From NCBI RefSeq assembly GCF_009497895.1, contig NZ_CP033116.1:2294001-2358000 (forward strand): a DNA stretch of 64,000 nucleotides. The letters are read 5' to 3'. Under the pieces are notes generated by a model. The model worked only from the letters and a program-made list of their open reading frames with translations. It made no database searches and was not told the DNA's origin. Numbering within the stretch: position 1 is the stretch's first letter; every line of letters begins with the position of its first letter. The stretch comes from Halopseudomonas pelagia (GTDB lineage Bacteria; Pseudomonadota; Gammaproteobacteria; Pseudomonadales; Pseudomonadaceae). Positions 1-64,000 of the stretch are shown one piece after another. A program made the translations under genes and the position numbers.

Positions 1-15
1 ATCCAGCCAGTTCAT
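1..15 (-). CDS. nirD: NirD, nitrite reductase small subunit (first 5 codons only)
   Basis: On the minus strand the last 15 bases of the window read as an ATG followed by codons for N, W, L, D, and the gene runs off the left edge. The ATG overlaps the TGA stop of nirB (ATGA), the usual translational coupling of nirB and nirD. NirD is the small Rieske-like subunit of the cytoplasmic NADH-dependent nitrite reductase. Only the start is visible, so the call depends on position after nirB and on the MNWLD opening, which resembles Pseudomonas NirD as I remember it. Confidence 0.55.
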
Positions 16-2468
16 AGGGCCACCTCGGCAATTTCCTTGACCGCAATGCGGCGGAATTCGTTTTTAAGCTCTTCCTTCTCGATGCGTTCTTTCCAGGGAT
101 CCTGTTCAAACGAGAGGGAAAACAGCAGGCGCTCATGCAAAGCCTTGCGACGCTCGGCATCTTCCAGCACACCCTTCTTGATGTGCTCCAGACCGACGCG
201 GTGCATGTAGTGCACGGTGCGTTCCAGATAGAAGGCTTCTTCACGGTAGAGCTGCAGGAAGGCCAGGCTGTATTCCATCACCTCGGCTTCGGTCTTGACC
301 TTGACGAAGAACTCGCCAGCTTCGGTCTTTATGCCACCGTTGCCGCCGATATACAGCTCCCAGCCGGAGTCCACGCCGATAATGCCAATATCCTTGATGC
401 CGGATTCTGCACAGTTGCGCGGGCAACCGGACACCGCCAGCTTGACCTTGTGTGGCGACCACATGTTGAACAGCGCATGCTCCAGGTCGATGCCCATCTG
501 CGTCGAATTCTGCGTACCAAAGCGGCAGAATTCGCTGCCTACGCAGGTTTTTACCGTGCGGATGGATTTGCCGTAGGCGTGGCCCGAGGGCATATCCAGA
601 TCCTTCCAGACCGCGGGCAGATCCTCTTTCTTAATGCCGAGCAGATCGATCCGCTGGCCACCGGTGACCTTGACCATGGGCACCTGATACTTGTCGGCTA
701 CATCGGCGATCCGGCGCAGCTCCGCCGCATTGGTAATGCCGCCCCACATGCGTGGAATAACCGAGTAGGTACCGTCTTTCTGGATATTGGCGTGGGCGCG
801 CTCGTTGATAAAGCGCGACTGCGGATCGTCCTTGGCCTCGCCTGGCCAGGTGGAGATCAGGTAATAGTTCAGCGCCGGGCGGCAGGTGGCGCAGCCGTTC
901 GGCGTGCGCCATTCCATAAAGCGCATGGCATCGGGAATACTGATCAGGTGGTGCTCGCGAATCGCCTTGCGGACCTGGCCGTGATTCAGATCGGTACAGC
1001 CGCACACGGCTTTCTCGCTCTTGGGCTTTACATCAGCGGCGCCGCCCACGGTGTTAATCACGATCTGCTCGACCAGGCCGGTGCAGGAGCCACAGGAACT
1101 GGCAGCCTTGGTGTGCTTTTTCACGTCATCGACGCTGAACAGGCCGTGCTCCTGGATCGCCTTGACGATGGTGCCCTTGCATACGCCGTTGCAGCCGCAG
1201 ACTTCCATGTCATCGGGCATGTTGGTGGTCTTGCTCTGACCCTGGTGGCCGGTATCACCAATGGCGTTTTCGCCAAACATCAGGTGGTCCCGGATCTCGT
1301 GAATGTTGTGGCTTTCCTTGACCATGCGGAAGTACCAGCCGCCGTCGGCGGTGTCCCCGTACAGGCAGGCGCCGACCAGGATGTTGTTTCTGATCACCAG
1401 CTTCTTGTACACGCCACCGATGGGGTCGGACAGCGTAATCACTTCGCTGTCGTCATCGCCCATGAACTCGCCAGCGGAGAACAGGTCGATGCCGGTAACC
1501 TTGAGTTTGGTCGAGGTGACCGAGCCTTCGTAGCGACCATAACCGAGCATGGCCAGGTGATTGGCGCAGACCTTGGCTTGTTCAAACAGTGGCGCAACCA
1601 GACCGTAGGCGATGCCCCGGTGGCTGGCACATTCGCCGATGGCGTAGATCTTCGGATCGTAGGTTTGCAGCGTATCGCTGACCAGAATGCCTCGATTGCA
1701 GGCCAGGCCAGCGCTTTCTGCCAGATCGGTATTCGGGCGGATGCCGGCGGCCATGACCACCAGGTCGGCGGGAATTTCGCTGCCATCCTTGAAGCGCACG
1801 GCTTTGACCCGGCCCTTGCCATCATCCAGCAACGCGCTGGTGAACTGTGGCAGCAGGAACTTCAGTCCGCGCTCTTCCAGCGAACCCTGGAGCAAATTTC
1901 CCGCGGTGCGATCCAACTGGCGTTCCAGCAGCCATTCACCGATATGCACGACGGTGACTTCCATACCGCGCATCTTCAGCCCGTTGGCCGCTTCCAGGCC
2001 GAGCAGACCGCCGCCGATGACCACGGCGTGCTTGTGGGTCTTGGCGGTGTTCATCATCGTTTCGGTATCGGCGATATCCCGATAGCCGATCACGCCTTCC
2101 AGATCCTTGCCGGGAATCGGCAGAATGAAAGGATTGGAGCCGGTCGCCATCAACAGCCGGTCATATTCCGCCTCGGTACCGTCGTCGGCATACACACGAC
2201 AGGCCTTGCGATCGATTTTGACCACCTTGCGGCCAGTATGCAGGGTGATGTTGTTATCTGAGTACCACTTCAGGTCATTGAGGATAATGTCCTCGAACGC
2301 CTGCTCGCCGGCCAGAACCGGCGAGAGCAGAATGCGGTTGTAGTTGGGGTGCGGCTCGGCACCGAACACGGTTATGTCGTACATGTCAGGTGCGAGCTTG
2401 AGCAGTTCTTCCAGGGTACGTACCCCGGCCATGCCGTTGCCTACCATCACCAGTTTGAGCTTTTGCAT
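12..2468 (-). CDS. nirB: NirB, assimilatory NADH-dependent nitrite reductase, large subunit
   Basis: Reduces nitrite to ammonium in the cytoplasm with NADH. The 818-residue protein has an N-terminal FAD/NAD(P)-binding half opening with VMVGNGMAG and a second Rossmann glycine motif near residue 152 (VVIGGGLLGLEAA). A BFD-like [2Fe-2S] domain carries Cys424, 426, 430, 459 and 462, and a second BFD-like segment follows (about 488-535). The C-terminal sulfite/nitrite reductase half has the sirohaem-[4Fe-4S] cysteines 642, 648, 682 and 686 (TCVGSEFC and SGCPRNC). The start at 2468 is preferred over an upstream in-frame ATG at 2513 because it has GGAG at a good distance and is where homologues begin; the longer frame would run into the terminator hairpin. 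It is coupled to nirD and follows a regulated leader. Confidence 0.97.
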   Translation of the reverse strand: MQKLKLVMVGNGMAGVRTLEELLKLAPDMYDITVFGAEPHPNYNRILLSPVLAGEQAFEDIILNDLKWYSDNNITLHTGRKVVKIDRKACRVYADDGTEAEYDRLLMATGSNPFILPIPGKDLEGVIGYRDIADTETMMNTAKTHKHAVVIGGGLLGLEAANGLKMRGMEVTVVHIGEWLLERQLDRTAGNLLQGSLEERGLKFLLPQFTSALLDDGKGRVKAVRFKDGSEIPADLVVMAAGIRPNTDLAESAGLACNRGILVSDTLQTYDPKIYAIGECASHRGIAYGLVAPLFEQAKVCANHLAMLGYGRYEGSVTSTKLKVTGIDLFSAGEFMGDDDSEVITLSDPIGGVYKKLVIRNNILVGACLYGDTADGGWYFRMVKESHNIHEIRDHLMFGENAIGDTGHQGQSKTTNMPDDMEVCGCNGVCKGTIVKAIQEHGLFSVDDVKKHTKAASSCGSCTGLVEQIVINTVGGAADVKPKSEKAVCGCTDLNHGQVRKAIREHHLISIPDAMRFMEWRTPNGCATCRPALNYYLISTWPGEAKDDPQSRFINERAHANIQKDGTYSVIPRMWGGITNAAELRRIADVADKYQVPMVKVTGGQRIDLLGIKKEDLPAVWKDLDMPSGHAYGKSIRTVKTCVGSEFCRFGTQNSTQMGIDLEHALFNMWSPHKVKLAVSGCPRNCAESGIKDIGIIGVDSGWELYIGGNGGIKTEAGEFFVKVKTEAEVMEYSLAFLQLYREEAFYLERTVHYMHRVGLEHIKKGVLEDAERRKALHERLLFSLSFEQDPWKERIEKEELKNEFRRIAVKEIAEVAL

Positions 2469-2500
2469 CTGTTGCTCCGTGTTGTTGAGCGCAAAACAAA

Positions 2501-2580
2501 AAAGGCGTCCCACCGCTCTCGCGGTAGGACGCCTTTGTCCGGTTCCTGATCAGTCAGGTAGTGCCCTGTCGCCGTTGACA
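2501..2580 (-). promoter_or_regulatory. nirB leader: two hexaloop hairpins and intrinsic terminator (ANTAR/NasT-type attenuator)
   Basis: Reading 5'-3' on the minus strand: hairpin P1 at 2580-2567 has stem TGTC/GACA around hexaloop AACGGC; hairpin P2 at 2558-2545 has stem CCTG/CAGG around ACTGAT; a 16-base-pair-class terminator stem at 2536-2501 (AAAGGCGTCC... with loop GAGA) follows and runs into a T-rich tract. Both hexaloops have A at position 1 and G at position 4, the known signature of RNA bound by ANTAR antiterminators such as NasR and NasT. The nearby nasT supplies the likely partner. P2 does not overlap the terminator stem directly here. Confidence 0.85.
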
Positions 2581-2649
2581 GTTGCACGTTATGTAAGGGT
2601 GTTGCACTTGCGTGGCTTGCTTGTATGAATATCTCTTGATTACAACAAT

Positions 2650-2664
2650 GCACAGTGCGTGCCA
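2650..2664 (-). promoter_or_regulatory. sigma-54 promoter of nirB
   Basis: The minus strand reads TGGCACGCACTGTGC, with GG (-24) and GC (-12) separated by exactly 10 bases, as sigma-54 requires. The -12 element is GTGC rather than the consensus TTGC. The transcript would start near 2638, leaving about 58 nt before the first hexaloop hairpin. Confidence 0.75.
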
Positions 2665-2738
2665 GCTTCCAAGTAACTGATATTCCTCGGGTTGCAGGGC
2701 GCTGAGTGAGATTTTACTGCACCCATATGAGGCGGTCG

Positions 2739-2753
2739 GCACCACCCTGGTGC
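2739..2753. promoter_or_regulatory. NtrC-type enhancer site upstream of nirB
   Basis: GCACCACCCTGGTGC is a perfect dyad, GCACC-N5-GGTGC, matching the NtrC (GlnG) consensus. Its centre lies roughly 108 bp upstream of the inferred nirB start point, an ordinary distance for a sigma-54 enhancer. It sits just past the 3' end of the kinase gene. Confidence 0.75.
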
Positions 2754-2766
2754 GCTTATGCGATAC

Positions 2767-4431
2767 TCAGTGCAGCAACATCACCAGCAGCAGCAGATTC
2801 AAACCCAACGCACCCAGTGCAATGCCGCGCCATATCGCCAGCGGCGCGCGCTCCAGTAACGGCCGATGTGCCGGCGCCAGAGCTGAGCGATCACCCCGTT
2901 CTAAAGCCAATAACCATTCCTCGGCGGTTTCGTAGCGCTTGCCGGGATCGGTCTCCAACGCCTTGAGTAGGCAGCGGTCAATCCAGGTAGGCAGATCCGG
3001 CCGATAACGACTCGGTGGAGTCGGTTGGCCAAAGCGCGGATGCTGAAACGCTTCGATTTCGCCATAGGGGTAATGGCCGGTCAGCAGGTAATAGAGGCTG
3101 ACGCCTGCGCTGTACAGATCCTGCTGCGCTGAGGGCTCGGCCCCGGCAAAAGCTTCCGGGGCGATATAGCTGGGCGTGCCGGGTAAACCGCCTTGCCAGT
3201 CTGACAAGCCGGGGCAGAATGCCAGACCGAAATCGAGCAGGCGCAGCACGCCGTCATCGCCGATATGCAGGTTGCTGGGGGTTATATCCCTGTGCAGTAT
3301 ATTGCGCCGATGCAATAGTCCGACAGCACGTGTCAAAGCGGGTGCAAGGCTCTGGAATTGCGCCAGGCTGAGCAGACCGGTGCTGCGCTTCTGTTGCTGC
3401 AGGGTCATGCCGGCATATTCGCGCATTACGTAGTACAGGTGCCGACGACTGCAATGCGCATGCAGTTCGGGTACATGCGTACCCGCCACCCGGCGCAGAA
3501 ACCATTCCTCCAGCACCAACTGACGCTGCGCCTCAGGGTCATCCTTGAGCGCAGCGGGCAGGGTTTTCAATAGCCAGTTCTGCTGGGTGGCGTCCTTGAC
3601 GCGATACAGCAAGGATTGGCGCGATTCGGCCAAGCGCTCTGTGACAAGCCAGCCTTCAAAACTCTGACCGTTCTTCAGAGGCGGAGGAACGGCACGTTCG
3701 TCCGCTGGCAGCAGCGCATCATTCAGGCTGGCTTTCGGCAGGTGATCAATGCATACCAGCAATGCGCTGGCGTTGTCCGGGCTGCCGGCCAGATGTGCTT
3801 GGCTGACCAGCTCATTGCAGCAGTTTGCCGGTTCATCCTCCCGGGTCAGGTACTGGTGCAGTAGCTGATCATCCAACTGCGCCCAGACGCCATCGCTGAC
3901 CAGCAGAAAACGATCGCCGCTATGCAGCTCGCCCTCCAGGTAGTCCATCACCAGATGTTCATCCAGGCCCATGGCGCGCTTGAGTACGTGCTGCATGCCG
4001 GGCTGCTCCCACACATGCTCCTGGGTCAGTTTGCGCAGCTGGCCATCGCGCAACAGGTAGACCCGGCAGTCGCCGATATGTGCCAGCGTATAGCGCTGCC
4101 CGCGCAGCACCAGCAGGCTCAGGGTGGTGAGTAGCGGCTGCCCGCCGCCATTGCAGCGCAGCCAGCGATTGTGTGCGGTCAACAGCCGCTCCAGAGCCTG
4201 AGTCACGGTCCAGGTTTCGGGCGTCGAGTAGTAATCCAGCGCCAACGCTTGCAAGGTTGCCCGGGCAGCCAGACCACCATCGGCACAGTGGCTGACACCA
4301 TCAGCGAGCGCTAGCAGATGGCCCTTGCTTGCGGCCAGGTGCGGGGCAGGCGTAACGATGCGTATCGCATCCTGGTTCTCTTCCCGCGGGCCCCTGGCGC
4401 TCGCTTCGGCGATGCGCAGTTCCAGACTCAT
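2767..4431 (-). CDS. PP2C-type phosphatase / serine-threonine kinase fusion protein
   Basis: A 554-residue two-domain signalling protein. Residues 1-235 are a PP2C phosphatase: REENQDA (16-22), ADGVSHCADGG (43-53), GDCRVYL (120-126), VSDGVW (178-183) and DNASALLV (219-226). Residues 258-515 are a Hanks-type kinase with Lys289, catalytic Asp382 in HRDITPSN, DFG at 400-402 and an APE-like IAPEA at 423. The glycine-rich loop is poorly conserved. A C-terminal hydrophobic segment (534-553) should anchor it in the inner membrane. It starts 2 bp after the nasA stop and shares that operon; P. aeruginosa has a kinase in the same place. Its targets are unknown, but the position suggests a role in nitrate uptake or reduction. 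Confidence 0.9.
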   Translation of the reverse strand: MSLELRIAEASARGPREENQDAIRIVTPAPHLAASKGHLLALADGVSHCADGGLAARATLQALALDYYSTPETWTVTQALERLLTAHNRWLRCNGGGQPLLTTLSLLVLRGQRYTLAHIGDCRVYLLRDGQLRKLTQEHVWEQPGMQHVLKRAMGLDEHLVMDYLEGELHSGDRFLLVSDGVWAQLDDQLLHQYLTREDEPANCCNELVSQAHLAGSPDNASALLVCIDHLPKASLNDALLPADERAVPPPLKNGQSFEGWLVTERLAESRQSLLYRVKDATQQNWLLKTLPAALKDDPEAQRQLVLEEWFLRRVAGTHVPELHAHCSRRHLYYVMREYAGMTLQQQKRSTGLLSLAQFQSLAPALTRAVGLLHRRNILHRDITPSNLHIGDDGVLRLLDFGLAFCPGLSDWQGGLPGTPSYIAPEAFAGAEPSAQQDLYSAGVSLYYLLTGHYPYGEIEAFQHPRFGQPTPPSRYRPDLPTWIDRCLLKALETDPGKRYETAEEWLLALERGDRSALAPAHRPLLERAPLAIWRGIALGALGLNLLLLVMLLH

Positions 4432-4433
4432 GA

Positions 4434-5645
4434 TCAGATTCGCGCCGAGGTCATGGCTGACGAACCCCAGGTGGTGCGCCAGCGACGTTTGACGCCAATC
4501 AAGCCAAACAGGGCCAGCAGGCCGAGGCCAGAAAACAACCAGAGTCCCAGTTGGTAGTCGCCGGTCTGCTGCTTGATGGTACCCAGCCCGGCGGCCAGTA
4601 CGAACCCGCCTACGCCGCCGGCCATGCCGATCAACCCGGTCATTACCCCGATTTCACGATGAAAGCGCTGGGGTACCAATTGGAAGACCGCACCGTTGCC
4701 AGCGCCCAATCCCAGCATGGCTGTGACGAACAGCGCCAGTGCAGCAAAGGAGCTGGAGAGGTTAAAGCCAACCAGCGCGATACACAGCGATGCTACGGCA
4801 TACATGCACAGCAGCGAGCGAATGCCACCGACCCGGTCGGCAAAGGCGCCACCCAACGGCCGCATCAGGCTGCCGGCCAATACGCAGGCGGCGGTGTAGT
4901 AGCCCGCGGTCACCGGGTTTAGCCCGTACTGGTCGCTGAAGTAGCCGGGCAGGGCACTGGCCAGACCAATAAAGCCACCAAAGGTTATGCTGTAGAAAAA
5001 CATGAACCACCAGCTGTCTTTATCGTTCAGCGCCAGCAGATAGTCCTTGCCGGCCTTGGGCTTGGGGCGCTGGGGTGAGTTCTTCGCCACCAATATAAAG
5101 ATGATCAGAGTGGCGACCAGCGGAATCAGTGCCAGGCCAAATACATTCTGCCAGCCGAACAGATAGGCCAGTCCGGGTGCAAACAGCGCGGCAAGCACGG
5201 TGCCTGAATTACCCGCGCCGGCAATGCCCATGGCCTTGCCCTGATGCTCTGCTGGGTACCATTGCGAGGCCAGTGGCAGCGCGACCGCAAAGGCGGCGCC
5301 GGCAAAACCCAGCCCCAGGCCCAGCAGCAACGCCTTGTTGTAGCTGTCGACGCCCAGCAGCCAGGCAGTAGCCAATGCGGTAATCACTACCACTTGACCA
5401 ATGATGCCCGCGGTTTTGGGAGACAACCGGTCAGCCAGAAAGCCCATCAACAGTCGCAGGACAGCGCCCGCGAGAATCGGCGTGGCGACCATCATGCCTC
5501 TTTGCTGTGCGCTGAGGCTCAAATCGGTAGCGATCTGCACCGCAAGGGGGCCAAGCAGATACCAGACCATAAAGCTAAGATCGAAGTAGAGAAAGGCGGC
5601 AAACAGAGTCGGTGTATGACCGGCTTTCCAGAAACTTTTGTTCAT
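4434..5645 (-). CDS. nasA: NasA, nitrate/nitrite transporter of the NNP (NarK) major-facilitator family
   Basis: A 403-residue membrane protein with about 12 predicted hydrophobic segments. It carries the two NNP nitrate signatures, GIAGAGNSGT at 140-149 and GLGAGNGAVFQ around 312-322, together with MRPLGGAFADR (261-271). It imports nitrate, and possibly nitrite, across the inner membrane for assimilation by nirBD. The start at 5645 (MNKSFWKAGH) has GAGGGAT just upstream; an in-frame ATG at 5723 lies inside the terminator of the leader and is unlikely. It leads a two-gene unit with the downstream kinase and is preceded by its own attenuator and sigma-54 promoter. Confidence 0.93.
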   Translation of the reverse strand: MNKSFWKAGHTPTLFAAFLYFDLSFMVWYLLGPLAVQIATDLSLSAQQRGMMVATPILAGAVLRLLMGFLADRLSPKTAGIIGQVVVITALATAWLLGVDSYNKALLLGLGLGFAGAAFAVALPLASQWYPAEHQGKAMGIAGAGNSGTVLAALFAPGLAYLFGWQNVFGLALIPLVATLIIFILVAKNSPQRPKPKAGKDYLLALNDKDSWWFMFFYSITFGGFIGLASALPGYFSDQYGLNPVTAGYYTAACVLAGSLMRPLGGAFADRVGGIRSLLCMYAVASLCIALVGFNLSSSFAALALFVTAMLGLGAGNGAVFQLVPQRFHREIGVMTGLIGMAGGVGGFVLAAGLGTIKQQTGDYQLGLWLFSGLGLLALFGLIGVKRRWRTTWGSSAMTSARI

Positions 5646-5708
5646 GTGAAATCCCTCAGGAGTGGGCGGTATCAGTGCTGCAGATAGTTTTGCCTGCGCC
5701 ATTGAGGC

Positions 5709-5792
5709 AAAAAAAAACGCCACTTCCCGGCAGACCAGTAAAGGTCTGATGGGAAATGACGTCGTTGTCTGATGGCAACCGCCGTTGGCTGC
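5709..5792 (-). promoter_or_regulatory. nasA leader: hexaloop hairpins overlapping an intrinsic terminator
   Basis: On the minus strand P1 (5792-5775) is GCAGCC/GGTTGC around hexaloop AACGGC, identical to the loop in the nirB leader. P2 (5769-5758) is GAC/GTC around AACGAC. Both loops have A1 and G4. The terminator (5762-5709) has a long stem ending in nine T residues; its 5' arm begins with ACGTCA, so it shares bases with P2. Binding of P2 by NasT would therefore block the terminator directly, the usual antitermination design. Confidence 0.88.
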
Positions 5793-5806
5793 CTGAGTTA
5801 ATCCAA

Positions 5807-5821
5807 GCAGGATACGTGCCA
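5807..5821 (-). promoter_or_regulatory. sigma-54 promoter of nasA
   Basis: The minus strand reads TGGCACGTATCCTGC: a full -24 TGGCAC and a -12 CTGC with the required 10 bases between GG and GC. The predicted start near 5795 places the first leader hairpin almost at the 5' end of the RNA. Confidence 0.75.
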
Positions 5822-5844
5822 GACGAAGGTTTAGCAGCGAGGGT

Positions 5845-6420
5845 TCAGTCTTTAAGCAGCTCGTGCATGGAGATAATCTGTTCGGCGACCTGGATGATCT
5901 TCTGCTGCTTGCTCATGGCCTGGCGGCGCATCAATGTATGCGCTTCGGCTTCATCGCAATTACGCATTTTCATCAGCAGGCCTTTGGCTTTTTCAATGCG
6001 CTTGCGTTCGTTCAGTTGCTGTTCGCGCTCAAGTAGTTCGGAGCGCAGCTTCTGGTCGCTTTCAAACCGCGCCATGGCCACATCTAGAATTGCCCGCATG
6101 CGCGCGCTTTGAATACCTTCAACGATATAGGCGCTGACGCCGGACTGAATTGCCTGGCGCATCACCCCAGGGTCACGGTCGTCGGTGAACATCACGATCG
6201 GCCGAGGTTGGTCACGGGTCACCAGGCAGACCTGTTCCATCACGTCGCGGCCGGGTGAGTCGCTATCGATCAATACCACATCCGGCTTGCAGCTCTGCAC
6301 CCGGGCGGGCAGGTCGATAGACAAGCCTGATTCTTCCAGCACCTCAAAGCCAGCTTCGATCAGCGAATCCCGAAGCCGCCCGAGTTTGCGGGCTGTGTCG
6401 TCAATCAGCAGGATGCGCAT
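5845..6420 (-). CDS. nasT: NasT, ANTAR-domain response regulator (nitrate antiterminator)
   Basis: A 191-residue protein with a receiver-like N-terminus (acidic pair Asp7-Asp8, possible acceptor Asp52 in IDSD) and a C-terminal ANTAR RNA-binding domain (about 120-180; ERKRIEKAKGLLMK then RNCDEAEAHTLMRRQAM). NasT binds hexaloop hairpins in leader RNA and allows read-through of nitrate and nitrite assimilation genes; NasS holds it inactive without nitrate or nitrite. The start at 6420 has GGGAG upstream; the in-frame ATG at 6441 lacks that support. It follows nasS after 34 bp. Its likely RNA targets are the three leaders in this cluster. Confidence 0.93.
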   Translation of the reverse strand: MRILLIDDTARKLGRLRDSLIEAGFEVLEESGLSIDLPARVQSCKPDVVLIDSDSPGRDVMEQVCLVTRDQPRPIVMFTDDRDPGVMRQAIQSGVSAYIVEGIQSARMRAILDVAMARFESDQKLRSELLEREQQLNERKRIEKAKGLLMKMRNCDEAEAHTLMRRQAMSKQQKIIQVAEQIISMHELLKD

Positions 6421-6454
6421 AGTGCACTCCCGTACGAACAAGGGTCAGAAGCAT

Positions 6455-7675
6455 TCATCCAGGCGTCCGTCCCAGGTCATGGTGTATATCCAGAGCATGC
6501 AGTGCGAACCCACGAGCGTAGCCGCGTGGGTCGCTGCCATCCCAATGCATACCATCAACTAAGGTGCTGCTGCGCATCGGTGAAGACGGGATGGTTACCC
6601 CCAGAGCACTGGCTGCATCACGGTAAATATCCAGTTGCTGCACCTGCCGGGCGACGGCGAGGTAATCAGGATCCGTGCGCAACAGGCCCCAACGGCGGAA
6701 CTGGGTCATGAACCACATTGCGTCCGACAGATAGGGCATGTTGACGCTGCCTTCACCGTGGAAACGCAGCGGGTGGCTATCCTGCCAGATATCTCCGTTG
6801 CCGTCATTGTACTCTCCCAGCATGCGCGGCAGCAGTGCATCAACGGGCGCATCAACGAACTCTGGGCTGCTGATCAACTGGGCGGTACTCTCACGATTGG
6901 CGTCGTTCTGGTCGATAAAACGGCTGGCATCGAGTATCGCCATGACCAGGGCTCTGGCGGTATTGGGGTAGCGGTCGACAAATTCCTGTGTGGTACTCAG
7001 CACCTTTTCGGGGTGGTCAGGCCAGATCGACTGGCTGGTCGCCATGGTGAAACCTTCGCCCTGCTGAATGGCGCAGGCGCCCCAGGGCTCGCCTGCGCAA
7101 AAGCCGTCGATACGCTTGGCCTTCAGATGCTGGACCATCAAGGAGGGTGGGACTACCAGAGTCTCAACATCCTTTAGCGGATGAATACCCTGCGCCGCCA
7201 GCCAGTAATACAACCACATAGCGTGGGTGCCGGTGGGGAAGGTCTGGGCAAACCGCAGTGGCGCACTATTTTGATGCACCATCTTGCCCAGCGCCTTGGG
7301 ATCGGTCACGCCAGCGCGTTGCATGCTGGCGGCAAGATTGATCGCCTGGCCGTTCTGGTTCAAGCCCATCAACACCGCCATCGGCGTGCTCGGACTGCCG
7401 ATGCCCAGATGCACCCCGTAGATCAGGCCGTACAGGCCCTGTACGGCGTCCAGCTCGCCGCTCAGCAGGCGGTCTCGCAATCCCGCCCACGAAGCCTGTC
7501 GGTGCAGTTGCAGACTTAGCCCGTAGGGCTCGGCGAAACCTTGAGTGGCGGCCACAATCAGCGATGCGGCGTCCGTTAATGGCAGGTAACCCAGCTTTAA
7601 CAGGCTTTTTTCCGGAGCATCGCTACCGTTGACCCAGGCCAGCGCATCGGCACGTGGTTGGCGATCTTGCTTCAT
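6455..7675 (-). CDS. nasS: NasS, cytoplasmic nitrate/nitrite sensor (NrtA-like)
   Basis: A 406-residue NrtA/SsuA-like binding protein with no signal peptide, which fits a cytoplasmic sensor rather than a transporter receptor. Known family members bind NasT without ligand and release it when nitrate or nitrite binds. The start at 7675 (MKQDRQPRAD) has AAGGA upstream; the in-frame ATG at 7708 is closer to the terminator and less likely. It precedes nasT on the same strand. Unusually, the gene itself follows an attenuator and a sigma-54 promoter, so its own expression may depend on NasT. Confidence 0.92.
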   Translation of the reverse strand: MKQDRQPRADALAWVNGSDAPEKSLLKLGYLPLTDAASLIVAATQGFAEPYGLSLQLHRQASWAGLRDRLLSGELDAVQGLYGLIYGVHLGIGSPSTPMAVLMGLNQNGQAINLAASMQRAGVTDPKALGKMVHQNSAPLRFAQTFPTGTHAMWLYYWLAAQGIHPLKDVETLVVPPSLMVQHLKAKRIDGFCAGEPWGACAIQQGEGFTMATSQSIWPDHPEKVLSTTQEFVDRYPNTARALVMAILDASRFIDQNDANRESTAQLISSPEFVDAPVDALLPRMLGEYNDGNGDIWQDSHPLRFHGEGSVNMPYLSDAMWFMTQFRRWGLLRTDPDYLAVARQVQQLDIYRDAASALGVTIPSSPMRSSTLVDGMHWDGSDPRGYARGFALHALDIHHDLGRTPG

Positions 7676-7710
7676 GAGGTTTTTCCTTAACTGTCGGGTG
7701 CGCGGCAAAT

Positions 7711-7792
7711 AAAAAAGCGCCGTGCTCCAGATCGCTGCTACTGATCTGGATACACGACGCCGTTGTCGTTTGCTGCTGCCCGATTAATCGGG
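7711..7792 (-). promoter_or_regulatory. nasS leader: hexaloop hairpins overlapping an intrinsic terminator
   Basis: On the minus strand the first hairpin (7792-7779) is CCCG/CGGG around ATTAAT, a hexaloop with A1 but A rather than G at position 4. The second (7769-7754) is ACGAC/GTCGT around AACGGC, the same loop as in the nirB and nasA leaders. The terminator (7760-7711) pairs GCGTCGTG with CACGGCGC, enclosing CCAGATC/GATCTGG, and ends in TTTTTT; its 5' arm overlaps the second hairpin, so the two structures exclude each other. Confidence 0.85.
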
Positions 7793-7808
7793 TTTGGAAA
7801 AAATCAGA

Positions 7809-7823
7809 GCAAGGACTGTGCCA
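7809..7823 (-). promoter_or_regulatory. sigma-54 promoter of nasS-nasT
   Basis: The minus strand reads TGGCACAGTCCTTGC, a match to TGGCAC-N5-TTGC with 10 bases between GG and GC. It is the best of the three sigma-54 matches in the cluster. The start point would be near 7797, just before the first leader hairpin. Confidence 0.82.
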
Positions 7824-7829
7824 GCGATA

Positions 7830-8258
7830 TTAGCGCACGATCATTACCGAGGTTTTGGACAACTGCACTACGCGCAGCGCATTGGTACCCAATACATAAT
7901 CCTCGGCACGTTTGCGCTTATGCGATGCCATGACAATCAGATCTGCGTCGATCTTTTTCGCTACCCGCAAAATCGCCTCGTAAGCTTTGCCATCAGCCAC
8001 GATGCGTTGCACCTTGACGTCCTTCGGCACATTTGCCTTGACGAATTCCTTGAGATTGTTGGTGATCGCCTGTTTGGCTTTTTCCGCATATTCCTTGGGA
8101 AAAAAGCCACCTACCAGCGGCAACCCGAAATCCGGAATCACCATGACCACGTGCAGCGAGGCCGTGTAATCACGGCACAGCTGCAGCGCGGTAGGCAAGG
8201 ACTTGGCCCAGGACGCCTTGTGATTCAGATCGATTGGTAAGAGGATCCGGTTATACAT
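7830..8258 (-). CDS. UspA-family universal stress protein linked to a TRAP transporter
   Basis: A 142-residue Usp-fold protein opening with MYNRILLPIDL and ending with a nucleotide-binding-type motif (IVMASHKRKRAEDYVLG then SVMIVR). The start at 8258 has an excellent GGAGG and overlaps the end of the permease gene by 8 bases, so the two are coupled. TRAP loci often carry such a protein; TeaD of the Halomonas ectoine transporter is the best-known example and modulates uptake. A similar role here is inference. Confidence 0.88.
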   Translation of the reverse strand: MYNRILLPIDLNHKASWAKSLPTALQLCRDYTASLHVVMVIPDFGLPLVGGFFPKEYAEKAKQAITNNLKEFVKANVPKDVKVQRIVADGKAYEAILRVAKKIDADLIVMASHKRKRAEDYVLGTNALRVVQLSKTSVMIVR

Positions 8259-10866
8259 TGTTACCTCCAGGCGCGGTCGCAACAGGCGCTTCAGCAGCCG
8301 GGCGACGTCGCCACTGCAGCCCGATGATCAGCATGAACAGCAAGAAACCGGGAATCCACATCCATTCCTTGGCCCACCGGTCCACCGGCGCTAGCACTTC
8401 GATGATTTCCTGATCAAAGTCGAACCCCAGATCAGCAGCCATGCTGCCGTAGGTAACCATGTCAACCAGGGTGCGGTCGCCATCCTGCATCAGCATCAGC
8501 CCGGTCTCTTCCAGACGCTCTTCGCCGGTCTCGCCATCCGGCACGGGCATCAGCACGTAGAAAGTGCGCGCACTGCCAATGTCGTCTTTACCGCTGATCT
8601 GAATCCGCAGGTTGCTTCCTTCGTCCACGCGGTCGAGCGCGGTGGCGATTTCAGCAGGCGGAATCGACTGGTAGGGATCGTGAATCATGTCCATCCAGAA
8701 GCCTGGACGGAACAAGGTAAAGGCTACCAACAGCATCAGCACACTTTCATACCAGCGGCTCCGCACCAGCAGCCAGCCCTGGGTGCCTGCGGCGAAGATC
8801 AACATGGCAATGGTGGCGACAATGAACACCACTATCCCTTGCCAGAAGGTGACATCGATCAACAGCAGGTCAGTGTTGAAGATGAACAGGAAGGGCAGGG
8901 CCGCTGTGCGCAGGCTGTAGTAGAAAGCCTGAAAGCCGGTTCGAATCGGATCACCGCCAGACACCGCCGCAGCGGCGAAGGACGCCAGCCCGACTGGCGG
9001 GGTGACATCCGCCATGATGCCGAAGTAGAACACGAACAGGTGTACGGCAATCAGGGGCACGATCAGGCCGTTCTGCTGGCCCAGGGTCACAATAACGGGG
9101 GCGAGCAAGGCCGAGACCACAATGTAGTTGGCGGTAGTCGGCAGACCCATCCCCAGAATCAGGCTGAGAATGGCGGTCAGGATCAGCATGAGCATCAGGT
9201 TGCCCATGGAGAGTATCTCGACCAGATCGGCGAGTACCAGGCCTACGCCAGTCTGCGCTACGGCGCCAACAATGATCCCTGCCGCTGCAGTGGCGATGCC
9301 AATACCGATCATGTTGCGCGCGCCGGCGACCAACCCTTGCCACAAGTCATCCAGCCCCTCATGCAGATCATGTGCGAGCTTGCTTTCGCCGCGGAACATG
9401 GCCATCAGAGGGCGCTGGGTGATGATGATCACGATCATCAGAACCGTGGCCCAGAAGGCCGACAGGCCAGGGGACAGGCGTTCTACCATCAAGCACCAGA
9501 CCAGCACGATCACCGGCAGAATATAATGCAGGCCGGACATCACTGTGGGTTTGGTTTGCGGCAGCGTTACCACGGGGGATTCGGGATCGTCCATCTCGAG
9601 CACCGGGTAGCGTGATCCGACCTTCAGCAGCCCAACGTACACAGCCAACAGACAGGCGCCAATGACCCAGCCAGCAGCATCGCCGAGCAGCGGTTTGAGC
9701 CAGCCGAGCCCGTAGTACACCGCAAATGACAGTGCCATCAACAGAATCAGGCCGGTCATGAAGCCAAAAATTTTACGCAACAATGGCCGCGGCGGGTTGC
9801 TGCTCTGCAGGCCCTGCATGTCCGCCTTCATTGCCTCCAGGTGCACAATGTAAACCAGTGCGATATAGGAGATCAGCGCGGGCAGAAAGGCATGCTTGAT
9901 CACGTCGACGTAGGAAATGCCGACATATTCTACCATCAGAAACGCCGCAGCGCCCATTACCGGCGGCATGATCTGGCCGTTTACTGACGAGGCCACTTCT
10001 ACCGCGCCGGCTTTTTCGGAGCTGAAACCTACGCGTTTCATCATCGGTACGGTAAAGGTACCGGTAGTCACTACGTTGGCGATTGATGAGCCCGAGATCA
10101 GGCCGGTCATCGCCGATGCCACCACCGCTGCCTTAGCTGGGCCTCCGCGATAGTGACCCAAAAGCGAAAACGCGACCTTGATGAAGTAGTTACCGGCGCC
10201 GGCTTTATCCAGCAGGGAGCCGAAAAGGACAAACAGAAATACGAAGCTGGTAGATACGCCTAGGGCAATGCCGAAAACGCCCTGGCTAGTCAGCCATTGG
10301 TGGTTGACCAGCGCTTCAATGCTGACGCCACGGTGCGCCATAATACCGGGCATATAGGGGCCGGCGAGGCAATAGACCAGAAACACCAGAGCGACGACCA
10401 TCAAAGGCGGACCCAGAGCCCTGCGAGTGGCTTCCAGCAGCAGCACCAGACCTGCTACGCCGACGATCACATCCAGCGTAGTCGGGTTGCCCGGGCGGCT
10501 GGCCAGCTCGGTATAGAAAATAAACAGGTAAGCGGCGCAGAACGAGGCTGCGAAGGCCAGAACCCAGTCCTGCACGGGAACGCGTTCTCTTGGTGAACGC
10601 TTGAGTGCGGGAAAGGCCATAAAGCCGAGAAAAATCGCAAAAGCCAGGTGAATAGACCGGGATTCTGCACTGTTGAATACGCCAAAGCCGACCAGATAGG
10701 GCAGTGGGGACGCGATCCACAGCTGAAAGAGAGACCAGGCTGCTGCGACCGACACGATTAATTTGCCGGTGAATCCCTGGGGTTTTCGAGCGCCGGTATC
10801 ACTGGTGGCTACCAGGTCTTCCAGTTCGGTGCTCAGATCATCACGTTGGTTGTTTTGTACGCTCAT
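8251..10866 (-). CDS. TRAP transporter permease, fused 4TM/12TM (TAXI type)
   Basis: An 871-residue, highly hydrophobic protein combining the small (DctQ-like) and large (DctM-like) TRAP permeases, as usual for TAXI-TRAP systems. The central region has DctM-type signatures such as SGSSIANVVTTGTFT, GMGLPTTANYIVV and a second glycine-rich SGGDPIRTG. A C-terminal soluble stretch (about 740-835) separates a last hydrophobic helix from the core. It would use a sodium or proton gradient to import an organic anion bound by the TAXI receptor next door. The start at 10866 has AAGG upstream. The substrate cannot be read from sequence. Confidence 0.92.
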   Translation of the reverse strand: MSVQNNQRDDLSTELEDLVATSDTGARKPQGFTGKLIVSVAAAWSLFQLWIASPLPYLVGFGVFNSAESRSIHLAFAIFLGFMAFPALKRSPRERVPVQDWVLAFAASFCAAYLFIFYTELASRPGNPTTLDVIVGVAGLVLLLEATRRALGPPLMVVALVFLVYCLAGPYMPGIMAHRGVSIEALVNHQWLTSQGVFGIALGVSTSFVFLFVLFGSLLDKAGAGNYFIKVAFSLLGHYRGGPAKAAVVASAMTGLISGSSIANVVTTGTFTVPMMKRVGFSSEKAGAVEVASSVNGQIMPPVMGAAAFLMVEYVGISYVDVIKHAFLPALISYIALVYIVHLEAMKADMQGLQSSNPPRPLLRKIFGFMTGLILLMALSFAVYYGLGWLKPLLGDAAGWVIGACLLAVYVGLLKVGSRYPVLEMDDPESPVVTLPQTKPTVMSGLHYILPVIVLVWCLMVERLSPGLSAFWATVLMIVIIITQRPLMAMFRGESKLAHDLHEGLDDLWQGLVAGARNMIGIGIATAAAGIIVGAVAQTGVGLVLADLVEILSMGNLMLMLILTAILSLILGMGLPTTANYIVVSALLAPVIVTLGQQNGLIVPLIAVHLFVFYFGIMADVTPPVGLASFAAAAVSGGDPIRTGFQAFYYSLRTAALPFLFIFNTDLLLIDVTFWQGIVVFIVATIAMLIFAAGTQGWLLVRSRWYESVLMLLVAFTLFRPGFWMDMIHDPYQSIPPAEIATALDRVDEGSNLRIQISGKDDIGSARTFYVLMPVPDGETGEERLEETGLMLMQDGDRTLVDMVTYGSMAADLGFDFDQEIIEVLAPVDRWAKEWMWIPGFLLFMLIIGLQWRRRPAAEAPVATAPGGNNV

Positions 10867-10921
10867 GGTAGCCCTTGAGTAGTTGCATGGTGCTAATAAA
10901 GGAATGAAACATGCAAAAAAC

Positions 10922-10946
10922 AAACCCGGATCAGTGATCCGGGTTT
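10922..10946 (-). terminator. Terminator between TAXI receptor and permease genes
   Basis: A 12-bp stem (AAACCCGGATCA and its complement) is followed on the minus strand by TGTTTTTT. It lies between receptor and permease genes of one operon, so it probably reduces permease transcription relative to the receptor rather than ending the operon. Confidence 0.8.
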
Positions 10947-10952
10947 GGGGGC

Positions 10953-11927
10953 TTACATCCAGCCGCGTTCCTTGTAGTAGCGAACGGCGCCATCATGCAG
11001 AGGAATGGAGAGACCTTCCTTGATCATCTCTTCTTCTTTCAGTGTCGCAAAAGCGGGGTGCAGACGCTTGAAGCGATCGAAGTTCTCGAACACGGCCTTC
11101 ACGGTCTGGTACACGGTTTCGTCATCAGTATCGGTTGAGGTTACCAGTGTGGCACGGACACCAAAGGTGTTCACATCATTATCGTTGCCACGGTAGATGC
11201 CGCCCGGGATGGTCGCTTTGGCGTAGTAAGGCCGCTCGGCGATCAGTTTGTCGATTTCCTCACCGTCGACTGACACCAGTACTGCATCTACGGTAGTGGT
11301 CGCTTCCTGAATGGAGCCATTGGGATGGCCAGCAACGTAGACCATGGCATCGATGTTGTTGTCACCCAGTGCGGCGGCCTGCTCGGCGGCGTCAAGTGCC
11401 GAGACCAGGGAGAAGTCTTCGTGCGTCCAGCCCAGTGCATCGAGTACAACATCCATAGTGTCGCGCTGACCGGAACCCGGGTTGCCGATATTCACACGCT
11501 TGCCTTTCAGATCCTTGACGTCAGTAATGTCGGCGTCACGGCGGGCAACCACAGTCAGTGGTTCACCGTGCAGCGCGAACATGGCACGCATACCGTCGAA
11601 CTTGCCAGCGTCTTCAAAGTTCTCAACACCTTCATAGGCTTTGTACTGAATGTCCGACTGGACTACGCCCATGTTCATTTCACCACCACGAATGGCGTTG
11701 ACGTTGGCCACGGAGCCACCGCTGGACGGGGCGTTACAGCGAATGCCATGCTCGTCAGTATTGCGATTGATCAAGCGGCAAACAGACTGGCCAACGACGT
11801 AGTAGACGCCGGTCTGGCCGCCGGTGCCGATGGTTACGAAGTTCTGCTGGGCCACAGCCGGAGTGGATGCCAGTGCGGCACATCCGATTGCTGCGGAAAA
11901 CAGCATGGCGAGCGATTGACGTTTCAT
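10953..11927 (-). CDS. TAXI-family TRAP transporter solute receptor
   Basis: A 324-residue periplasmic binding protein. The start at 11927 gives a clear signal peptide (MKRQSLAML, hydrophobic core, TPAVAQQ cleavage) with AAGGAG upstream; in-frame starts farther up have no such signal. The mature protein shows TAXI hallmarks: FVTIGTGGQTGVYYVVGQSV near the N-terminus, then SGGSVANVNAIRGGEMNMG and KGKRVNIGNPGSGQRDTMD. It would deliver a small organic acid to the fused TRAP permease downstream. The ligand is unknown; glutamate, malate and tricarboxylates are reported for other members. Confidence 0.92.
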   Translation of the reverse strand: MKRQSLAMLFSAAIGCAALASTPAVAQQNFVTIGTGGQTGVYYVVGQSVCRLINRNTDEHGIRCNAPSSGGSVANVNAIRGGEMNMGVVQSDIQYKAYEGVENFEDAGKFDGMRAMFALHGEPLTVVARRDADITDVKDLKGKRVNIGNPGSGQRDTMDVVLDALGWTHEDFSLVSALDAAEQAAALGDNNIDAMVYVAGHPNGSIQEATTTVDAVLVSVDGEEIDKLIAERPYYAKATIPGGIYRGNDNDVNTFGVRATLVTSTDTDDETVYQTVKAVFENFDRFKRLHPAFATLKEEEMIKEGLSIPLHDGAVRYYKERGWM

Positions 11928-12008
11928 TAGAGGGTGACTCCTTTTTCTGGTTATCAATCGGCAACGTTGCAATACATCACTGCAATCAACTGCCGATGTC
12001 ACGGTATT

Positions 12009-12028
12009 CCCTGGCGTTTTGGCCAGGG
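12009..12028. repeat. Perfect 7-bp hairpin between rnt and the TAXI receptor gene
   Basis: CCCTGGC and GCCAGGG flank a 6-base loop. Neither strand has a T-tract after it, so it is a weak candidate for the rnt terminator; it could instead be a protein site for the TAXI promoter. Nothing else was recognised in 11928-12197. Confidence 0.45.
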
Positions 12029-12197
12029 AGAGATTATCAACTCGTGGTCGATGATTTGGTGCCCGGTCCTTGAAGTGTAGCGGAGTATTCCGCCAACGCT
12101 GGAAAATAACCCTAGCCCGGGTTTCGGGCAAGTTATTGATTCGACTGATATCTATGGAATTGCGACACCGGGTGCTGTGCGCTGTTAGGCGGCTACC

Positions 12198-12869
12198 TCA
12201 GACGGGTGGCCATCCGCCCATCTCACGCCAGCGATTGACGATGCTGCAGAACAGTTCGGCGGTCTTTTCCGTGTCATAACGGGCGGAGTGTGCTTCCTTG
12301 CCGTCAAAGTCGATGTCCGCTGCCGCGCAGGCTTTGGCCAGTACGGTCTGGCCATACGCCAAGCCGCCCAGGGTGGCTGTGTCGAAACAGGAAAAGGGGT
12401 GGAAGGGGTTGCGTTTGATTTGGGTGCGCTCTACCGCGGCATTAAGAAAGCCCAGATCAAAGAACGCGTTATGCCCGACCAGTACAGCGCGGGTGCAGCC
12501 GGCAGATTTGACTGCCTTGCGCACGTGTTTGAATATTTCCGTTAGTGCTTCGGATTCATCCACCGCCATTCGCAGCGGATGATCAAGCTTGATGCCGGTG
12601 AATTCCAGCGCGGCCGGTTCTACATTGGCGCCGGCAAAAGGTTCGACGCGAAAAAAGTGGGTCTGGTCCGGATACAGCATGCCCTCTTCATCCATCAGCA
12701 GAGGTGTTGCGGCAATTTCCAGCAGCGCATCGGTGGCGGCGTTGAAACCGCCGGTCTCGACATCGACCACCACCGGCAAGAAACCGCGGAAACGGTAGGC
12801 CATGGGTGGCTTGTGACCTTTGGCCAAGGTCTCTTGCTGGTCTTCACTATCGAACTCAAACTCGCTCAC
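12198..12869 (-). CDS. rnt: Ribonuclease T
   Basis: A 223-residue DEDDh 3'-5' exoribonuclease that trims tRNA and other stable RNA 3' ends. The Exo I motif is [11 protein letters not shown] with Asp36 and Glu38; the Exo II region is [13 protein letters not shown]; the Exo III region is [15 protein letters not shown]. The start is a GTG at 12869 with AAGGAT at a normal distance. It follows pyrC on the same strand after about 39 bp, the pair order I recall from P. aeruginosa. Confidence 0.96.
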
Positions 12870-12908
12870 GGGCGATCCTTAATGGTTATACCGCTCAAAT
12901 CCAGGATG

Positions 12909-13943
12909 TCAGGCAACGCGCCAATGGATACTCTCGCCGGCCCGCAGCGGCACAATGGTCTGGTCGCCCAACGGCATGCTGGGGGGCACGCTCCAGGACT
13001 CGCGCACCAAAGTGACGGTATCGGTATTGCGCGGCAGTCCGTAGAAATCAGGACCATGCAAACTGGCAAAGCCTTCCAGTTTTTCCAGCGCGCCGAGTTC
13101 GTCAAAGGCTTCGGCATACAGCTCCAATGCTGCGTGCGCGCTATAACAGCCAGCGCAACCGCACGCGGCCTCTTTGGCGTGACGCGCGTGCGGAGCGGAA
13201 TCGGTGCCGAGGAAAAATTTGCTCGAGCCTGAGACCACTGCATCACAGAGTGCTTGCTGATGGCGCTGGCGCTTGAGGATCGGCAGGCAGAACAGGTGCG
13301 GGCGAATGCCGCCTACCAGCATGTGGTTGCGGTTATACAGCAGATGGTGGGCGGTGATGGTCGCGCCTACGCGGTCCGGTGCGGAATTGACGAAATCCAC
13401 CGCGTCAGCGGTGGTGATGTGCTCGAAGACCACTTTCAAGGTCGGGAAGCGCTCGACCAGACCGACCAGCTGTTGATCGATAAAAGCCTTTTCGCGATCA
13501 AAAATGTCTACCTCGGCATGAGTCACTTCGCCATGCACCAGCAGCGGCATGCCTACATCGGCCATCGCTTCCAGTGCCGGATAAATGTGCTCTAGCCGGG
13601 TCACGCCGGAATCGGAGTTGGTAGTGGCACCAGCAGGGTAAAGCTTGGCCGCGATGGCCTGGCCAGCGCTGTGTGCTTCGCGGATACATTCGGCGGTGGT
13701 CTGATCGGTGAGATAGAGCACCATCAGCGGCTCAAAACCAGACCCGCTGGGCCGAGCAGCGAGAATGCGCTGACGATAGGCAGCCGCCTGCTGGCCGTTG
13801 CGAACGGGCGGCACCAGGTTGGGCATGATGATCGCCCGGGCAAAGGTGCGACTGGCGTCGGCCACGGTATTGCTCAGTACCTCTCCGTCACGCAAGTGAA
13901 TGTGCCAGTCATCCGGCCGGATCAGGGTAAGACGATCAGTCAT
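12909..13943 (-). CDS. pyrC: Dihydroorotase (PyrC, class II)
   Basis: Cyclises carbamoyl-aspartate to dihydroorotate in pyrimidine synthesis. The 344-residue protein opens with the amidohydrolase metal site [10 protein letters not shown] (His14, His16) and keeps [14 protein letters not shown] with the metal-bridging lysine region, LLVHGEV, FEHITT and [10 protein letters not shown]. The start at 13943 is preferred over an ATG two codons upstream because it matches the usual MTDRLTL opening. It lies upstream of rnt in the same direction. Confidence 0.96.
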
Positions 13944-14049
13944 CAGCAAATTCCAGACAATTTCAATCCCATCATGCTACCGGAAACGCCCTGTTTTCAC
14001 ACCTGCTTTCACCCCGGACTTAAGTCTCAGCGTCAAAGCATGCGCCGGG

Positions 14050-14076
14050 TAAAGTTTTAACTGCAACGGCCGATGC
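14050..14076 (+). promoter_or_regulatory. sigma-28 (FliA) promoter of motY
   Basis: TAAAGTTT at 14050-14057 and GCCGATGC at 14069-14076 are separated by 11 bases. The -35 element is a full consensus match and the -10 matches GCCGAT. This agrees with a late flagellar gene downstream. Confidence 0.85.
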
Positions 14077-14112
14077 AGGACCTGAGAGAATCAATAGTGC
14101 ATGGAGATCGTC

Positions 14113-14964
14113 GTGCGTCGAATGTATTGTGCCTTACTGCTGGGAGTCGCCTTGCCTGTGCAGGCCATCACCTTTCAGACCCGGATGGAAGAGGTCGAAT
14201 GGACGGTGGAAGGTGATCAGTTCGAATGTCGTATGGCGCAACCCGTCAGCGGTTACGGCCAAGCGGTGTTTGTACGCAGGGCAGGTGAGCGTCCGGTGTT
14301 TCAACTGGAAGCCACCAGCAATCTGATGCAGCCGGGCCAGGCCCAGTTGTTCAACGATCCGCCACCCTGGCGGCATAACCTGCGCGCATCCGTGCTGGGC
14401 GCGGCGTTGGTCGAAAACGGGCCAGTGACCTTACGGGCTTCTCAACAGCAAGCCGGGCAAATGCTGGCGGGATTGGCTTCAGGCATGCATCCGACCATTC
14501 AGCGCGCGGCCTGGGCCAGCGCTGTGGAGTCAGTCAGGGTAGTGGTTTCGAGCGTAGGTTATCAGCAAGCCTGGACTGAATTTCAAACCTGCGCCGGCGG
14601 TTTGCTGCCGCTGAATTTCGATCAGGTATCGCGCAGTGTGGTCAGTTTTGCCAGCGGCGGCACCCGACTTACCGACGAAGCCAAAGCATTGCTGGATACC
14701 GCACTGGTCTATATCAAGGCGGATGAAGACATTGGCGCTATTCAACTCGATGGCCATTCCGACAACCTGGGCGATCGGCTGACCAACCGCGAGCTATCGC
14801 GGCAGCGCGCCCTGGCAGTGCGCGATTACCTGATGGAGCAGGGCGTGGAAGAAGACCTGTTCACCATGCGTTTTCACGGCGAAAGCTATCCGGTGGCCAC
14901 GAATGCCAGCAATTCAGGCCGCCAGCAGAATCGCCGCGTTACCCTGCGGCTAGAGAAAAACTAG
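14113..14964 (+). CDS. motY: MotY-like flagellar motor protein with OmpA-type peptidoglycan-binding domain
   Basis: An exported protein of about 283 residues: short signal peptide ([15 protein letters not shown]), a beta-rich N-terminal half and a C-terminal OmpA/MotB domain (about 175-283) with [22 protein letters not shown] and NRRVTLRLE. MotY forms the T-ring around the motor and stabilises stators. The GTG at 14113 is chosen because GGAG sits 6 bases upstream; an ATG at 14101 and one at 14122 are alternatives. Position between pyrC and argG matches the P. aeruginosa motY locus as I recall it, and a sigma-28 promoter lies just upstream. Confidence 0.9.
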
Positions 14965-15080
14965 CCCCTCGGCAGGCCGGCGAAGACTATCGCCCCTGTG
15001 ATTCCTCGCGGCGCGGCGCTAGAATAGCGCTTTTGCCCGTCGCCCCATGTGGCGCTGATCAATCTTCTAGGGAGCGCGTA

Positions 15081-16298
15081 ATGTCTGATGTGAAAAAAGT
15101 CGTCCTGGCTTATTCCGGTGGTCTGGATACCTCGGTAATCCTCAAATGGCTGCAGGAAACCTATGACTGTGAAGTGGTTACCTTCACAGCCGATCTGGGT
15201 CAGGGTGAAGAGGTTGAACCGGCACGTGCCAAGGCCAAGGCCATGGGCGTCAAGGAAATCTACATCGACGATCTGCGTGAAGAATTCGTGCGTGACTTCG
15301 TGTTCCCGATGTTCCGCGCCAATACGGTCTATGAAGGTGAGTACCTGCTGGGTACCTCTATTGCGCGCCCGTTGATCGCCAAGCGCCTGATTGAAATCGC
15401 CAATGAAACCGGCGCGGATGCCATTTCCCATGGTGCGACCGGCAAAGGTAATGACCAGGTTCGCTTCGAGCTGGGTGCCTACGCGCTCAAGCCTGGCGTT
15501 AAAGTGATTGCTCCCTGGCGCGAGTGGGATCTGCTGTCCCGCGAGAAGCTGATGGATTACGCCGCGCATCACGATATTCCGATCGAACGCCACGGCAAGA
15601 AGAAGTCGCCTTATTCCATGGACGCGAACCTGCTGCACATTTCCTATGAGGGCGGCGTGCTGGAAGATACCTGGGCCGAGCACGAAGAAGACATGTGGAA
15701 GTGGACCAAGTCACCGGAAAATGCCCCGGACGCCCCCACCTATATCGAACTGACCTATCGCAATGGCGACATCACCGCGATTGACGGCAAAGAGCTGTCA
15801 CCGGCCACCGTGCTGGCCGAGCTGAACCGCATTGGTGGTGAGAATGGTATTGGCCGTCTGGACATCGTCGAGAACCGCTTTGTCGGCATGAAGTCCCGCG
15901 GCTGCTATGAAACCCCCGGCGGCACCATCATGCTCAAGGGCCACCGCGCCATCGAGTCCATCACCCTGGACCGTGAAGTCGCGCACCTGAAAGACAGCCT
16001 GATGCCCAAGTATGCCGAGCTGATCTACAACGGTTTCTGGTGGAGCCCGGAACGTCTGATGATGCAGAAGATGATCGACGCATCCCAGGCCAATGTGAAC
16101 GGTGTGGTGCGGCTGAAGCTCTACAAGGGCAACGTCATCGTCGTTGGCCGTCAGTCTGACGATTCCCTGTTCGACGCTGCCATCGCTACCTTCGAAGACG
16201 ATGCGGGCGCCTATGATCAGGCTGATGCTGCAGGCTTTATCAAGCTCAACGCCCTGCGCATGCGCATTGCCGCTGGTAAAGGCCGCAAGCTGCTCTGA
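15081..16298 (+). CDS. argG: Argininosuccinate synthase
   Basis: Joins citrulline and aspartate with ATP in arginine synthesis. The 405-residue protein has the N-type ATP pyrophosphatase loop YSGGLDTS (11-18), [27 protein letters not shown] and the citrulline/aspartate region [14 protein letters not shown]. Length and motifs are standard. The start at 15081 has GGGAG upstream. It is a single gene ending before a terminator. Confidence 0.98.
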
Positions 16299-16357
16299 CG
16301 CGTAGTTGCCAGCTGCCGGCTTCAAAGCGCTAGCAGCTTGGCAAAGGCCGTACATTC

Positions 16358-16397
16358 GGGCGCCTGACTGTAATGGTCCGGCGCCCGTTTTCGTTTT
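16358..16397 (+). terminator. Intrinsic terminator after argG
   Basis: GGGCGCC and GGCGCCC flank a 15-base loop and are followed by GTTTTCGTTTT. It lies 60 bp past the argG stop. Just after it (16408-16440) are degenerate GCTTGAAGCTT-type repeats. Confidence 0.75.
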
Positions 16398-16455
16398 GCA
16401 CCTACCGCTTGAAGCTTGTAAGTTAAAGCTTGAAGCTCAATCAAAGGCTGCTGTC

Positions 16456-16857
16456 ATGCGCATACTACATACCATGCTTCGCGTTGGTGATCTGGACGCT
16501 TCGATTGCGTTTTATACCGAAGTGCTGGGTATGACCTTGTTGCGTCGCAAGGATTACCCCGAGGGACGCTTTACCCTGGCCTTTGTCGGCTACGGCAACG
16601 AAGATGATCAAGCTGTGTTGGAGCTGACGCATAACTGGGATACGGCGCGCTATGATCTTGGCGACGGTTATGGTCATATTGCGATAGAAGTGCTGGACGT
16701 CTACAAGGCCTGTGAGCAAATCAAAGCCGCGGGGGGCAAGGTTGTCAGAGAAGCTGGGCCGATGAAACACGGCAGCAGTATCCTGGCTTTTGTCGAGGAT
16801 CCGGACGGGTATCGTATTGAATTGCTGTCGGGGCGCACGCCCGGAGTGGCTCGCTGA
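16456..16857 (+). CDS. gloA: Lactoylglutathione lyase (glyoxalase I)
   Basis: Converts the methylglyoxal-glutathione hemithioacetal to S-lactoylglutathione. The 133-residue, single-domain protein is the short bacterial form. All four metal ligands of E. coli GloA are at the same positions: His5, Glu56, His74 and Glu122. The short form and this spacing point to a nickel-type enzyme. The start at 16456 begins MRILHTMLRV, as in the family; in-frame codons upstream read through the intergenic repeats and are not likely to be coding. Confidence 0.96.
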   Translation: MRILHTMLRVGDLDASIAFYTEVLGMTLLRRKDYPEGRFTLAFVGYGNEDDQAVLELTHNWDTARYDLGDGYGHIAIEVLDVYKACEQIKAAGGKVVREAGPMKHGSSILAFVEDPDGYRIELLSGRTPGVAR

Positions 16858-16877
16858 CAGCGTGAAGCTGGTGCACT

Positions 16878-17738
16878 ATGGTCTGGACCTTATTCGCAGT
16901 AGCAGTTGTATTGGCGGTGTTGTTGGAAAGAATCGGCAGCCGGCGTCGCACTCTCCAAAAGCGTCATGTCCGGCTCAAAGCGCTGGACCAGATCCGACTG
17001 TTGCGTCTGCTGCTTGAACAGGTGCAGCGTCACCGGGGGCTGTGTTTTGGTGTGATGGCGGGAGAGCACAGCCTGGAAAGTCAGCGCTGGCAGGTCGAAG
17101 CCCAGGTGGCGCAATCGCTTGAAGCTGTCGCAGTCCACCAGGCCAGCTTGTTCTGGTACACCGCCTGGCATCCAGTGTTGCCGGTCTGGCAACAGATCGC
17201 TGAGCAACGCGCGCAAAATGCCTCTGCCGAAGCGGTTCTGCTGCTACACCACCGCATGGCCGAACAACTGATCAGTACCATTGAAGCGCTGGCTGTCCGC
17301 CATGATCTGGTGTGCTTGGGCACGCTGGCGCCGCAACCGCAGGGTATGTGGCTGGAGCTGCTGAAGAATACCGAGTTGCTCGGCCGCGCCCGGGCGGTGG
17401 GTACCGGCATAGCTGCGCGGCGGCAAAACAGCGCGTTGCAGCATCAGGAGCTGCAACGCTTGCGCGAGCAGATCAATACTCAGTGTTATCAGCCATTGGC
17501 ACGCTTATGCACCGAGCCGCTGCTGCGTTTGTCAGTGGACAAACCCGTGCGCGCCGCCGAAGATAGCCTGGACAGCCTGCTCCAGGCGGTAGATCAGTTG
17601 CTTGAAACTGGCGACAGGCCTGGCCTGGCGTCCAATCGCTATTTCAGCATCGCTACGCAGGCGATCAGCGCCACACTGGCGATCGTCGATTTGCTGTTGG
17701 AGCGGTTACAGGCCCCCGGCGCGCTGGCATACAAATGA
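16878..17738 (+). CDS. Membrane-anchored protein with a possible NIT (nitrate/nitrite-sensing-like) helical domain
   Basis: A 286-residue protein with one N-terminal membrane segment (1-16), then a basic stretch and an almost entirely helical soluble part. The segment RLLLEQVQRHRGLCFGVMAG (about 43-62) resembles the start of NIT domains, with the R-HRG pattern, and later regular helices fit a helix bundle. There is no output domain (no kinase, HAMP, GGDEF or DNA-binding part). It follows gloA by 20 bp. If it is a NIT protein, it could sense nitrate or nitrite, but the match was made by eye. Confidence 0.5.
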   Translation: MVWTLFAVAVVLAVLLERIGSRRRTLQKRHVRLKALDQIRLLRLLLEQVQRHRGLCFGVMAGEHSLESQRWQVEAQVAQSLEAVAVHQASLFWYTAWHPVLPVWQQIAEQRAQNASAEAVLLLHHRMAEQLISTIEALAVRHDLVCLGTLAPQPQGMWLELLKNTELLGRARAVGTGIAARRQNSALQHQELQRLREQINTQCYQPLARLCTEPLLRLSVDKPVRAAEDSLDSLLQAVDQLLETGDRPGLASNRYFSIATQAISATLAIVDLLLERLQAPGALAYK

Positions 17739-17765
17739 TCCTCACCCCGCCAGTGAATGTCCGGC

Positions 17766-19094
17766 TCATATCGGGCTGACACCGCGAATGCGCGCGGCCA
17801 TGTCGGCGGCGTAGAGGTCGGTCATCCCGGCAATAAAATCGATAACGCGCATATAACTGCGATACAGATCCCAATCCGGCTTGGGTGCGTTATTGCCCAT
17901 CAAATCGAGAATCCGCTGGTGCTTGAAGCTCAGGTGCTGCCCGGCATGTTGCTCATTGACCGCGCCGCAGAACGCATCCAGCAGCGTTTCCAGCGTACTG
18001 TAGGCACCGATCTCGTGCAGGGTTTTGCGCTTGTCCTGGAAAATCCGTTCGCGCGCCATGTTCTTGGCTGTTTGCACGCAGCGGCGGGCGTTCTCATGCA
18101 TATGCTCGACCAGATCACCTTTCAGGTCGCCAGCCAGCAGCGCGTCTTGCTGATTGATAAACGCCTCGGCGGCGGCATTGACCAGATGCTCGATCGCCTT
18201 GCCACGCAGAATCGCCAATTTGCGCCGAGTCGAGTCCTGCGGGCCAAGCAGCCGGTAGGTTTCTGGCAGGTCATCGCCGACCAGCTGCAATAACACCTCT
18301 TCGACCTCGGCGTAATCAAGCAACTCCATTTCCATGCCGTCTTCCAGGTCGATCAGGCCATAGCAGATATCGTCCGCCGCCTCGACCAGATACACCAACG
18401 GATGCCGCGCCCAGCACTGATCTGCCTGTAGCGGTAGGCCCAGTTTTTCCGCGATCTGTTCCAGCAGGGGGAATTCGGCCTGATAGCAACCGAACTTGTG
18501 TTTCTTGTAGCCCTGGCTGTCGGCATGCCGGGCGGTCCAGGGGTATTTCAGGTAAGCCCCCAGCGTCGCGTAGGTCAGGCGCATGCCGCCTTCGAACTGA
18601 TGGTATTCCAGCTCGGTCAATACCCGGAAGCCCTGGGCGTTACCCTCGAAGCTGAGAAAGTCCAGACGCTGGGCATCCGTCAGCGGTGCCAGCCAGCCGC
18701 GCTGATCTGCCTGATGGAACCAATGGCGGATCGCGTCTTCGCCCGAGTGCCCGTAGGGTGGGTTACCGATGTCGTGGGCCAGGCACGCGGCCTGAACGAT
18801 GACGCCGATGTCGGCCGGCTCACACCAGTCGGGTAGTTGATCGCGAAGCATCTCTGCTACGCGCATGCCCAATGAGCGGCCAACGCAGCCGACTTCCAGG
18901 CTATGGGTCAGGCGGGTATGGATGTGGTCGTTACTGGAAACAGGATGCACCTGGGTTTTTTTGCCCAGGCGGCGAAACGCCCCGGAGAAGATGACTCGGT
19001 CATGATCCTTGTGAAAGGGCGTGCGGCCGAGTTCATCGGAACCGGCCACGGGTTTGCCCAGGCGCTCGCGGCACAGCAGTGTTTCCCAATCCAT
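17766..19094 (-). CDS. dgt: Deoxyguanosinetriphosphate triphosphohydrolase-like protein (HD family)
   Basis: A 442-residue HD-domain dNTP triphosphohydrolase that releases tripolyphosphate from dGTP or other dNTPs. Metal-binding motifs are RLTHSLEV (His64) and the HD pair His107-Asp108 in [13 protein letters not shown], with a later Asp in [10 protein letters not shown]. The start at 19094 ([10 protein letters not shown]) has GGAG upstream; the longer frame to 19193 starts at the divergent gene and is doubtful. Specificity cannot be told from sequence, hence 'dGTPase-like'. Confidence 0.9.
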
Positions 19095-19195
19095 ATTGTG
19101 TCTCCGTGATTTGACCGCAGTATGTTGCATGGCGTCGCCACTGCCAAGCAGGCGGGTTACACTAGGCACTGATTCCCGACCCTGATTATCCATTG

Positions 19196-19459
19196 ATGCA
19201 AACCAACCCGGAACTCACCCTCTACGGTACCCAGGCCTGTCACCTTTGTGAGGAGGCCAGTAGTCTTTTGGCCCTGCTTTCAGGTAATGGCGTGCAGGTG
19301 CGCGAGCAGGATATTACCGAGAGCGCGGAGCTCATGTCCCGTTACCAGCTGCGCATTCCCGTATTGCGTCGAGAGGACACCGGCGCCGAGCTGGATTGGC
19401 CGTTCAATTTGCCTCAGTTGATGGACTGGCTGGGCGACTTGCTGGTAGAGGAGGGCTGA
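19196..19459 (+). CDS. Glutaredoxin-like protein (DUF836 family)
   Basis: An 87-residue thioredoxin-fold protein with the redox motif CHLC in [11 protein letters not shown], a cis-proline segment RIPVL and LDWPFN near the end. DUF836 proteins are small glutaredoxin-like proteins of unclear partner. The ATG at 19196 is preferred to the TTG one codon earlier. It is followed 3 bp later by ycgN, so the two likely form one transcript. Confidence 0.85.
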
Positions 19460-19462
19460 GGC

Positions 19463-19915
19463 ATGGCACAGATCGTCAAACCCTTCTGGCAACGCAAAAC
19501 GCTGGAGCAGCTGGATCAGCAGGAGTGGGAGTCACTCTGTGACGGCTGCGGACTCTGTTGCCTGCAAAAACTCGAAGATGAAGATGATGCCCAGGCCATC
19601 TACTACACGCGCGTTGCCTGCAAGCTACTGGACCTGAACACCTGCCAATGCAGCAACTATCCGCAGCGCCGGGATTTCGTACCTGACTGCATCCAGCTGA
19701 CCCCTACAGCCGCCGCAGGATTTGCCTGGTTGCCGCCCACCTGCGGCTATCGCCTGGTAGCCGAAGGCAAGGATCTGCCCGTATGGCACCATCTGGTCTG
19801 CGGCGACCGCAAAGCGGTGCACGCCGCCGGGATTTCACAGGCCGGCCGCATGCTCGCGGAAAACGCTGTAGCCGAGGATGATTGGGAAGATCAGATTATT
19901 TTCAGAGTGGGGTAG
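19463..19915 (+). CDS. YcgN family cysteine-cluster protein (UPF0260)
   Basis: A 150-residue protein with cysteine groups CDGCGLCC (27-34) and CQCSNYPQR, then CIQLTP and CGYR, in the pattern of the YkgJ/YcgN family, thought to bind zinc or an Fe-S cluster. No enzymatic role is established. A GAGG lies before the ATG. It follows the glutaredoxin-like gene after 3 bp. Confidence 0.88.
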
Positions 19916-19953
19916 CAGCCGGAGGCTGCTAAAAAAGAAGCCGCAAGCCGCAA

Positions 19954-19983
19954 GCTAGAAGCTAGAAGCTAGAAGCTAGAAGC
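19954..19983. repeat. Tandem heptamer GCTAGAA, four copies
   Basis: Four exact copies of GCTAGAA plus a final GC form a short head-to-tail repeat in the ycgN-mlaA intergenic region. Related degenerate strings (GCCGCAAGC, CTTGCGGCTTGCAGCTTG) lie on both sides. A microsatellite of this kind is prone to change in copy number. Confidence 0.85.
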
Positions 19984-19988
19984 AAAAC

Positions 19989-20025
19989 AAAACCACGGCG
20001 CGGATTTGAAGCGGCGCCGGGTTTT
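19989..20025. terminator. Terminator between convergent ycgN and mlaA
   Basis: AAAACC-a-CGGCGC pairs with GCGCCG-GGTTTT around a 12-base loop. T-rich sequence follows on the plus strand and A-rich sequence precedes it, so it could work in both directions. Confidence 0.65.
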
Positions 20026-20090
20026 GGTTTGGAAGTAAATCTTGCAGCCACTCGGACAACTTGCGGCTTGCAGCTTGAGGCTTACCGCTG

Positions 20091-20129
20091 CCAGTAGCCC
20101 GAAGCCGCACAGCGGCTTAGGGCTACTGG
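20091..20129. repeat. Near-perfect 17-bp hairpin overlapping the mlaA stop codon
   Basis: CCAGTAGCCC-g-AAGCCGC pairs with GCGGCTT-a-GGGCTACTGG around loop ACA. The mlaA stop codon (20123-20125) lies inside the right arm. No T-tract follows on the minus strand, so it may protect the mRNA 3' end rather than stop transcription. Confidence 0.75.
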
Positions 20130-20929
20130 CTTATCTGAAACTCGCGCAGCTTGGTATACAAGTAACGTACCTGGTCGTACTCAAAAGGGCTATCCAGGGC
20201 ACCATAGCGGAAGCCATTTTTATATCTTATATCAATGGCATACAGCCCATAGCTCCACGGGTTCTCATTCATGATCTCGCGGTTGTTCAAGTAGGCTGCG
20301 GCGTCTTCCATGGTCCAGTCCACCGCTCGACCACTGGTGTCGCGCAGGGATGATGGGCCCAGAAAGGGGACGACCAGATAGGGTCCCGGCGGTACGCCAT
20401 AAAAACCCAGCGTCTGGCCAAAGTCTTCCGATTCCTGCGGCAGGCCCATGGCCTTGGCCACATCGAACAAGCCAACGACACCCAAGGTAGTGTTGAACAA
20501 CAAGCGCGCAGTGGTACGCATGCTTTTCTGCGCCTTGCCCTGCAGGATGCTATTGCCCAGATTGGGTATGTCCGCGAGGTTGGAGAACACGTTAGAGACG
20601 CCCGTGCGAACGAATTTGGGGGTGGCCCATTCGTAAGTGCGGATCACCGGCAAATACACAAGCTCGTCAAACCGGCCATTGAAACGATAGATGCGCCGGT
20701 TGAAACCTTCGATCGGATCCTGCACATTCAGCGCGCGCAGGCTGGAGCGCTCAAACTGGTACTGGCTGGCGTAGGGGTCGATCTCCAGCTCGGCAAAAGG
20801 ATCTTTGTATTCCGGCGTCATGGACGCCGTGGAAACTGCGTCACGAGTGCTTTCGGGCGTTTCCTGGGCAAACAGTGGCGTGGCACACAGCGCCAGGCAC
20901 AGGGTCAGGGTCAGGGTAGTTCTACGCAT
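20123..20929 (-). CDS. mlaA: MlaA (VacJ) family outer-membrane lipid-asymmetry protein
   Basis: A 268-residue exported protein with the MlaA core DPIEGFNRRIYRFN (about 72-85), GVSNVFSNL and DFGQTLGFYGVPPGPYLVVP. MlaA removes mislocalised phospholipid from the outer leaflet and passes it to MlaC. The N-terminus is a signal peptide, but the best candidate lipid-attachment Cys15 is preceded by LAL, a poor lipobox, and AQE after it looks like a signal peptidase I site. It may therefore be a non-lipidated variant. Its start overlaps the stop of the upstream hydrolase (TAATG). Confidence 0.9.
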   Translation of the reverse strand: MRRTTLTLTLCLALCATPLFAQETPESTRDAVSTASMTPEYKDPFAELEIDPYASQYQFERSSLRALNVQDPIEGFNRRIYRFNGRFDELVYLPVIRTYEWATPKFVRTGVSNVFSNLADIPNLGNSILQGKAQKSMRTTARLLFNTTLGVVGLFDVAKAMGLPQESEDFGQTLGFYGVPPGPYLVVPFLGPSSLRDTSGRAVDWTMEDAAAYLNNREIMNENPWSYGLYAIDIRYKNGFRYGALDSPFEYDQVRYLYTKLREFQISQ

Positions 20930-22221
20930 TATTCTGTTCCCTCAAGAAAACTCAGCATCCGTGCAGTCACGTTGACGTGTTGCAGATTTCCACCATGGCC
21001 CCCGCGCGGATACACATAAGCACGCTCGCCCAGCAACTGCGTGAGGTAGGCATAGTCACCGGCATCGAGAATAAAGTCATCAGCATTGGTGATAGCTGCG
21101 ATATTCGGGTTATCAACCAGGTGCCCTTCAATACTGCGCAGACTGGTTTCATAGGCCATGTCATTAATGGTCTTTTCGATATTGCGGCTGTTCCAGGACG
21201 GCCACAGCTGGCTCTGCACATAGCAGTTGAAGTCACAGAACAAGGCACGGCGCAGGTATGGAGTCAGCGAGGTACTGACCTTGATGGTCGCGCCGGGAGG
21301 TGCATAACGGCCAGTCCCGTTGATCACGTCGGTCATGAAGTTCAAATCGGCTGCTGCAAAGCGGAACACTGCGCCAATCAGCAATGCCATCTCGGCGTCG
21401 GTCAACGCTTCTTCAGAGGTCTGGATGCTAGTGAACAGACCCGCTTCCACGTCGGTGTCACCGCTACGGGCAAAGTGACGAGAGAGCTTGTCGAAAATAT
21501 GCTCATAGAAGCTCTCGGTGTTGCTGATGCCTTCCACCTTGGTATCCGACAGTGCATCCAGGCGCTGGATGGACGAATACAGATCCACCGGCGGATTGAG
21601 CATCAATACCTTGGTAAAGTTGAATTGACCGAGGGTTTCATCGAGGTGGCTGACGAAGGCGGCGTTCAAGGCACCGAGGCTGAATCCGGCCATGCGGTAT
21701 TCAGTAATTTCGATACCCTTTTCATCGCGAGCGTGTTCAACCGCCAATGACATGGCAGTATGCAGATCGCGGGCATCTTCGCGGCCCAGCCCCGGCAAGC
21801 CGGTGCTGGAGGCTGAGGCAATAAAGTCATGGTTGGTCGGCGATGACAGCATGATCACATGCATGCCAGCATCCCAGAACAGGGCTTTCAGGTAATCCAG
21901 ACGCGGGCTGTCGAAACCCGAGCCGGTACCGGCGATGAGGAAAATCAGCGGCGCGGGTCCGGTCTTATAGGCCAGCCGATAGTGCATGTCGCGATACCGT
22001 GACAGCGCAGGCGGCAGCTTCCGATCAGGCAGCACGCGCACGGACAGATCTGTCTGGCGCACATCCACGTCGTCGGAGACCGGAGCACGCAATGGCTCTG
22101 GGGTACCGCCGATAGTGGACATGAAAGCGTTAATGTCGGGATAACTGAAGTTATCAATCTGTTGAGCCTGAGCCGACGCGGCGAACAGGCTGAAAATCAG
22201 GGCATAAATATATAGGGGCAT
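20929..22221 (-). CDS. Exported alpha/beta-hydrolase-fold protein coupled to mlaA
   Basis: A 430-residue protein with a signal peptide (MPLYIYALIF...ASAQAQQ). The fold is suggested by FLIAGTGSG (oxyanion-side loop), the nucleophile motif GFSLGA with Ser181, and a late YPRGGHGGN carrying a plausible catalytic His. The start at 22221 lies at the signal peptide; an upstream ATG at 22263 would hide it. Its stop overlaps the mlaA start, so the two are probably made together. A role in envelope lipid metabolism (lipase or esterase) is inferred only from that coupling. Confidence 0.75.
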   Translation of the reverse strand: MPLYIYALIFSLFAASAQAQQIDNFSYPDINAFMSTIGGTPEPLRAPVSDDVDVRQTDLSVRVLPDRKLPPALSRYRDMHYRLAYKTGPAPLIFLIAGTGSGFDSPRLDYLKALFWDAGMHVIMLSSPTNHDFIASASSTGLPGLGREDARDLHTAMSLAVEHARDEKGIEITEYRMAGFSLGALNAAFVSHLDETLGQFNFTKVLMLNPPVDLYSSIQRLDALSDTKVEGISNTESFYEHIFDKLSRHFARSGDTDVEAGLFTSIQTSEEALTDAEMALLIGAVFRFAAADLNFMTDVINGTGRYAPPGATIKVSTSLTPYLRRALFCDFNCYVQSQLWPSWNSRNIEKTINDMAYETSLRSIEGHLVDNPNIAAITNADDFILDAGDYAYLTQLLGERAYVYPRGGHGGNLQHVNVTARMLSFLEGTE

Positions 22222-22346
22222 ATGGTTTTCCAGTGGACTCCACTGACTATACCCGAATAACACGAATAAAGTTCCACAGCACCGTTGAATAGGTGCTGTC
22301 AGAGCAGTTTATAGCGGAATTTAAGCCCCCTTTTGGCTCAGCCTGT

Positions 22347-22382
22347 TACGCATTGAACTACGCATTGAACTACGCATTGAAC
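22347..22382. repeat. Three exact 12-bp tandem repeats across the stop codon of the DUF2061 gene
   Basis: The unit TACGCATTGAAC occurs three times head to tail. On the minus strand each 12-mer encodes F-N-A-stop in the frame of the DUF2061 gene, so the gene ends with three successive in-frame stops at 12-base intervals. See the finding for this region. Confidence 0.9.
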
Positions 22383-22579
22383 ACCGGAGGGGGCAAGCGG
22401 CTGCTACGCTTTTGTTCGATCCGCTTCCAGACCTTTTCATGGAAGTGGAAAGCCACCGTGTTGATGGCGGGTTCGACCAATGCGACGGCACCGCCAATCA
22501 TCAGGCTGCCAGTCATCGCATACACCACAGCAAAGGCCACGGTGAAGTGCATGATTGCGAAAGTAGTGGTCTTGACCAT
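22370..22579 (-). CDS. DUF2061 small membrane protein
   Basis: A 69-residue protein with one or two hydrophobic helices (TFAIMHFTVAFAVVYAMTG and SLMIGGAVALVEPAINTVA) and the typical ending FHFHEKVWKRIEQ. That pattern (MTGS...GG...EPA.NT...HEK.W) is characteristic of DUF2061. Function unknown; related genes sit near cysteine/sulfate metabolism in some bacteria. The start at 22579 has GAGGTG upstream. It ends in the 12-bp tandem repeat. Confidence 0.85.
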   Translation of the reverse strand: MVKTTTFAIMHFTVAFAVVYAMTGSLMIGGAVALVEPAINTVAFHFHEKVWKRIEQKRSSRLPPPVFNA

Positions 22580-22747
22580 GGTGCACCTCAAATCATAAAT
22601 GGGAATCATTCCCGATGAGTTGAGTGTAGGAGATTGGTGTTAATAGATAAAACAGATTTGAATAATGGCTTCGATTGTTTCGCTCAATGGCAGCCCGCGG
22701 GTTGCAAGCCAGCCGCCCCTCAGGAGCGTCAGGAGCGGCCATAATCG

Positions 22748-22930
22748 TTACACGTCGAAGTCGAAATCCAGCAGCTGTTTCTGCAGACGGCGTTCTTCCA
22801 GATAGTTATCGATCAATCTGCGTTTGGTCAGATTGGCTTTGGAATTGGCCGCTGAGTCCGTATCGGGCGCATCGTCTTCTTCAACAAAGTCATCGTCGTC
22901 CAGTTCTATTTCCGCTTTTGCTTTGGCCAT
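22748..22930 (-). CDS. Small acidic protein of the PA3496 family
   Basis: A 60-residue protein: acidic N-terminal half (IELDDDDFVEEDDAPDTD), then NLTKRRLIDNYLEERRLQKQ and the ending LLDFDFDV. The C-terminal pattern and position next to nth match the P. aeruginosa protein PA3496, which public annotation calls a putative envelope-integrity protein; I know of no mechanism. GGAG lies before the ATG. Confidence 0.8.
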   Translation of the reverse strand: MAKAKAEIELDDDDFVEEDDAPDTDSAANSKANLTKRRLIDNYLEERRLQKQLLDFDFDV

Positions 22931-23038
22931 GACTCAACTCCACTATGAAGATGCCATTTGCGCACCTTATAACGGGCAATCGAATTCAGCGGAAATAGAT
23001 TTTTTCAATCAAACCGGGCGAATTTTACCAATAGGTTT

Positions 23039-23674
23039 TCAGTTGCTGGTTTTGAACTTGTAATCGCACAGGTCTTCGATGCGGCAACTACCGCATTGCG
23101 GGGTGCGTGCCTTGCATACATAGCGGCCGTGCAGGATCAGCCAATGGTGAGCATCGACCAGATATTCCTTGGGTACGTGACGCATTAGCTGCCGCTCGAC
23201 CTCCAGCACATTTTTACCCGGCGCGATGCCGGTGCGGTTACTGACACGAAAGATATGCGTATCCACCGCCATGGCGGCGTGCCCGAAAGCGGTATTCAGT
23301 ACCACGTTGGCCGTCTTGCGGCCCACCCCAGGCAGCGCCTCCAGCGCCTCGCGGTTGTCCGGTACCTGGCTGTTATGTAGCTCGACCAGCATGCGGCAGG
23401 TCTCAATCACGTTGCGCGCCTTGCTGTTGTACAGGCCGATGGTCTTGATGTACTCGCTCAGCCCCTCGACCCCCAGCGCATAGATCGCTTCCGGGGTATT
23501 GGCCACCGGGTAGAGTTTGGCAGTGGCCTTGTTTACGCCCACATCGGTCGCCTGCGCGGAGAGAATCACTGCAATCAGCAGCTCGAATGGGTTGCTGTAG
23601 GTCAGTTCGGTAGTCGGAGTGGGGTTGTCTTCACGCAGACGACGAAAAATTTCTTCGCGTTTTTGTTTGTTCAT
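23039..23674 (-). CDS. nth: Endonuclease III
   Basis: A 211-residue base-excision DNA glycosylase/AP lyase for oxidised pyrimidines. It keeps the HhH motif LPGVGRKTANVV with catalytic Lys120, the aspartate in VDTH (Asp138) and the [4Fe-4S] cysteines 187, 194, 197 and 203, the same numbers as in E. coli Nth. The start at 23674 matches the family N-terminus MNKQKR; no strong ribosome-binding site is visible. It is downstream of rnfE, as in many Pseudomonas, but 317 bp of repeat-bearing sequence separates them here. Confidence 0.96.
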   Translation of the reverse strand: MNKQKREEIFRRLREDNPTPTTELTYSNPFELLIAVILSAQATDVGVNKATAKLYPVANTPEAIYALGVEGLSEYIKTIGLYNSKARNVIETCRMLVELHNSQVPDNREALEALPGVGRKTANVVLNTAFGHAAMAVDTHIFRVSNRTGIAPGKNVLEVERQLMRHVPKEYLVDAHHWLILHGRYVCKARTPQCGSCRIEDLCDYKFKTSN

Positions 23675-23807
23675 GGGTAGTGGTTTTCTTGCGTCTGGTT
23701 GATGGTTGTTTGTCTTTACCCGGGCAGGCAACAAGCGGGAAACTCATGGGGTGATTTAGTTGGTGGGGCGAGCCTAACGCCTTCCTGCATTCATCTGACA
23801 GTCAGAA

Positions 23808-23963
23808 TGGATTCCCGCCTTCGCGGGAATGACGGTGGGGCGGGCGAACTCCCCGTCGTTCCCGCTATTCCCGCGCAGGCGGAAATCCATGCGGACTTCC
23901 AGAATACCTACCATGCCAACCCCAAAACCCACGTCATTCCCGCACAGGCGGGAATCCAGGCGG
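23808..23963. repeat. Three copies of a dispersed palindromic repeat between nth and rnfE
   Basis: Copies at about 23808-23834 (inverted), 23854-23893 and 23932-23963 follow the consensus CGTCATTCCCGC-n(4-6)-GCGGGAATCCA. Each can fold by pairing ATTCCCGC with GCGGGAAT. Two related copies occur at 38680-38706 and 38770-38797. This fills most of the 317-bp gap; no gene was seen in it. Confidence 0.85.
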
Positions 23964-23991
23964 AGTATCAAGGCCACTCACACCTTCCAGG

Positions 23992-24708
23992 TCAAGGCCC
24001 CACCGCCCCAGTCACCCGCACTCGCTTGCCACCCACGGCAGGTTTGGCGGCACGCGCCGCAGCGCGGTCCTTTACCACCCCATCAATCACATTCTTCACC
24101 GCAATCAGCAAGCCCATAAACAAAAACGCGCCGGGCGGCAAGATGACGAAGAGCACATCCTTGTAGTTGGGGAATACGACAATGCGCCAGTCAGCGGCCA
24201 TCGGCCCTAACAGCAGATCCATTCCCGCAAACAGGGTCCCGTACCCCACCAGCTCCCGGAGCATGCCTAACACCAGCAGCACCAACGCAAACCCCAGGCC
24301 CATCATGAAACCGTCGATTACCGAAGGTAGGACCGGGTTCTTGGAGGCATAGGCGTCGGCGCGGCCGAGGATCGCGCAGTTGGTCACGATCAGCGGGATA
24401 AAAATGCCCAGGATCTGATAGAGCTCAAAGGTAAATGCCTGCATCAGCAGCTCAATACAGGTGGTCAGCGCGGCGATGATCATCACGAACGCCGGCAGGC
24501 GCACTGCATCGGTGACGGCGCTGCGAATCAAGGAGACGGCAAAGTTGGAGCCGACCAGCACCAGAATGGTCGCAATTCCCAGGCCCAGCGCGTTAACGGC
24601 GGTGCTGCTGACGCCCAGCAGCGGACACAAGCCTAGCAACTGCACCAGGCCAGGGTTGTTGTGCCAGAGGCCTTCCTTGGTGATGTCGACGAAACGGGTA
24701 CTAGCCAC
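23992..24708 (-). CDS. rnfE: RnfE, electron transport complex subunit E
   Basis: A 238-residue integral membrane subunit of the Rnf (Rsx) ferredoxin:NAD oxidoreductase. It has about six hydrophobic helices and the family cysteine motifs [10 protein letters not shown] and [14 protein letters not shown]. The start is a GTG at 24708 with GAGGAG 7 bases upstream; it overlaps the rnfG stop by 8 bases. A longer frame to 24843 would lie wholly inside rnfG and is rejected. Last gene of the rnf operon here. Confidence 0.95.
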
Positions 24709-25354
24709 GAGCAGGCTCCTCGTTGTTAAGTTCCAGCAACTGATCACGGTTGGCTTCAAAGTACTGCAACGCGCGATACACCGCTTGCACCACGGCACGC
24801 GGGGTGATGGTAGCGCCGGTAAACTGGTCAAAATCGCCCCCATCCTTGCTCACGCCCCAATTCTCGGGGGCGGGCATGCTCAGGCTGGTGCCGTTGAAAT
24901 CCAGTACCCAGGTGCTCTTGTTCAGTTGCACCTTGTCGCCCAGGCCGGGTGTTTCACGGTGATTGGTAATACGTACCCCGGCAATCTCGCCGTTGGCGCG
25001 CACGCCCACCAGCAGGTCGATGCGGCCGCTGTAGCCGTCCGGAGCGATGGTTGGCAGAATCACCGCGACTACTTCGCCGTCCAGTTTGCCCCGATAGGCC
25101 ATGGCATCGCCGGGGAGGTTCAGCAGCTCCCGATTGTTGATGGCGAAGGCATCTTCGAGCAGGTCGTTGTCGTGCTGATCGTGGGGAAGAATCTCATTGA
25201 GCGCGCTCATCTGCATGCGCCGCTGCTCTTCGGCAATCCGTGAGGCGGTGCCTTGTTGCGTCAGGGCAATCAGGCCCACGGTAACCATCGCAAACACGCC
25301 AAGAATGATGCTGTTACGGACGATCGAGCTGCCAGCGGTGAGAGGGTTCTGCAT
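24701..25354 (-). CDS. rnfG: RnfG, electron transport complex subunit G
   Basis: A 217-residue subunit with one N-terminal membrane helix and a periplasmic FMN domain. The covalent FMN site is [11 protein letters not shown] near residue 177, where the Thr of the SGAT-like motif carries FMN. It starts 2 bp after the rnfD stop and overlaps rnfE. Confidence 0.95.
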
Positions 25355-25356
25355 GC

Positions 25357-26424
25357 TCAGTCCACCTTGCCCATGCCGCGCTCGGCCTTGCGATGGCCGT
25401 AGGTGCGCGGAGTGGTGTAGTAATCAATGGTTGGTGCGGCCAGATTCATCAGCAGCACGGCGAAAGCCACCGCATCGGGGTAACCACCCCAGGCGCGAAT
25501 GCAGTACACCAGCACCCCGACGCCGAGCCCGAAGACCAGCCGGCCCAGTTTACTGGTCGCACCGGAAACCGGATCAGTCACAATAAAGAAGGCGCCGAGC
25601 ATGGTCGCGCCGCTGAGCAGGTGGAACAGCGGGGAGCCGTTGGAGTTCGACCCGGAACCGCCCCAAAACAGCAGGCTCATCAGCCCCAGCCCAATCAACA
25701 TGCCGGCGGGTGCGTGCCAGGTAAAAATGCGCTTGTAGAGCAGCAGGGCGCCACCGGCCAGATACGCCAGGCTGACCCACTCCCAGCCATAACCGGCAAA
25801 GTTGCCGAAGACAGGTTGTGCGGCGGCCAGCTCGGCCATGCTCAGGCTGGTGTTGTTCTTGACCACATCCAGCGGTGTGGCCATGGCCCAGCCATCCATT
25901 GCCTGGGTGGCGGGCAGGAACACACGCTGCAGCGCTTCCATCAGCCCCAGAGTGGCCTGCATATCGGGCATCAACTGTTCAATGCCGCGCGGCGCCGGCC
26001 AACTGGTCATTTCCACCGGGAAAGAGATCAACACCACGGCGTAGCCCAGCATCGCCGGATTGAACGGGTTCTGGCCCAGACCGCCGTATAACTGCTTACC
26101 GAACACAATGGCGAAACTGCTGGCGATCAGCACCAGCCACCAGGGCGCCAGGGGTGGCAGGGCCAGCGCCAATAGCCAGGCGGTGACCAGAGCGCTGCCA
26201 TCGCTGAGAAAGAAGCTCAGCGGCCGTTTGCGCAGCAGCAGAATCAGTGCCTCGGTACCCAGGGCCACGACGCTGGCCAGGACAATATTGATCAGCGTGC
26301 CCCAACCGAAAAACCAGGTCATGGCGATGATGCCGGGCAGGGTCGCGGCCAACACCCAGAGCATGATGGTCTGAGTACGGTTGTTGCCCCGGGCGTGGGG
26401 TGAGGTAATGCGGGGCAGGGCCAC
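25357..26424 (-). CDS. rnfD: RnfD, electron transport complex subunit D
   Basis: A 355-residue membrane subunit with about ten hydrophobic segments and a covalent FMN site in [10 protein letters not shown] near the C-terminal third. It is thought to contribute to ion translocation. The start is a GTG overlapping the rnfC stop by one base; stop-start overlap supports translational coupling. The N-terminus [14 protein letters not shown] is typical. Confidence 0.95.
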
Positions 26425-28610
26425 TACGCTCGCTCCTTGCTGGTCATGTGCTCGGCGAAGGCTTTGGCAGCGATATCCAGGGCCTGCTTGGCGTCGGTTA
26501 GCGCCACCTGCGCCTCGGCACTGTCTGGGTCGGCCTGTACCGCGCGTTCGGCTTTCTTGAATTCAGCCTTGGCCATTGCCATATCGGTCTTCAGTTGTTG
26601 GGTGACGGGGTCGACCGGCTTTTTCGCTTTGGTCTCCGGTTCAGCTTGATTGCTCCCGGCACTCGCGATCGGCTTGGCTTCGTTGGGCAAACGCGCTTCG
26701 GCGGCAGTCAGCTCCTCGCGCAATTTGGCGATCTCGGCCTGCTGCTCTTCCGTTGGCGCTTCACCTGCAGCCTTTTCTGCCTTGCGCAAGCTGGCCTTGA
26801 GCATAGCGGCTTCGATTTTGAACCGCTTGGTGTCGTCCGTCGCGGCGGAGGCGGGCGCAGGAGCAGGCTCCACCGCGGCCTCGCCCATGGCCTGGTCGTA
26901 GGCGCACTGGGTCTGTTCGCAGGCCTGCTCCAGTTCGGGAATCTGCGCCTGCAGGTCAGCATTGTCCGGATTGGCGGCGAGTTGCTTCTGGGCTTTTTTC
27001 AGCGCCATCTGCGCGGTGGCGGCGGCGATCTTCAGCTGTTTCTGTTCCGGCGTCAGGCCGCTGGGCTTTTTCGCCTCCATGCGCGCTACGTCTGGTTCGG
27101 CATTGCCTGTAGCCGGCGCATCTTCCGGCGCTTTGGCGGCTTCGGCTTCCTTGGCGGCTTTCAGGCGCGCGGCTTTTTCCGCGCGGGCCTGGCGGTCGGC
27201 TTCCTTCTGCTCGGCTTCGCGCTGCAGGCGCTCCAGACGCTGCTCGAAGCGTTGCTTGGAGTGGTCAGCCTTGTGCTGTTGCAGATCCTGCGCGCGGATA
27301 TCCGCCTTGGCCGCGCGGTAATACTGCACCAGCGGAATGCTGCTGGGGCATACGTAGGAGCAGGCGCCGCATTCGATGCAGTCGAACAGATGCTGGCGCT
27401 TGAGCTGTTCATAGTCCTTGCCCAGAGCAAACCAGTGAAGCTGCTGCGGCAGCAGCTCGGCGGGGCAAGCTTCGGAGCACAGGCCGCAGCGAATGCAGGC
27501 TTGCGCAGGTGGTGGCGGTGGCAGCTCTTTCTGGGTGCCAGCGAGCAAACAGTTGCTGGTTTTGACGATGGGCGCGTCCAGGCTTTGCAGGGTAAAGCCC
27601 ATCATCGGCCCGCCCATGACCAGGCGGTACAGCTGCTCAGGCTGTAAACCGGCGAAATTCAGCATGTCGCGAATCGGTGTACCGATCAGCGCTTCCACAT
27701 TGGTCGGATGCTGCAGCGCAGCACCGGTCAAGGTGGTGATGCGTTTGATCAATGGCTGACCCAGCAGCACGGCGTCGTGAATGGCGATCAAGGTGCCGAC
27801 GTTCTGGCAGACCATGCCGATATCCGCCGGCAGCCCGCCACTGGGGACTTCCATGCCGGTCAGGATCTGGATCAGCTGCTTTTCGCCGCCGGAAGGGTAT
27901 TTGGTCGGGAACTCGATCACCTGCATCGGCTTGTCGCCGACCGCCTCGCGCATCGCCGCAATGGCTTCGGGTTTGTTGTCCTCGATGCCGATCAGCACCT
28001 GCTCTGGGTGCAGGATATGCATCAGGATTTCGATCCCGGCGACGATCTCGACTGCCTTGTAGCGCATCGCGGTATCGTCGGCGGTGATATAGGGCTCGCA
28101 CTCGGTGCCGTTGATGATCAGCGTATGCAGCTTCTGCTCCGGCCGGGCCTTGAGCTTGGCTGCAGTTGGAAAGCCGGCACCGCCCAGTCCGCTCACGCCA
28201 GCATTGCGGATCATGTTCAGCAGGGTAGTGGCTTCCAGGGCTGAGTAATCGGTCGCTGGCTGCAGCTGGGTCCATTCATCCAGGCCGTCGGTATCCAGCG
28301 TGATCGCCCACTCTTCCAGACCGGACGCGTGCGGGTAGGGCGCAGGCCCAATCGCCGTTACGGTGCCGGACGTCGGCGCGTGCAGTGGGCAGCTGACCAG
28401 GCCACTGGCTTCGGCGAGCAACTGGCCCTTGAGTACGCGGTCGCCAATGTTCACCACCGGCTCTGCGCGGGCGCCTATATGCTGCAGCAGTGGAAGAATC
28501 AGCTGCTTCGGCAGGGGCATAGGCTCGAGCCCATGCTGGGTAGACTCATGCTTGTGTTCTTCGGGGTGGATACCGCCGGGAATGTCCCAGATTCTCACCT
28601 TGGCCAGCAT
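26424..28610 (-). CDS. rnfC: RnfC, electron transport complex subunit C, with a long Lys/Ala-rich tail
   Basis: A 728-residue NADH- and Fe-S-binding peripheral subunit. The NADH/FMN part has [13 protein letters not shown] and [12 protein letters not shown]; two [4Fe-4S] motifs are [12 protein letters not shown] and [12 protein letters not shown] (about 370-420). From about residue 440 to the end lies a charged Ala/Lys/Glu-rich coiled region with three degenerate repeats ([56 protein letters not shown]). Such tails vary widely between species. The start at 28610 overlaps the rnfB stop (TGATG). Confidence 0.95.
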
Positions 28611-29191
28611 CAGGCAGCTCCGTGTTGGGCGTCAGTGGCGATCAGCCGGGCGGGTGGCAACGGGAAATCCCACTTCCAGTTCTGCGCGGTGGTTGGCAGC
28701 GGCAACATATCAATGCAGTCGACCGGGCAGGGCTCAACGCACAGGTCGCAACCGGTACATTCATCGACGATCACCGTATGCATCTGTTTGGCCGCGCCGA
28801 GAATCGCATCCACCGGGCAGGCCTGAATGCACTTGGTACAGCCAATGCACTCGGCCTCGCGAATGTAGGCGACCATCTTCGGCTTTTCTTCACCGTGTTC
28901 GGCGTCCAGCGGCGGCGCTTCCACATCCAGCAGGTCGGCCAGCGCGTGAATCGTGGCCTCGCCGCCGGGCGGGCACTTGTTGATCGGTTCGCCATTGGCG
29001 ATGCCTTCGGCGTAGGGCTTGCAACCAGGATGGCCGCACTGGCCACACTGGGTTTGCGGCAACAGGGCATTGATCTGGTCGACGATAGGATCGCCTTCGA
29101 CCTTGAAGCGAATGGCGGCATAGCCGAGGATGGCGCCGAAGATCAGCGCCAGGCCCAGCAGGACGAGGATGGCAGTGAGGACGATGGACAT
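28610..29191 (-). CDS. rnfB: RnfB, electron transport complex subunit B
   Basis: A 193-residue subunit with an N-terminal membrane helix (1-26), a four-Cys cluster ([13 protein letters not shown]) and two ferredoxin-type [4Fe-4S] motifs, [12 protein letters not shown] and [12 protein letters not shown]. It passes electrons between RnfC and the membrane subunits. The ATG at 29191 is one base after the rnfA stop. Confidence 0.96.
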
Positions 29192-29192
29192 G

Positions 29193-29777
29193 TTAAAGCC
29201 TGATCAACCCGGTAAAGCCCATAAATGCCAGGGACATCAGCCCGGCAGTGATCATGCCGATGGCGGCGCCCTGGAAGGGCTTGGGCACATCGGCAATGGC
29301 GATGCGCTCACGCAGACCGGCGAACAGAATCAGAATCAGCGAAAAACCCAGCGCCGCGCCAAGCCCGTACACGGCGGACTTCATAAAGGTCTGCTCGGCG
29401 CGGTTGGTGTTCAGCAGCGCCACACCCAGTACCGCGCAGTTGGTGGTAATGAGTGGCAGAAAGATGCCTAGTACGCGGTAAAGCAATGGGCTGGTCTTGT
29501 GCACGACCATCTCGGTGAACTGGACAACCACCGCAATCACCAGAATGAAGGAAATGGTGCGCAGAAATTCCAGATCGAAGGGCACCAGAATGTACTGGAA
29601 GGTCAGGTAGCTGAGGATCGACGCCAGCGTCAACACGAAGGTGGTGGCCGCCGACATGCCAATAGCGGTCTCCAGCTTGCCGGACACGCCCATAAAGGGA
29701 CATAACCCGAGAAACTGCACCAGCACAAAATTGTTGACCAGTATGGTACTGACCAGGATCAGGGCAAATTCCGTCAT
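29193..29777 (-). CDS. rnfA: RnfA, electron transport complex subunit A
   Basis: A 194-residue, six-helix membrane subunit, paralogous to RnfE, with [11 protein letters not shown] and [13 protein letters not shown] holding the membrane Fe-S cysteines. The start at 29777 ([10 protein letters not shown]) has TTAGGT upstream and is the family start; the longer frame to 29942 runs through the intergenic inverted repeat. First gene of the rnf operon (A-B-C-D-G-E). Confidence 0.96.
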
Positions 29778-29842
29778 CTTACCTAACCGTATTGAGATCG
29801 CTTGGCTTGTCAGTGCTCGGCTTGTTGTGTTTGCGTCGTTGC

Positions 29843-29981
29843 CGACCGCCTGTTCCGGACACGCTGTAAATACATCCCTGTAAGCTCGGCGATGCCCATC
29901 CGACCGCCATGGATGGCGGAAGTGTCGAAAATGCAGGAGCAATTTTCGACCAGGGCATCGACGGTCCGAAACAAGCGGTCG
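29843..29981. repeat. Nested inverted-repeat element (possible three-way junction) between metG and rnfA
   Basis: Outer arms 29843-29860 and 29964-29981 are complementary at 16 of 18 positions. Inside, CGATGCCC (29890-29897) pairs with GGGCATCG (29953-29960) and encloses two perfect hairpins: CCGCCAT/ATGGCGG (29904-29919) and GTCGAAAAT/ATTTTCGAC (29925-29950 approx.). A conserved-looking TGTAAATACATCCCTGTA string lies in the left half. It resembles dispersed extragenic elements I have seen in Pseudomonas genomes. Confidence 0.8.
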
Positions 29982-30019
29982 TCAACACCGCTTTGAATTC
30001 CGCGCAGTCTGCCGTTCTA

Positions 30020-32089
30020 TTATTTAACCCGTTGCCCCGGCTTGGCACCGGCATCCGGGCTCAGCAGGTAAATCTCGTCGCCACCGGGGCCAGCGGCCAG
30101 CACCATACCTTCCGACAGCCCGAACTTCATCTTGCGCGCCGCGAGGTTGGCTACGTAGAGCGTCAGCTCGCCTTCCAGTTTACTCGGATCAGGATAAGCG
30201 CTCTTGATCCCGGAGAACACATTGCGCTTGGCATCGCCAATATCCAGTGTCAGACGCAGTAGCTTATCCGCACCTTCGACAAACTCGGCTTTCTCGATCA
30301 GAGCTATGCGAAGATCCACCGCAGCAAAGGTGTTGAAATCGATTTCCGGCGCTATCGGATCTTTAGCCAGTTCGCCGTTGCCATTAGTAGCGGCAGCGGG
30401 CGCAGTCTCTGTGGCAGCGGCTTCCAGATCTTCCTTGGATGCGTCGACCATAGCCTGGATCTTGGCGGGCTCGATACGCGTGAGCAGCGGGGTAAAGGCA
30501 TTCAACTGATGATCAGCCAGCAACTTCGTGTGGCTATCCCAAGTCAATTCCGGCACGTTCAGAAAGGCTTCCGCATCGGCGGCCAGCTTCGGCAGTACCG
30601 GTTTGAGGAAGATCACCAGTTGTCGGAACAGGTTGATAGCCAGCGCGCAGATCTCCTGCACTTCGGCCTGCTTGCCTTCCACCTTGTTCAGCGCCCAGGG
30701 CGCCTTGTCGGCGATATAGGCATTGGCCTTATCCGCCAGGCCCATGATTTCACGCATGGCGCGGGAAAAGTCGCGCTTTTCATAAGCGTCGGCAATGCTT
30801 GGCGCGGCGGCGACAAACGCATCGGTCAGCTCGGGCGCGGGATTAGCTGCCACCATCACGCCGCCGTTACCCTTGTGAATAAAGCCCGCGCAACGGCTGG
30901 CGATATTCACCACCTTGCCAACCAGATCGGAATTCACCTTCTGCACAAAGTCGTCCAGGCTCAGGTCCAGATCCTCAACGCCACGGCTCAGCTTGGCCGC
31001 GTAGTAATAACGCAGGTATTCCGGCGACAGGTGATCCAAATAAGTACGCGCCTTGATAAAGGTGCCGCGCGACTTGGACATCTTCTGGCCATTGACCGTC
31101 AGGTAACCGTGCACATTGATGCCGGTCGGCTTGCGGAAGTTTGCGCCTTCAAGCATTGCCGGCCAGAACAGCGCATGGAAGTTGACGATGTCCTTGCCGA
31201 TAAAGTGATACAGCTCGGCATCGGAATCGGTGCTCCAGAAAGCATCAAAACTCAGCTCTGGACGACGCTCGCAGAGGTTCTTGAAGCTGGCCATGTAGCC
31301 AACCGGCGCATCCAGCCACACATAGAAATATTTGCCCGGCTCGCCGGGAATTTCGAAGCCGAAGTAGGGCGCATCACGGCTGATGTCCCATTCCTGCAAA
31401 CCGGAATCCAGCCACTCGGCTATCTTGTTTGCCACCGCATCCTGCAACGCACCGCTGCGGGTCCATTCCTTCAGCATGTCGCTGAAATCCTGCAGGCGGA
31501 AGAAGAAGTGTTTGGAATCCTTCAATATCGGTGTCGCACCGGAGATCGCCGAGCGTGGATCTTTCAGCTCGGTCGGCTCATAGGTCGCGCCGCATTTTTC
31601 GCAATTATCGCCATACTGGTCTTCCGAGGCACACTTCGGGCAGGTGCCTTTGATAAAGCGGTCAGCGAGGAACATTTCCTTTTCAGGATCGAAATACTGC
31701 GTCACCGACCGCGTGCTGATATGCCCGGCATCCTTCAAACGCTCATAGATCAGCGCCGACAGCTCACGGTTCTCTTCCGAATGGGTGGAGTGGTAGTTGT
31801 CGAAGTTGACCAGAAAATCGGCAAAATCTGCCGTGTGCTCGGCCTTGACGTTATCGATCAACTGCTCGGAGGTAATGCCTTCCTTCTCCGCGCGCAACAT
31901 GATCGCCGAGCCGTGGGCATCGTCCGCACACACATAGATGCACTGATTGCCGCGCAGCTTCTGAAAGCGCACCCATATGTCGGTCTGAATGTACTCAAGC
32001 ATATGCCCCAAATGGATGGATCCATTGGCATAGGGCAGGGCGCTGGTAACCAGAATTTGACGAGGTTTGCTGTGGCTGGACATGGACAT
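30020..32089 (-). CDS. metG: Methionyl-tRNA synthetase
   Basis: A 689-residue class I synthetase with the HIGH-type motif [11 protein letters not shown] (20-30), KMSKS at 336-340 and a zinc knuckle (Cys150, 153, 163, 166). A C-terminal tRNA-binding (Trbp111-like) domain begins near 590 ([11 protein letters not shown]). Two ATGs six bases apart (32089 and 32083) are both possible; no clear ribosome-binding site decides. It is upstream of the rnf operon but separated by 242 bp holding the inverted-repeat element. Confidence 0.97.
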
Positions 32090-32438
32090 TCGGCTTCTAT
32101 TGGTGACGGGTGGAAAAGGGGGGAATGATACCTGTTTGGGGGGCGGGGGTCATTAGCCAGCGTGCTAGGTCACAGCAGGTCTTAACGCGCGGAAGAACCA
32201 AGTGCTGTTCCTTGGAGTCCTGTAAATAAACCCACAAACCATTCGAATACCGCGTATAACTGACTTGTATTGAATATTTTGCGCCAGACTCCCATCCCGA
32301 CGCCATCTCATCATCCTGAACTCTACTAACAACCGATCAGGGGTTTTGAGCGTCCGTTTCAGATTTGAGTTTCCATTTTACCGAATGCGATCGCCTTCAT
32401 CTTTTTACGCGGTCAGTGTTCGACCATAGGTAATTCCC
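32090..32438. other. Intergenic region, divergent metG and ice-binding protein genes
   Basis: This 349-bp gap should hold the promoters of metG (leftward) and the ice-binding lipoprotein (rightward). I see no confident promoter, operator, RNA gene or ORF in it. AGGT about 8 bases before 32439 is the likely ribosome-binding site of the latter. Confidence 0.5.
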
Positions 32439-33932
32439 ATGAAAAAATCTCTTCCTATCGCCAGGTTGCTGGCGGTTAGCGCCATTATCGTGTCCGGCCT
32501 ATCGCTGGCTGGTTGCTTCGGCGGCAGCGGCGGCAGTTCCGATAATGACAACACCGGCGGCGGAACCAATCCTCCGGTTGCCGCACCTCTGGTGCCGATC
32601 ACCGAGTCTGACCTTGTTCAGGCCGTGCGCCCCATCAGCGAGAGCGCCACTGTTGATACCAATAAGAAACTGGCCGTAACCTTCAACCAGGACATGGATG
32701 CCGGCACCATCAATGGCACCAGCTTCCTGTTACAGGGCGATACCGGCCCGGCGATTGTGGGCGTAGTCACTTATGACGCAGACACCCGCACCGCGATTTT
32801 CACCCCCGACAGTGGCCTGACCGACGAGACGCTCTATACCGCAACCCTGACCACTGATGTGGAAGATGCACTGGGTGTTGCCCTGGAAGACGATTTGAGC
32901 TGGCAGTTCACCACCGGTAGCACGACAGATAACGTTGCGCCTAGCGCAGCGTTCAGTCTGCTGGACGGCGCTGTTGATGTGGCGACCAGCCGTACCGTCA
33001 CCGCGACTTTCTCCGAAAGTATTGATCCGACCACAGTGACTGCAGACAGCTTTACGCTGGAAACTGCCGGTACGGCTGTACTGGGCACAGTGACTTATAT
33101 CGGCACTACGGCGGTATTCAATCCTGCGGTAGATTTGCTGCCAGATACGGACTACATCGCTACCCTGACTACGTCGATTACTGACTTGGCCAGCCCGGCC
33201 AATGCACTACCAGCGGATCAGATTGTGTCTTTCACAACGGCAAACACGGTACTGCCCGCTGCTGGCCCGGATCCGGTTCTGTTGGGGACCGCGGGTAATT
33301 TCGTAATCCTCTCGAAGACCGGCATCACCACCACGGGTGTTACTGCGATTACCGGTGATATGGGGGTTAGCCCGATCAATGAGGCAGCCATTACCGGTTT
33401 TGGTCAGGTACGGGATTCGACCGATACCTTTTCCACTTCCGATCTGGTTACCGGCAAGATCTACGCGGCCAATATGGCCACGCCAACGCCGACTTACCTG
33501 ACTACCGCGATAAGCGACATGGAGCTGGCATTCAATGATGCCGCCGGTCGCAGCAACCCTTCGGAAACTGAGCTGGGCGCTGGTGATATCAGTGGTTTGA
33601 CCTTGTCTCCTGGCTTGTACAAATGGGGCACGGGTGTCAGTGCGTCATCAGATTTCACTTTTGATGGTGGTCCGAACGATGTCTGGATTCTGCAGATTGC
33701 GCAGGATCTTCTGCTGGAAACTGGGGTGGCCGTGCAGTTGGCTGGCGGTGCCAAAGCTGAGAACATCTTCTGGCAGGTAACGGGTAATGTTACGCTGCGT
33801 ACAGACGCTACATTGAACGGTATTCTGCTGAGCGAGAAGGAAATCGTAATGCAGACAGGTGCTACCTTTAATGGCCGGGCGCTCGGCCAGACTGCGGTGA
33901 CGCTGGATGCTGTGATTGGCACTCAACCCTGA
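32439..33932 (+). CDS. Ice-binding-like (DUF3494) lipoprotein with two Ig-like domains
   Basis: A 497-residue secreted lipoprotein: signal peptide ending in LSLAGC (lipid Cys26), a Gly/Ser/Asn-rich linker (27-45), two Big_5/SbsA-type Ig-like domains (about 55-160 and 165-267, each ending in an 'SFTT/QFTT' strand) and a C-terminal DUF3494 domain (about 275-497). The last begins LGTAGNFVILSKTGITT and has TAITGDMGVSP and, near the end, repeated beta-helix strands such as LRTDATLNGILLSEKEIV. This is the fold of bacterial ice-binding (antifreeze) proteins such as those of polar Colwellia and Flavobacterium. The Ig domains would extend the ice-binding part from the cell surface. Adhesin use is also possible. 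Confidence 0.88.
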   Translation: MKKSLPIARLLAVSAIIVSGLSLAGCFGGSGGSSDNDNTGGGTNPPVAAPLVPITESDLVQAVRPISESATVDTNKKLAVTFNQDMDAGTINGTSFLLQGDTGPAIVGVVTYDADTRTAIFTPDSGLTDETLYTATLTTDVEDALGVALEDDLSWQFTTGSTTDNVAPSAAFSLLDGAVDVATSRTVTATFSESIDPTTVTADSFTLETAGTAVLGTVTYIGTTAVFNPAVDLLPDTDYIATLTTSITDLASPANALPADQIVSFTTANTVLPAAGPDPVLLGTAGNFVILSKTGITTTGVTAITGDMGVSPINEAAITGFGQVRDSTDTFSTSDLVTGKIYAANMATPTPTYLTTAISDMELAFNDAAGRSNPSETELGAGDISGLTLSPGLYKWGTGVSASSDFTFDGGPNDVWILQIAQDLLLETGVAVQLAGGAKAENIFWQVTGNVTLRTDATLNGILLSEKEIVMQTGATFNGRALGQTAVTLDAVIGTQP

Positions 33933-33949
33933 GATTGGCGGCACTACTG

Positions 33950-33976
33950 AAAAAGGACCCCTCGGGGTCCTTTTTT
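33950..33976. terminator. Bidirectional terminator after the ice-binding gene
   Basis: AAAAGGACCCC pairs with GGGGTCCTTTT around a two-base loop and is followed by Ts on the plus strand and by Ts on the minus strand as well. It serves both the ice-binding gene and the convergent VOC gene. Confidence 0.9.
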
Positions 33977-33995
33977 ATTGCCTGTTGATCAGGCA

Positions 33996-34376
33996 TCAGC
34001 CCATGCGATGCAGCGCACAGATCTTGTTGCCGGACGGGTCGCGCAGGTAGGCCAGGTAGAGTTTCATGCCGCCGCCTTCGCGCACGCCCGGCGGATCTTC
34101 ACAGGTAGTGCCGCCATTGGCGACGCCGGCAGCGTGCCAGGCGTCGGCTTGCTCGGATGTTTCCATGGCGAAGCCGATGGTGCTGCCGTTGCCGTGGGAA
34201 GCGGGCTCACCGTCAATCGGTTTGCTGAGCGCGAATGTGCCGGTCTTGGTGAAATAGAAGCAGCGACCCTTCTCGTCGATAACGCCGGGTTTGCAGCCTA
34301 CGACGCCGAGGATGGCGTCGTAGAACGCCTTGGAGGCCTGGATATCATTGGTGCCGAGCATGACGTGACTGAACAT
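33996..34376 (-). CDS. VOC-family (glyoxalase/dioxygenase-fold) protein
   Basis: A 126-residue single-domain VOC protein (MFSHVMLGTNDIQASKAFYD ... LRDPSGNKICALHR). Candidate metal ligands are His4 and, near the end, the glutamate or histidine positions are not all conserved, so catalytic activity is unsure. Typical of small, uncharacterised glyoxalase-like proteins. AAGGAAA lies before the ATG. Confidence 0.8.
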   Translation of the reverse strand: MFSHVMLGTNDIQASKAFYDAILGVVGCKPGVIDEKGRCFYFTKTGTFALSKPIDGEPASHGNGSTIGFAMETSEQADAWHAAGVANGGTTCEDPPGVREGGGMKLYLAYLRDPSGNKICALHRMG

Positions 34377-34661
34377 GGTGTTTCCTTTGATTGTTAGGTT
34401 TATTGTGCGGTTTAACCCCGCTAGACTTCAGTGAAACGCCTGGCCCGTCAACAGGCTTATCGTAACAAGCCAGTTCCAGTTTATTTTTCAGGAGGTTGGC
34501 TGCATTGTGGGATGAGAATGCCAATGGTTGCTCTTCCGGCTACGATAAAATTCCACATAAACCTTTGTTCGTATTGGTTTTTTGTTCAAAGGAAAGGGTG
34601 GTAATTGATGCCACTGTTCGGCACAATTCACGGATTACAGCCGTAGCAGGGGAGCAGTACC

Positions 34662-35126
34662 ATGAAGGGCCAACAGGACGTCATCAACTGTCTCATCGCA
34701 TTGCTGCGCGGCGAGCTCGGTGCTCGCGATCAGTATTTTTTGCACTCCCGGTTGTACGAAGATATGGGTTACGCCAAGTTGTACGAGCGCATAAACCATG
34801 AGATGGAAGAGGAAACCCAGCACGCCGATGCGATCCTCAAGCGCATCCTGTTTCTGGAAGGCATGCCGGACATGCGTCCCTCCGAGATCGACCCCGGCTA
34901 TACCGTGCCTGACATGCTTGCTGCTGATCTGAAGCTGGAATACGAGGTGCGCGAGAACCTGGCCAACGCCATTGCCCTGTGCGAAAAACACCGCGACTAC
35001 CAGACCCGCGAGATGCTTGAGATTCAACTCAAGGATACTGAGGAAGATCATGCTTATTGGCTGGAACAGCAACTGCGCCTGATCAAGCTGCTGGGTATGG
35101 AGAACTATCTGCAATCGCAGATCTGA
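34662..35126 (+). CDS. Bacterioferritin-family iron storage protein lacking the haem methionine (FtnA-like)
   Basis: A 154-residue four-helix ferritin. Diiron ligands of bacterioferritin are in place: Glu18, Glu51, His54, a glutamate at about 93, Glu127 and His130. Position 52, the haem-ligating Met in E. coli Bfr, is Thr here (EETQHAD), so haem at the two-fold interface is unlikely. P. aeruginosa FtnA (formerly BfrA) is the comparable protein. It stores iron as a ferric core. GGGGAG precedes the ATG. No bfd (bacterioferritin-associated ferredoxin) gene is adjacent. Confidence 0.88.
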
Positions 35127-35346
35127 GAGTGGGGCTGAGCGATACCGCTCTCTGAACTTGCTGGTGGCCGCCTGGCCAAACCATATTCTTTTACGATCAC
35201 TAACTTATTCGCGAAGACGAACTGCTAAAGGTAGTTTGTTTGCGCGTGTCCGATTCACACACAAACGGCCATAGGCGAGGCGAAATAATTCTGTCACTTA
35301 GGGTGGGTAGCATGATTGATTCAAAAATCCCTCAATCGAGACGCCC

Positions 35347-36276
35347 ATGAACCTTAACCACCTTGACATCATGCAGCGGATCAACGATGACCTGCTCGAT
35401 AGCCATGACGAAGAGTTCGAGCTGGAGCTTGAGGATCAGTTTTACGACCTGGTACCGGGTATGGCCAGAGCGCCGGAGTCGCCGCAGGAAACGCTCATAC
35501 GTAAAGAGGGTCGGCGGCAATACTTCAGAGAGTTGTTTCGCCTGCAGATTGAACTGGTGAAACTGCAGGATTGGGTTGCCCACACGGGGCACAAAGTGGT
35601 GATTCTGTTTGAGGGTCGCGATGCCGCTGGCAAGGGTGGGGTAATCAAACGCATCACCCAGCGCCTCAATCCGCGTATCTGCCGCGTTGCGGCGCTGCCC
35701 GCGCCCAATGAGCGGGAACGTACCCAGTGGTACTTCCAGCGTTATGTATCGCATCTGCCGGCGGCCGGTGAAATGGTGCTATTTGACCGCAGCTGGTACA
35801 ACCGCGCGGGCGTTGAGCGAGTAATGGGGTTTTGCGATGAGCATGAATACGAGGAGTTTTTTCGCACAGTGCCGGATTTTGAGCGCATGCTCGTGCGTTC
35901 GGGTATTCAGGTCATCAAATACTGGTTCTCGATTTCCGATGACGAGCAGTATCTGCGCTTTATGGGGCGTATTCACGATCCGCTGAAGCAGTGGAAATTG
36001 AGCCCCATGGATCTTGAGTCACGCCGGCGCTGGGAGCAGTACACCAAAGCCAAGGAAGTGATGCTGGAGCGCACGCATATCAGTGAGGCGCCCTGGTGGG
36101 TTGTGGAAGCGGTCGACAAGAAAAAGGCGCGACTGAACTGCATTCATCATCTGCTCACGCAAATCCCCTATACCGAAGTAAAGCGTCCGTCTATCCAATT
36201 ACCCCCGCGTGAACATCATGAGGACTATGTTCGCCGACCTGTGTCCAAAGAGATGTTTGTGCCTGAGATTTATTAG
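35347..36276 (+). CDS. ppk2: Polyphosphate kinase 2 family protein
   Basis: A 309-residue PPK2 enzyme that moves phosphate between polyphosphate and nucleotides. Walker A is GRDAAGKGG (90-98, Lys96) and the Walker B/lid region is DRSWYNRAG (147-155). The single-domain length suits class I (making ADP/ATP or GTP from polyphosphate), with an unusual acidic N-terminal extension (18-35). Substrate preference cannot be settled by eye. The ribosome-binding site is weak (GAGACGCC). Confidence 0.92.
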   Translation: MNLNHLDIMQRINDDLLDSHDEEFELELEDQFYDLVPGMARAPESPQETLIRKEGRRQYFRELFRLQIELVKLQDWVAHTGHKVVILFEGRDAAGKGGVIKRITQRLNPRICRVAALPAPNERERTQWYFQRYVSHLPAAGEMVLFDRSWYNRAGVERVMGFCDEHEYEEFFRTVPDFERMLVRSGIQVIKYWFSISDDEQYLRFMGRIHDPLKQWKLSPMDLESRRRWEQYTKAKEVMLERTHISEAPWWVVEAVDKKKARLNCIHHLLTQIPYTEVKRPSIQLPPREHHEDYVRRPVSKEMFVPEIY

Positions 36277-36309
36277 TCTGTTCCGCGGGTGCAGCTTTGG
36301 TGCCCTCAG

Positions 36310-37236
36310 CTATAGCGCCGGAGTCGCTACCGGTGCTGACAGTGTAAGAACCTCCTGGAAATAACGCGCCTCCTCCAACGGGCTGCGACCAAACAGCCGC
36401 TTGAACTCGCGGCTGAACTGCGATGGACTCTCATAACCCACTCGTTGTGACGCACTGGACGCGCTGATGCCGTTGCGGATCATCATCAGCCGTGCCTGGT
36501 GCAAGCGTATGGCCTTGATGTACTGAATGGGTGAGGTCTGGGTTACGGCTTTGAAATGGTTGTGGAAAGAAGGGACGCTCATATAAGCCTCCTTCGCTAA
36601 CGTGCTTACATCCAGGTTGCTGTCAAACTTGCCGTGAATATGTCTGAGCACCTTGGCGATGCGGCCGAAATGGCCGTCTTGTAGTAATGCAGCGCGCAGC
36701 CCGCCACCCTGTTCGCTGGTGAGTACCCGAAAAGTGATTTCGCGAAAGATTGAGGGGGCGAGCAGCTTGCTTTCCACCGGCGAGCTCAGCGCCTCCAATA
36801 ACCTGAAGATCGCATCTTCCAGCTTGGTGTCGATGGGTGTGGCGTAGAGGGTCGCCGGTTTTTTTGCATCCGCTGGCGCCGTCTCATCCACGCCCATCGC
36901 CAACTCTGCAGTTACTGCCGCATCCATGCGCAGTGCCAGCCCGAGCATGGGTTCGGCTTCGCTGGCTTCAGTTTGCGTGCTGAATGGTAGCGGCACCGAG
37001 AGGGCCAGGTAATGCCCTGCGTCATAGACAATCATCTCTCCGCCGTAATACCCGCGTTTTTTGCCCTGCAGCACGATAACGATGCTGGGTTCATAGAGTG
37101 CCTGCGTACGCGGGATAGAACGATTCGAGCGCATGAAGGTGACGCTATCCAGCGCTGACTGGGTGTAACCCTCGGTTGGCGCCAAGCGCTTTATCAGCTC
37201 GATCATGCGTGCCTGCTGATCTGATGTGCTGGCCAT
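36310..37236 (-). CDS. AraC-family transcriptional regulator (AraC_N type)
   Basis: A 308-residue regulator with an N-terminal cupin-like AraC_N domain (PSIVIVLQGKKRGYYGG) and a C-terminal pair of helix-turn-helix motifs (LAKEAYMSVPSFHNHFKAVT and RVGYESPSQFSREFKRLFG). It is transcribed away from an SDR gene 171 bp distant, the usual layout for a regulator and its target. AraC_N regulators of this type often control detoxifying oxidoreductases. Confidence 0.88.
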   Translation of the reverse strand: MASTSDQQARMIELIKRLAPTEGYTQSALDSVTFMRSNRSIPRTQALYEPSIVIVLQGKKRGYYGGEMIVYDAGHYLALSVPLPFSTQTEASEAEPMLGLALRMDAAVTAELAMGVDETAPADAKKPATLYATPIDTKLEDAIFRLLEALSSPVESKLLAPSIFREITFRVLTSEQGGGLRAALLQDGHFGRIAKVLRHIHGKFDSNLDVSTLAKEAYMSVPSFHNHFKAVTQTSPIQYIKAIRLHQARLMMIRNGISASSASQRVGYESPSQFSREFKRLFGRSPLEEARYFQEVLTLSAPVATPAL

Positions 37237-37407
37237 TTTGCTGAGTCCCGACTGGAGAGCCAGCGACTATATCAGCATATTTTCCGCTGCTTGACAGGCC
37301 CCTGATACAAATAGGCAAGGTTCCGAGATGAACGGGCCTTAGCGTTCGTGTCGTGGCTACCTAGGATGAAGCGGTAATCATTTTTCATTCAGGTATCAGC
37401 AGGAGTC

Positions 37408-38151
37408 ATGACAATGAACAGCAATATTCAAGGCAAGGTCATCCTCATTACCGGTGCCAGCAGCGGTATCGGCGAAGCCACGGCGCGCCAGCTTGCACAG
37501 CAGGGCGCCAAGGTTGTGCTGGGGGCCCGCCGCACAGATCGGCTGGAACACCTGGTAGCCGAGATCCGTGACGCCGGTGAGATCGCCATGGCCCGCCAGT
37601 TAGACGTGACGCAGCGCGAAGAAGTGCAGGCGTTCGTCGACGCGGCGCTCAACGATTTCGGCCGGATTGACGTGATCATCAATAACGCTGGCGTCATGCC
37701 GCTGTCGCCCCTGGCTGCACTCAAGGTGGACGAGTGGGATCGCATGATCGATGTAAACATTCGTGGCGTGCTGCACGGAATCGCGGCGGTGTTGCCCGTA
37801 ATGCAGAAGCAGGGTTGGGGACAGGTGATCAACGTGGCATCCATCGGCGCGCATGCGGTATCACCGACAGCGGCGGTTTACTGCGCGACCAAGTATGCGG
37901 TGTGGGCGATTTCCGATGGGCTGCGCCAGGAAAGCCCCGAGATTCGCGTTACTACCATCAGCCCCGGCGTTACAGAGTCGGAGCTGGCCGAGAGTATCTC
38001 GGACGAGCAGGGCCGTGAAGAAATGAAGGAGTTTCGCAAGGTGGCTATCAGCGCCTCCGCCATCGCCCGGGCGATCTGTTTCGCGGTTGAGCAGCCTGAT
38101 GATGTGGACACCAGCGAAATTATCGTTCGGCCCACGGCCAGCCCATTTTAA
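37408..38151 (+). CDS. Short-chain dehydrogenase/reductase
   Basis: A 247-residue classical SDR. The cofactor loop is TGASSGIG (15-22), NNAG at about 91-94, and the catalytic set has Ser in VASIGA and the YxxxK in YCATK. The basic residue after the second strand (GARRTDR) suggests NADP(H). Substrate unknown. AGGAG stands before the start. A secreted SnoaL-like gene follows 35 bp later; both are probably controlled by the divergent AraC regulator. Confidence 0.88.
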   Translation: MTMNSNIQGKVILITGASSGIGEATARQLAQQGAKVVLGARRTDRLEHLVAEIRDAGEIAMARQLDVTQREEVQAFVDAALNDFGRIDVIINNAGVMPLSPLAALKVDEWDRMIDVNIRGVLHGIAAVLPVMQKQGWGQVINVASIGAHAVSPTAAVYCATKYAVWAISDGLRQESPEIRVTTISPGVTESELAESISDEQGREEMKEFRKVAISASAIARAICFAVEQPDDVDTSEIIVRPTASPF

Positions 38152-38186
38152 GTCGATTATCGATCAAGCTCCAGGAGGATCGTCCC

Positions 38187-38666
38187 ATGCTTATCAAAAA
38201 TCGCAGTAGCAAAACTCGTGTCGTGCTGGCTCTGCTGTTTCTTATGGCCATCAGCAGCCAAGCCAATGCCCAATCTGTAGAAGAGACCAATAGCGCACTG
38301 ATTCGTCAGGCGTTCGACGATTGGGAGAATGGTCGAGGCAGCGTATTTAACCTACTGTCTGAGGATGCCGAGTGGACGGTGGCGGGCGTCAGTCCGGTGT
38401 CGGCCGTCTACCCGACCAGGCAAGCATTGGTGCAGGAGGCTGTTGAGCCGATTCACGCGCAGCTGTCGACGGCGATTACGCCAGAGGTCAAGCACATCAT
38501 TGCCCAGGGCAACAACGTAGTCGTGCTCTGGGATGGTACTGCCACTGCGCGGAACGGAGCGCCTTATAACAACAGCTACGCCTGGCACCTGGAGATGGAA
38601 GATGGTGCTATTACGCGGGTGATGGCGTTCCTTGATACCTGGGCACTGGTTGAGTTGATGGAGTAA
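38187..38666 (+). CDS. Exported SnoaL/NTF2-like protein
   Basis: A 159-residue protein with a signal peptide (MLIKNRSSKTRVVLALLFLMAI...ANAQ) and an NTF2-like fold (IRQAFDDWENG ... LLSEDAEWTVAG ... NNSYAWHLEMEDGAITRVMAFLDT). Ketosteroid-isomerase-like proteins of this type are often partnered with SDR enzymes. AGGAGG lies before the ATG. Function unknown. Confidence 0.8.
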   Translation: MLIKNRSSKTRVVLALLFLMAISSQANAQSVEETNSALIRQAFDDWENGRGSVFNLLSEDAEWTVAGVSPVSAVYPTRQALVQEAVEPIHAQLSTAITPEVKHIIAQGNNVVVLWDGTATARNGAPYNNSYAWHLEMEDGAITRVMAFLDTWALVELME

Positions 38667-38679
38667 TCAGCGCTGAAAA

Positions 38680-38797
38680 TGGATCCCCGCGTTCGCGAGG
38701 ATGACGACTTGGTGACGGCGAGACATTGCATTTGTCTCCAAGCCGCAGGAGCACAACCTGAGGCCCCGGCATCCCCGCGAAAGCGGGGATCCATTCC
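38680..38797. repeat. Two facing copies of the dispersed palindromic repeat
   Basis: Copies at 38680-38706 (TGGATCCCCGCG...GATGACG) and 38770-38797 (CATCCCCGCG...GGGGATCCATTCC) are related to those at 23.8-24.0 kb. They face each other and could pair into one long hairpin between the convergent NTF2-like and CMD genes. Confidence 0.8.
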
Positions 38798-38800
38798 GGT

Positions 38801-39256
38801 TTATTGGGTTGTCAGCTTTGGCATAAAACGGTTGGAAATGGCTATGCGGTTCCAGCTGTTGATGATCAGCACTTCAGCGGTCAGGTCGATCATGCCTTTG
38901 TCGCCAAACTCCGCCTTCACCGAGCCGTAGAGGTCGTCGTCCACCGGGGCATCAGCAATACGTGTCAAGGCTTCAGCCCAGGCCAATGCCAGGCGTTCGC
39001 GAGTGCTGAAGCCGGGCGCGTCATGCCAGCCCGCTAGCATGTCCAGGCGCTCCTGCTGTTCGCCATCCTGCCGCGCCTCTGCGGCGTGCATATGTTGGCA
39101 GAAAGCGCAGCCGTTGATCTGCGACACCCGATAGTGAATCAGGTGGGCCAATTGCGGATCCAGTGAAGCCGCCACAGCTTCGTGGATGAGGCCCAGGCCT
39201 TCGGCAATCGCAGGTTGCAAACGGTGAAATTTAGGGTAGCTCAGACGTTCTTGCAT
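38801..39256 (-). CDS. Carboxymuconolactone-decarboxylase / AhpD-like protein
   Basis: A 151-residue all-helical protein with the redox motif CAFCQHMH (Cys50, Cys53, His57), as in AhpD-type alkylhydroperoxidases. Proteins of this class reduce peroxides or act in oxidative-stress defence. A ribosome-binding AAGAGG lies 9 bases upstream. It is adjacent to an AraC-type regulator gene with the same orientation 38 bp upstream. Confidence 0.85.
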   Translation of the reverse strand: MQERLSYPKFHRLQPAIAEGLGLIHEAVAASLDPQLAHLIHYRVSQINGCAFCQHMHAAEARQDGEQQERLDMLAGWHDAPGFSTRERLALAWAEALTRIADAPVDDDLYGSVKAEFGDKGMIDLTAEVLIINSWNRIAISNRFMPKLTTQ

Positions 39257-39293
39257 GGTGTTGCTCCTCTTGAGTGGTTGAGGAGAGCATGCG

Positions 39294-40106
39294 TTATGAG
39301 CCTGGTGGGCGATTGTATATTTGCGTCAATTTGCGTTTCCGGTAGGCGCCTGGCGTTTCATCGGTATGCCGGCGAAAGTGATGGGTGAAATGCGCCTGGT
39401 CATGAAAGCCGCAGTCCAGAGCGATACTTGACACTGGCTGGGCGCCGCCAATGAGTAGATTACGAGCCCGTTTTATTTGGCCAAGGCGATTCAACTGCGC
39501 CGGGGCGAGCCCGACCTGATCGCGCAGCAGACGTTCAAGGGTTCTGCGGCTCAAGCCCTGGGTGCTGATTAGGGTATTGATATCCAACCGGCCGGTCAGT
39601 AGCCAGGGCAGCAAGCGTTGCAAGGTGCCGGGAGCCGCTTGTTGGGCTCTGGCCTGGAGCAGCAGCCAATTATCCAGTAGCGGTAGATGTCGGACCAAGG
39701 GCCAGGGGGCGCCAGTTATGCCGGCGAACAATCTGTCCCAACCCGGTAGCGAGAGGTCCGCGACCGGAATTGGCGTATCCATGAGCTCTTGTATATCCAG
39801 ACCGAATAGCGCGACCAGCCCGCCAGGCTGGAACCGAATGCCCAGGCGGCTGACAGGCCCACTGAATGATTGGTAAACCAGCCTGGAGGACGCCATAAGA
39901 GTGGCCTGCGGCGCGGCGCTGGCAAGATCAAGTATCAGACTGACCCCACCGTCAGGGTGCAACTTTTGCGGGGTGGGTAGTGCAGAAAATGTCTGCTCAA
40001 GCACCCAGTAACTTTGAATCCACGGCAGCAGCGCCATGGCTGGCGCATAGTGCACCAGCGCAACCGCTGGGCGGGGTGAGTCGGGCGTCAAAGGGCGTGG
40101 ATACAT
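39294..40106 (-). CDS. AraC-family transcriptional regulator
   Basis: A 270-residue regulator. The N-terminal half (LHPDGGVSLILDL, GIRFQPGGLVALFGL) is the DUF6597-like sensing domain, and the C-terminal half holds two helix-turn-helix motifs (LISTQGLSRRTLERLLRDQVG and ALDCGFHDQAHFTHHFRRHT). It lies upstream of the AhpD-like gene on the same strand and may control it. Confidence 0.87.
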   Translation of the reverse strand: MYPRPLTPDSPRPAVALVHYAPAMALLPWIQSYWVLEQTFSALPTPQKLHPDGGVSLILDLASAAPQATLMASSRLVYQSFSGPVSRLGIRFQPGGLVALFGLDIQELMDTPIPVADLSLPGWDRLFAGITGAPWPLVRHLPLLDNWLLLQARAQQAAPGTLQRLLPWLLTGRLDINTLISTQGLSRRTLERLLRDQVGLAPAQLNRLGQIKRARNLLIGGAQPVSSIALDCGFHDQAHFTHHFRRHTDETPGAYRKRKLTQIYNRPPGS

Positions 40107-40302
40107 GAGCGAATACCAGGCTGCTTCCGGGGCGCTAGGCGCATTGCCCGTGCGAGGCTGAGGCAGTACGAGTTTGATGATAGTTCTGGATCAAGCCTCA
40201 GGATAGCTTATGGTTGCAGGTCTAACGCGGCACATTAACTGCCGTTCCTGTAGAAGGGCGCCGAGGAGTACAGATAATCGACGCTTAAGCGTTAGAGCAG
40301 TG

Positions 40303-41256
40303 CTAGTGCGAGGCCTGGATCAATCCCCCCGGCGGATCTACCTGCACAGTGACATGCTCGATGGCGTACTGGTCCTTCAGCCATTGGGCGACCAGCGGCG
40401 GCAGTGCCAAGGCATCGGTGCCAGGCTGAGGGGTGACATGCACGGTGGCGACACAGGTTTGATCCATCAACGTCCAGGCGTGGAAATGGCCGGCCTCCAG
40501 TACGCCAGGCAATTGCGCCAGCTCGCGCTCTGCCGCTGCAGCGTCCAGCCCACGGGGTGCGGCCTGAAGCAGCACGCGGATGGAATCCGCAACCAACCCC
40601 CAGGCAGATTTGACCACCAGCAGCGCGACCAGTATCGACAGCAACGGGTCGAGAATCGTCCAGCCCGTGAGCATGATGCCGATGGCCGCGGCGATGGCAG
40701 CCACCGAGCCGAGTAGATCGCCGATCACGTGCAGTAGAGCGCCGCGCAGGTTGCCATCATCCCGATTGCCCGACCAGAGCGTCCAGGCGCCAATAATATT
40801 CACCAGCAGGCCGATCACCGCGACCACCAACATGGGTCCGGCCAGTACTTCGACCGGCGAGTTGATTCGGCTTATGGCTTCCCAAGCAATCCAGGCAACC
40901 AGAATCAGCAGGCTGGCGCCGTTGGCCAGCGCGGCGAGCACGCGTATGCGATGAAAGCCGTAAGTGCGCGTGGCATCAGCGGGCTTGCGGGCAATCCGGT
41001 AGGCGATCAGAGCCAGCAGCAGGGCGGCGGCATCGGAAATCATGTGGCCGGAGTCGGCAATCAACGCCAGTGACCCGGACAACCAGCCACCCACGGCCTG
41101 GATCAAGGCGTAACCGAACGTCAGGGCAAATACCATCAGCAGCCTACGTTCATTGGAGGTGTTCACCTCCGGTGCGTGGGAGTGGCCATGATGGTGCTCA
41201 TGCCCATGGTGGTGATCATGGGCTCCGTGCGCTGCTTCCGTGTTATGGCTACTCAC
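40303..41256 (-). CDS. Cation diffusion facilitator (zinc-type efflux) with His-rich N-terminus
   Basis: A 317-residue CDF transporter with six hydrophobic helices and a cytoplasmic C-terminal domain. The N-terminus is rich in His (residues 9-29). The transport site shows the HxxxD/DxxxD pattern, ADSGHMISDAAA in helix 2 and LHVIGDLLGSV in helix 5, typical of Zn2+ exporters such as ZitB/CzcD. GTG start at 41256 with GGGAG upstream. It overlaps no other gene and follows the GH13 gene by 24 bp. Confidence 0.9.
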   Translation of the reverse strand: MSSHNTEAAHGAHDHHHGHEHHHGHSHAPEVNTSNERRLLMVFALTFGYALIQAVGGWLSGSLALIADSGHMISDAAALLLALIAYRIARKPADATRTYGFHRIRVLAALANGASLLILVAWIAWEAISRINSPVEVLAGPMLVVAVIGLLVNIIGAWTLWSGNRDDGNLRGALLHVIGDLLGSVAAIAAAIGIMLTGWTILDPLLSILVALLVVKSAWGLVADSIRVLLQAAPRGLDAAAAERELAQLPGVLEAGHFHAWTLMDQTCVATVHVTPQPGTDALALPPLVAQWLKDQYAIEHVTVQVDPPGGLIQASH

Positions 41257-41280
41257 CTGTTGCTCCCTGGGTAAACGTGC

Positions 41281-42723
41281 TTAGCAAGTGAAGAGTTTTT
41301 CGCTGAAATCATCTTCGTCTCGATAGGTGATACGGGCGGTCTTGAAGTTGAGATCGACCAACAGGTGGCAATAGTACTCGCCGTGACGCCAGGCCATGGC
41401 CACGCTGGAATCGTTTGAATAGTTGAGCTCGAAGCGGCCATCAAAGGCCGGGTAGTTGGAGCGAAAGCGCATCAGCTTCAGCAGGCGCTGCACTACAGGC
41501 TGCTCGATGGCTTCGTCCATTTCCTCCAGGCTGTAGAAGTGCCGATTGATATCCCGCAGCTCGCCTGTGGCGTTCATCAGTTCCTCGTCGTTGCAGCCAG
41601 CCAGCAACCCGACGTAATACACTTGGGGTATGCCGGGTGTAAAGAACTGAATGGCGCGGGCGGCGATGTAGCTGTCGTCGTTGTTCATCAGGGCATCGTA
41701 GAAGGTGCAGGTGAGTTGGTAGATAGCGCCCACGCTGTTCACCCGGGCGGCGGAGCGGCGCAGAATCGGGTCGGCACTGCGGGCGCTGATGTTGTCGATC
41801 AGTTCGCGAATCTTGTTCTCGGGCAGTACACCTTCGACATCGGGGATGCAGATGCCGTCGTGGGTATCCAGCACCGTGATGCTGTTGCGCGGGCACATGC
41901 GCAGCCAGTTCTTCAGGTACACGCTGTTATTGTCGAGGAGCGTGTACAGTAGCAATGGTGGTAGGGCGAACGCATAAGGATGCATATTGCGCCGGCTGAT
42001 CGCGTACTGGAAGCTGGTATGGTCGTGCACCTCTGGCAGGCACTCGGCGCCATGCCGGGCGGCCGTTTCATTGACCCATTCGAGAATGCGATACACATCC
42101 GGCTCGACCAGGAAACAGCTGGTGCCGATCCGTTTGGTGGTATAGCCGAAGGCATCCAGACGTAGCAGCTTGATGCCTTTGCTGGTAAGAAACTGGATGT
42201 ATTCCTCCATCAGCCGGTAGGTGATGTCTGCCTCGTAGTTCAGGTCGATTTGCCGCTCGGTAAAGGTGCACCAGACGCGGTCAATGCTGCCATCGGCAAA
42301 GGTTATCTCGCGGAATGGCTCTTTCTCCTTGCGGATATGAATCTTGGCCAGGTCGTCGGGGGTGATCTCGCCAAACCGGTTGACGTGTACGAAGAGCTCG
42401 GCATAGGGCGAGTCAAAGCCATTCTGCACAAAATCCTTAAACTGCTCCGACTCATCGGAAATGTGGTTGACCGTCAGGTCTGAACAGATGTCGTATTCGG
42501 CTGCCAGCCGCTCGATGTCCTCCCAAGTGCCAAAAGCGGGATCGACTTCCTTGTGCGTCAGCGGTGAAAAACCGCCGTCAGCGTTGGAGGGGAAGAACGG
42601 CAGTATGTGTATGCCGCCGATGGCATCGGACAGGTGACGATTAATCGCCGTGTGCAGGTCGGTGAGGTTATTGCCGATGCGGTTGGGATAACAGATGAGC
42701 TGGACTGCGTTGCGTAGGATCAA
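41281..42723 (-). CDS. GH13_18 sugar phosphorylase (sucrose or glucosylglycerol phosphorylase)
   Basis: A 480-residue GH13 enzyme lacking a signal peptide. Catalytic residues are Asp190 (LLRLDAFGY), Glu231 (LPEVHDH) and Asp289 (VLDTHDGI), at nearly the same numbers as in Bifidobacterium sucrose phosphorylase. The acceptor-side loop (GICIPDVEGVLPENKIRE) differs from that enzyme, and marine relatives include glucosylglycerol phosphorylase and sucrose-6'-phosphate phosphorylase, so the substrate is open. It would release glucose-1-phosphate from a compatible solute. No transporter or sugar kinase gene is next to it. Confidence 0.88.
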   Translation of the reverse strand: MILRNAVQLICYPNRIGNNLTDLHTAINRHLSDAIGGIHILPFFPSNADGGFSPLTHKEVDPAFGTWEDIERLAAEYDICSDLTVNHISDESEQFKDFVQNGFDSPYAELFVHVNRFGEITPDDLAKIHIRKEKEPFREITFADGSIDRVWCTFTERQIDLNYEADITYRLMEEYIQFLTSKGIKLLRLDAFGYTTKRIGTSCFLVEPDVYRILEWVNETAARHGAECLPEVHDHTSFQYAISRRNMHPYAFALPPLLLYTLLDNNSVYLKNWLRMCPRNSITVLDTHDGICIPDVEGVLPENKIRELIDNISARSADPILRRSAARVNSVGAIYQLTCTFYDALMNNDDSYIAARAIQFFTPGIPQVYYVGLLAGCNDEELMNATGELRDINRHFYSLEEMDEAIEQPVVQRLLKLMRFRSNYPAFDGRFELNYSNDSSVAMAWRHGEYYCHLLVDLNFKTARITYRDEDDFSEKLFTC

Positions 42724-42991
42724 TGTGGCCTCCAGGTGCTCGCGTTAATCGGTTCGAGATTTATGCTGTGCAATAGGTTTTTCGACAATTATCACATTAC
42801 AGATTCCTATGCACTTTTCGTGCTGATCCCGGCACAAAGAATCTGCTATGGCATTGCAAGCCATGATCCCAGGCACATGAACGCGCTCTGTAGCGCGCTC
42901 CTGGTCGGACGGTATGAACTTATCCAGCCGCTGCCAATCCATCGTACACAACTTTTCTGGCACTGAGTGCCCATCAAGCAGGAGTCCTGGC

Positions 42992-43522
42992 ATGACTATT
43001 TGTTCGCGACATCTATTTTCACGGCGTCTGCTGGCGGCCACGCTCCTGGGGCTCTGTACGGCTGCTCCTCTGGCCCTCGCTGAGTCAGATTCGCTGGGCT
43101 GGATAGAAAAAGGGCTGGTATTACCCGAACGAGTCGCAGTGAAATTCAAGTTGGATACGGGGGCATTGACCTCTTCCATGCACGCTGAAGACATTGATGA
43201 ATTTGAAAAGGATGGGGATGACTGGGTTCGTTTTAGCGTAGAGCTGGAAGACGTCGACCGTGACGAGAAGATCGAGTCGACCTTTGAACGCGAAGTACGG
43301 CGCTACATCAAGGTGCGTGGTGCTGGCGGGGCCGAGAGACGGCCGGTAGTGATGATGAAAATTTGTATTGGTGACAAGGTCTATGACGAGCAGTTCTCAT
43401 TGAATGACCGTGACCGGATGAACTATCCCGTCCTTATCGGCCGCCGAACGTTGGAAAACATCGGTGCGGTAGTAGATTCCAGCAAGACTTTTACCACCGA
43501 GCCAGATTGCAGCAACACCTGA
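42992..43522 (+). CDS. Exported retropepsin-like (RimK-protease-like) protein
   Basis: A 176-residue protein with a signal peptide (residues 1-30). The retropepsin-type active-site motif is KLDTGALTSS (Asp55-Thr-Gly), and MNYPVLIGRRTLENIG near the end is the hallmark of the 'ATP-dependent zinc protease / RimK-linked' family (PF05618), now viewed as aspartic peptidases. The start at 42992 has AGGAG and yields the signal peptide; the longer frame from 42914 does not. Target unknown. Confidence 0.85.
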   Translation: MTICSRHLFSRRLLAATLLGLCTAAPLALAESDSLGWIEKGLVLPERVAVKFKLDTGALTSSMHAEDIDEFEKDGDDWVRFSVELEDVDRDEKIESTFEREVRRYIKVRGAGGAERRPVVMMKICIGDKVYDEQFSLNDRDRMNYPVLIGRRTLENIGAVVDSSKTFTTEPDCSNT

Positions 43523-43645
43523 TCTGAAGGTGTCCAGAGCGCCTTGCTCTCAAATCCCCCCCCTTACCAATTGGCAGCAATGCGAACGCCGCAAGCCCTC
43601 ACTTGCGGCGCCAGGAACAAAATTAGCTCATTCTTTTGTTCTATT

Positions 43646-43658
43646 GTTATAACATAAC
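43646..43658. promoter_or_regulatory. Zur box upstream of the zinc receptor gene
   Basis: GTTATAACATAAC is a perfect inverted repeat (GTTAT-aac-ATAAC) agreeing with the Zur consensus GTTATA-N-TATAAC at all but one position. It lies 69 bp before the TonB receptor gene and would shut it off when zinc is plentiful. Confidence 0.78.
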
Positions 43659-43726
43659 GTTTATATTCTCCCCCGGTTCGCTACTGGCGACACATTGCGC
43701 ACAAACAATATGCACAAGGGAGATTT

Positions 43727-45784
43727 ATGAGACTGCTACACCATCCATTAGCCTGGTCGGTGGCCATGGCCACACTGGCTTGCAGCGCATCGGCGTTTGC
43801 TCAAACGAATAAACCGATCGTGCTGGACGAGGTAACTGTTACCGCTTCGGCCCTGAATACCCGCACGACCGAAATGACCACCCCGGTGGAAGTGCTGCGT
43901 GGCGATGAATTGACCCAGCGCACTGAGGCGACATTGGGCGATACGCTTAACGGCTTTCCCGGTGTACATGCCTCGGGATTTGGCCCCGGTGTGGGCCGGC
44001 CGGTGATACGCGGCCTTGAAGGTGCGCGGGTCAGAGTGCTGAGCGATGGCGTTGACGTGATGGATGCCTCGACCATCAGCCCGGACCACGCCATCACCAC
44101 CGATACGCTGCTGGTTGAGCAGGTAGAGGTATTGAAGGGACCGGCAACCCTGCTCTACGGCGGTGGTGCCATAGGCGGCGTGGTCAATCTGATCGACCGC
44201 AAGGTCCCTACCTACGTCCCGGAGAAAGGCATTGAAGGAAATGTACATCTGCGCGGCAACACAGTCGCCGACGAGAGAGCCGGAGCTGTGGGCGTGACCC
44301 TGGGCGCGGGCCAGGTGGCCGGGCATATCGAAGCGAGTAAATCCCAAGCGGATCCTTATCGCATACCCGGCAACCCGTCACGGCAGGAAGGTGCGTTCAA
44401 TGATTCGGAGTCCTATTCACTGGGCTTGAGCTGGATTGGAGAGCGCGGCTATCTGGGCGCTGCATTCAGTCGCCAGCAGAAGGAGTATGGTCTGCTCGCG
44501 CATGAGCATATCGACTGCCACACCCACCATCAGACCGAGTGGCACTGCGGTGGCCACGGCGATCACGACGACCACGATCATGATCACGAGCACGGAGATG
44601 ATCACGGCGCCTACATCAGCATGGTTCAGCGCCGCTGGGATGTGCGCGGCGAATACGCCGATCCCTTTGCCGGTTTTGAGCTGGCCAAGCTGCGTGTGTC
44701 ACATACCGATTACGAGCACGACGAAATCGAGGAGGGCCTGGTGGGTACCCGGTTTGAGAACCAGGGCACTGAGGCGCGTCTGGAGCTGACTCATCAACCC
44801 TTCCACGGATGGCGTGGCGTGGTCGGTGGGCAGACCTCCCGACGGGATTTCTCCGCCGAAGGCGAAGAGGATTACCTGATACCCACGCTTACCCGTAGCC
44901 ATGCGGTCTTCCTGCTGGAAGAGCTCAAGGTCGGCGACTGGCGCTACGAACTGGGTCTGCGGCATGACTGGCAGGATATTGATGCAGACGGTATCCGCGC
45001 CGGTGTGGCGGCACCAGACCGTTCGCACAGTGGTACCTCGGCCTCGGCTGGCGCTACATGGCGCTTTGCACCGGAATACGCACTGCGTGGCAGCCTTTCA
45101 CGCTCGCAGCGCTTGCCCAGTGCGGAGGAGTTGTATGCCTTCGGACCGCACGCGGCGACCGGCGTTATCGAAGTCGGCGATCCCGACCTGAAGAAGGAAA
45201 CTGGCTACAACATCGAGTTCGGGCTGAGCAAGCTGGCCGGGGTGGTGACTTATGACCTGAGTTTGTATCGCAATCAGATTTCCGACTTTATCTACATGGC
45301 CGATGCCGGCACCGATCCCGGCGACGGAGTACGCGAGTTCGAGTATCGCCAGCGCGATGCCGTGCTGCACGGGGTGGAAGGCGTTATCGGACTGCAGGCC
45401 ACTGATGGTCTCAAAGTCAGCCTGTTTGGCGATCTGGTACGGGGCAAGCTGAAGGGCGACGGCAATCTACCCCGCATTCCCGCGAGCCGGCTGGGTGTAC
45501 GTTTCGATCAACGCATCACTGCAGGCCTTGCCGGGCAGGTGGAAGCTTACCGTGTGAAGGGGCAGAGCCGGGTGGCTGATAATGAAACCTCAACCTCGGG
45601 CTACACCATGTTGGGCGCCGGTTTGAGTTATCGCGGGCAGGCAAATGAGGATCTGGGTTACCTGCTGTATGCACGGGCCAATAACCTGCTCGATGAAAAA
45701 GCCCGCCAGCATTCGTCGTTTATCAAGGATGAAGTGTTGCTGCCGGGCCGGAATTTGACCGTGGGGGTCAAGTTCGACTTCTAA
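43727..45784 (+). CDS. ZnuD-like TonB-dependent zinc receptor
   Basis: A 685-residue outer-membrane receptor: signal peptide (AFAQTNK cleavage), TonB-box-like region EVTVTAS, plug domain (GVHASGFGPGVGRPVIRG...) and a 22-strand barrel ending in Phe. An extracellular loop at about residues 258-295 holds dense His/Asp/Cys (HIDCHTHHQTEWHC, then alternating HD). This His-rich loop is the feature of ZnuD-type zinc importers. A Zur box lies upstream and a terminator follows. GGGAG precedes the ATG. Confidence 0.92.
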   Translation: MRLLHHPLAWSVAMATLACSASAFAQTNKPIVLDEVTVTASALNTRTTEMTTPVEVLRGDELTQRTEATLGDTLNGFPGVHASGFGPGVGRPVIRGLEGARVRVLSDGVDVMDASTISPDHAITTDTLLVEQVEVLKGPATLLYGGGAIGGVVNLIDRKVPTYVPEKGIEGNVHLRGNTVADERAGAVGVTLGAGQVAGHIEASKSQADPYRIPGNPSRQEGAFNDSESYSLGLSWIGERGYLGAAFSRQQKEYGLLAHEHIDCHTHHQTEWHCGGHGDHDDHDHDHEHGDDHGAYISMVQRRWDVRGEYADPFAGFELAKLRVSHTDYEHDEIEEGLVGTRFENQGTEARLELTHQPFHGWRGVVGGQTSRRDFSAEGEEDYLIPTLTRSHAVFLLEELKVGDWRYELGLRHDWQDIDADGIRAGVAAPDRSHSGTSASAGATWRFAPEYALRGSLSRSQRLPSAEELYAFGPHAATGVIEVGDPDLKKETGYNIEFGLSKLAGVVTYDLSLYRNQISDFIYMADAGTDPGDGVREFEYRQRDAVLHGVEGVIGLQATDGLKVSLFGDLVRGKLKGDGNLPRIPASRLGVRFDQRITAGLAGQVEAYRVKGQSRVADNETSTSGYTMLGAGLSYRGQANEDLGYLLYARANNLLDEKARQHSSFIKDEVLLPGRNLTVGVKFDF

Positions 45785-45807
45785 TCAGTAACGCGTAACG
45801 CCACACA

Positions 45808-45835
45808 AAGCCCCGGCCGTTTTCAGCCGGGGCTT
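45808..45835 (+). terminator. Terminator after the zinc receptor gene
   Basis: AAGCCCCGGC pairs with GCCGGGGCTT around an 8-base TTTTCA-type loop. It is followed by CGTCATTCC without a long T-run, so termination is probable but not strong. Confidence 0.7.
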
Positions 45836-45964
45836 CGTCATTCCTGTCATTTATTATGCTCGCGCGCTAATTGGTCGAAGCGCCAAGGTGATATAGGCTC
45901 ATGCCTCGCAGTGCGAAACTTGTCCTGGATCGCGCATGCGTTTTACCCAAAGAGAATAATAAAA

Positions 45965-47185
45965 ATGCAGAAACTGCTATCGAAGGTGTCGCGCGCACCG
46001 ATAGTTGTAATAGGGATTGGCTTCGCTGGCTTGCTGATCAGCGATGTGTCAAATGCCCAGGTCAGTATGGAGTACGGCGCAGATCTGCGTTATCGCTACG
46101 AATGGTTTGATATCGACGAGACGTCCAAGGCTTCGACCGTTCGTCTGGGGCTCAAGGCCAAAGCCAATGTTGGCGATTACTTCAGTGGCTTTGCCGAATT
46201 CGAAGCGGTAGAGCAGTTCAACGACGGCTACAACGTGCCGACGGTTCCAGACCAGAACAAGCCGGGCTACCCGGTGATTGCTGACCCCAGTGGCTCCGAG
46301 ATGAACCAGGCCTATGTGCAATATGCAGACCCGGGCGGGCTGTTGCAGATGCGTGCGGGACGCCAGGAAATCATGCTTAACAATGGCCGCTTTATCAGCA
46401 CCTCGGGGTTGCGCCAGAACCATCAATCCTTCAACGGCTTTACTCTTACCACTGTGCCCGTGGCAGGTTTGAAGCTGGAATATGGCTACCTCAATCGCGC
46501 CCTGCGAGTGCTTGGCGAACGGGCGAGCAACGGCCGTGCCGATATGGATTCACATTTCTACAATCTGGGCTATCAGATCGATAACCTCGGCACGTTGAAA
46601 ACCTATGGCGTGCTGCTGGACTATGACAGTGAGCCGACCAATTCCGTCGATACTTACGGCGTGCGTTTTGAAGGCAGTTCGCCTATGGCCGGCTGGCAGC
46701 TCTTGTCCACACTGGAATACGCTATTCAGCGCGATGCCGGGCACAACCCGAATCATGTCGATGCGGAGTATCAATTACTGGAGTTGGGCTTTCAGGTATC
46801 CGATATCGCCTATCGTGCGGGCTACAATTTGCTCAGTGGCGAGTCGCTCACCAACAAGTTCATCACACCTTTGTCGCATACCTTCAACAGTCTGACCGAG
46901 CTGTTTCTGGTCAACCCCAGCGTCGGGGACAATCACGGGCTTGAGGTGTTTTCCGTCAATGCCGCGGGCAAGGTGCCTGGCGTCGATGCCCTGACATTCC
47001 TCACCGTGCTCTACGACTATAACGCCGACACCGGTGACGCCCATTATGGCAACGGTCTGGACCTGATGCTCGAATACAAGGGGTTGAGCAAGACCACCAT
47101 CAGCTGGCGCCTTGGACGCTACTGGGCGGATGAGCTCAATGATGATGCGACGCGAACGTCTCTCTACCTGGCCTACAGTTTCTAG
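45965..47185 (+). CDS. Outer-membrane porin of the alginate-export (AlgE-like) type
   Basis: A 406-residue exported beta-barrel with a signal peptide (ending SNAQVS) and a C-terminal aromatic residue (LAYSF). It has the alginate_exp pattern RLGLKAKANVGDYFSGFAEFE and RAGRQEIMLNNGRFI...NGFTL. Substrates of these porins vary; here no alginate genes are near, so it is best called a general porin. The start at 45965 has only weak AGAG upstream. Confidence 0.82.
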   Translation: MQKLLSKVSRAPIVVIGIGFAGLLISDVSNAQVSMEYGADLRYRYEWFDIDETSKASTVRLGLKAKANVGDYFSGFAEFEAVEQFNDGYNVPTVPDQNKPGYPVIADPSGSEMNQAYVQYADPGGLLQMRAGRQEIMLNNGRFISTSGLRQNHQSFNGFTLTTVPVAGLKLEYGYLNRALRVLGERASNGRADMDSHFYNLGYQIDNLGTLKTYGVLLDYDSEPTNSVDTYGVRFEGSSPMAGWQLLSTLEYAIQRDAGHNPNHVDAEYQLLELGFQVSDIAYRAGYNLLSGESLTNKFITPLSHTFNSLTELFLVNPSVGDNHGLEVFSVNAAGKVPGVDALTFLTVLYDYNADTGDAHYGNGLDLMLEYKGLSKTTISWRLGRYWADELNDDATRTSLYLAYSF

Positions 47186-47318
47186 CGTCAGAGCAGGGGT
47201 GGCGGAGCAACACCTTAATATGCAACACAGTGTTCATGCCCCTGTCGCGCCTGCAGGGGGTATCATGGCGACCTATTGAGATGCCTGATGTTGGCATCGC
47301 CCAAGAGGAGGCCCCCGT

Positions 47319-47555
47319 TTGATACCGCAGAAATACGCCGCTTACGTTTTTTCCTTTCTGATGGCCTTGATCATGTCTGGCATCATGTCGATGGTGATCT
47401 CGCTGTTCAATATCGGCTGGGTAGACAATATTCTGGCGATCTGGCTAAAGGCGTGGATGCTGGCGTTCGTGGTAGCGTTCCCGACCATTACCGTAGTGGT
47501 GCCGGTGGTGCGTTATCTGGTGTCATTTATCGTGGCGTCAGACAAGAACATCTGA
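47319..47555 (+). CDS. DUF2798 small membrane protein, TTG start
   Basis: A 78-residue protein with two hydrophobic helices (YVFSFLMALIMSGIMSMVIS and KAWMLAFVVAFPTITVVVPV), matching DUF2798. The TTG at 47319 is supported by GAGGAGG 7 bases upstream, and no ATG is available at the right point. Function unknown. Confidence 0.82.
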   Translation: MIPQKYAAYVFSFLMALIMSGIMSMVISLFNIGWVDNILAIWLKAWMLAFVVAFPTITVVVPVVRYLVSFIVASDKNI

Positions 47556-47563
47556 GCCCATTA

Positions 47564-47587
47564 TAAGCGCCCCAGACGGAGCGCTTA
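47564..47587. terminator. Terminator between DUF2798 and the 5'-nucleotidase gene
   Basis: TAAGCGC pairs with GCGCTTA around a 10-base loop, between two convergent genes. Only a short T/A-run follows either way, so strength is moderate. Confidence 0.65.
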
Positions 47588-47605
47588 TTAGCGCAGTGGC
47601 AGACC

Positions 47606-49477
47606 TCAGTCCAGCAGTCGCACATCATCAGCGGTCACTACCGCCTGGTGAGAATAATCTGCCCGCAACGGGCGAGACACATTATTCTGAGCGATCAGGT
47701 AATCGACAAGGCTTTGGGTGTACAGCAGGTAAGTATTTACCGACCGCCCATCCTCGGTCACCGTACCCAGTGTGGTGTAACCGTCACGACCTTCAGCGAT
47801 AAAGTCATTGGTCACCAACACGTAAGTACGATTCAGCGCTATCGGCGCCCATTGTCCGTTCACATCCCGCACTTCGACGTTACTGAAGCGTGAGCCTGGT
47901 ATTTCGGATAGATCAACATCCCAGCGCAAGCCCGCTGCATAAGGCTGGGAGCCGTCGGACCCTGAAGCGTCAAGATGGTTGGCTACTGCATCCTCCAGGG
48001 TTGAGATCACCTCGGCACCGGTGATGTCCAGCTCTACCAGCACGTTGGTGAAGGGCAGCATGGTCGATGCGGTGTTATAGGTAATGTTGCCTGCGGGTAA
48101 GGGGATACGCACACCGCCTGCGTTCTGTAATGCAAAGTCAGCACGCTGGCTGGCATTGAGAAAGGCCTCGGCTACCAGTTGTGCAGCATCGCTGCCCTGA
48201 GCCAGTGTGTTGGCTGTGTCACAACCGGGCGTGCCGCTGCTGCGATTAGTGGTTTCGCCAGGAACACGTACCAGGCAGAATGACTCGTTGGCCAGGCCAA
48301 TGATCTCTTGTTTGCGCTCGTCTATCTGCTCCTTGTAGTTCGCTAGAATAGCATCTGCAGCGGCGTCCGGCGTGGTGACACGCAGCTCGTCGATGCCTTC
48401 AACCAGCGCCAGCAGTTCCTGGCGGCGAGTTTCGTCTACGTCCGCAAAGCTACCCTCTACTGCTGGTTGGAAGCTGTCGCCCACCAGCAACGATGCCTGA
48501 CCCTCGCAACTGGCCACTTTACCTTCGCTGTCGAACTCGATACTCATCAGCCCCAGCGCTTTGCTGTACTCCCACGCCTGGCCGATGCAGACCAGGTCGC
48601 CATCGGCGTTGGTGGTGCGGGTCGGGTAGTCTCCGGAGGAGGCCAGGCCCAGGGCGCTGAAATCACCAAGCAGCGAGTGTGAGTCGCCACCGATAATGAC
48701 GTCTACACCGCTCAGGCTCGCGGCCATGGTCTGGTCGTTCTCATAGCCTTGATGGGTGAGCAGAACGATATGTTCGACCCCCTGGCTCTGTAGATCGTCT
48801 ATCGTATCTTGGGCTGTCTGAACTTCATCGAGAAACTCAGTGGTGTCCAGGGGACGAGAGGAGTTGGTGGTCTTGCCGCTGATGTCGATACCGATAACGC
48901 CGACTTGCACGCCGTCGACTTCGCGGATCATGTAAGGCTTGATGTAATCATCAACCGCCGATGGAGCCAGTGGTGTGCCGACCTGCGGTTTGACGTTGGC
49001 GGCCAGCACCGGGGTATCACAGTCACCATCAGCCAGGTAATCCAGAAAGGTTTTCAAGCCTGCGTCGCTGTCATCAAACTCATGGTTGCCGAGAGCAAAA
49101 GCATCGAAGCAGACAGTATTCATCATGTCCGCGTCCGCTTCACCTTGATAAAAGGTGTAGTAAAGAGTGCCGGTGATAGCGTCACCGGCGTGTAACTTCA
49201 GCAGATTGGGAACATTTTGTTCTATCTCGGCAAAGGCCGCGGTAACACGTGAAAAGCCACCGAGCTCAACGCGGGTAGGTTCACCGTCCAGTTGGATTTC
49301 AAAATTGCCGGTGGCGTCGAGCTGCGAGTGATGATCGTTTATGTGCGCTATGTTGAGCGTCAGTGGGCCCGCCTGAGCCGGATCATCGTTGGAATCATCC
49401 GACGAGTCGCTATTACAGGCTGTCAGAGAAGTGCAGATGACCAGACAAGCCAGTCCCTTGAATTGATTGTTCAACAT
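47606..49477 (-). CDS. 5'-nucleotidase / metallophosphoesterase lipoprotein (UshA-type)
   Basis: A 623-residue exported lipoprotein (lipid Cys21 in LTAC) with an acidic linker (22-34). The N-terminal metallophosphatase has AHINDHHSQ (where UshA has DxHG), ALGNHEFDD and GGDSHSLLGD; the C-terminal nucleotide-binding domain has NAGGVRIPLPAGNITYN and LPFTNVLVEL. It would hydrolyse nucleotides outside the inner membrane to scavenge phosphate. AAGGATG lies before the ATG. Confidence 0.88.
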   Translation of the reverse strand: MLNNQFKGLACLVICTSLTACNSDSSDDSNDDPAQAGPLTLNIAHINDHHSQLDATGNFEIQLDGEPTRVELGGFSRVTAAFAEIEQNVPNLLKLHAGDAITGTLYYTFYQGEADADMMNTVCFDAFALGNHEFDDSDAGLKTFLDYLADGDCDTPVLAANVKPQVGTPLAPSAVDDYIKPYMIREVDGVQVGVIGIDISGKTTNSSRPLDTTEFLDEVQTAQDTIDDLQSQGVEHIVLLTHQGYENDQTMAASLSGVDVIIGGDSHSLLGDFSALGLASSGDYPTRTTNADGDLVCIGQAWEYSKALGLMSIEFDSEGKVASCEGQASLLVGDSFQPAVEGSFADVDETRRQELLALVEGIDELRVTTPDAAADAILANYKEQIDERKQEIIGLANESFCLVRVPGETTNRSSGTPGCDTANTLAQGSDAAQLVAEAFLNASQRADFALQNAGGVRIPLPAGNITYNTASTMLPFTNVLVELDITGAEVISTLEDAVANHLDASGSDGSQPYAAGLRWDVDLSEIPGSRFSNVEVRDVNGQWAPIALNRTYVLVTNDFIAEGRDGYTTLGTVTEDGRSVNTYLLYTQSLVDYLIAQNNVSRPLRADYSHQAVVTADDVRLLD

Positions 49478-49607
49478 TGACGCATCCTTGGTTGTGTATG
49501 ACGAAGTACTTCAAACCTAGGATGCGGGTATTACCGATGGATGACCGTCATGCAAGATTCATCAACACAGGTGCTGAACTCTGGCAGCGCTAGAGAGGCT
49601 GGATGAA

Positions 49608-49632
49608 GCGCCGCTACCTTCAGTAACGGCGC
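49608..49632. terminator. Possible terminator after the MaoC-like gene
   Basis: GCGCCGCTAC pairs with GTAACGGCGC (one bulge) around a short CTTCA loop. No T-tract follows on the minus strand. Confidence 0.4.
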
Positions 49633-49638
49633 GGCCCA

Positions 49639-50559
49639 TCAAGCCGAAGCTTCAGCCTCGTAGTTGGCGTAAGAGTGCTTTAGCGTAGCGTGGTTTAGCA
49701 GCATTTCAGCCTTGAGTGTTCCGCCGCTGGCGTCGTAGATGCGGCTGCGGACCCAGTAGGATTCGGTGCGTTTGCTTTCTGACAGGGCCACGATCTCGCG
49801 ACGGATCAGGTAGTCCTCGCCGACAAACAGGGGGCCGTCGATCATGCGGATCTCCTGATCGGCAAACAGGCCGATCACCGGCTGCTTGACCGGAAAGGCG
49901 GCTTGCTTGCTGGTGTACTCGGCCAGTACGCTGACCATCTCCAGCGGAATGACCGCGTGACCCCAGGGCGTGCTGGCGTCGTCAGAATACCAGGGTGAAT
50001 TTTCCGTTATGCCCTCAAGCTTTTGCGCAAGCGAGAAGGGATACAGGTCGCCCATGTGCTGCTCGGCATCCATGCGCACTTTCTCGTCCTCAGCACCCAG
50101 CATGCCGACGTGCAGATCGGAGAGGATGACCAGCTTCTCCGGTGCGCGCAGTTTCGCCATACGCTCATCCAGCAGTGTAGGGCTGTCATCCGGGCCGAGG
50201 CTGGCGCTGGCTTCCAGTACCGGAGTGCCATCGGCTTTCTCCGCCCAGGCGCGCACACGAGTGGCGCCGGGAGCAGGCCGCTCGACAAAAGCGCGAACCA
50301 GTTCACCCTCAACGACCATATTCTGGAAGTGCGACGAGAAACAGCCTCGCTCAAACCAGGCCTGGCCCCAGATTTCCGCCAACAGCGGAACGAACAGGCT
50401 GAAGTGTGTGGGGCCTTCAATAGGTCCGGCTCGGAAGCCGAGCTTTTCCGCCATGCTGTCATCGTGAATGGAGGTGTGGCCGCTGTATTGCTGGTCGGCC
50501 AGCATTTGCTTGGGTTCGCGCAGTGGCCCGCAAAGGTAGAGAGGGGTAGCAAAGCTCAT
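49639..50559 (-). CDS. Hot-dog / MaoC-like protein of unknown function
   Basis: A 306-residue protein. The segment HTSIHDDSMAEKLGFRAG followed by EGPTHFSLFVPLL resembles MaoC-type dehydratase (double hot-dog) proteins, with Asp/His around residues 33 and 51 as possible catalytic residues. No transport signal. It is oriented away from the pirin gene 197 bp upstream. No acyl-CoA genes are near, so the family call is tentative. Confidence 0.6.
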   Translation of the reverse strand: MSFATPLYLCGPLREPKQMLADQQYSGHTSIHDDSMAEKLGFRAGPIEGPTHFSLFVPLLAEIWGQAWFERGCFSSHFQNMVVEGELVRAFVERPAPGATRVRAWAEKADGTPVLEASASLGPDDSPTLLDERMAKLRAPEKLVILSDLHVGMLGAEDEKVRMDAEQHMGDLYPFSLAQKLEGITENSPWYSDDASTPWGHAVIPLEMVSVLAEYTSKQAAFPVKQPVIGLFADQEIRMIDGPLFVGEDYLIRREIVALSESKRTESYWVRSRIYDASGGTLKAEMLLNHATLKHSYANYEAEASA

Positions 50560-50755
50560 GGTTCTGTCCTTGGTGTACAGGGGATCGCTGAAGTGTAGTC
50601 AGAGTGACAGGGGCTCGGCAAACGTGCGGTTGTAGAGATATTCAGAGCAATGATGGAAAGGTCTGGGGAAGCTCGACCTGTTTGTGTTGCTGGAGCTATG
50701 CTGAGCTGGTTGGCGGGCCGGGTCTTACGCGAATTTAAGTTGGGAGGAAAATCAC

Positions 50756-51670
50756 ATGAGCAATACGTTGCCAGATGCCGTTCAGTCCTGCTCAGTATCT
50801 GACCCGCCTTGCGCCGCCATTGAGCTGATCATCCAGCCACGCGAGCACGATATCGGCGGTCTGGTGGTCCGGCGGGCGTTGCCCACGGCGAAACGCAAGA
50901 TGGTCGGCCCCTGGATATTTTTCGACCATATGGGGCCCGCACGTTTTTCCGCGGGGCAGGGCATCAACGTGCGGCCACATCCGCATATTGGTATTGCCAC
51001 CGTGACCTACCTGTTTGCCGGCGAAATTTTGCATCGGGACTCCATCGGTAGTCTGCAGCCTATCCGGCCTGGCGACATCAATCTGATGGTGACGGGTAGC
51101 GGCATGGTGCACTCCGAGCGCGAACGACCGGAAATCACGGCAGTCGAGCATGAGTTGCATGGTCTGCAATTGTGGCTGGTGCTGCCTGAATCAGATGAGG
51201 AGGTGGCGCCGACATTTCACCACTATCCGAGCCGCGATATACCTGCCGTCGATGTAGAAGGCGTAACAGTAAGAGTGATGATGGGCAGCGCCTTCGGCGT
51301 CACCTCGCCAGTGCGGGTGTTCTCCGAGACGCTGTATGTAGAGGCGCATTTAAAAGCCGGGCAATCGCTGATGCTCCCCGAAACCGGCGAACGTGCGGTG
51401 TATGTTGCCAGTGGTGCATTGCAGGCAGGAGGCACGGCGTTACCCCTGCACTCGATGGCGATCTTCTCCAGCGCCCCAGATATTGTGGTGACTGCCACCG
51501 AGGACGCCCGCATCGCGCTGATTGGGGGCGAGCCACTGGGGCGGCGATTTATCGAATGGAATTTTGTATCCAGCCGCAGAGAAAGGATAGAACAGGCCAA
51601 ACAGGCTTGGCGCGCGGGGCAATTCGCCAAGGTAGTGGGTGATGAGGACGAGTTTATTCCCTTGCCTTGA
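50756..51670 (+). CDS. Pirin family protein
   Basis: A 304-residue bicupin. The N-terminal cupin has the metal-binding set HPHIGIATVTYLF (His at about 78 and 80) with the later VHSERE (His122 and Glu124), and the C-terminal cupin is recognisable (VYVASGALQAGG). Pirins are Fe-binding proteins, some with quercetinase activity; their bacterial role is often unclear. GGGAGG precedes the ATG. Confidence 0.9.
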   Translation: MSNTLPDAVQSCSVSDPPCAAIELIIQPREHDIGGLVVRRALPTAKRKMVGPWIFFDHMGPARFSAGQGINVRPHPHIGIATVTYLFAGEILHRDSIGSLQPIRPGDINLMVTGSGMVHSERERPEITAVEHELHGLQLWLVLPESDEEVAPTFHHYPSRDIPAVDVEGVTVRVMMGSAFGVTSPVRVFSETLYVEAHLKAGQSLMLPETGERAVYVASGALQAGGTALPLHSMAIFSSAPDIVVTATEDARIALIGGEPLGRRFIEWNFVSSRRERIEQAKQAWRAGQFAKVVGDEDEFIPLP

Positions 51671-51706
51671 TTGATGGCGCTGCGTGTTGGCGATCACGCT
51701 TCGGGG

Positions 51707-52000
51707 TTAACCACGCACACTGTTACTGCCCAAGGTAATGGTTCCCTCGCCAAGCAGCGTATTGGACCCCGGCGGGCAACCGCAGGCAACGTAATCGCCA
51801 GCTCTGGCTGCCAGGCCTGCGGGCAGAGTGACAGTTCTTTTGCCGACCGCCACGATCTCGCCAATCCCTTTCTTGCAAGCTGGGCAGGTGGCCTTGTGAC
51901 CAATGGAGCTGGCTACAAGGCCATCGAACGTCAGCCCCGAGTTGCCCTCAATAACGGCGCCTCCAGTGGAGGTCTTAGAACCAATCCCTATTTTCAGCAT
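51707..52000 (-). CDS. PAAR-domain protein
   Basis: A 97-residue protein whose glycine/serine-rich repeats (TSTGGAVIEGNSGLTFDG ... GHKATCPACKKG ... DYVACGCPPGSNTLL) are the pattern of PAAR tips, with Cys residues near the zinc site. PAAR proteins sharpen the VgrG spike of type VI secretion systems. No VgrG, effector or other T6SS gene adjoins it. The start at 52000 has AGGAG upstream, at a rather long spacing; the frame to 52102 is not supported. Confidence 0.8.
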   Translation of the reverse strand: MLKIGIGSKTSTGGAVIEGNSGLTFDGLVASSIGHKATCPACKKGIGEIVAVGKRTVTLPAGLAARAGDYVACGCPPGSNTLLGEGTITLGSNSVRG

Positions 52001-52432
52001 GACGCTTAACGCTCCTGGTAAAACCGCTTTAGCCTGTTGTGAAGAGTGGGAGCATTGGTTTTGCTCTAGATGCACAGGCATGACGACAACACTCTGGCGC
52101 ATGAGCTTAATAACCCAGGCGCTCAGGTCAATTCGAAGGTGACAGCTTTGCTGGGCAGATCACATTTTGACGCATGAGTGCGGACACCTGGGCATAAGCT
52201 GGTTGTGTTCTTGGCTTTTTAGACAGGCAGCGCAGCGCTTGACACTACTGCTCAATAAGCACGCGTTGGCTGATTTGTTCGTTAGCATTGGTGTTAATCG
52301 CACCACGTCTTAACTTTATAAGTTGGTGTTTTAATCGCTAACTTACTATGTCGGGCTCTTTGGTCTTTCTATTCAAGTTTTCGTGTTGTTAGTGACGAAG
52401 TGTTTATATGCATTTCGGCACAACGCTATCTC

Positions 52433-52444
52433 ACCCATTTGGGT
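52433..52444. promoter_or_regulatory. Palindrome ACCCATTTGGGT (possible operator)
   Basis: One of two 12-bp sites of form ACCCA-NN-TGGGT, 218 bp before the hydrolase start. It is a near match to the second site at 52513 in inverted orientation when the flanking TTAA is counted. Confidence 0.55.
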
Positions 52445-52512
52445 TAAGCAATTGATTTAAAACAATTCATTTCGTATGGTCATAAAATGAAAGTGTATCA
52501 TTTATAACTTTA

Positions 52513-52524
52513 ACCCATATGGGT
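52513..52524. promoter_or_regulatory. Palindrome ACCCATATGGGT (possible operator)
   Basis: A perfect 12-bp palindrome, centred 80 bp from the first site and about 143 bp before the hydrolase start codon. The pair suggests a dimeric regulator, perhaps with DNA looping. Confidence 0.6.
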
Positions 52525-52661
52525 GAAAGTGCCCAGATGGCATTGACTTGTGTTCTTTATGGATCAAAACTTCGGCCGGCTGATGGTATTTCTCTGGTCC
52601 GTGGACCGTCAGCTAAAACAAGTTTGAATAATAAAACCGTTGTTATATCCATGGAGTTTCA

Positions 52662-53594
52662 ATGAAAAATACTATTTCCCGCCCAGCCCGCCTTTCCAAG
52701 ACTCTGTCTACGTTCCTTACGGCGAGTGCGTTGATGCTCTCTGCTACTGCGATGGCCGCAAACCCAGTTCCTCCAGACGAGCCGAGTGAGCCTGGTACGG
52801 GCTTTGAGCGCGGTCCCGATCCCAGTGTGTCTTTTCTGGAAGCGGCTACCGGTCCTTATTCTGTCGATACCGAACGGGTCTCTGGCTTCGTGAGTGGTTT
52901 CGGTGGCGGTACTATTCACTACCCTGAAGACACCACCGGCACCATGGCGGCGATCGTTGTGATTCCCGGTTATGTATCTGCCGAGTCGTCTATCGAATGG
53001 TGGGGGCCCAAGCTGGCTTCACACGGCTTTGTAGTCATGACCATCGATACCAACAGCGGCTTCGATCAGCCGCCAAGCCGTGCTGATCAGATCAATGCCG
53101 CTCTTGATTATCTGGTTGATGAAAACACCAGCTCGGGTAGCCCGGTGCAGGGCATGATCGATACCGATCGCCTGGGTGTAGTTGGCTGGTCGATGGGCGG
53201 CGGCGGCACGCTGCGCGTGGCCACTGAGGGTCGTATCAGTGCGGCCATACCGCTGGCGCCTTGGGATACCTCCAGCTTGCGCTTTCGCAATGTAGAGGCG
53301 CCGACGCTGATCATTGCCTGCGAGTCCGACATTATTGCTCCGGTGGGAAGTCATGCATCACCGTTCTACAACCGCATCCCCGAGGACGTGGACAAGGCCT
53401 TCGTCGAGATCGACGGTGGCAGCCACTACTGCGGCAACGGTGGTGGGTTCAACAATGATGTGCTGAGCCGTTTCGGTGTGTCCTGGATGAAGCTGCATCT
53501 GGATAATGATGACCGTTATCAGCAGTTCCTCTGCGGTCCTGACCATGAGGACGACAGCGACATTTCCGAGTATCGCGGTAACTGCCCTTACTAA
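52662..53594 (+). CDS. PET-hydrolase-like secreted polyester hydrolase
   Basis: A 310-residue exported alpha/beta hydrolase (signal peptide ending in ATAMAANP). It has the PETase nucleophile motif GWSMGGGG (Ser177), Asp223 in ESDIIAPV and His255 in GGSHYC, the oxyanion aromatic in IPGYVSA (Tyr104) and Trp201 in LAPWDTSS. Two disulfides are likely: Cys220-Cys257, the extra one of IsPETase-type enzymes, and Cys291-Cys308 at the C-terminus. From memory it is very close to P. aestusnigri PE-H. Expected substrates are short polyesters and perhaps PET; natural substrate probably cutin-like esters. GGAG lies before the ATG. Confidence 0.93.
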
Positions 53595-53614
53595 GCGGCA
53601 GGCTACTAATGAAG

Positions 53615-53644
53615 CGCCGGGACCCCCTCAGGGCTCGGCGTTTT
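53615..53644. terminator. Terminator between the PETase-like and TetR genes
   Basis: CGCCG pairs with CGGCG enclosing CCC/GGG, followed by TTTT on the plus strand. It ends exactly at the stop codon of the convergent TetR gene. Confidence 0.65.
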
Positions 53645-54294
53645 CAGTTGGATGTCGAGATGTTGTTGTCGGCTTGAATTGCGGCACGGCACAGCTGCTC
53701 CATCTGTTCCGCCCACTGACGCATGTAATCGTCATCCATCTGCAGTAACAGGGCATAACGCCGCCCGCCCCAGACTGCGATGTGTAACGCCTCTATGGTT
53801 GCTGGGGAAGGGATGCGCGGCAGATCGGTACAGGCTTGAAACACGCGCTGCCACATCTGGCTCAGTTCCTGGTGTGCGCGCTGCTGGTGTTTGAGTTCAG
53901 CGATGGACGGCTCCAGGTCCAGCATGTCTGGATGAAACCAGGGCAAGCCCGTACGTTCCACGCCACAGAGTATCTGTAACAGACCGTGCAGGCGGGCTTC
54001 CCAGTCCAGGCCTTGCGCCTGCGTCACTTGAGTATCGACCTTTTCAATCAGCGACTCTATGCAGTAGCGCATGTAGCCCGAGTGCAGGGCGGTCTTGTTC
54101 GGGAAGTAGTCGTACAGGGTACCTACGGCGATACCCGTTTCCAGCGCGACGGCGCGCGTGGTGATGCGCTGCCAACCGTCGCGCTGCCAAATCCGAACAA
54201 AGGCATCAAAAATGGCTTGAACGGTGAACTTGGCCCGCGCTTGCGAAGGTCTTTTTAGCGGCCGGGCCTTGGTTTCAGGGGCAGCGGGGCGCAT
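53644..54294 (-). CDS. TetR-family transcriptional regulator
   Basis: A 216-residue regulator with an N-terminal helix-turn-helix (ITTRAVALETGIAVGTLYDYF, then PNKTALHSGYM) and a ligand-type C-terminal half. The ATG at 54294 is chosen; a TTG two codons upstream is possible. It diverges from the DUF2855 gene with 81 bp between, so it is likely to control that gene. Confidence 0.9.
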   Translation of the reverse strand: MRPAAPETKARPLKRPSQARAKFTVQAIFDAFVRIWQRDGWQRITTRAVALETGIAVGTLYDYFPNKTALHSGYMRYCIESLIEKVDTQVTQAQGLDWEARLHGLLQILCGVERTGLPWFHPDMLDLEPSIAELKHQQRAHQELSQMWQRVFQACTDLPRIPSPATIEALHIAVWGGRRYALLLQMDDDYMRQWAEQMEQLCRAAIQADNNISTSN

Positions 54295-54375
54295 GTTCAA
54301 TAACCGAACCCGGGGCTCGATTCAACGCGATAGAGTAATTGCATCCTGAAAACCCCTCCTATGGAGCAACAAGCG

Positions 54376-55482
54376 ATGACAATGCTGACTCAACTGCAAA
54401 CTGATAAGTCCGCGCTGGAGCGCACACGTATTGTAACCAGCGAATTACCGAGGCTGCAGCAAGGCGAGGCGCTGATGAAAATCGACGGGCTCGCGGTTAC
54501 AACCAACAATATCACCTATGCCGCCTTCGGTGACACGCCACATTTGCGCTACTGGCACTTCTTTCCCACCCAGGAAAAGGGCTGGGGCCACATGCCGGCC
54601 TGGGGCTTTGCCGAGGTGGTCGAGTCCACTGTGGAAGGGCTGGAGAAAGGTGAGCGCTTCTATGGCTACTGGCCGATTGCGAGCCATCTGGTGGTCAAAC
54701 CAGTCCGGGTCGGCGAGCGCGGTTTCTATGATGGTAGCGAACATCGGCTGGACCTGACCTCTGCCTACAATCAATACCAGCGTACCCGTACTGATGCCGC
54801 CTACCGCGCGGATGACGAGTACTACCAGATGCTGCTGCGCCCGCTGTTTATCACCTCATTCATGCTGGCGGACTTTCTGGAAGACAATGGTTTTTTCGGT
54901 GCCCGGCAGATTGTGGTATCCAGCGCTTCGAGCAAAACCGCTTACGGTACAGCGTTCTGCCTGGAGAGCCTGGATAAGGTGCATCTGTTCGGCCTGACCT
55001 CTTCCGGCAACCAGGCATTTGTCGACTCTCTGGGTTGCTACGATCAGAGCGTGGGTTATGACGAGCTGGAAACCCTCGATCCATCCGTACCCACGCTGTA
55101 TGTGGATTTCTCCGGTGATGATCAGTTGCGCTCGCGTGTACACCACCATTTTGGCGATTCGCTGGTCTACGACTGTTACGCGGGCTCTGCACAGTCCCAT
55201 GAGCATCTGGACGAGAGCGAGAAAAACTTGCCGGGGCCCGCGCCGCAGTTTTACTTCGCGCCCTATCAGATCAAGAAGCGCAATGCCGATTGGGGCGCGG
55301 CCGAAGTAACACGTCGGTTCAATGAGGCGCAGCTGGCGTTTATTCGCCGGGTCGGCGACAAACAGCAACCCTGGATGCGGGTCAATGAGCATCACGGTCT
55401 GGAAGCCGCGCAGGCGCTGGTCGAAGATCTTTGCGCCGGGCGCATTGATCCGCGTGAAGGGCATGTGGTGCTGATCGACTAA
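54376..55482 (+). CDS. DUF2855 protein
   Basis: A 368-residue protein of the DUF2855 family: AVTTNNITYAAFGDTPHLRYW near the N-terminus, then a Rossmann-like stretch (IVVSSASSKTAYGTAFCL) as in medium-chain dehydrogenases. No clear catalytic metal site was seen, so it may be a reductase-like protein of unknown substrate. The ATG at 54376 has GGAG 9 bases upstream; an in-frame ATG at 54361 has no support. It is probably controlled by the divergent TetR gene. Confidence 0.85.
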   Translation: MTMLTQLQTDKSALERTRIVTSELPRLQQGEALMKIDGLAVTTNNITYAAFGDTPHLRYWHFFPTQEKGWGHMPAWGFAEVVESTVEGLEKGERFYGYWPIASHLVVKPVRVGERGFYDGSEHRLDLTSAYNQYQRTRTDAAYRADDEYYQMLLRPLFITSFMLADFLEDNGFFGARQIVVSSASSKTAYGTAFCLESLDKVHLFGLTSSGNQAFVDSLGCYDQSVGYDELETLDPSVPTLYVDFSGDDQLRSRVHHHFGDSLVYDCYAGSAQSHEHLDESEKNLPGPAPQFYFAPYQIKKRNADWGAAEVTRRFNEAQLAFIRRVGDKQQPWMRVNEHHGLEAAQALVEDLCAGRIDPREGHVVLID

Positions 55483-55503
55483 GACCTGGTTTTTTCTCTG
55501 CGG

Positions 55504-55527
55504 ACAGGGCACCAGATGGCGCCCTGT
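55504..55527. terminator. Terminator between convergent DUF2855 and phosphoribosyltransferase genes
   Basis: ACAGGGC pairs with GCCCTGT around a 10-base loop and is followed by TTATG. It fits a shared terminator. Confidence 0.6.
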
Positions 55528-56145
55528 TTATGTCCGCGGTTTGACGCTATCGAGTATGGCGCCGAGATAGGGCTTGTGCTGGTCGATATCTGCGCGACTC
55601 AGGCCGTTCATTTCGTAAGGAAAGACCAACCAATCTTCGGTGCTGTGCAGACAGTAGTCAGGTTTTAGCGCGGTACGCCCGGCACCCTGGCGCTGATAAA
55701 GCGTAGCAATGCGCGTGTCCTGCGGCATATTGCGCTTGAGTTGCTGGCTCAGCCGATTCAATACGGCAGTCATGCTGTAACCCGTGCCAAAGGCATCGTC
55801 CACGATCAGCAGGCGATCGTCGTGGTTGAGGTTGTCTAGCAGGTAATGGGTGCCGTGAACCCGTATTTCTTCCTCGGGCGAGGCCACCATCGCATCGTAA
55901 TGATCCATACCCCGATAGGAGGTGCGCAAGGCGATATGGTCAGTAGCTACACCAAGGGTTTGCAAGCATTCCTGTACATAGATGCCGATGGCGCTGCCGC
56001 CACGCCACAGGCCGACAATAAAATTGGGTCGGAAGCCGCTCTCATAGATTTGCACCCCCAGGCGAAAGGCGTCTTCAATCAGCTCGTTTTCCTGTAGGAA
56101 TCGCCGCTGGCGTGGGGTTTGCTGAGGTGCTGAAGGCTCTTGCAT
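55528..56145 (-). CDS. Phosphoribosyltransferase-like protein with altered PRPP loop
   Basis: A 205-residue type I phosphoribosyltransferase (FRPNFIVGLWRGGSAIG, IALRTSYRGMDHY). The PRPP motif reads IVDDAFGTGYSM, where the usual Asp of 'DTG' is Gly. Its neighbour across 62 bp is a paralogue in the opposite orientation (about the same length, shared WRGG, FRP and VDD blocks). Perhaps a hypoxanthine/guanine-type enzyme; the base is not identifiable. Confidence 0.78.
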   Translation of the reverse strand: MQEPSAPQQTPRQRRFLQENELIEDAFRLGVQIYESGFRPNFIVGLWRGGSAIGIYVQECLQTLGVATDHIALRTSYRGMDHYDAMVASPEEEIRVHGTHYLLDNLNHDDRLLIVDDAFGTGYSMTAVLNRLSQQLKRNMPQDTRIATLYQRQGAGRTALKPDYCLHSTEDWLVFPYEMNGLSRADIDQHKPYLGAILDSVKPRT

Positions 56146-56207
56146 GACTTGCCAGGATGCTCCGACTGGTGGGACTATGGCGCGAAGTCACAAACGCTAA
56201 CGGTCTT

Positions 56208-56771
56208 ATGCCAGAGAAACAATACCTCAGCGCACAAAGTTTGCTCGAAGATGCCTTTCATCTCGCCGCGCAGGTGCTCAACTCCGGGTTTCGCCCCACC
56301 TTCATGATCGCCGTGTGGCGCGGCGGTGTGCCCATGGGTATCGCCGTTCAGGAATTTCTTGATTATCACGGCGTGCAGACCGACAACATCGCCATTCGCA
56401 CTTCTTCCTACCACGGAATAGACCAGCAAAGCCGCACGGTACGAGTGCATGGGCTGAATTACCTGGTTAAACACGTCACCCAGGAAGACCGGCTGCTGAT
56501 CGTTGATGATGTATTCGATACTGGCAGGTCGGTTGCTGCGATTATCGAGGAGCTGCGTCAGAAGGCGCGGCTCAATACTCCGAATGACATCCGTGTCGCC
56601 GTGCCGTACTACAAGCCAAGCCGCAACGAGGTGGGCTGGGAACCTGACTACTATCAGCACAATACCGATGCGTGGCTAAAGTATCCGCATTCGCTGGAGG
56701 GATTGTCGCATGAAGAGATCAGGGCCAATCGACCCGAGCTGTATGCCATTCTGGCGCCGCATTTGAAGTGA
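56208..56771 (+). CDS. Phosphoribosyltransferase (hypoxanthine/guanine-type) paralogue
   Basis: A 187-residue type I phosphoribosyltransferase with the standard PRPP loop LLIVDDVFDTGRSVAA and FMIAVWRGGVPMGI for the pyrophosphate side. The ATG at 56208 lacks a strong ribosome-binding site; an in-frame ATG at 56157 would leave only 11 bp to the divergent paralogue and so no room for two promoters. It may salvage a purine base. Confidence 0.82.
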   Translation: MPEKQYLSAQSLLEDAFHLAAQVLNSGFRPTFMIAVWRGGVPMGIAVQEFLDYHGVQTDNIAIRTSSYHGIDQQSRTVRVHGLNYLVKHVTQEDRLLIVDDVFDTGRSVAAIIEELRQKARLNTPNDIRVAVPYYKPSRNEVGWEPDYYQHNTDAWLKYPHSLEGLSHEEIRANRPELYAILAPHLK

Positions 56772-56849
56772 GATAGACACGGTCAGCGGAACTCGGGCCG
56801 GTTTTTACCTATCACACCAGAACATGCATCTGTATTGGCTGGAGTTCTC

Positions 56850-57023
56850 ATGACTAACGACCATCAACATCCCGGTGAAAATAATCCGCCTCACAAGCCG
56901 CGTCCCAGTGATGAGCCGCCTCATGATCAGTGGGAAGGTCCGCTGGAGGGCGAGGAGCTGAACGAGATAGATCCCGGCAAGATACGCGAGCAACTCGATG
57001 AGAAGGACGAAAGAAACCGCTGA
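56850..57023 (+). CDS. Small hydrophilic protein, unknown
   Basis: A 57-residue, Pro/Asp/Glu-rich, unstructured-looking protein (MTNDHQHPGENNPPHKPRPS ... IREQLDEKDERNR). The ATG at 56850 has GGAG 5 bases upstream, which supports real translation. No family recognised. It follows the phosphoribosyltransferase gene by 79 bp. Confidence 0.6.
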   Translation: MTNDHQHPGENNPPHKPRPSDEPPHDQWEGPLEGEELNEIDPGKIREQLDEKDERNR

Positions 57024-57110
57024 GGTTCTTTAGTCGGCGCAGTTCGTTCTGGGGGGTAGGTCCAGGCGGGCAGCCCCGCGACTGGCTGGCCAGACCGCGG
57101 AGCGTTTGGG

Positions 57111-58460
57111 TCAGTTTCCTTCCCGGCGCAACGCCTGGGGCGAGAAATCCCGGGGGCTCAATTGAGCCTCGAAGTTGTACATCGGTTCGTTGTTATCCAG
57201 GCCGTCGACGAAATAGTTGCCCGTCTTCAAGTGGTAAAGGGTTTCCAGCGTACTGCCGAACATGGGCACATCGTAGTAGTTGATCGGATGGCTTTCCTGT
57301 AATCCGATCAACTCACCATTCTTGTCCCGCAAATCCACGGCGAGGATTTGCCAACTGTCCTCATCGATATAGAAACGGCGCACCACGTAGGGATGGGTGT
57401 AGCCGTAGCGCAAATTGGCGTCAACAACCCAAACCCGATGCAGCTCGTAGCGCAATAGTTCCGGGTTCAGGGTTTTGGCCTGGACGATCTGGTCGTAGGG
57501 AATGCCCTTTTGGTGAACGGCATAACTGTTGTAGGGCACCAGCATTTCGCGCTTTCCCGCCAGCGTCCATTCATAGCGATCCGGCGCGCCATTGTAGGAG
57601 TCCACCACGTCGGCAGTGGCCAGGCCGCTGGTATCGGGTTGCAAGGAGTCATAGGCCAGCGAGGGCAGGCGGCGAACCCGGCGGTTATCCGGGCTGTAAC
57701 GCCAGGCCTTGCGCGTAGTGAAAATCTGGTCTAACGGATCCTCGACGACCAACGACGTGCCGGCCAGACGAGCCGGTGCGGTGACAGTGTATTTGTAGTG
57801 CAGTAGCGTATTGTCGAGCTTGGCCGACGTCATGCCCTCGCGACCGTAAACATAGTAAATTTGCCGGTCGCGCTTGATCAGGTTGGCATTGCCGTTAATA
57901 ACCACTGCCTGATTGTTGATGAAATGGTTCTGATCGCCGCGGTAATGCAGGATGTGGTTCCAGATCACCTCGGTACCATTTTGCGGGATAGGAAAGGGTA
58001 TGCCGGCAGCAGCGCCAGTGATGCCGTTGCCATTTTCGACCAGCTCAGCATTCAAGGCGTTTTGCCGGGTCGCCTCATAGACCCGCTCTGGTGCCGCGGC
58101 ACTGCGGCGTGAGGGAAAGACCCGCAGGTAGTATTCAGGATGGCGCTCAAGCAAGTCACGCAGACCCTCGGGTAGCAGGCTGGCGTTCTGTTCGGTGTGC
58201 TCGTGAGAGATTTGGTAGAGCGCGGCTTCGTCGGCATAAGGGTCTGGGTGGTGCATGCCTAGGCGGTAATGGGCAGGTGCACTGGCTCCGCCCGTCCAGG
58301 CTGGAATGGTGCCCTCTGCGTTACCGGCGCGTTCCGCCCCCAATGGCGTAAGTCCATTGCCCAGTTGGGCCGCCTGCGTACTGTCAACTTTGCCGTGAGC
58401 CTGGGTTACGCTCAAAGCTGCCGCAAAGGTCAGCACTCTTAATCCCCACTTCCTGTCCAT
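57111..58460 (-). CDS. DUF1329 exported protein
   Basis: A 449-residue exported protein (signal peptide ending TQAHGKVDST) with the DUF1329 pattern: AQLGNGLTPLGAERAGN, then GTIPAWTGG and later RKAWRYSPDNRRVRRLPSLAYD and YELHRVWVVDANLR. The family is thought to resemble LolB/LppX-type lipid-binding folds. Partners often found with it (DUF1302, RND exporters) are absent here. Role unknown. Confidence 0.88.
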   Translation of the reverse strand: MDRKWGLRVLTFAAALSVTQAHGKVDSTQAAQLGNGLTPLGAERAGNAEGTIPAWTGGASAPAHYRLGMHHPDPYADEAALYQISHEHTEQNASLLPEGLRDLLERHPEYYLRVFPSRRSAAAPERVYEATRQNALNAELVENGNGITGAAAGIPFPIPQNGTEVIWNHILHYRGDQNHFINNQAVVINGNANLIKRDRQIYYVYGREGMTSAKLDNTLLHYKYTVTAPARLAGTSLVVEDPLDQIFTTRKAWRYSPDNRRVRRLPSLAYDSLQPDTSGLATADVVDSYNGAPDRYEWTLAGKREMLVPYNSYAVHQKGIPYDQIVQAKTLNPELLRYELHRVWVVDANLRYGYTHPYVVRRFYIDEDSWQILAVDLRDKNGELIGLQESHPINYYDVPMFGSTLETLYHLKTGNYFVDGLDNNEPMYNFEAQLSPRDFSPQALRREGN

Positions 58461-58547
58461 CGTCCTGCTCCCTGATGACTCACTACGGACACCGATGCGG
58501 TCCGTGTCTATTTATCGGCTATACGGATCGAAATGCCGCTCAGACGC

Positions 58548-58578
58548 AAAAAATCGCGCGGATTGTAGCGCGATTTTT
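58548..58578. terminator. Bidirectional terminator after the RhlE-type helicase gene
   Basis: AAAAAATCGCGC pairs with GCGCGATTTTT around an 8-base loop, with T-runs on both strands. It lies downstream of the helicase gene (minus strand) and upstream of the DUF1329 gene. Confidence 0.85.
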
Positions 58579-58666
58579 CACTGCTGTAAGGCTCCAGATG
58601 GCTGGTAAGAAGCGAGGCTGAGACTTGATGCACATTTTGCTTCGGGCGCTGCACCCCAACCGAAAG

Positions 58667-59917
58667 TTATTTCTCTTCGAACCAGTCGCCCAGGTGGATA
58701 CGTCCTTTAGCGGTTTTGTTCTTTTTCAACTTTTTCGGTTTCTTGATCAACTGGCCGCCGAGCCCGGTAACGGGGACTTTGTGCTCGGGTTCGAAACCGG
58801 GCTCGGATTGGCGTGGCAGCAAGGTTTGCAGCAGCGTTTCAATGGCGGCGAGCTGCCTGACTTCATCTGCACTGACTAAAGAGATAGCTTCCCCATCAGC
58901 GCCAGCACGACCAGTACGGCCAATGCGGTGGATGTAATCCTCGGCGACGATGGGCAGGTCCAGATTGACCACCACCGGCAGCGCTTCGATATCCAAGCCA
59001 CGGGCGGCCACGTCGGTAGCCACCAGCACCTGCACCTCGCCAGCCTTGAATCGGGCAAGGGCGCGCAAGCGGCTGGGCTGTGGCCGGTCGCCATGGATGG
59101 CGTCCGCCGGTATGCCCTGGGCTTGCAGCGCTTCCGCTAGCTGGTCGACGGCAACACGGGTTTTCGCAAAGACCAGCACCTGGCCCCAGCTGCGCTGGGT
59201 GAGCAAGTGGAGAAAAAGCTCGCTTTTGCGCTTTTTATCCACCGGAATGACGTGCTGGGTAACGTTACGCGCTGCGGAGTTACGCGGGCTGATATCAATC
59301 TGCAGGGGATCGTGCAGCAACTCATCCGCCAGGCTCCGGATGGTCGCGGAAAAGGTTGCGGAGAACAGTAGCGTCTGACGCCGTTTCGGCAGCGTCATGA
59401 ATAGCTGTTGCAACTCGTCGGCAAAACCCAGGTCGAGCATACGGTCGGCCTCATCCAGGACCAGTACCTGCAGTTGACTAAACTTCACCGCGTTCTGACG
59501 ATGCAGGTCGAGTAGTCGGCCAGGCGTGGCGATGAGCACATCCGTCCCTTTGCGCAAAGCCATCATCTGCGGATTAATCGCCACACCGCCGTATACCGCG
59601 TAGCTGCGCAATGGCAGTTGTTCACCGTAGGCCGTGAAGCTGTGCAATAGCTGCTCGGCCAACTCCCTGGTCGGCACCAGGACCAGGGCCCGCACGCAGT
59701 TGCTGGCTGTCTTGGCGCCTTCCTGGGTCAGCCGTTGCAACAGCGGCAAGGCGAAACCGGCCGTTTTACCCGTGCCGGTTTGGGCGGCAGCCAGCAGATC
59801 GCCGCCTTTGAGAACGGCGGGTATGGCCTGTAGCTGGATGGGCGTCGGGGTCTCGTAGCCAAGCGTTGCCAGAGTGCGTACGAGCGGATCAATCAAGCCG
59901 AGGGAGGCGAAGGTCAT
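58667..59917 (-). CDS. DEAD-box RNA helicase, RhlE type
   Basis: A 416-residue helicase with a Q motif (TPIQLQAIP), Walker A AQTGTGKT (45-52), motif Ib TPGRLLDL (131-138), DEAD (155-158), SAT (around 183) and motif VI HRIGRTGRAG. The basic C-terminal tail is short (GLGGQLIKKPKKLKKNKTAKG). This is the layout of the RhlE group (ribosome assembly, cold adaptation). Divergent from lemA. Confidence 0.92.
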   Translation of the reverse strand: MTFASLGLIDPLVRTLATLGYETPTPIQLQAIPAVLKGGDLLAAAQTGTGKTAGFALPLLQRLTQEGAKTASNCVRALVLVPTRELAEQLLHSFTAYGEQLPLRSYAVYGGVAINPQMMALRKGTDVLIATPGRLLDLHRQNAVKFSQLQVLVLDEADRMLDLGFADELQQLFMTLPKRRQTLLFSATFSATIRSLADELLHDPLQIDISPRNSAARNVTQHVIPVDKKRKSELFLHLLTQRSWGQVLVFAKTRVAVDQLAEALQAQGIPADAIHGDRPQPSRLRALARFKAGEVQVLVATDVAARGLDIEALPVVVNLDLPIVAEDYIHRIGRTGRAGADGEAISLVSADEVRQLAAIETLLQTLLPRQSEPGFEPEHKVPVTGLGGQLIKKPKKLKKNKTAKGRIHLGDWFEEK

Positions 59918-60117
59918 TGTTTGCGGAACCGGTGTTAGAGTCTGAACACCAGTTTACCCTCTCGCGACGGCTGCTGCGGCGCGCATTTGTAGCCCTGCGG
60001 TTGTCGTTGCAAGAAAAACAGCGGCAATGCTGTTAGGGTGGGCTCTGCACAATGCTCTGAACTCACCTTCGGGCAGATGGTCTGACTTGAAACCCTTTCG
60101 GCATGGACGAGTACAAA

Positions 60118-60726
60118 ATGCATACGCAGCATTTGCGATTACCTTGGCACCTGGCAGCTCTTCTCGTGATTACCACGTTTCTGGCCGGTTGCGGCATCAA
60201 CAATATTCCAACCTACGATGAGCAGGTTAAGTCCGCCTGGTCGCAGGTCGAGAACCAGTATCAGCGCCGTGCGGATCTGATCCCGAATCTGGTGGAAACG
60301 GTAAAAGGTTTTGCCCGCCAGGAGCAGGAGACCTTGACCGCAGTGGTCGAAGCACGCGCCCGCGCAACCTCGATCCAGATCAGCGCGGATGACTTGAATG
60401 ATCCGGCTAAGATGCGCGCCTTCGAACAGGCCCAAGGCCAACTGACCGGGGCATTGAGCCGCCTGATGGCGGTCTCCGAGCGCTATCCGGAACTGAAGTC
60501 GAATCAGAACTTTCTGGCGCTGCAGTCGCAACTTGAAGGCACCGAGAATCGTATTGCGGTTGCTCGCCGGGATTACATCGCTGCCGTCGAGCAGTACAAC
60601 ACCGAGATACGCACCTTCCCAGGACGTCTCTGGCATAGCGTGATGTACAGCGATATGCCCATCCGTGAAAACTTCGAAGCGACAACCGACAACGCTGAAC
60701 AAGCGCCTGCTGTGGAGTTCGAATGA
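60118..60726 (+). CDS. LemA family lipoprotein
   Basis: A 202-residue protein with a signal peptide ending in the lipobox FLAGC (lipid Cys25), then NIPTYDEQVKSAWSQVENQYQRRADLIPNLVET, the LemA hallmark, and a long helical body. A DNA-proximal GGACGAG gives a ribosome-binding site for 60118; an ATG at 60103 is possible. First of a three-gene operon with two TPM proteins. Function not firmly known; envelope maintenance is likely. Confidence 0.9.
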   Translation: MHTQHLRLPWHLAALLVITTFLAGCGINNIPTYDEQVKSAWSQVENQYQRRADLIPNLVETVKGFARQEQETLTAVVEARARATSIQISADDLNDPAKMRAFEQAQGQLTGALSRLMAVSERYPELKSNQNFLALQSQLEGTENRIAVARRDYIAAVEQYNTEIRTFPGRLWHSVMYSDMPIRENFEATTDNAEQAPAVEFE

Positions 60727-61502
60727 GCTATGCATCACCCTTGTCAGTTATAAGGTCAGGCATGAAAGCGGCCCTGATCGCAGGTCTGGTACTGATGGCG
60801 AGCACAGTGACGGCGCAGGACTTAACCGTTCCTGAGCTAACCGGTCGAGTAGTTGACCAGGCCGAGATGCTCGAATCTGCCACCGAGTCGCAACTGACCT
60901 CGATGTTGGCCAGCCACGAACAGGCTACCGGCGAGCAGGTTGTTGTGGTCACGGTACCGGACCTGCAGGGGCGCAGTATCGAAGAGTTCGGTCTGGAACT
61001 CGGGCGTACCTGGGGTATAGGCCAGGCCGAGGAAGATACTGGTGCCTTGCTGATTATTGCCCGCGATGATCGGCTTCTGCGTATCGAGGTTGGTTATGGC
61101 CTGGAAGGGCGTCTGACAGATGCCCAGTCTTCGCTGATCATCAACAGCATTATTACCCCGGCCTTCCGTCAGAATGAATTCGAGCGCGGTATCGTTGAAG
61201 GGACGACGGCGATGGTTCAGGTGCTCGGGGGTGATCCACTTCGCGCTCCGGATGCGCAGCCCGCAGGCAAAGGTGACAAGCCGCCGGTCGGGATATTTAT
61301 TCTGCTGTTCTTTATCGTCATGGGCCTGATTGGCGGCGGTGGCCGTGGTGGGCGTGGTAAACGCGGCCGCCTGGGCACAGCCATGCTGGCAGGAGCCTTG
61401 CTCGGTGGTATGGGCGGCCGTGGTGGCGGTATGGGCGGTGGCGGCGGTTTCGGTGGTGGTGGTGGCGGCTTTGGAGGCGGTGGCGCCTCGGGTGGCTGGT
61501 AA
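60723..61502 (+). CDS. TPM-domain protein (YgcG-like) with Gly-rich C-terminus
   Basis: A 259-residue exported protein: signal peptide or membrane helix (MKAALIAGLVLMASTVTAQ), a TPM domain (about 35-160; TGEQVVVVTVPDLQGRSIEEF and LRIEVGYGLEGRLTDAQS), a transmembrane helix (IFILLFFIVMGLIG) and a long Gly/Arg-rich tail of repeated GGGGGFGG. Its ATG overlaps lemA by 4 bases (ATGA). The in-frame Met at 60762 (MKAALIAG) may be the real start. TPM proteins are often linked with LemA. Confidence 0.9.
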   Translation: MSYASPLSVIRSGMKAALIAGLVLMASTVTAQDLTVPELTGRVVDQAEMLESATESQLTSMLASHEQATGEQVVVVTVPDLQGRSIEEFGLELGRTWGIGQAEEDTGALLIIARDDRLLRIEVGYGLEGRLTDAQSSLIINSIITPAFRQNEFERGIVEGTTAMVQVLGGDPLRAPDAQPAGKGDKPPVGIFILLFFIVMGLIGGGGRGGRGKRGRLGTAMLAGALLGGMGGRGGGMGGGGGFGGGGGGFGGGGASGGW

Positions 61503-61521
61503 TGTCCAGGATGGAAAAGCA

Positions 61522-62139
61522 ATGACTCTTCTTACGCAAAATGAGCAGCAGCAAGTAGCTGATGCGATCGACCGAATTGAACTGACAACCGATGCCGAGG
61601 TGGTCACGGTATTGGCCGCGCAGGCTGATGACTATCATTACATCCCGCTGCTGTGGGCCAGCTTGATAGCCCTGGTATTGCCGGGAGCGGTGCTGCTGCT
61701 GACCGATTGGTTGGGGCCGTGGCAACTGCTGCTGGTGCAGTGGCTGAGCTTTATCTTGCTGGCGCTGGTGTTCCGGCTACCGGGAATCATGACCCGGTTA
61801 ATACCGGCACCGGTCCGATTCTGGCGCGCGGGTAATCTTGCGCGTCGGCAGTTCGTCGAGCAGGGTTTGCATCACACCGAAGGCGATACCGGCATGCTGA
61901 TCTTCGTGTCAGAGGCCGAGCGCTATGTGGAAATACTGGTCGACCGCGGCATTTCTGCGCGGATTGATGATGCGGTGTGGGAGTCGATCATCGAGCGCTT
62001 TACTGCCCAGGTGCGCGAAGGCGAAGTGCTCCAAGGCTTTCTAACCTGTATTCAGGCTTGTGGTGAGCAATTGCAGCAGCATGTACCCGCTACCCACGAG
62101 CGCAACGAGCTGCCGAACCGCCTGGTTATGCTCTCCTGA
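61522..62139 (+). CDS. TPM-domain membrane protein, second copy
   Basis: A 205-residue protein with a TPM-type N-terminal segment (EQQQVADAIDRIELTTDAEVVTVLA), two hydrophobic helices (PLLWASLIALVLPGAVLLLTD and LLLVQWLSFILLALVF) and a conserved C-terminal part (HTEGDTGMLIFVSEAERYVEIL). The start at 61522 has GGAAAAG upstream; the longer frame through the Gly-rich region of the previous gene is a shadow. Third gene of the lemA operon. Confidence 0.87.
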   Translation: MTLLTQNEQQQVADAIDRIELTTDAEVVTVLAAQADDYHYIPLLWASLIALVLPGAVLLLTDWLGPWQLLLVQWLSFILLALVFRLPGIMTRLIPAPVRFWRAGNLARRQFVEQGLHHTEGDTGMLIFVSEAERYVEILVDRGISARIDDAVWESIIERFTAQVREGEVLQGFLTCIQACGEQLQQHVPATHERNELPNRLVMLS

Positions 62140-62145
62140 TCCAAT

Positions 62146-62172
62146 AGCCAACCCTCCCGGGTTGGCTTGTTT
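62146..62172 (+). terminator. Terminator of the lemA operon
   Basis: AGCCAACCC pairs with GGGTTGGCT around a 4-base loop and is followed by TGTTTT. It lies 7 bp past the last stop codon. Confidence 0.9.
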
Positions 62173-62271
62173 TCCCCTTGTAAGTACCCGCCTCGATGCT
62201 CATCAGTCCAACTGCTCCAGCAAATTGTTGCCTTTGCCGGCATGAACTGTTGCATAAAATGTAACCAAAAC

Positions 62272-62298
62272 TAAAGAAAGCGGTATTTTGGTCGATAC
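62272..62298 (+). promoter_or_regulatory. sigma-28 (FliA) promoter of the chemotaxis receptor gene
   Basis: TAAAGAAA (62272-62279) and GTCGATAC (62291-62298) are separated by 11 bases, close to TAAAGTTT-N11-GCCGATAA. It lies about 84 bp before the receptor start. Confidence 0.78.
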
Positions 62299-62381
62299 TC
62301 CGGTCAGATGCGCCAGGAAATCGGTGATGCTGTCACGGAAATTCTGCAGAGTGCATTGCGTTGGTTACTGGAGTGATAACT

Positions 62382-64000
62382 ATGTTCGGCTTTTTTCGCA
62401 ATATGAGCTTTCGTTGGAAGCTGACTTTACCGCTAGGTATTTTGGTCGGCTTGTTCTTCGCCCTGGGAATGGTGTCGTATATTGCAGTAACCGATCTTAC
62501 AGGCCGTTTGAGCCGTTTTTCCGATGAGCTTTTGCCACAGTCGACGACCCTGCTCCAAGCTGATCGTGACTTGTATCAGGCCTTGCTGGCGGAACGAGCA
62601 TTGGTAAGCGGACTTGATCCTGATCAGTTCGCGGAAATGACAGCGGAGCACAGCGAGAATATGCAGCAGGCCATTGACCGAGTTAGCGCCTTTGCTAGCA
62701 ATACCCGTTCAAGTGAAGGGAAGGCTATGGCGCAGCGGTTCAACGATGCTTTTGCAGAGTGGAAGCGTTCGACAGACGAAGTGGTGAGCTTGGCCCAGAG
62801 CGATTACGACGCTGATATGATACGCGCTGAAACCCTGAGTTTTGGACGGTCAGCGCAGCTGTTTAGCAATGCCCGAGAAATGATAGATGAGATGACCCAG
62901 CAGATTGATGCGCAGGCCGCCTTGGAGGAGGCTGAAGCTCGCGTCGCGTCGGCTAGGGGCTCGGCCATTGTTACGACCATGACGCTGATCGGATTGGCCG
63001 TGTGTTTGCTGATGATCCTATTTTTCCCCGGTCTGATTGTCCGTCCTATCCAGAACATTCTGCAGCGCATTAGTGATATAGCCGATGGTGAAGGTGATTT
63101 GACCAAGCGGGTGGAGGTCAATTCGACTGATGAAATAGGCCAGTTGGGCACCACTATTAACCAGTTCCTCTCCCAGCTGCAGACGTTGATCCGCGAAGTC
63201 GCTGACTCCACTCTGCAAGTGGCAGCGGCGTCCGAGCAGATGAGTACCATTGCTGCGCATCAGGATCGCCTGGTCAATGAACAGTACAGTGCGATCGATC
63301 AGGTCAGTACCGCCGCGACAGAGATGACCGCGGCCATTCAGGAGGTCGCGGATAACGCCCACAGCACCGCCGAGGCTGCCAGCCAGGCAGACAAGCAGGG
63401 GCACGCTGCCTCCGAGGTCGTGGGCCAGACCATGAATGCGCTGCGCCGGTTGGCGGCAGACGTCGAAGAGGCTGCCGGGGTGATCAATCGTCTGGAGCAG
63501 GACAGCGACAAGATCGGCGGAGTGCTCAGTGTTATCCAGGCGATTGCAGAACAGACCAACCTGCTGGCGTTGAACGCGGCGATTGAAGCGGCGCGCGCCG
63601 GAGAGCAGGGCAGGGGCTTTGCGGTAGTGGCCGATGAAGTACGGGCATTGGCCGCCCGCACACAAGCCTCCACGCGGGATATTCAGGAGATGATTCAGAG
63701 CCTGCAGGCAGGTAGTGGTCAGGCGGTGGCGGTCATGCAGCGCGGTGCAGGGCTTGCCTCGCAAAGCGTGGAACAAGCCGCCGGGGCGGAGCGCTCGTTG
63801 AACGAGACCGCCCAATCGGTAGTACGCATCAATGACATGGCCGCGCAGATAGCGTCGGCCTGTGAGGAGCAAAGCCAAACCACTGAAGAGATCGCACGTA
63901 ATATCAGCGGCATTCGCGATCTGTCCAACCAGGCAGCGCAGAGCTCAGAAGAAAGTCGCCAAGCCAGCGAATCAATGGCCAGACTGGCGGCAGGATTACA
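62382..64000 (+). CDS. Methyl-accepting chemotaxis protein (3' end outside the window)
   Basis: At least 539 codons, open at the right edge. Layout: TM1 (about 11-33), a periplasmic four-helix-bundle sensor (35-190), TM2 (192-215), HAMP ([20 protein letters not shown], about 215-265) and a cytoplasmic signalling domain with the conserved tip [20 protein letters not shown], which binds CheA/CheW. The ATG at 62382 has GGAG 8 bases upstream. Ligand unknown. A sigma-28 promoter lies upstream, as expected for a chemotaxis gene. Confidence 0.95.

Follow-up and report, generated by a model that had tools for sequence, protein, structure and literature searches.

A type IIa PETase-like polyester hydrolase gene in Halopseudomonas pelagia and the Tyr/Phe exchange at its oxyanion position

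A 64,000-nucleotide stretch of the Halopseudomonas pelagia genome (contig NZ_CP033116.1, positions 2,294,001 to 2,358,000), here called the window, contains a gene that resembles those of PET-hydrolyzing enzymes. It raises the questions of whether the product cuts polyesters and of whether Tyr104, at a position where the related enzyme PE-H has Phe, sets it apart from its relatives. The original prediction described a PETase-type polyester hydrolase with a two-disulfide pattern, and this description is borne out by the match to the Pfam PETase model PF12740 and by alignment with PE-H and IsPETase. With high confidence, the protein can be taken for a secreted type IIa serine hydrolase that would cut polyesters, where fold, disulfide bonding, secretion, activity and products are all read from relatives. 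Its sequence marks it as an unexceptional type IIa enzyme of a known kind, and it extends an already well-sampled marine group by one natural, probably mesophilic member. The published work drawn on here comprises PMC12442448, PMC12224614, PMC7031157, PMC9350882, PMC11509169 and PMC6922532. A search on laoshanensis and PETase in the literature library covered found no report characterizing the window protein.

The gene and its surroundings

The gene comprises 310 open codons that begin with ATG (52662-53594, forward strand). A GGAG sequence 5 nucleotides 5' of the ATG (52653..52656, forward strand) resembles a ribosome binding site. The N-terminus of the 310-residue protein is basic and is followed by a hydrophobic core and an AxA site, all recognized by eye. 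These marks suggest a probable Sec signal peptide of residues 1-32 (52662..52757, forward strand), cleaved after Ala-Met-Ala, and the protein is probably secreted. PF12740 matches residues 47-309 with 389.9 bits, compared with a cut-off of 28 (E 7.4e-117), and matches to proteins in the PDB reach E-values as low as 3.4e-159.

The window is 95.2% identical in nucleotide sequence to the corresponding locus of H. laoshanensis Y22 over a 10,931-column alignment, which indicates membership in, or a very close relationship to, that species. The orthologous protein of that species is 98% identical, differing in 7 of 310 residues, and the two genes are separated by a dN of 0.010 and a dS of 0.106 (dN/dS of approximately 0.09). 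The Pfam and PDB E-values and the low dN relative to dS rule out a chance open reading frame. A decayed gene would likewise be at odds with so similar an ortholog, with this dN and dS, and with the intact state of every catalytic residue, so that chance or decay together are given practically no weight. The sequence is that of an intact alpha/beta hydrolase.

The gene stands alone between a PAAR-motif gene upstream and a TetR-type regulator gene downstream, both on the opposite strand, and a DUF2855 gene follows the regulator. None of the eight neighbors scanned with Pfam (49639-58460) belongs to the families of terephthalate or MHET enzymes. A scan for sigma-70 promoters between 52100 and 53700 found none, where shuffled sequences gave a mean of 1.1, and the 2 terminator-like sites in the same span, relative to a shuffle mean of 1.5, constitute no signal. 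All ten neighboring genes compared are kept in H. laoshanensis. The locus of H. pelagia CL-AP6 shares the nucleotidase gene, the gene at 49639, the PAAR gene and the DUF1329 gene with the window, and the pirin, TetR and DUF2855 neighbors were not found in its 5-kb flanks at E 1e-15. Among the other loci examined, the TetR and DUF2855 genes are kept together only at one (L050, genome G034), in a comparison that covered flanks of up to 5 kb for loci L004-L022 and approximately 1.5 kb or less for L023-L051, so apparent loss partly reflects the limit of view. The window also contains two related phosphoribosyltransferase-like genes in divergent orientation (55528-56145, reverse strand, and 56157-56771, forward strand), which are 43% identical according to cross-matches in the H. 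laoshanensis locus.

Active site and class assignment

The window protein was aligned residue by residue with the solved structures 8AIT, 8AIS, 6SBN and 7VMD. In PE-H of H. aestusnigri (6SBN), the catalytic triad is S171/D217/H249, the oxyanion hole is formed with M172 and F98, the disulfides are C214-C251 and C285-C302, and Y250 lies beside the catalytic His (PMC7031157). These residues map onto the window protein with a constant offset of +6, and the sole difference is Tyr104 in place of F98. Tyr104 (52971..52973; all features in this section lie on the forward strand) occupies the oxyanion-hole and aromatic-clamp position that corresponds to Tyr87 of IsPETase (PMC7031157, PMC12442448). The GWSMGGGG motif (residues 175-182, 53184..53207) includes the catalytic Ser177 and the oxyanion residue Met178, the equivalents of PE-H S171 and M172. 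Trp201 (53262..53264) corresponds to the clamp residue Trp185 of IsPETase (role from PMC12442448). The triad is completed by Asp223 (53328..53330; PE-H D217) and by His255, which is followed by Tyr256 (53424..53429; PE-H H249 and Y250), where IsPETase has Ser238 beside its His. The residue positions given in the original prediction all agree with the translation, as do its statements of Phe in PE-H and Tyr in IsPETase with the published work.

The protein has only four cysteines. Cys220 (53319..53321; PE-H C214) would pair with Cys257 (53430..53432; C251) near the active site, and Cys291 (53532..53534; C285) with Cys308 (53583..53585; C302) at the C-terminus. The concern that Cys220 and Cys257 might be too far apart to pair is answered by homology, as they align with the crystallographically observed C214-C251 of PE-H. 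An AlphaFold2 model built from the window protein and 19 proteins of other loci (20 sequences in all) had a mean pLDDT of 47.2 and a pTM of 0.54, too poor to measure the Cys220/Cys257 distance. It was judged unusable, so the solved relatives, at 74-78% identity, are relied on for structure.

Published rules place the protein in type II of the PETase scheme, with the two-disulfide cysteine pattern, and its extended loop, together with Tyr256 next to the catalytic His, supports its assignment to type IIa. Type II enzymes have one cysteine pair at the active site and another at the C-terminus, an extended loop after the catalytic His, and a G-W-S-M-G nucleophile motif (PMC12442448), and the window protein has all three. 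Its loop is of the short form (residues 258-265, 53433..53456); the span of residues 257-266 comprises 10 residues, compared with 7 in a type I outlier (L021), for which a PDB search returns type I cutinases. In type IIa the catalytic His has a large aromatic neighbor, whereas type IIb, represented by IsPETase, has Ser in that place (PMC7031157). Type III, represented by HaloPETase1, is distinguished by G-H-S-Q-G and by a Thr that replaces the aromatic clamp residue (PMC12442448), and the window protein instead has GWSMG and Tyr104. The pieces of the M5-PETase motif (PMC12224614) that the test covered, its fixed parts and the triad, are present: [PG]G[YF], SM with GGGG, the triad and DxDxRYxxFxC. 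The score against NCBIfam NF051441, the equivalog model for the BdeA BHET hydrolase, is 311 bits, below the cut-off of 520.

Type IIa genes (E below 1e-100) occur in 36 of 37 Halopseudomonas genomes, this one included, and some match is present in all 37. The remaining genome (G035, 92% complete) has distant matches only, at approximately 33% identity. An alignment of 61 rows was made from 53 type IIa places in the 36 genomes, together with seven genes from other genera (Marinobacter, Alkalilimnicola and Streptomonospora). Contig ends truncate some of the 53 places, and two short fragments, on G028 and G031, were excluded. One row (L049_969) repeats the L061 gene in truncated form, so the 61 rows represent 60 genes. 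Ser177, Asp223 and His255 are present in every row. Cys220 and Cys257 each occur in 60, the exception being the type I outlier, and Cys291 and Cys308 occur in 60 and 59, respectively, with gaps in the remainder. Trp201 is found in 58 rows, with Tyr in the other three, and Tyr256 in 54. These residue counts make the cysteine pattern a rule of the group, and Tyr104 is a common exchange. Plasmid spread is not supported: of 72,556 plasmid records, only 5 gave a match, none of them reaching 60% identity.

Two paralogs in one genome (L070 and L071 in G030) have Thr, a small residue, in place of the Tyr beside the catalytic His (GGSHTC). The Thr is at the place of PE-H Y250S, an exchange that raised activity (PMC7031157). 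Also, in 12 of the 61 rows (L005, L009, L015 and relatives), the extended loop is three residues longer than that of PE-H, giving 13 residues in the 257-266 span, and in one further row it is two residues longer. A longer loop has been described for Ple629 (PMC9350882).

The best PDB relatives, among 60 of the 179 matching distinct sequences, are 8AIT, 8AIS, PE-H (6SBN and 6SCD) and Ple628. Both 8AIT and 8AIS are identical to the window protein at 232 of 298 positions (78%) and share the short loop, the Tyr beside the catalytic His and the four cysteines, but they have Phe at the oxyanion position and lack two residues after the clamp Trp (APWDTT--RF). Because 8AIT matches an H. bauzanensis protein (L006) without a difference over 298 residues, it is probably PbauzCut. 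PE-H is identical at 216 of 292 positions (74%) and shares the disulfide cysteines, the triad and the equivalent of Y250; over 298 residues, 6SBN and a protein of genome G002 do not differ. Ple628 (7VMD), from a marine consortium, is identical at 207 of 265 positions, with the two-disulfide cysteine pattern and a gap-free TSSLRFRN stretch, but it also has Phe at the oxyanion position. Its nearest relatives among the loci studied are Marinobacter proteins. IsPETase is more distant (131 of 263 positions, 50%) and shares the cysteine pattern of the two disulfides, the oxyanion Tyr and the Trp clamp. Thus, the window protein agrees with IsPETase at position 104 and with PE-H at position 256.

Tyr and Phe at position 104

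The hint that Tyr104 sets the protein apart did not survive comparison, because Tyr occurs at this position in 19 of the 60 homologous genes (19 rows) and Phe in the other 41 (42 rows). Within the genus, Tyr is found in 17 of 53 places. One such protein is that of H. pelagia CL-AP6, which is 80% identical to the window protein and has the same triad and cysteines, but its extended loop is three residues longer. PpelaLip is a protein of this strain (PMC6922532), and the Tyr-containing gene (L005) is the sole type IIa gene found in the CL-AP6 genome (G013), so we infer that its product is the characterized PpelaLip. Identification of PpelaLip with 8AIS was considered and rejected, as 8AIS has the same sequence as a protein of genome G021 over 298 residues, and the CL-AP6 protein differs. 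The 80% figure is also that given in a 2018 table for the identity of PpelaLip and a homolog in 'P. pelagia 58' (PMC6922532), so that strain and the source of the window may represent one lineage.

HaloPETase5 and HaloPETase6 are type IIa enzymes of the same genus, from H. sabulinigri HyVt-376, and both hydrolyze PET coatings at high salt (PMC12442448). The HyVt-376 genome (L011) includes three type IIa genes, whose products are 73, 73 and 76% identical to the window protein. Two of the three have Tyr at position 104, so at least one of HaloPETase5 and HaloPETase6 should carry it. Type IIa enzymes with Tyr104 have therefore very probably been assayed already, as PpelaLip and as HaloPETase5 or 6, to the extent that these assignments from sequence hold.

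Tyr104 might act as a functional switch by which type IIa enzymes are tuned toward IsPETase-like behavior. The residue is identical to Y87 of IsPETase, and the tree requires a minimum of 12 Phe/Tyr changes, or 11 when the type I outlier is dropped; well-supported branches force at least seven of them. Moreover, the Phe and Tyr labels are more clustered on the tree than in most shuffles, only 3 of 500 of which were as low. However, clustering is expected from descent alone, and frequent back-and-forth exchange, which extends to paralogs in the single HyVt-376 genome, fits near-neutral change. Position 256, which has been shown to matter in PE-H through Y250S, remains Tyr in the window protein. 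A relation with loop length was also considered. With the type I outlier excluded, Tyr104 occurs in 9 of the 13 rows with a long loop and in 9 of the 47 with a short one, and the window protein, itself of the short form, clusters with the CL-AP6 protein, whose loop is long (support 97/93). The relation was rejected once relatedness was allowed for: nearly all of the 7 independent pairs on supported branches lack a loop difference (sign test p 1), and the informative pairs are too few to reach 0.05, so that power is low. The pattern is attributed to shared descent, and a functional switch is considered unlikely. The genus-wide count does supply natural pairs with which to test whether the Tyr hydroxyl matters for PET cutting.

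Substrates and other candidate polyester hydrolases

By analogy with its solved relatives, the window protein would hold an ester carbonyl between the aromatic clamp residues Tyr104 and Trp201, and Ser177, activated by His255 and Asp223, would attack it. The oxyanion would be held through the backbone NH of both Tyr104 and Met178. The Cys220-Cys257 disulfide would staple the loop of the catalytic His, and Cys291-Cys308 would close the C-terminus. The enzyme would probably cut polyester surfaces at moderate temperature and, with amorphous PET, release mostly MHET and terephthalate. PE-H-like activity is expected, with MHET released from amorphous PET and little or none from bottle PET. Relative to PE-H, Tyr104 amounts to one extra hydroxyl, and its effect on activity is expected to be near neutral.

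Published results for relatives vary with the form of PET. PE-H is active on amorphous PET film (PMC7031157). Ple628 and Ple629 act on oligomers and PET nanoparticles, but PET film was not degraded by Ple629, a type IIa enzyme (PMC9350882). Significant film loss was reported for one of three Halopseudomonas isolates, the carrier of a full M5-PETase gene, with which PET film became 2.7% lighter over 85 days of culture; the loss was negligible with the other two, which have incomplete PETase-like genes (PMC12224614). Because Ple629 and these two isolates failed, membership in the genus or family is no guarantee of film activity.

It is fairly probable that the enzyme serves as a secreted polyesterase for natural ester polymers or oligomers, such as cutin, suberin, algal or storage polyesters, and that activity on PET is weak or absent in this ortholog. 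The occurrence of type IIa genes in nearly all genomes of the genus favors such a role, as does a 2018 survey in which every species of the lineage had a homolog (PMC6922532). The chemistry is the same as that of the polyester-cutting hydrolase proposed above; the two readings differ on substrate only and are not exclusive. Weighing against an absence of PET activity, PE-H, HaloPETase5/6 and Ple628/629 all release products from some form of PET. Because the gene is so widespread in the genus, PET hydrolysis may well be incidental to its work as a natural polyesterase, and we would guess that plant or algal polyesters are the natural substrate.

The Pfam PETase model matches four places in the same genome: the window gene, a tandem pair above the cut-off, and a fourth place just below it (26.6 versus 28 bits; G000:C1:2285168-2285554, L079, forward strand). 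The tandem genes (L075:3584-4501 and 4660-5526, reverse strand; G000:C1:2181.6-2183.5 kb) lie approximately 163 kb before the window gene. Their products have GHSQGGGG, which by the published rule (PMC12442448) assigns them to type III, and their closest PDB matches are 9HL5 (HaloPETase1), 9W68 and 9K0H, with best E-values of 3.1e-125 and 2.8e-132. Beside the pair is a gene for a type-B carboxylesterase (PF00135; L075:5756-7675, reverse strand).

Conceivably, the type IIa enzyme and the tandem type III enzymes form a two-type set for aromatic polyester degradation, with the carboxylesterase as an MHETase-like second step on soluble esters and the Phe/Tyr site as a point of tuning between paralogs. 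If so, the strain would degrade aromatic polyesters by means of a second-step enzyme unrelated to the MHETase of Ideonella, although such an arrangement is considered very unlikely. A search with PF07519, the tannase family that includes MHETase, gave no matches in this genome and also none in 14 control genomes, so the empty result is given no weight. A homolog of the carboxylesterase is present in 13 of the 37 genus genomes and, by coordinates, adjoins a type III gene in at least 4 of these 13, with the genes on separate contigs in some drafts. It is located away from the type III gene in the single-contig genome G029 and in the three-contig genome G021, so the case for a conserved partnership with type III genes is weak and was set aside.

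The carboxylesterase appears to have a lipoprotein-like N-terminus and is a candidate second-step esterase. Also beside the type III pair is a gene for a putative LysR-like regulator, a label assigned by inspection.
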